A stretch of 10,271 nt of DNA from Candidatus Auribacterota bacterium (GCA_016932965.1 JAFGBW010000227.1:1-10271); one strand, 5' to 3'. Shown: positions 1-10,271, counted from the stretch's first letter. Notes: a model not told the origin generated them from the sequence alone. Program-made: numbers and translations.

Positions 1-995
1 GAATGCTTTCCAAGAACCATCATGCTTTCACTGAGACCAACAGACGACGGATTGATGATTTCATAGGTGCAGCGGTGCTTTAAGACCCCATCCTGGTGAA
101 TACCCGATTCATGGGCAAAGGCATTAGCTCCTACAATCGCCTTATTGGGTTGAACCGGAAGCGAAGTGAGACGGGAAACCAGCTTTGATGTTTTGATGAT
201 CTGCCTAGTATCGATTTTTGTGCTGATGTCCCTGAATAAATCCCTGCGGGTTTTAATTGTCATGACGATCTCTTCCAGGGAAGCATTACCGGCCCTCTCC
301 CCGATTCCGTTGATCGTGCATTCAACCTGTCCTGCTCCTTGTTGGATGGCGGAAAGGGAATTCGCCACAGCCAGACCCAAATCATTATGGCAGTGAACAG
401 ATATCACTGCCTCACGGATATTGCTCACATGGTCGTTAAGATAAGTAATGATCCGGCTGAACTCCTGCGGGATGGAATACCCCACGGTATCAGGAATATT
501 AACAGTCCTGGCGCCTGCTTTGATGACTGCCTCAACGATTTTTGCTAAAAACGGAAGAGACGTTCTTGCAGCATCTTCCGGAGAAAACTCCACATCGCTG
601 ACTTTTTTCCTGGCATACCGAACCGCTTCTACGGCCAGACTGAGTATTTCAGATTCCGCTTTTTTGAGCTTATACTGCATGTGAATCTTTGATGTAGCCA
701 GAAAAACATGAATACGGGGGGATACCGCTTTTCTCAAGGCCTGATAAGCAGCGTCAATGTCCTTTTGCAGACTCCTTGCGAGGCCGGCCATGGAGGCGTT
801 TTTAATTTTTCCGGAAATCAAAGCCACGGCTTCCATATCTCCCGGGGAAGAGATGGGAAACCCCGCCTCTATCACATCCACCCCTAATTTTTCAAGCTGA
901 AGGGCGATTTCCAGCTTTTCTCCGGGATTGAGGCTGGCCCCGGGACACTGTTCACCGTCACGAAGGGTTGTATCAAAAATGATGAGGTTTTTCAT
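1..995 (-). CDS. leuA: 2-isopropylmalate synthase, N-terminal part (runs off the left edge)
   Basis: Condenses acetyl-CoA with 2-oxoisovalerate, the first committed step of leucine synthesis in the cytoplasm. The visible 331 residues translate without interruption and cover the catalytic TIM barrel. [10 protein letters not shown] at residues 7-16 carries the metal-binding Asp and catalytic Arg. HCHND at 201-205 supplies the two metal-binding His. GIGERAGN at 230-237 and HESGIHQDG at 295-303 are typical of the LeuA family. The C-terminal leucine-binding regulatory domain, expected in a protein of about 500 residues, lies outside the window. The ATG at 995-993 overlaps the ilvC stop as ATGA, so translation is probably coupled to ilvC; no strong ribosome site is seen inside the end of ilvC. 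Homocitrate and citramalate synthases are related alternatives, but the motif set and the ilvC partner favour LeuA. Confidence 0.95.
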
Positions 996-1999
996 TCTAC
1001 TTCTTTGGCATCAATCCATTTCATCATCCTGCGAAGTTTTTTTCCAACAACTTCCACCTGGTGATTTTTTTCTTTTTCTTCCATGCGTTTGAAATTGATC
1101 TTCCCTTTTTTACATTCCATGAGGAATTCCTTGGCAAAACTGCCGTTCTGGATTTCGGTCAGGATTTTTTTCATTTCCACCTTGGTGTTTTGTTCCGTGA
1201 TGATCCGTTTACCGCGGGTCAGATCTCCGTATTTGGCCGTGTTTGAAATGGAATAACGCATGTAAGAAAGGCCGCCCTGATAGATCAGGTCAACGATCAG
1301 CTTCAACTCATGCATGCATTCAAAAAAAGCGACCTCAGGCTGGTATCCGGCTTCAACCAGTGTTTCAAATCCTCTTTGAACAAGCGAAGAAAGGCCTCCG
1401 CATAGTACCACTTGCTCGCCAAAAAGATCGGTTTCGGTTTCTTCCTTGAAGGTAGTTTCTAAAATACCCCCTCTGGTTCCGCCGATACCTTTGCCGTATG
1501 CCAGGGCGATTTCCCTGGCCTTTTGAGATGCATTCTGAAATACCGCCACCAGGCAGGGAACCCCGCCCCCTTTGACAAATTCACTTCTGACCAAATGCCC
1601 GGGCCCTTTGGGAGCGATCATGAATACATCTATATAGGGTTCAGGAATGATTTGTTTGAAATGAATATTGAAGCCGTGGGAAAAACCCAGAGCCTTGCCT
1701 TCTTTCATATACGGTTTGATTTCTTCTTCATACATGGCTGCCTGGTATTCATCCGGAATGAGAATCTGTATGACATCCGCTTCCTTCGCGACCTCGGACG
1801 CTGTTTTAGGTTCAAATCCATGAGATTTTGCGATCTGAAAATTGGGGGAGTCCGGCTTTTCAGCTATAATCACTTTAATCCCGGAATCCCTTAAATTCTG
1901 AGCCTGAGCGTGGCCCTGGCTTCCGTACCCTACCACTCCAACCGTTTTCCCGTTCAGGAGGGAAAAATTTGCGTCTTCTTCATAATATATTTTTGCCAT
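992..1999 (-). CDS. ilvC: Ketol-acid reductoisomerase, class I, with an unusual cofactor loop
   Basis: Isomerises and reduces acetolactate or acetohydroxybutyrate in the valine and isoleucine pathway, using Mg2+ and a nicotinamide cofactor. At 335 residues it has the usual class I length. The Rossmann motif GYGSQGHA lies at 24-31, catalytic His108 is in [14 protein letters not shown] is at 131-135, and the metal ligands Asp191, Glu195, Glu227 and Glu231 with Ser252 are all in place. The loop after the second beta strand reads AEKPDSPNF (46-54). Compared with the common NADPH-type GLRxGSxSW pattern, Leu is replaced by Glu47, Arg by Lys48, Gly by Asp50 and the second Ser by Asn53. A purine-rich site AGGAAAGGAAG stands just before the ATG at 1999. 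It is the first gene of an ilvC-leuA unit; no ilvB or ilvN is seen upstream. Confidence 0.96.
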
Positions 2000-2080
2000 G
2001 GTTATACTTCCTTTCCTTTATGATCCAATCCAATCAGTTCCGACAATCCAGCTCCTTCATTGTCTAAGAATTGAAAAATG

Positions 2081-2110
2081 ATGCTAATTCTTTATTGATC
2101 TTTATGTCAA
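2081..2110 (-). promoter_or_regulatory. Candidate sigma-70 promoter for ilvC-leuA
   Basis: Read on the minus strand, a perfect TTGACA (2110-2105) is followed after 18 bases by TAGCAT (2086-2081), matching four of six -10 consensus positions. Transcription would start near 2074 and leave a leader of about 75 bases before ilvC. I see no T-box, no branched-chain-codon leader peptide and no attenuator in that leader. This is a motif-based call only. Confidence 0.45.
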
Positions 2111-2221
2111 TAATATTCTAGACGGTACGGACTGAATTTCTATTCGCCTGATCATTCCGCAAGCCGCGGCTCGGCAAGAAGATATCCGGACTCATTTGAA
2201 ATAATAACAAAATAATGGCTT

Positions 2222-2250
2222 ATTGTATCTTAAATTTTAGTTCTGTACAA
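2222..2250 (-). promoter_or_regulatory. Second, weaker candidate promoter for ilvC-leuA
   Basis: On the minus strand TTGTAC (2250-2245), a 17-base spacer and TACAAT (2227-2222) form a promoter-like pair; the -10 matches five of six positions but the -35 only three. If used, it would give a leader of roughly 215 bases containing a GC-rich palindrome at 2162-2171. AT-rich sequence produces such pairs by chance, so confidence is low. Confidence 0.25.
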
Positions 2251-2321
2251 GATATAATAAAGGTTTGTCAAAAGGAATGATTTACATAATATGACTATTT
2301 GTAAAAAAAACTTTTTTACCC

Positions 2322-2350
2322 TTGACAGGCCCCCCCCCATCATGTAAATC
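2322..2350 (+). promoter_or_regulatory. Candidate promoter of the riboswitch-controlled locus, with C9 in its spacer
   Basis: A perfect TTGACA lies at 2322-2327. Two overlapping -10 candidates follow: TGTAAA (2343-2348, spacer 15, four of six matches) and TAAATC (2345-2350, spacer 17, three of six). The start of transcription would be near 2356, giving a leader of about 225 bases. The spacer contains nine consecutive C residues, so its length could change by slippage. A TATAAT at 2359-2364 is a better -10 by sequence but sits 31 bases from TTGACA and has no visible -35 of its own. Confidence 0.45.
2330..2338 (+). repeat. Homopolymeric C9 tract between -35 and -10
   Basis: Nine C residues in a row, flanked by GG on the left and AT on the right, stand within the promoter spacer of the exported-protein gene at 2584. 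No comparable C or G run occurs elsewhere in the window. Tracts of this length are known to gain and lose bases by slipped-strand mispairing, and in the Neisseria opc promoter a poly-C run in the same place sets expression level. Confidence 0.9.
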
Positions 2351-2365
2351 TACCCTAATATAATC

Positions 2366-2409
2366 GGGAACGGTTATAGAAAGTCCTGGTAAGCCAGGAC
2401 GGGGTTCTT
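2366..2409 (+). other. Structured leader element upstream of the aptamer
   Basis: A perfect 7-bp hairpin GTCCTGG/CCAGGAC (2383-2389 with 2394-2400, loop TAAG) sits inside an outer helix GGGAAC/GTTCTT (2366-2371 with 2404-2409, including two G-U pairs). The internal loops are GGTTATAGAAA on the 5' side and GGG on the 3' side. It lies in the probable 5' leader before the cyclic-di-GMP aptamer. There is no U tract after it, so it is not a canonical terminator. I do not recognise it as a named RNA family. Confidence 0.4.
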
Positions 2410-2425
2410 TAAAAAATATTAAATT

Positions 2426-2511
2426 TTCTGTCCGAAAAGGCAAGGTTCCCCTTTAAAATGGACCACGCAAAGTCACGGAATGAACAGTTGGCCGGACTAC
2501 CGAAGACAGAA
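2426..2511 (+). promoter_or_regulatory. Cyclic-di-GMP-I (GEMM) riboswitch aptamer
   Basis: This binds a cyclic dinucleotide in the mRNA leader and controls the downstream gene. P1 pairs TTCTGTC (2426-2432) with GACAGAA (2505-2511). P2 pairs GGTTC (2444-2448) with GGACC (2460-2464, one G-U). P3 pairs GTC-A-CGG (2472-2478, A bulged) with CCGGAC (2492-2497). The single-stranded hallmarks AAGGCAA (2437-2443), ACGCAAAG (2465-2472) and CTACCGAA (2497-2504) match the family. By alignment to the Vibrio Vc2 aptamer, G2439, A2469 and C2500 correspond to the ligand-contacting G20, A47 and C92. A G rather than A at position 20 favours cyclic-di-GMP over cGAMP. The usual GNRA loop on P2 is replaced by a longer pyrimidine/A-rich loop. 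It lies 73 bases before the start codon at 2584. Confidence 0.85.
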
Positions 2512-2513
2512 TA

Positions 2514-2542
2514 CTCAATCCATGGGGTTAAAAAGGATTGAG
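2514..2542 (+). promoter_or_regulatory. Hairpin between aptamer and start codon (candidate expression platform)
   Basis: A perfect 8-bp stem CTCAATCC/GGATTGAG (2514-2521 with 2535-2542) with a 13-base loop directly follows the P1 helix. No U tract follows, so it does not look like an intrinsic terminator. The strong ribosome site AAGGAGG (2572-2578) is 30 bases further on. A pyrimidine stretch in the P2 loop (CCTTT, 2450-2454) could pair with part of that site, which would suggest translational control, but this is only a pairing possibility. Confidence 0.35.
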
Positions 2543-2583
2543 CAAACCGTGATCAAAAGTGATCAACAAAAAAGGAGGCAACC

Positions 2584-3366
2584 ATGAAAAAAACACTCTT
2601 ATCAGCATTAGTCATGCTGGGTCTGATCGGCTATTCTTATGCGGCTGATTTACCCCCTGACATCGTCATTGATCCGCCACCCACAACCATTGATATTGGC
2701 GCTATGTGGAATTTTGTGGTGGACAGCTATCGTGTTGACGTTCTCATTACACCGGCAGAAGAAGCTTCCGGCGTGAATGACCCAGAAAATGACACATGGG
2801 TGGAAATCGTTGATGGAACTCTTGAATTCGGAACCGTGAACATGACGGGATCCGGCATTTATGCGACAACCGGTGCGACAGGTGCGAAAGCCTACCAGGC
2901 TGTTCCCCACAGAGCCGGCAGCGCATGGACTGACACCAGAGTATTTTTCGACAACAACCAGTGCAGAGCCCAGGTTATCGGGAACTTCAGCGGTACGATT
3001 TTCAACATCAACTCGTTACCCATATTTCCTACCGACCCGACCAATGAAAGTGTCATGCATGTCATGGGCGTACACATGAATGAAACAAGTCCTGAAGGTT
3101 ATCCTTTAGTCACTGCCATTGATAACAACATTGTTACAGGGACAGCTTTTGCGACCGTCGGATGGGACACCACCACAGTCACCAATCCGGTCCCAGTGGT
3201 TCCTGGCGACATGATTTTTTACGACTGCGGAACTGGAACCGGCGGATCCAACTACGTGAGCGACATGTTCCAATTATACTTCGCTCTGGATTATTTACCG
3301 ATCGGTGTTCCTGCTGACAGCTACACGATCGACACAAGATGGACATTACATGCGGTATCCTTCTAA
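2584..3366 (+). CDS. Exported beta-rich surface-type protein under riboswitch control (subunit A)
   Basis: A 260-residue protein of unrecognised family. A signal peptide (MKK, hydrophobic core 4-18, cleavage after YSYA at about residue 20) is followed by a proline-rich stretch and a Ser/Thr/Gly/Asp-rich, low-Lys sequence typical of secreted beta proteins. Two mature Cys could form a disulfide. It shares VVDSY (45-49), GDMIFYD (208-214) and a C-terminal block VSDxFxxxFA to the end, closing with Y-x5-WTL (253-255), with the product at 4626. The C-terminus resembles the final strand of Gram-positive WxL domains and of some fimbrial subunits; this is suggestive only. The start is fixed by AAGGAGG five bases upstream. 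The long structured leader and strong terminator after the gene point to a regulated, abundant product. A surface or fibre subunit is my inference. Confidence 0.85.
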   Translation: MKKTLLSALVMLGLIGYSYAADLPPDIVIDPPPTTIDIGAMWNFVVDSYRVDVLITPAEEASGVNDPENDTWVEIVDGTLEFGTVNMTGSGIYATTGATGAKAYQAVPHRAGSAWTDTRVFFDNNQCRAQVIGNFSGTIFNINSLPIFPTDPTNESVMHVMGVHMNETSPEGYPLVTAIDNNIVTGTAFATVGWDTTTVTNPVPVVPGDMIFYDCGTGTGGSNYVSDMFQLYFALDYLPIGVPADSYTIDTRWTLHAVSF

Positions 3367-3381
3367 TTAAAGAAGAATCCC

Positions 3382-3414
3382 AAAAAAGCAGGCCGCAAGG
3401 CCTGCTTTTTTTTT
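3382..3414 (+). terminator. Intrinsic terminator after the first exported-protein gene
   Basis: AGCAGGCC (3387-3394), a GCAA loop and GGCCTGCT (3399-3406) form a perfect 8-bp GC-rich stem with a GNRA tetraloop. It is preceded by six A and followed by a run of nine T (3406-3414). It begins 15 bases after the TAA stop. The A run makes it usable from both sides, although nothing converges here. It should separate or attenuate transcription between the genes at 2584 and 3489. Confidence 0.92.
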
Positions 3415-3488
3415 ATCTTTTCTCATTTCTAAAAAAGGTATATAAAATAACAATTAATTTAAATCTCTTAGGAAATGAGGAAAATATC

Positions 3489-4298
3489 ATGATCAATCTG
3501 ACCACGATGAAAAAAATCGTATTAATAACGTGTTTTATTAGTTTCTCCATCTCTTCTCAAGCGTTCTCATTAAAAATAGACAAGATGCGCATCTATGAAA
3601 CGGTTAAACCAGGCGACGTTATTCAGGGTGTCATCAATGTCATGAACGATTCCAAATCCCCGCAGCAGATATCAACCCTTGTAGAAGATATAGATTTCAA
3701 ACATTCTGAACAACTTATTGATTTCAAAACACTTGGATCACAAACAGACTCATGCGCCCGCTGGATTTCCTTTATGCCTAAAGACATGGAAATCCCTCCG
3801 GTTTCAATGAAGGCAGTGCAATATATTATTTCTGTTCCCAAAGATGTCACGCTGGCTGAATATTATGCTGTCATCTATATTGAATCCGCTGCATCCACAC
3901 CAACTGATCTCTCTGCCACGATTCTTGCGTCATCCAAGGCCAGGATGGCTGTGCTTGTTAAAATCACTCTTTCCGGCCTCGCAGCGCCTCAAGGAACCGT
4001 AGAAAAAATATCTGTTGTTCCGGCTAAAGATGACAAGCCCATGGAAATCACATATGATTTCGATAACACCGGAAACGTCCTGCAAAAGGTGAATGGGAGC
4101 TTTTCAATTATTGACGCAGAGGGGAATCTTTACGGCAGAGGAACACTGAATCAGGGTGTAGCCAAGGGAGGTAATAAAATAAGCATCATAACGACCTGGG
4201 ACGGGGAATTAAGACCGGGAGAATATGATCTGGTCGCTGAATTCAAATACGATCCAAAACAGACTGAAATCAGGGAAGCTCATTTTACAATTGAATAA
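3489..4298 (+). CDS. Exported two-domain immunoglobulin-like protein, probable periplasmic chaperone
   Basis: A 269-residue exported protein. The start is set at 3489 by GAGG (3477-3480) eight bases upstream; the frame stays open further left, but that part would overlap the preceding gene and terminator. A signal peptide ends near SSQA (residue 25). The N-terminal half has the pattern of a chaperone-like beta sandwich: KPGDVIQGVINVMND, then CARWISF, then ISVPKDVTLAEYYAVIY, much like the 'W-I...vP..a..G.Y' strands of DUF916/WxL-interacting and fimbrial-chaperone-like proteins. The C-terminal half (about 150-269) looks like a second sandwich, with DFDNTGNVLQKVNG and LRPGEYDLVAEF. It lies between two paralogous exported proteins and probably assists them. 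It lacks a clear match to classical PapD signature residues, so the family assignment is tentative. A weak TATAAA-like box at 3441-3446 might start it independently. Confidence 0.8.
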   Translation: MINLTTMKKIVLITCFISFSISSQAFSLKIDKMRIYETVKPGDVIQGVINVMNDSKSPQQISTLVEDIDFKHSEQLIDFKTLGSQTDSCARWISFMPKDMEIPPVSMKAVQYIISVPKDVTLAEYYAVIYIESAASTPTDLSATILASSKARMAVLVKITLSGLAAPQGTVEKISVVPAKDDKPMEITYDFDNTGNVLQKVNGSFSIIDAEGNLYGRGTLNQGVAKGGNKISIITTWDGELRPGEYDLVAEFKYDPKQTEIREAHFTIE

Positions 4299-4625
4299 AC
4301 ACGGATAACTAAAATAGGAACCCGGGCTTTCCCCGGTTTATTCAGGATCTTTAAGAAACCGAACGAACGTCTGATACAGAATTAACTTTCAGACTGAGTA
4401 ACGTTACTTTGACTTACAAGGACCAGATTATCACGCTTCCTTCGAAAGCCCGTAACAGCAAATCCATGAATGTTACGAGGATCAGGAAGCAGCAGGTAAC
4501 TGATCTTAGTTCCTTGAATGAACCTAAATCCGAGAATATCGGTAAAAAAATTACCGGACTTCCCATTGTTTTTTTTTGAAAATATGGTAAAATGAATATA
4601 GGATTAGATAAAGGTAAAATCATCC
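4299..4625. other. Intergenic region between the chaperone-like gene and the second subunit gene
   Basis: This 327-bp stretch contains an interrupted hairpin (4319-4326 with 4331-4338, one C-C mismatch) shortly after the stop codon, without a U tract. A second small hairpin CGGTAA/TTACCG (4540-4545 with 4551-4556) is followed 13 bases later by nine T. The right end holds a candidate promoter. The frame 4355-4579 is open for 75 codons, but it has no good start or ribosome site and I do not call it a gene. Confidence 0.5.
4566..4593 (+). promoter_or_regulatory. Candidate extended -10 promoter for the gene at 4626
   Basis: TAAAAT (4588-4593, five of six matches) is preceded by TGG, giving the TGn extended -10 arrangement. 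A weak TTGTTT (4566-4571) stands 16 bases upstream. Transcription would begin near 4600, leaving a leader of about 26 bases. Nine T (4569-4577) overlap the -35 and spacer. It would let the second subunit gene be expressed apart from the riboswitch. Confidence 0.4.
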
Positions 4626-5273
4626 ATGCTTGAAAAATCACATATTGGAAAACGTCTATTACAGTTTTTCACCATCCTGAGTCTTTTATATCCGGGATTG
4701 ATTTTTGCGGAACAAAAGGAAGTAACTGTTCCCGTGGAAACCGTTGTGGACAGCTATCTCACCCTTCTTTTGGAAAGCACCGCGGTTCAAATCAATCAGA
4801 ACGGGGAAGAAATATCAACCAGGCAACTGGCACCCGGAAGCATTTATTTTGGTGAAGTGTTCGGCCAACAGGCCGATAAACCTTCTCTCCCCAATTGTCC
4901 TTTCAGCTGTTCATTTATCACTAACGTGAAAGTCAATATCATCAATAATTCAAAACCCTTTATTTTGAAGCTTCTTTTTGCACCGGTGGAAGATCAAAAA
5001 ACCCTTCTGGAGCTGAAAATGGCAGACACAGACAAGAGCGCTTTGAATATTAAAACATCCGCGACTGAACTGACAAAATTCGCCAAGCATCTGGAATCCC
5101 TGAACATCTGGACTCCCTTTCCTGAAATAGGAGAATTCATCCTGTATGACAGCAAACAAGAGGTAATATCGGATGAATTTACAGTGACTTTCGCGATAAA
5201 AAATTTATATTCCAACACCCAGTCTGCTGCTTACAGTGGAAAATTCATCTGGATTCTCTCCTCTCCTATATAA
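4626..5273 (+). CDS. Exported protein paralogous to the product at 2584 (subunit B)
   Basis: A 215-residue exported protein with no recognised family name. A positively charged start (MLEKSHIGKR) and hydrophobic segment end near LIFA (residue 28). It carries VVDSY at 40-44, GEFILYD at 169-175, ISDEF at 181-185, FAI at 189-191, and a terminal Y-x5-WIL (209-211). These occur in the same order and, over the last 31 residues, with the same spacing as in the protein at 2584, so the two are paralogues. It is shorter in the middle and has a close Cys pair (NCPFSC) that could form a small disulfide loop. The ribosome site AAAGG is weak and about 11 bases upstream, suggesting lower expression than the first subunit. 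A minor or anchoring subunit is an inference from gene order. Confidence 0.82.
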   Translation: MLEKSHIGKRLLQFFTILSLLYPGLIFAEQKEVTVPVETVVDSYLTLLLESTAVQINQNGEEISTRQLAPGSIYFGEVFGQQADKPSLPNCPFSCSFITNVKVNIINNSKPFILKLLFAPVEDQKTLLELKMADTDKSALNIKTSATELTKFAKHLESLNIWTPFPEIGEFILYDSKQEVISDEFTVTFAIKNLYSNTQSAAYSGKFIWILSSPI

Positions 5274-5714
5274 AAAGCCCTGATAACAGAATCTGAGGAT
5301 TGATGTTGCCATTATTTTATATTTTTATTTTGTTTCTATAACGTCTCAAAGAAAAATCGAAAAAAAGACGAATACGAAGACATCCTGTTAAACTAAATTT
5401 TTCCTGTTTTTAAAAACGGCTAAAAGAATCAATGAGTCATGCAAAGGCATGTGTCTTCGGCCTGATCATCAAATCTTCAAATGGTTTTGCTGACTTTTTT
5501 CTCATACCCGATTCTCAATTCTTACTAGTCAGGATTTATTTTTCATGAATCACGTTGACTCATGATTGTATTTCTCAGCTGTCAGTAGTGATCATCCCGT
5601 CTTATTCGATCTGCAACCCTCCAAAAGAAAAAATTCACTTTTCTTTTTATTCTTATCCCATTAATATTCTAAAAATTTAAATGAATGTCCCTGATAAGAA
5701 AGGAAACTGTCACG
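5274..5714. other. AT-rich intergenic region before the FadL-type gene
   Basis: No convincing gene, aptamer or terminator is seen in these 441 bases. There is a short hairpin CATGC/GCATG (5438-5442 with 5447-5451) and a long-loop 5-bp pair CGTCT/AGACG (5342-5346 with 5366-5370). The end of the region carries the ribosome site of the FadL-type gene (AGGA, 5701-5704). A clear -35/-10 pair for that gene was not found, so its promoter remains unassigned. Confidence 0.45.
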
Positions 5715-7028
5715 ATGAAAAAACTCTCTCTACTCATATGGGTAAGCCTCGTTCTCCCTGGTTCAGTCTTTGCAGTAGGCTCAGGCGGATATAATAACGA
5801 TATCGCTGATGCCAGATCTTTGGGAAACGGCATGGCTGTTGTCGCGCGAATAGATTCCCCGGCCTGTAACTGGTATAATCCGGCATGCCTCACCCAAACA
5901 GAAGGGGCTCAAATCTCCCTCTCCGGCATGTACGAAAACGTCACGGGGGATTTTGATTCCGTTTTCGGACTGAACATCGAAACAGAAGAAGGCAATTATT
6001 TTATACCGTCGCTGTTTTACTCCCAAAATATCAATGAAAAACTTGCCTATGGGATCGGAGTCAGTTCTCCCTATGGCTTGAAGACGGAATGGGATAATCC
6101 GATCACCGATTATGTGGCCACTATGACTGAATTGAAGGTCATTTTATTCAATCCCAACATCGCATATACCGTTAATGATCAAATCTCTATTGCTTTTGGA
6201 CTGGATGTGGCCAGAGCCGACGGAACCATGAAAAAAAAGATCAATGAAACGGTTTTAAACAGTGCCCTGTATGCTCTTTCTACCGGTATACTTGCACTGC
6301 TTCCCTCTCCTGATGCCGAATCTTCTCTGGATGGATCAGATACCGGTTATGGCTGGAACGTGGCCCTTCTATATAAGATCAACGACAAAGCCAAAGCAGG
6401 CTTTTCTTACCGGAGTCCCATCGAATTTTCTCTGGACGGAAAAGTGGCTTTTTCCGGATTAAATGGGTTGACTGCTCTCGTATTTGGCAGTGCCAGCTAT
6501 TCAGTGGATGCCTCTCTGGATCTCCCTTTGCCTGCTACCGTGACTGCCGGGATCAGTTACCAGATCTCGGAAAAAACCTCTGTTGAGATGGATATCGAAT
6601 TGGCCCAGTGGTCCAAATTAGACCAATTTAAAATCGATTATAATGGAGAAACAGACCTCACGAGACTTCTTGTACTCAATCTCGACAATCCTGTTGCAAA
6701 AGACTGGGAAGACACCTGGAATACCGCCATCGGCATTGAACACAAAATCGATGAAACCTATGCCGTTGCGGCTGGAATGAGATATCGTCCCACTCCGGTT
6801 CCTGAAGAGACGTTCGAGATTTCCATTCCCTCTTCGGATTTATTTGATATTCACGGCGGAGTGTTCATCTCTTTCGAAAGTTCCAAGCTGGATTTCAGCT
6901 TCAGCTATGTCATGGGAAAAGCCCGGGACATCGACAACTCCGTCGGTTATACTTCCGGCACATCCATCAATGGGGAACATCACTTAAAAGCCCTGGTATT
7001 GGGAATGACTTATACGTATAAGTTCTGA
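5715..7028 (+). CDS. FadL/OmpP1/TodX-family outer-membrane protein
   Basis: A 437-residue beta-barrel of the family that passes long-chain fatty acids or other hydrophobic compounds across the outer membrane. The start is placed at 5715 (MKKLSLL) because AGGA lies ten bases upstream and a clean signal peptide ends at VFA (residue 20); an in-frame ATG ten codons earlier would spoil the signal peptide. The N-terminal hatch is typical: ARSLGNGMAVVA (33-44) and WYNPACL (53-59), with the family's NPA motif. The remainder alternates polar and hydrophobic residues as barrel strands do, and ends in TYTYKF with the terminal aromatic used for outer-membrane insertion. Cys51 and Cys58 flank the NPA region, which is unusual for a porin. 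Substrate cannot be inferred. It is co-directional with the upstream exported-protein genes but separated by a long gap. Confidence 0.88.
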   Translation: MKKLSLLIWVSLVLPGSVFAVGSGGYNNDIADARSLGNGMAVVARIDSPACNWYNPACLTQTEGAQISLSGMYENVTGDFDSVFGLNIETEEGNYFIPSLFYSQNINEKLAYGIGVSSPYGLKTEWDNPITDYVATMTELKVILFNPNIAYTVNDQISIAFGLDVARADGTMKKKINETVLNSALYALSTGILALLPSPDAESSLDGSDTGYGWNVALLYKINDKAKAGFSYRSPIEFSLDGKVAFSGLNGLTALVFGSASYSVDASLDLPLPATVTAGISYQISEKTSVEMDIELAQWSKLDQFKIDYNGETDLTRLLVLNLDNPVAKDWEDTWNTAIGIEHKIDETYAVAAGMRYRPTPVPEETFEISIPSSDLFDIHGGVFISFESSKLDFSFSYVMGKARDIDNSVGYTSGTSINGEHHLKALVLGMTYTYKF

Positions 7029-7093
7029 CCCGAGTGTCTGGTCTGTATTTTGACTGATCACTTTCAGACAACTGATAGGGTGATGAAACAATC

Positions 7094-7120
7094 GAATTCA
7101 TGATTCTGACTCCTGAATTC
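7094..7120. repeat. Inverted repeat GAATTCA/TGAATTC
   Basis: Perfect 7-bp arms (7094-7100 and 7114-7120) with a 13-base loop lie between the convergent FadL-type and motE-like genes. No T run follows on either strand, so it is not a canonical terminator. Chance is possible given the AT-rich arms. Confidence 0.5.
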
Positions 7121-7148
7121 AATAGATCAATGGCTGGTTATTATTGTG

Positions 7149-7164
7149 GTTGTTCATGAACAAC
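7149..7164. repeat. Perfect 16-bp palindrome at the convergent junction
   Basis: GTTGTTCATGAACAAC is fully self-complementary. It lies about 27 bases beyond the end of the motE-like gene and 120 bases beyond the FadL-type gene. It could act as a bidirectional hairpin that helps end transcripts, or as a binding site for a dimeric regulator. There is no adjacent T tract. It occurs only once in the window. Confidence 0.6.
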
Positions 7165-7190
7165 GCTCAGATCCCATGTCATTTTTACAC

Positions 7191-7820
7191 TTATTTGATC
7201 ACCAGTTTTTTCAGCATCTCAGCGAGCTTTGCAGCACGCCTTGCGTGTTCACTGTTCACCGAAGCATAATTTCCCAATAATTTGGCTGAATTCCTCGGCT
7301 TCATGTAAGATAAAATGCTGACAACCGTATCATCCGGCATCTGGGCTATCATGGGATTGGCATTTTCAGGGGAAAGCGTTTCGAACATCCTGGCCATCTT
7401 TTTGAGGTTCTTTTTTTCCGTGTCTGTAATGAGAGGCATGGCTTCATTGATATAAACCGTCATCTTCTGCAACATGTCCTCCACCTCTTTTTGCCTGGCA
7501 ACGAGCTGCTCCTCACGTTCCTTGAAACGTGACTCGCGAAGCTGTAAATTTTCTTCGCGGGTCATCAGATTCTTTTCCTTTTCGATAAGCTTGGAAGCCA
7601 ATTCATCCACCTGCTTGGACGTCCTGGTTTCTTCAACCTTGATCAGCTTTTCTTCCTGCGCCTTCAAGGCCTCGTTTTCCTCCTGGATTTCTTCAATCTT
7701 ATCCCGGAACAAACGGGCAAGAATTCTATCCCTGAATTCAGGTTTCCCTATGAGAAGTCCCAAGGTCAGGACAACCACAATTCCCACGGCTATGAAGACC
7801 AGTTTAATGATGTTTGGCAT
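7191..7820 (-). CDS. MotE/YlxF-like flagellar protein with MgtE-N-type C-terminal domain
   Basis: A 209-residue membrane-anchored protein. One transmembrane segment (about 5-24) is followed by a long charged coiled coil (about 38-125) and a compact helical domain (about 140-205) with the MgtE N-domain pattern, for example FETLSPENANPMIAQMPDD (146-164) then VVSILSYM. This architecture belongs to the MotE (rhizobial motility chaperone) and YlxF (between fliJ and fliK in Bacillus) group. Its place directly after fliJ, with a 17-bp overlap, supports a flagellar role outside the cytoplasmic membrane, probably in stator or export-apparatus function. The exact job is not known from sequence. AAGGGTG (7831-7825 on the minus strand) serves as ribosome site. 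It is the last gene of the operon here. Confidence 0.85.
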   Translation of the reverse strand: MPNIIKLVFIAVGIVVVLTLGLLIGKPEFRDRILARLFRDKIEEIQEENEALKAQEEKLIKVEETRTSKQVDELASKLIEKEKNLMTREENLQLRESRFKEREEQLVARQKEVEDMLQKMTVYINEAMPLITDTEKKNLKKMARMFETLSPENANPMIAQMPDDTVVSILSYMKPRNSAKLLGNYASVNSEHARRAAKLAEMLKKLVIK

Positions 7821-8256
7821 GGTTCACCCTTAAAACGCTTATTTCATCCAACTCTTTTCGTTCCAGCTTTTCGGCCTCTGACTGGTAAATCTTGTGCAAT
7901 TTATCCCGAAAAGTGAAAAGTATTTTTTTTCTTTTCATGGCTTCGGCCAGTTTGATGCGATAGTCATCGACGCATTTTTCAGCCTTCTTTGTTTCAATCT
8001 TCTGCTCTATGATTCTTCTCCGCAACATCATCATGAACATCTCATAAGAACGGATCGTTTTGATATCCGGAACCTTTTTCTCTTTTTCAGCGTAAGAAAG
8101 CGCTTCCGATTCTTTTAAATAATTCTGAAGGCGATCCAGGATCTGTTTCTGCTTCAGCCATTCCTTAATGGTTTCAGCCAGTTCCCTTTTCCGTTCGTCC
8201 TCACGGATCTCCCTTTCCCTTAATACCGCCTGCAGTTTGAAACTAAATTTCTTCAT
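7804..8256 (-). CDS. fliJ: Flagellar export chaperone FliJ
   Basis: A 150-residue, highly charged and almost wholly helical coiled-coil protein, of normal FliJ length, beginning with the characteristic FSFKLQAVLREREIRED segment (residues 4-20). FliJ acts as the central stalk of the FliI hexamer in the cytoplasm, links the ATPase to the FlhA gate, and cycles export chaperones. Sequence conservation in this family is low, so the position between fliI and the motE-like gene is an important part of the evidence. The ATG overlaps the fliI stop as ATGA, so translation is coupled; the local ribosome site is weak. Confidence 0.92.
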   Translation of the reverse strand: MKKFSFKLQAVLREREIREDERKRELAETIKEWLKQKQILDRLQNYLKESEALSYAEKEKKVPDIKTIRSYEMFMMMLRRRIIEQKIETKKAEKCVDDYRIKLAEAMKRKKILFTFRDKLHKIYQSEAEKLERKELDEISVLRVNHAKHH

Positions 8257-9572
8257 TTTTCAAAAACCGCTCTGAACTTCATCATTGTTTCTTCAAACGG
8301 ACACATTTCACGTATTCCCTGAATCAAAAAGGCATTGATCGCATCGATCTTGGAAATCGCTTCATCGATTTTAGGATTAGATCCTGATACATAAGCTCCG
8401 ATATTAATGAGATCCCTGGCTTCCTCATACACAGAAACCAGCTCCTTCATTTGCTTAGCCAACCGGAGTTGTTCTTCCGTGCAGACATCCACGGACAGCC
8501 TGGATACGCTGTCTAACAAGTCGATGGCCGGATAATGATTGGCAGCAGCCAGTCTTCGCTGAAGCATGATGTGTCCATCTAAAATGGACCGGCAGGCGTC
8601 TGAGATCGGCTCGTTAAAATCATCCGCGTCCACCAGCACGGTATATAATGCCGTGATGGCTCCTTCTGCACTCATGCCTGTTCGTTCCATGAGCCGTGGA
8701 AGAAGAGTAAAAACACTCGGAGTATAACCCTTGGTCGTAGGGGGTTCTCCAATGGATAAACCAATTTCCCTCTGAGCCATGGCAAAACGGGTGATTGAAT
8801 CCATCATAAATAAAACAGACAATCCCTTTTCACGAAAATATTCCGCAACAGCAGTCGCCGTGTAAGCGCCCTTGATTCTCATGAGGGCAGGCTCATCGGA
8901 TGTGACCGCCACTACCACCGACCGTTTTAATCCTTCCTCGCCCAATGATTCTTCTATAAATTCCCGCACTTCCCTTCCGCGTTCACCAATGAGCGCAATC
9001 ACATTTAGTTGCGATTCCGCCCCTCTGGCCATCATTCCCAAAAGAGTGGATTTCCCCACACCTGAACCGGAAAAAATCCCCACCCTTTGCCCCATTCCGA
9101 GCGTGAGGCAACTGTCAACGGCCTTAATCCCAACATGAAATGCCGACTTGATTCGCGGTCTTTTCATTGCAGGCGGAATTCTTCCGGTTGTGGAATAAAA
9201 TTCCACCCCCGTTATTGGCCCCTTTCCGTCTATCGGTTCTCCGACACCGTTTATGACCCGACCCTGCAAATTCATTCCTACAGGTACTTTTAACGGACGA
9301 CCGGTTGAGACCACTCGGCAACCGGGCGCAATACCCTCCATGGATCCGTAAGGCATGATATAAAAAACTGAATCTTTGAATCCCACCACCTCCCCCTTGA
9401 TCACACTGTCGCCTTCGTGAGAATAAACATGGCACAAATCTCCGATGGAAACAGGAGGTCCTTCCGACTCGATCACTAATCCAGTCACCCGCTTGACCTT
9501 CCCCATCCTTCTGAAGGTCACGGACCTTGCAACCCTTGTATGAAATGGTTTTAAATCAATGAGCGTCTCCAC
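8253..9572 (-). CDS. fliI: Flagellum-specific ATP synthase/export ATPase FliI
   Basis: The ATPase of the flagellar type III export apparatus, related to the F1 beta subunit. I place the start at GTG (9572-9570), giving 439 residues beginning VETLIDLKPF. GGGAG lies upstream of this codon, and the N-terminus then matches other FliI proteins; a longer reading from an ATG at 9629 would add 19 unrelated residues deep inside fliH. The N-terminal beta barrel is followed by the Walker A motif SGSGVGKST at about 168-176, GERGREVREF about 196-205, and Walker B LFMMD about 254-258. SxGEPPTTKGYTPSVF shows the expected catalytic-domain conservation. It overlaps fliH by 17 bp and fliJ by the ATGA junction, so the export complex FliH-FliI-FliJ is made from one transcript. 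Confidence 0.97.
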   Translation of the reverse strand: METLIDLKPFHTRVARSVTFRRMGKVKRVTGLVIESEGPPVSIGDLCHVYSHEGDSVIKGEVVGFKDSVFYIMPYGSMEGIAPGCRVVSTGRPLKVPVGMNLQGRVINGVGEPIDGKGPITGVEFYSTTGRIPPAMKRPRIKSAFHVGIKAVDSCLTLGMGQRVGIFSGSGVGKSTLLGMMARGAESQLNVIALIGERGREVREFIEESLGEEGLKRSVVVAVTSDEPALMRIKGAYTATAVAEYFREKGLSVLFMMDSITRFAMAQREIGLSIGEPPTTKGYTPSVFTLLPRLMERTGMSAEGAITALYTVLVDADDFNEPISDACRSILDGHIMLQRRLAAANHYPAIDLLDSVSRLSVDVCTEEQLRLAKQMKELVSVYEEARDLINIGAYVSGSNPKIDEAISKIDAINAFLIQGIREMCPFEETMMKFRAVFEK

Positions 9573-10194
9573 CGTTATTCTCCCGGATTGACTTTTGCAG
9601 CTCTTCCCATCTCGTTTCCAGGGAGGCATCTATCATACCCAGACGCGTCTCAATATAACAGCCTCCTTTCGTGATCGCGGATTCTTTTACGATTTCAACC
9701 TGATCATTGGGTTGATTTTTATTCCATTCTTCCTTGAATTCATCCAATTGCACCGAATCATCCGGATGCACTTTAATTTTTATTCCTACTGAAGCCGGAA
9801 TATTTTTTAGCGCCTGCTTGATGACAGCAGACAAATCAGCAGTTCCTGAAGTCAATTCCCTTTCGATGATCTTCTTGGCCGCAGAAATGGCCAGTTCCAC
9901 CACCTGAGGTTCCAGCTGGCGGATCAACTCATATTGTACGCCTTTTATCTGTTGAAGTGCACTCTGAAGAGAGGATATGAGCGTCAATACTTCATTGGAA
10001 CGCTGCTGCCAGCCCTGTTTAAGACCTTCGGAAAAAGCCTTCTCATACACGGCTTTTTCCCTCAATCCTAAAAAATGCTTTCCTATGTCTGACTCCAGAA
10101 AATGCTGTATCGTCTCCTCATTTTTCTTCTTTTCCGAAGGACTGACCACACAGACGTTTTTAAAAGACAACCCGTTGATCTGATAGGAATTCAT
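9556..10194 (-). CDS. fliH: Flagellar assembly protein FliH
   Basis: The 212-residue regulator and stator-like partner of FliI, anchoring it to the C-ring. A variable N-terminus and a helical region with a GxxxG step (EGLKQGW) precede a conserved C-terminal domain: LEPQVVELAISAAKKIIEREL, then VKESAITKGGCYIETRLGMIDASLETRWEEL-type sequence, typical of FliH and V-ATPase E subunits. Its ATG overlaps the fliG stop as ATGA, and AGGAGA about nine bases upstream supports this start. Its end overlaps fliI by 17 bases. Confidence 0.94.
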   Translation of the reverse strand: MNSYQINGLSFKNVCVVSPSEKKKNEETIQHFLESDIGKHFLGLREKAVYEKAFSEGLKQGWQQRSNEVLTLISSLQSALQQIKGVQYELIRQLEPQVVELAISAAKKIIERELTSGTADLSAVIKQALKNIPASVGIKIKVHPDDSVQLDEFKEEWNKNQPNDQVEIVKESAITKGGCYIETRLGMIDASLETRWEELQKSIRENNGGDAH

Positions 10195-10271
10195 ACAAAT
10201 TTCTCTCCTGCCCCGCCTCGACCGACAATGACAACTTCCCCTTCTTCCTCCAGTCTTCTGACCACATTCAC
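10191..10271 (-). CDS. fliG: Flagellar motor switch protein FliG, last 26 residues (runs off the right edge)
   Basis: The minus-strand frame ending in TGA at 10193-10191 encodes VRRLEEEGEVVIVGRGG and a short tail ending EKFV. This is the very C-terminal end of FliG, where LEE-GE-x-I-x-GRGGEE is the usual pattern. FliG forms the torque-generating part of the C-ring. The short fragment alone would be weak evidence, but the position immediately before fliH in an overlapping operon makes the identification good. Confidence 0.88.
   Translation of the reverse strand: MNVVRRLEEEGEVVIVGRGGAGEKFV

Follow-up and report, generated by a model that had tools for sequence, protein, structure and literature searches.

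What do two exported proteins encoded on either side of a chaperone-like gene build in a double-membraned bacterium? The window, which is the entire 10,271-bp contig C11 of a Candidatus Auribacterota genome (G000), raises this question in its central part. A preliminary description had placed two paralogous exported proteins around a chaperone-like protein, had likened the subunit-chaperone-subunit order to that of fimbrial operons, and had proposed a surface fibre or coat system. The order was confirmed from the ORFs: genes A and B flank a gene for an exported two-domain protein (3489-4298), and the whole window is laid out as follows.

Before the riboswitch, minus strand: leuA and ilvC
2429-2504, plus strand: very probable c-di-GMP-I riboswitch aptamer (Rfam RF01051)
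2584-3366, plus strand: gene A (ORF), exported protein of 260 aa, presumed major subunit
3382-3411, plus strand: strong intrinsic terminator (13-bp stem and T run), directly 3' of A
~3489-4298, plus strand: gene for a chaperone of, very probably, the WxLIP family, 269 aa (ORF and profile matches)
4626-5273, plus strand: gene B (ORF), exported protein of 215 aa, presumed minor subunit
5700-7028, plus strand: FadL/TodX porin (PF03349, E 2e-69)
After the porin, minus strand: flagellar genes

The leuA, ilvC and flagellar genes are what we take them to be from reading their sequences. The chaperone start was taken as ~3489; a longer ORF, from 3339, would overlap A. The terminator lies between A and the chaperone gene, so a single transcript is not required, and A is probably expressed at a level well above that of the downstream genes. 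A gap of 327 bp separates the chaperone gene from B. No Pfam or NCBIfam family matched A, B or the middle protein above its cut-off; a hit to UpsA in NCBIfam scored 19 bits (E 9e-4) where the cut-off is 130, and was dismissed as noise, and Rfam matches to psRNA6 and ST7-OT4_3 in the window were attributed to chance.

The kinship of A and B was examined first by the blocks that the preliminary description had named, all of which are present in both proteins and in the same order: VVDSY (A45, B40), GDMIFYD at A208 versus GEFILYD at B169, and a C-terminal block that reads VSDMFQLYFALDYL-x8-Y-x5-WTL in A (W at A253) and ISDEFTVTFAIKNL-x8-Y-x5-WIL in B (W at B209). The nucleotide match reported with them was also found, as the string GTGGACAGCTATC is common to the two genes. 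Alignment of the first and third proteins, which had been suggested as a check, gave E 0.006 in two-sequence BLASTP and a Smith-Waterman score of 47 for the mature chains (shuffles, 30.6+-4.8; p 0.008), while the score of the ungapped C-terminal block was matched in 45 of 20,000 shuffles (~0.002) and in 198 of 20,000 random real pairs (~0.01). Judged by these alignments, homology between A and B is above chance but modest, and not strong alone; common descent with later divergence is therefore probable, and paralogy is likely, if unproven. Partners outside the window are better evidence than the similarity between A and B. The best partner of A is a 221-aa subunit (sub221) encoded on another contig of the same genome (C120), with a Smith-Waterman score of 59 (versus 31+-4.7) that exceeds those of all 158 background ORFs. 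For the C terminus of B, the top score (43, exceeding all 193 background ORFs) belongs to a three-domain subunit of G001 (JAFGJP010000265.1), a relative of the window genome from the same order. As single-sequence queries across the phylum A and B matched themselves only, and a leave-out profile built from the subunits found elsewhere fails to recognise either of them (A, E 55; B, E 1.7; Z 1000).

Those other subunits form two families that can be joined. The 221-aa subunit matches the 225-aa subunit of G001 (E 5e-29), the 489-aa subunit on C120 (sub489) matches the 467-aa subunit of G001 (E 4e-27), and the 225- and 467-aa subunits match each other (E 1.6e-4), which links both families. A C-terminal [YF]-x3-hydrophobic motif is found in 22 of 25 subunits and in 28 of the 199 locus ORFs of at least 100 aa, a count that includes the subunits themselves. 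In many subunits a first [WFY]xL motif is also visible, and the whole resembles, as a resemblance only, the dual WxL motif. The Pfam WxL model had no match at E 1 among the 25 subunits, and a PDB search with the subunit profile returned no match.

The middle protein gives a clearer signal. It has a signal peptide and two Ig-like domains, no C-terminal membrane helix, and 31-34% identity to the 270-aa chaperone of G001 (E 2.7e-36). In a screen of 384 genomes, a four-member profile of this family had matches in 43, and a leave-out profile made from other phyla alone recognised the window chaperone (E 4e-52). When a 20-member profile was compared with the PDB, the sole strong match was EfmWxLIP1 (9i25, 9i1y; E 2e-10), the WxL-interacting protein of Enterococcus faecium, with an alignment over residues 31-266 that covers both its PGBD and HBD domains. 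EfmWxLIP1 was found again (E 7e-8; next PDB match, E 0.011) when the membrane-anchored members were dropped and the profile consisted of 13 members, nearly all of them from loci that also carry an usher-like gene. The four-member profile had no PDB match, and matches appeared with 13-20 members only. PF06030 matches 6 of the 20 family members (best E 3.7e-5), and the window chaperone itself has no Pfam match to PF06030 or PF11797. Judging from these profiles, we are highly confident that the window chaperone belongs to the WxLIP (DUF916-DUF3324) family. Thus, the preliminary description was right in calling the middle protein chaperone-type, and its family is WxLIP rather than demonstrably PapD-like.

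A C-terminal transmembrane helix is present in nearly all Gram-positive WxLIP members. The window chaperone ends with its second domain, and its best 19-residue hydropathy after residue 150 is 1.25, versus 3.2-3.6 in locus L103, which lacks an usher-like gene and whose two proteins are the only ones among these loci with such a helix; the helix is absent from usher-linked chaperones. In L103 (genome G102, 5257-8830) genes for the two helix-bearing paralogues and subunit-like genes take turns along the locus; the genome is a single contig of 0.8 Mb, and its host is probably a candidate-phyla-radiation bacterium. The window chaperone carries IDKMRIYETVK at residue 30 (2 of 400,000 shuffles), which was compared with NQIDKxxxYFDLK, the motif that WxLIP proteins carry close to the mature N terminus; its close relatives lack IDK, so IDKxxxY..VK was dropped as a WxLIP signature and is not used as evidence. 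AlphaFold2 models with two and three sequences had pLDDT values of 42 and 31 and were unusable. WxLIP proteins have been described as two Ig-like domains plus a membrane helix, and in the AlphaFold2 prediction a gap in the WxL sandwich is filled by a strand from WxLIP (PMC10599100). This is donor-strand logic, predicted for the Gram-positive pair and extended here by analogy, and it is probable that A and B are clients of the window chaperone.

How would such clients reach the surface? The preliminary description had found no usher. This holds for the window and for the classical family: PF00577 was found in 0 of 44 Auribacterota genomes, G000 included, and the E. coli control was positive. 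It does not hold for related loci. In G001 a minus-strand operon consists of an aptamer, a 156-aa exported protein, the 225- and 467-aa subunits, the chaperone, and a 911-aa usher-like protein, with exopolysaccharide genes divergent from it. A homologue of this usher-like protein (876 aa; E 2.2e-28) is encoded in the window genome on C120, where its gene, cut by the contig end, comes after sub221 and sub489, matching the 225- and 467-aa subunits of G001. Directly upstream of sub221 in the same locus (L054, G000:C120:6000-17521, 82-11522) lie curlin-repeat, CsgE, CsgF, CsgG, HlyD-like and PilZ glycosyltransferase genes; the locus is a combined matrix cluster of curli and PilZ genes with sub221, sub489 and the usher-like gene.

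Among 20 loci retrieved by chaperone match only, 12 have an usher-like neighbour near the chaperone gene, and in most loci examined subunit genes adjoin the chaperone. Adjacency of subunit and chaperone is conserved across genomes, G001 among them, and the subunit-chaperone-subunit order is supported as well. Several usher-like proteins carry T2SS-T3SS_pil_N near the N terminus, and SdrD_B or CarboxypepD_reg is found at the C terminus. Their middle region has a barrel-like alternation of hydrophobicity (z 1.1-4.7; the FadL porin of the window, 4.9; background median, 0.3). With the end domains removed from the profile, this barrel region was unrecognisable across phyla, only the ends being recognisable, and E-values of the second-round profile and of one further search are not independent, as both already contained sequences that they went on to find.

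One way to explain these genes is that they encode classical PapD/PapC-type chaperone-usher fimbriae that have diverged beyond Pfam detection. The gene logic is alike, and the chaperone has weak matches to PRK09918 (E 0.04) and EcpB (E 1). However, none of the PapD-type chains in the PDB comes within many orders of magnitude of WxLIP in its match to the chaperone profile, and the absence of PF00577 extends from the 44 genomes, on which a classical usher was rejected, to the usher-like proteins, none of which matches it. These proteins also have pil_N at the N terminus and SdrD_B at the C terminus, domains that are, to our knowledge, not parts of PapC. We therefore regard classical fimbriae as highly improbable.

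A different possibility is that A and B, as WxL-like proteins, are anchored singly, through a binding domain, on the cell surface or within the exopolysaccharide matrix, and that the chaperone-like protein stays with them permanently instead of serving as an assembly chaperone. This is what has been proposed for Gram-positive WxL clusters, which comprise small WxL, large WxL and WxLIP proteins and are viewed as a platform that is bound to peptidoglycan (PMC10599100; PMC9772566). The window likewise has one WxLIP-like and two client-like proteins, and the usher-like gene is missing from some loci: five in the same phylum (L008, L009, L104, L108 and L109) have the chaperone and no usher-like gene, so members of the chaperone family can occur without an usher. 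On the other hand, usher-like genes adjoin 12 of the 20 loci, and the window chaperone lacks the membrane helix that is seen in usher-less L103. A non-polymeric coat of this kind thus seems rather unlikely.

The usher-less loci have features of their own. In L008 and L009, from two other Auribacterota, the chaperone comes after a pair of large exported paralogues, and next to it is a 1620-aa protein whose N-terminal part is glycoside-hydrolase-like; L008 also has a c-di-GMP-I riboswitch, which is oriented divergently to these genes. L104, L108 and L109, from other Auribacterota, contain subunits and the chaperone with no recognised usher-like gene, and the genes that come next in L104 and L108 encode a protein of 1260 aa and one that is PEP-CTERM-like.

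What controls the locus? The preliminary description missed both the riboswitch before A, to which expression of the locus appears to be tied, and the terminator after A that we read from the sequence. The aptamer ends 80 nt 5' of A and matches RF01051 over the full model (1-87) with 33.3 bits (E 1.2e-4, 700 bases searched), 1.7 bits below the gathering cut-off of 35 bits. The P1 arms differ in sequence and all pair (TCTGTC/GACAGA in the window, GACT/AGTC in G001, ATCAAC/GTTGAT on contig C149 of the window genome), and the aptamer of G001, with 63-64 bits, lies directly 5' of the homologous operon, in the same position as that of the window. Given a full-length covariance-model match with a conserved core, 2429-2504 is very likely a c-di-GMP riboswitch. 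The ligand-discriminating position (G20, Vc2 numbering) is G, from which we presume that the ligand is c-di-GMP rather than cGAMP, as is known for GEMM riboswitches. In the window the minimum-free-energy fold is one in which the 5' arm of the aptamer (GGUUCCCCUU) pairs with the Shine-Dalgarno region (AAGGAGGCAACC), and this predicted ligand-free fold suggests that ligand binding would free the ribosome site of A, that is, an ON switch. A perfect 7-bp hairpin, GUCCUGG-UAAG-CCAGGAC, lies at 2383-2400, ~30 nt 5' of the aptamer.

The coupling recurs elsewhere. Among 24 chaperone-centred loci (~0.3 Mb) there are 7 aptamers of the c-di-GMP-I type, and 6 of them, spread over 5 loci, lie directly 5' of a subunit gene on the same strand. 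The 44 Auribacterota genomes contain 52 above-cut-off aptamers, or ~0.4 per Mb, so ~0.15 would be expected in 0.3 Mb if the Auribacterota density stands as a proxy for other phyla. Three loci retrieved by chaperone match only provide examples: L092 (55.9 bits) and L106 (75.8 bits) each have a c-di-GMP-I riboswitch directly before a same-strand subunit gene, and L105 (G143, 4278-7675) has two c-di-GMP-I-GGC riboswitches, each 5' of its own subunit gene, in the order subunit-subunit-subunit-chaperone-usher-like, with a dockerin-like tail on the chaperone. Many c-di-GMP-I aptamers in Auribacterota precede type IV pilin-like or exported proteins. The one on C149 of the window genome (L055, 6074-5990, minus strand, 66.8 bits) comes before a 92-aa exported protein (5918-5640, minus strand), whose mature start, ASLPPDI, resembles ADLPPDI of A; a bacterial RNase P RNA (6233-6592) adjoins this riboswitch.

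These observations bear on the view that the genes are loose neighbours, the riboswitch controlling A alone as an unrelated secreted protein and the chaperone-like and B genes being independent. The terminator after A, the 327-bp gap before B and the weak similarity between A and B would all fit it. However, most of the loci examined have subunit genes next to the chaperone gene, five loci with this chaperone family have riboswitches 5' of their subunit genes, and A resembles the usher-linked sub221; we find independence very unlikely.

We lean towards reading the locus as a c-di-GMP-controlled surface fibre or coat of the WxL/WxLIP type, chaperone-escorted and usher-like, in a double-membraned bacterium. 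This reading starts from the observed genes, chaperone family membership, aptamer and conserved neighbourhood, and in it c-di-GMP would alter the expression of A by binding to the aptamer of its 5' leader. A (major) and B (minor or terminal) would be exported to the periplasm by the signal peptides read from their sequences, where the WxLIP-family chaperone would escort them, probably by donating a beta-strand to a WxL-like sandwich that is incomplete. An usher-like outer-membrane protein, with a pil_N-like domain at its N terminus, a barrel-like middle and C-terminal SdrD_B/CarboxypepD_reg domains, would then hand the subunits to the surface; its gene is present, and on balance we favour this route of export. 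There the subunits may assemble into a fibre or matrix coat, with polymerisation a somewhat more tentative step. A surface fibre or coat, as originally proposed, is supported as the likely product.

How does this compare with known systems? According to published descriptions, WxL proteins occur almost only in Firmicutes. Like the Firmicutes cluster, the window encodes a two-domain Ig-like partner that belongs to this family (profile matches to EfmWxLIP1, E 2e-10 and 7e-8) with two clients, A and B, both of which end in Y-x5-WxL, and its genome has small and large (three-domain) clients (sub221 and sub489). Unlike that cluster, the host is double-membraned, the chaperone lacks the C-terminal membrane helix, the clients have no Pfam WxL match, related loci carry an usher-like outer-membrane protein, and the window has a c-di-GMP riboswitch. 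The chaperone-usher pathway (PapD/PapC; archaic Csu type) shares the subunit-chaperone-usher order, a periplasmic two-domain chaperone and a barrel-like outer-membrane gene (770-1070 aa here), whereas here there is no PF00577 or PapD Pfam match and the usher consists of pil_N, barrel-like and SdrD_B/CarboxypepD_reg parts. Riboswitches of the c-di-GMP-I (GEMM-I) class upstream of surface genes are known (RF01051 / RF03167). Our literature search found no paper that ties a c-di-GMP-I riboswitch to an operon with a WxLIP-type chaperone and an usher-like gene, nor, with preprints outside its coverage, one that combines WxL or DUF916 with an usher.

The locus is real, conserved and linked to c-di-GMP; we read it as a surface-assembly locus of WxL/WxLIP type in a double-membraned phylum, and the case for an unrecognised pathway is plausible. 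More tentatively, we propose that, apart from classical chaperone-usher systems, there may be a widespread double-membrane pathway in which a soluble WxLIP-type chaperone escorts WxL-like subunits to pil_N/barrel/SdrD_B usher-like secretion, often under c-di-GMP riboswitch control, with Gram-positive WxL/WxLIP as the single-membrane counterpart. That this partner family also occurs next to usher-like outer-membrane genes suggests an assembly-chaperone role for WxLIP. In many related loci the WxLIP-type escort is encoded next to a presumed outer-membrane export pore, and this points to a way of assembling surface structures that has drawn little notice in double-membraned bacteria. The C120 cluster connects the system with curli and exopolysaccharide and hence with the biofilm matrix, and the riboswitch offers a natural switch for an experiment on strand lending by the chaperone.
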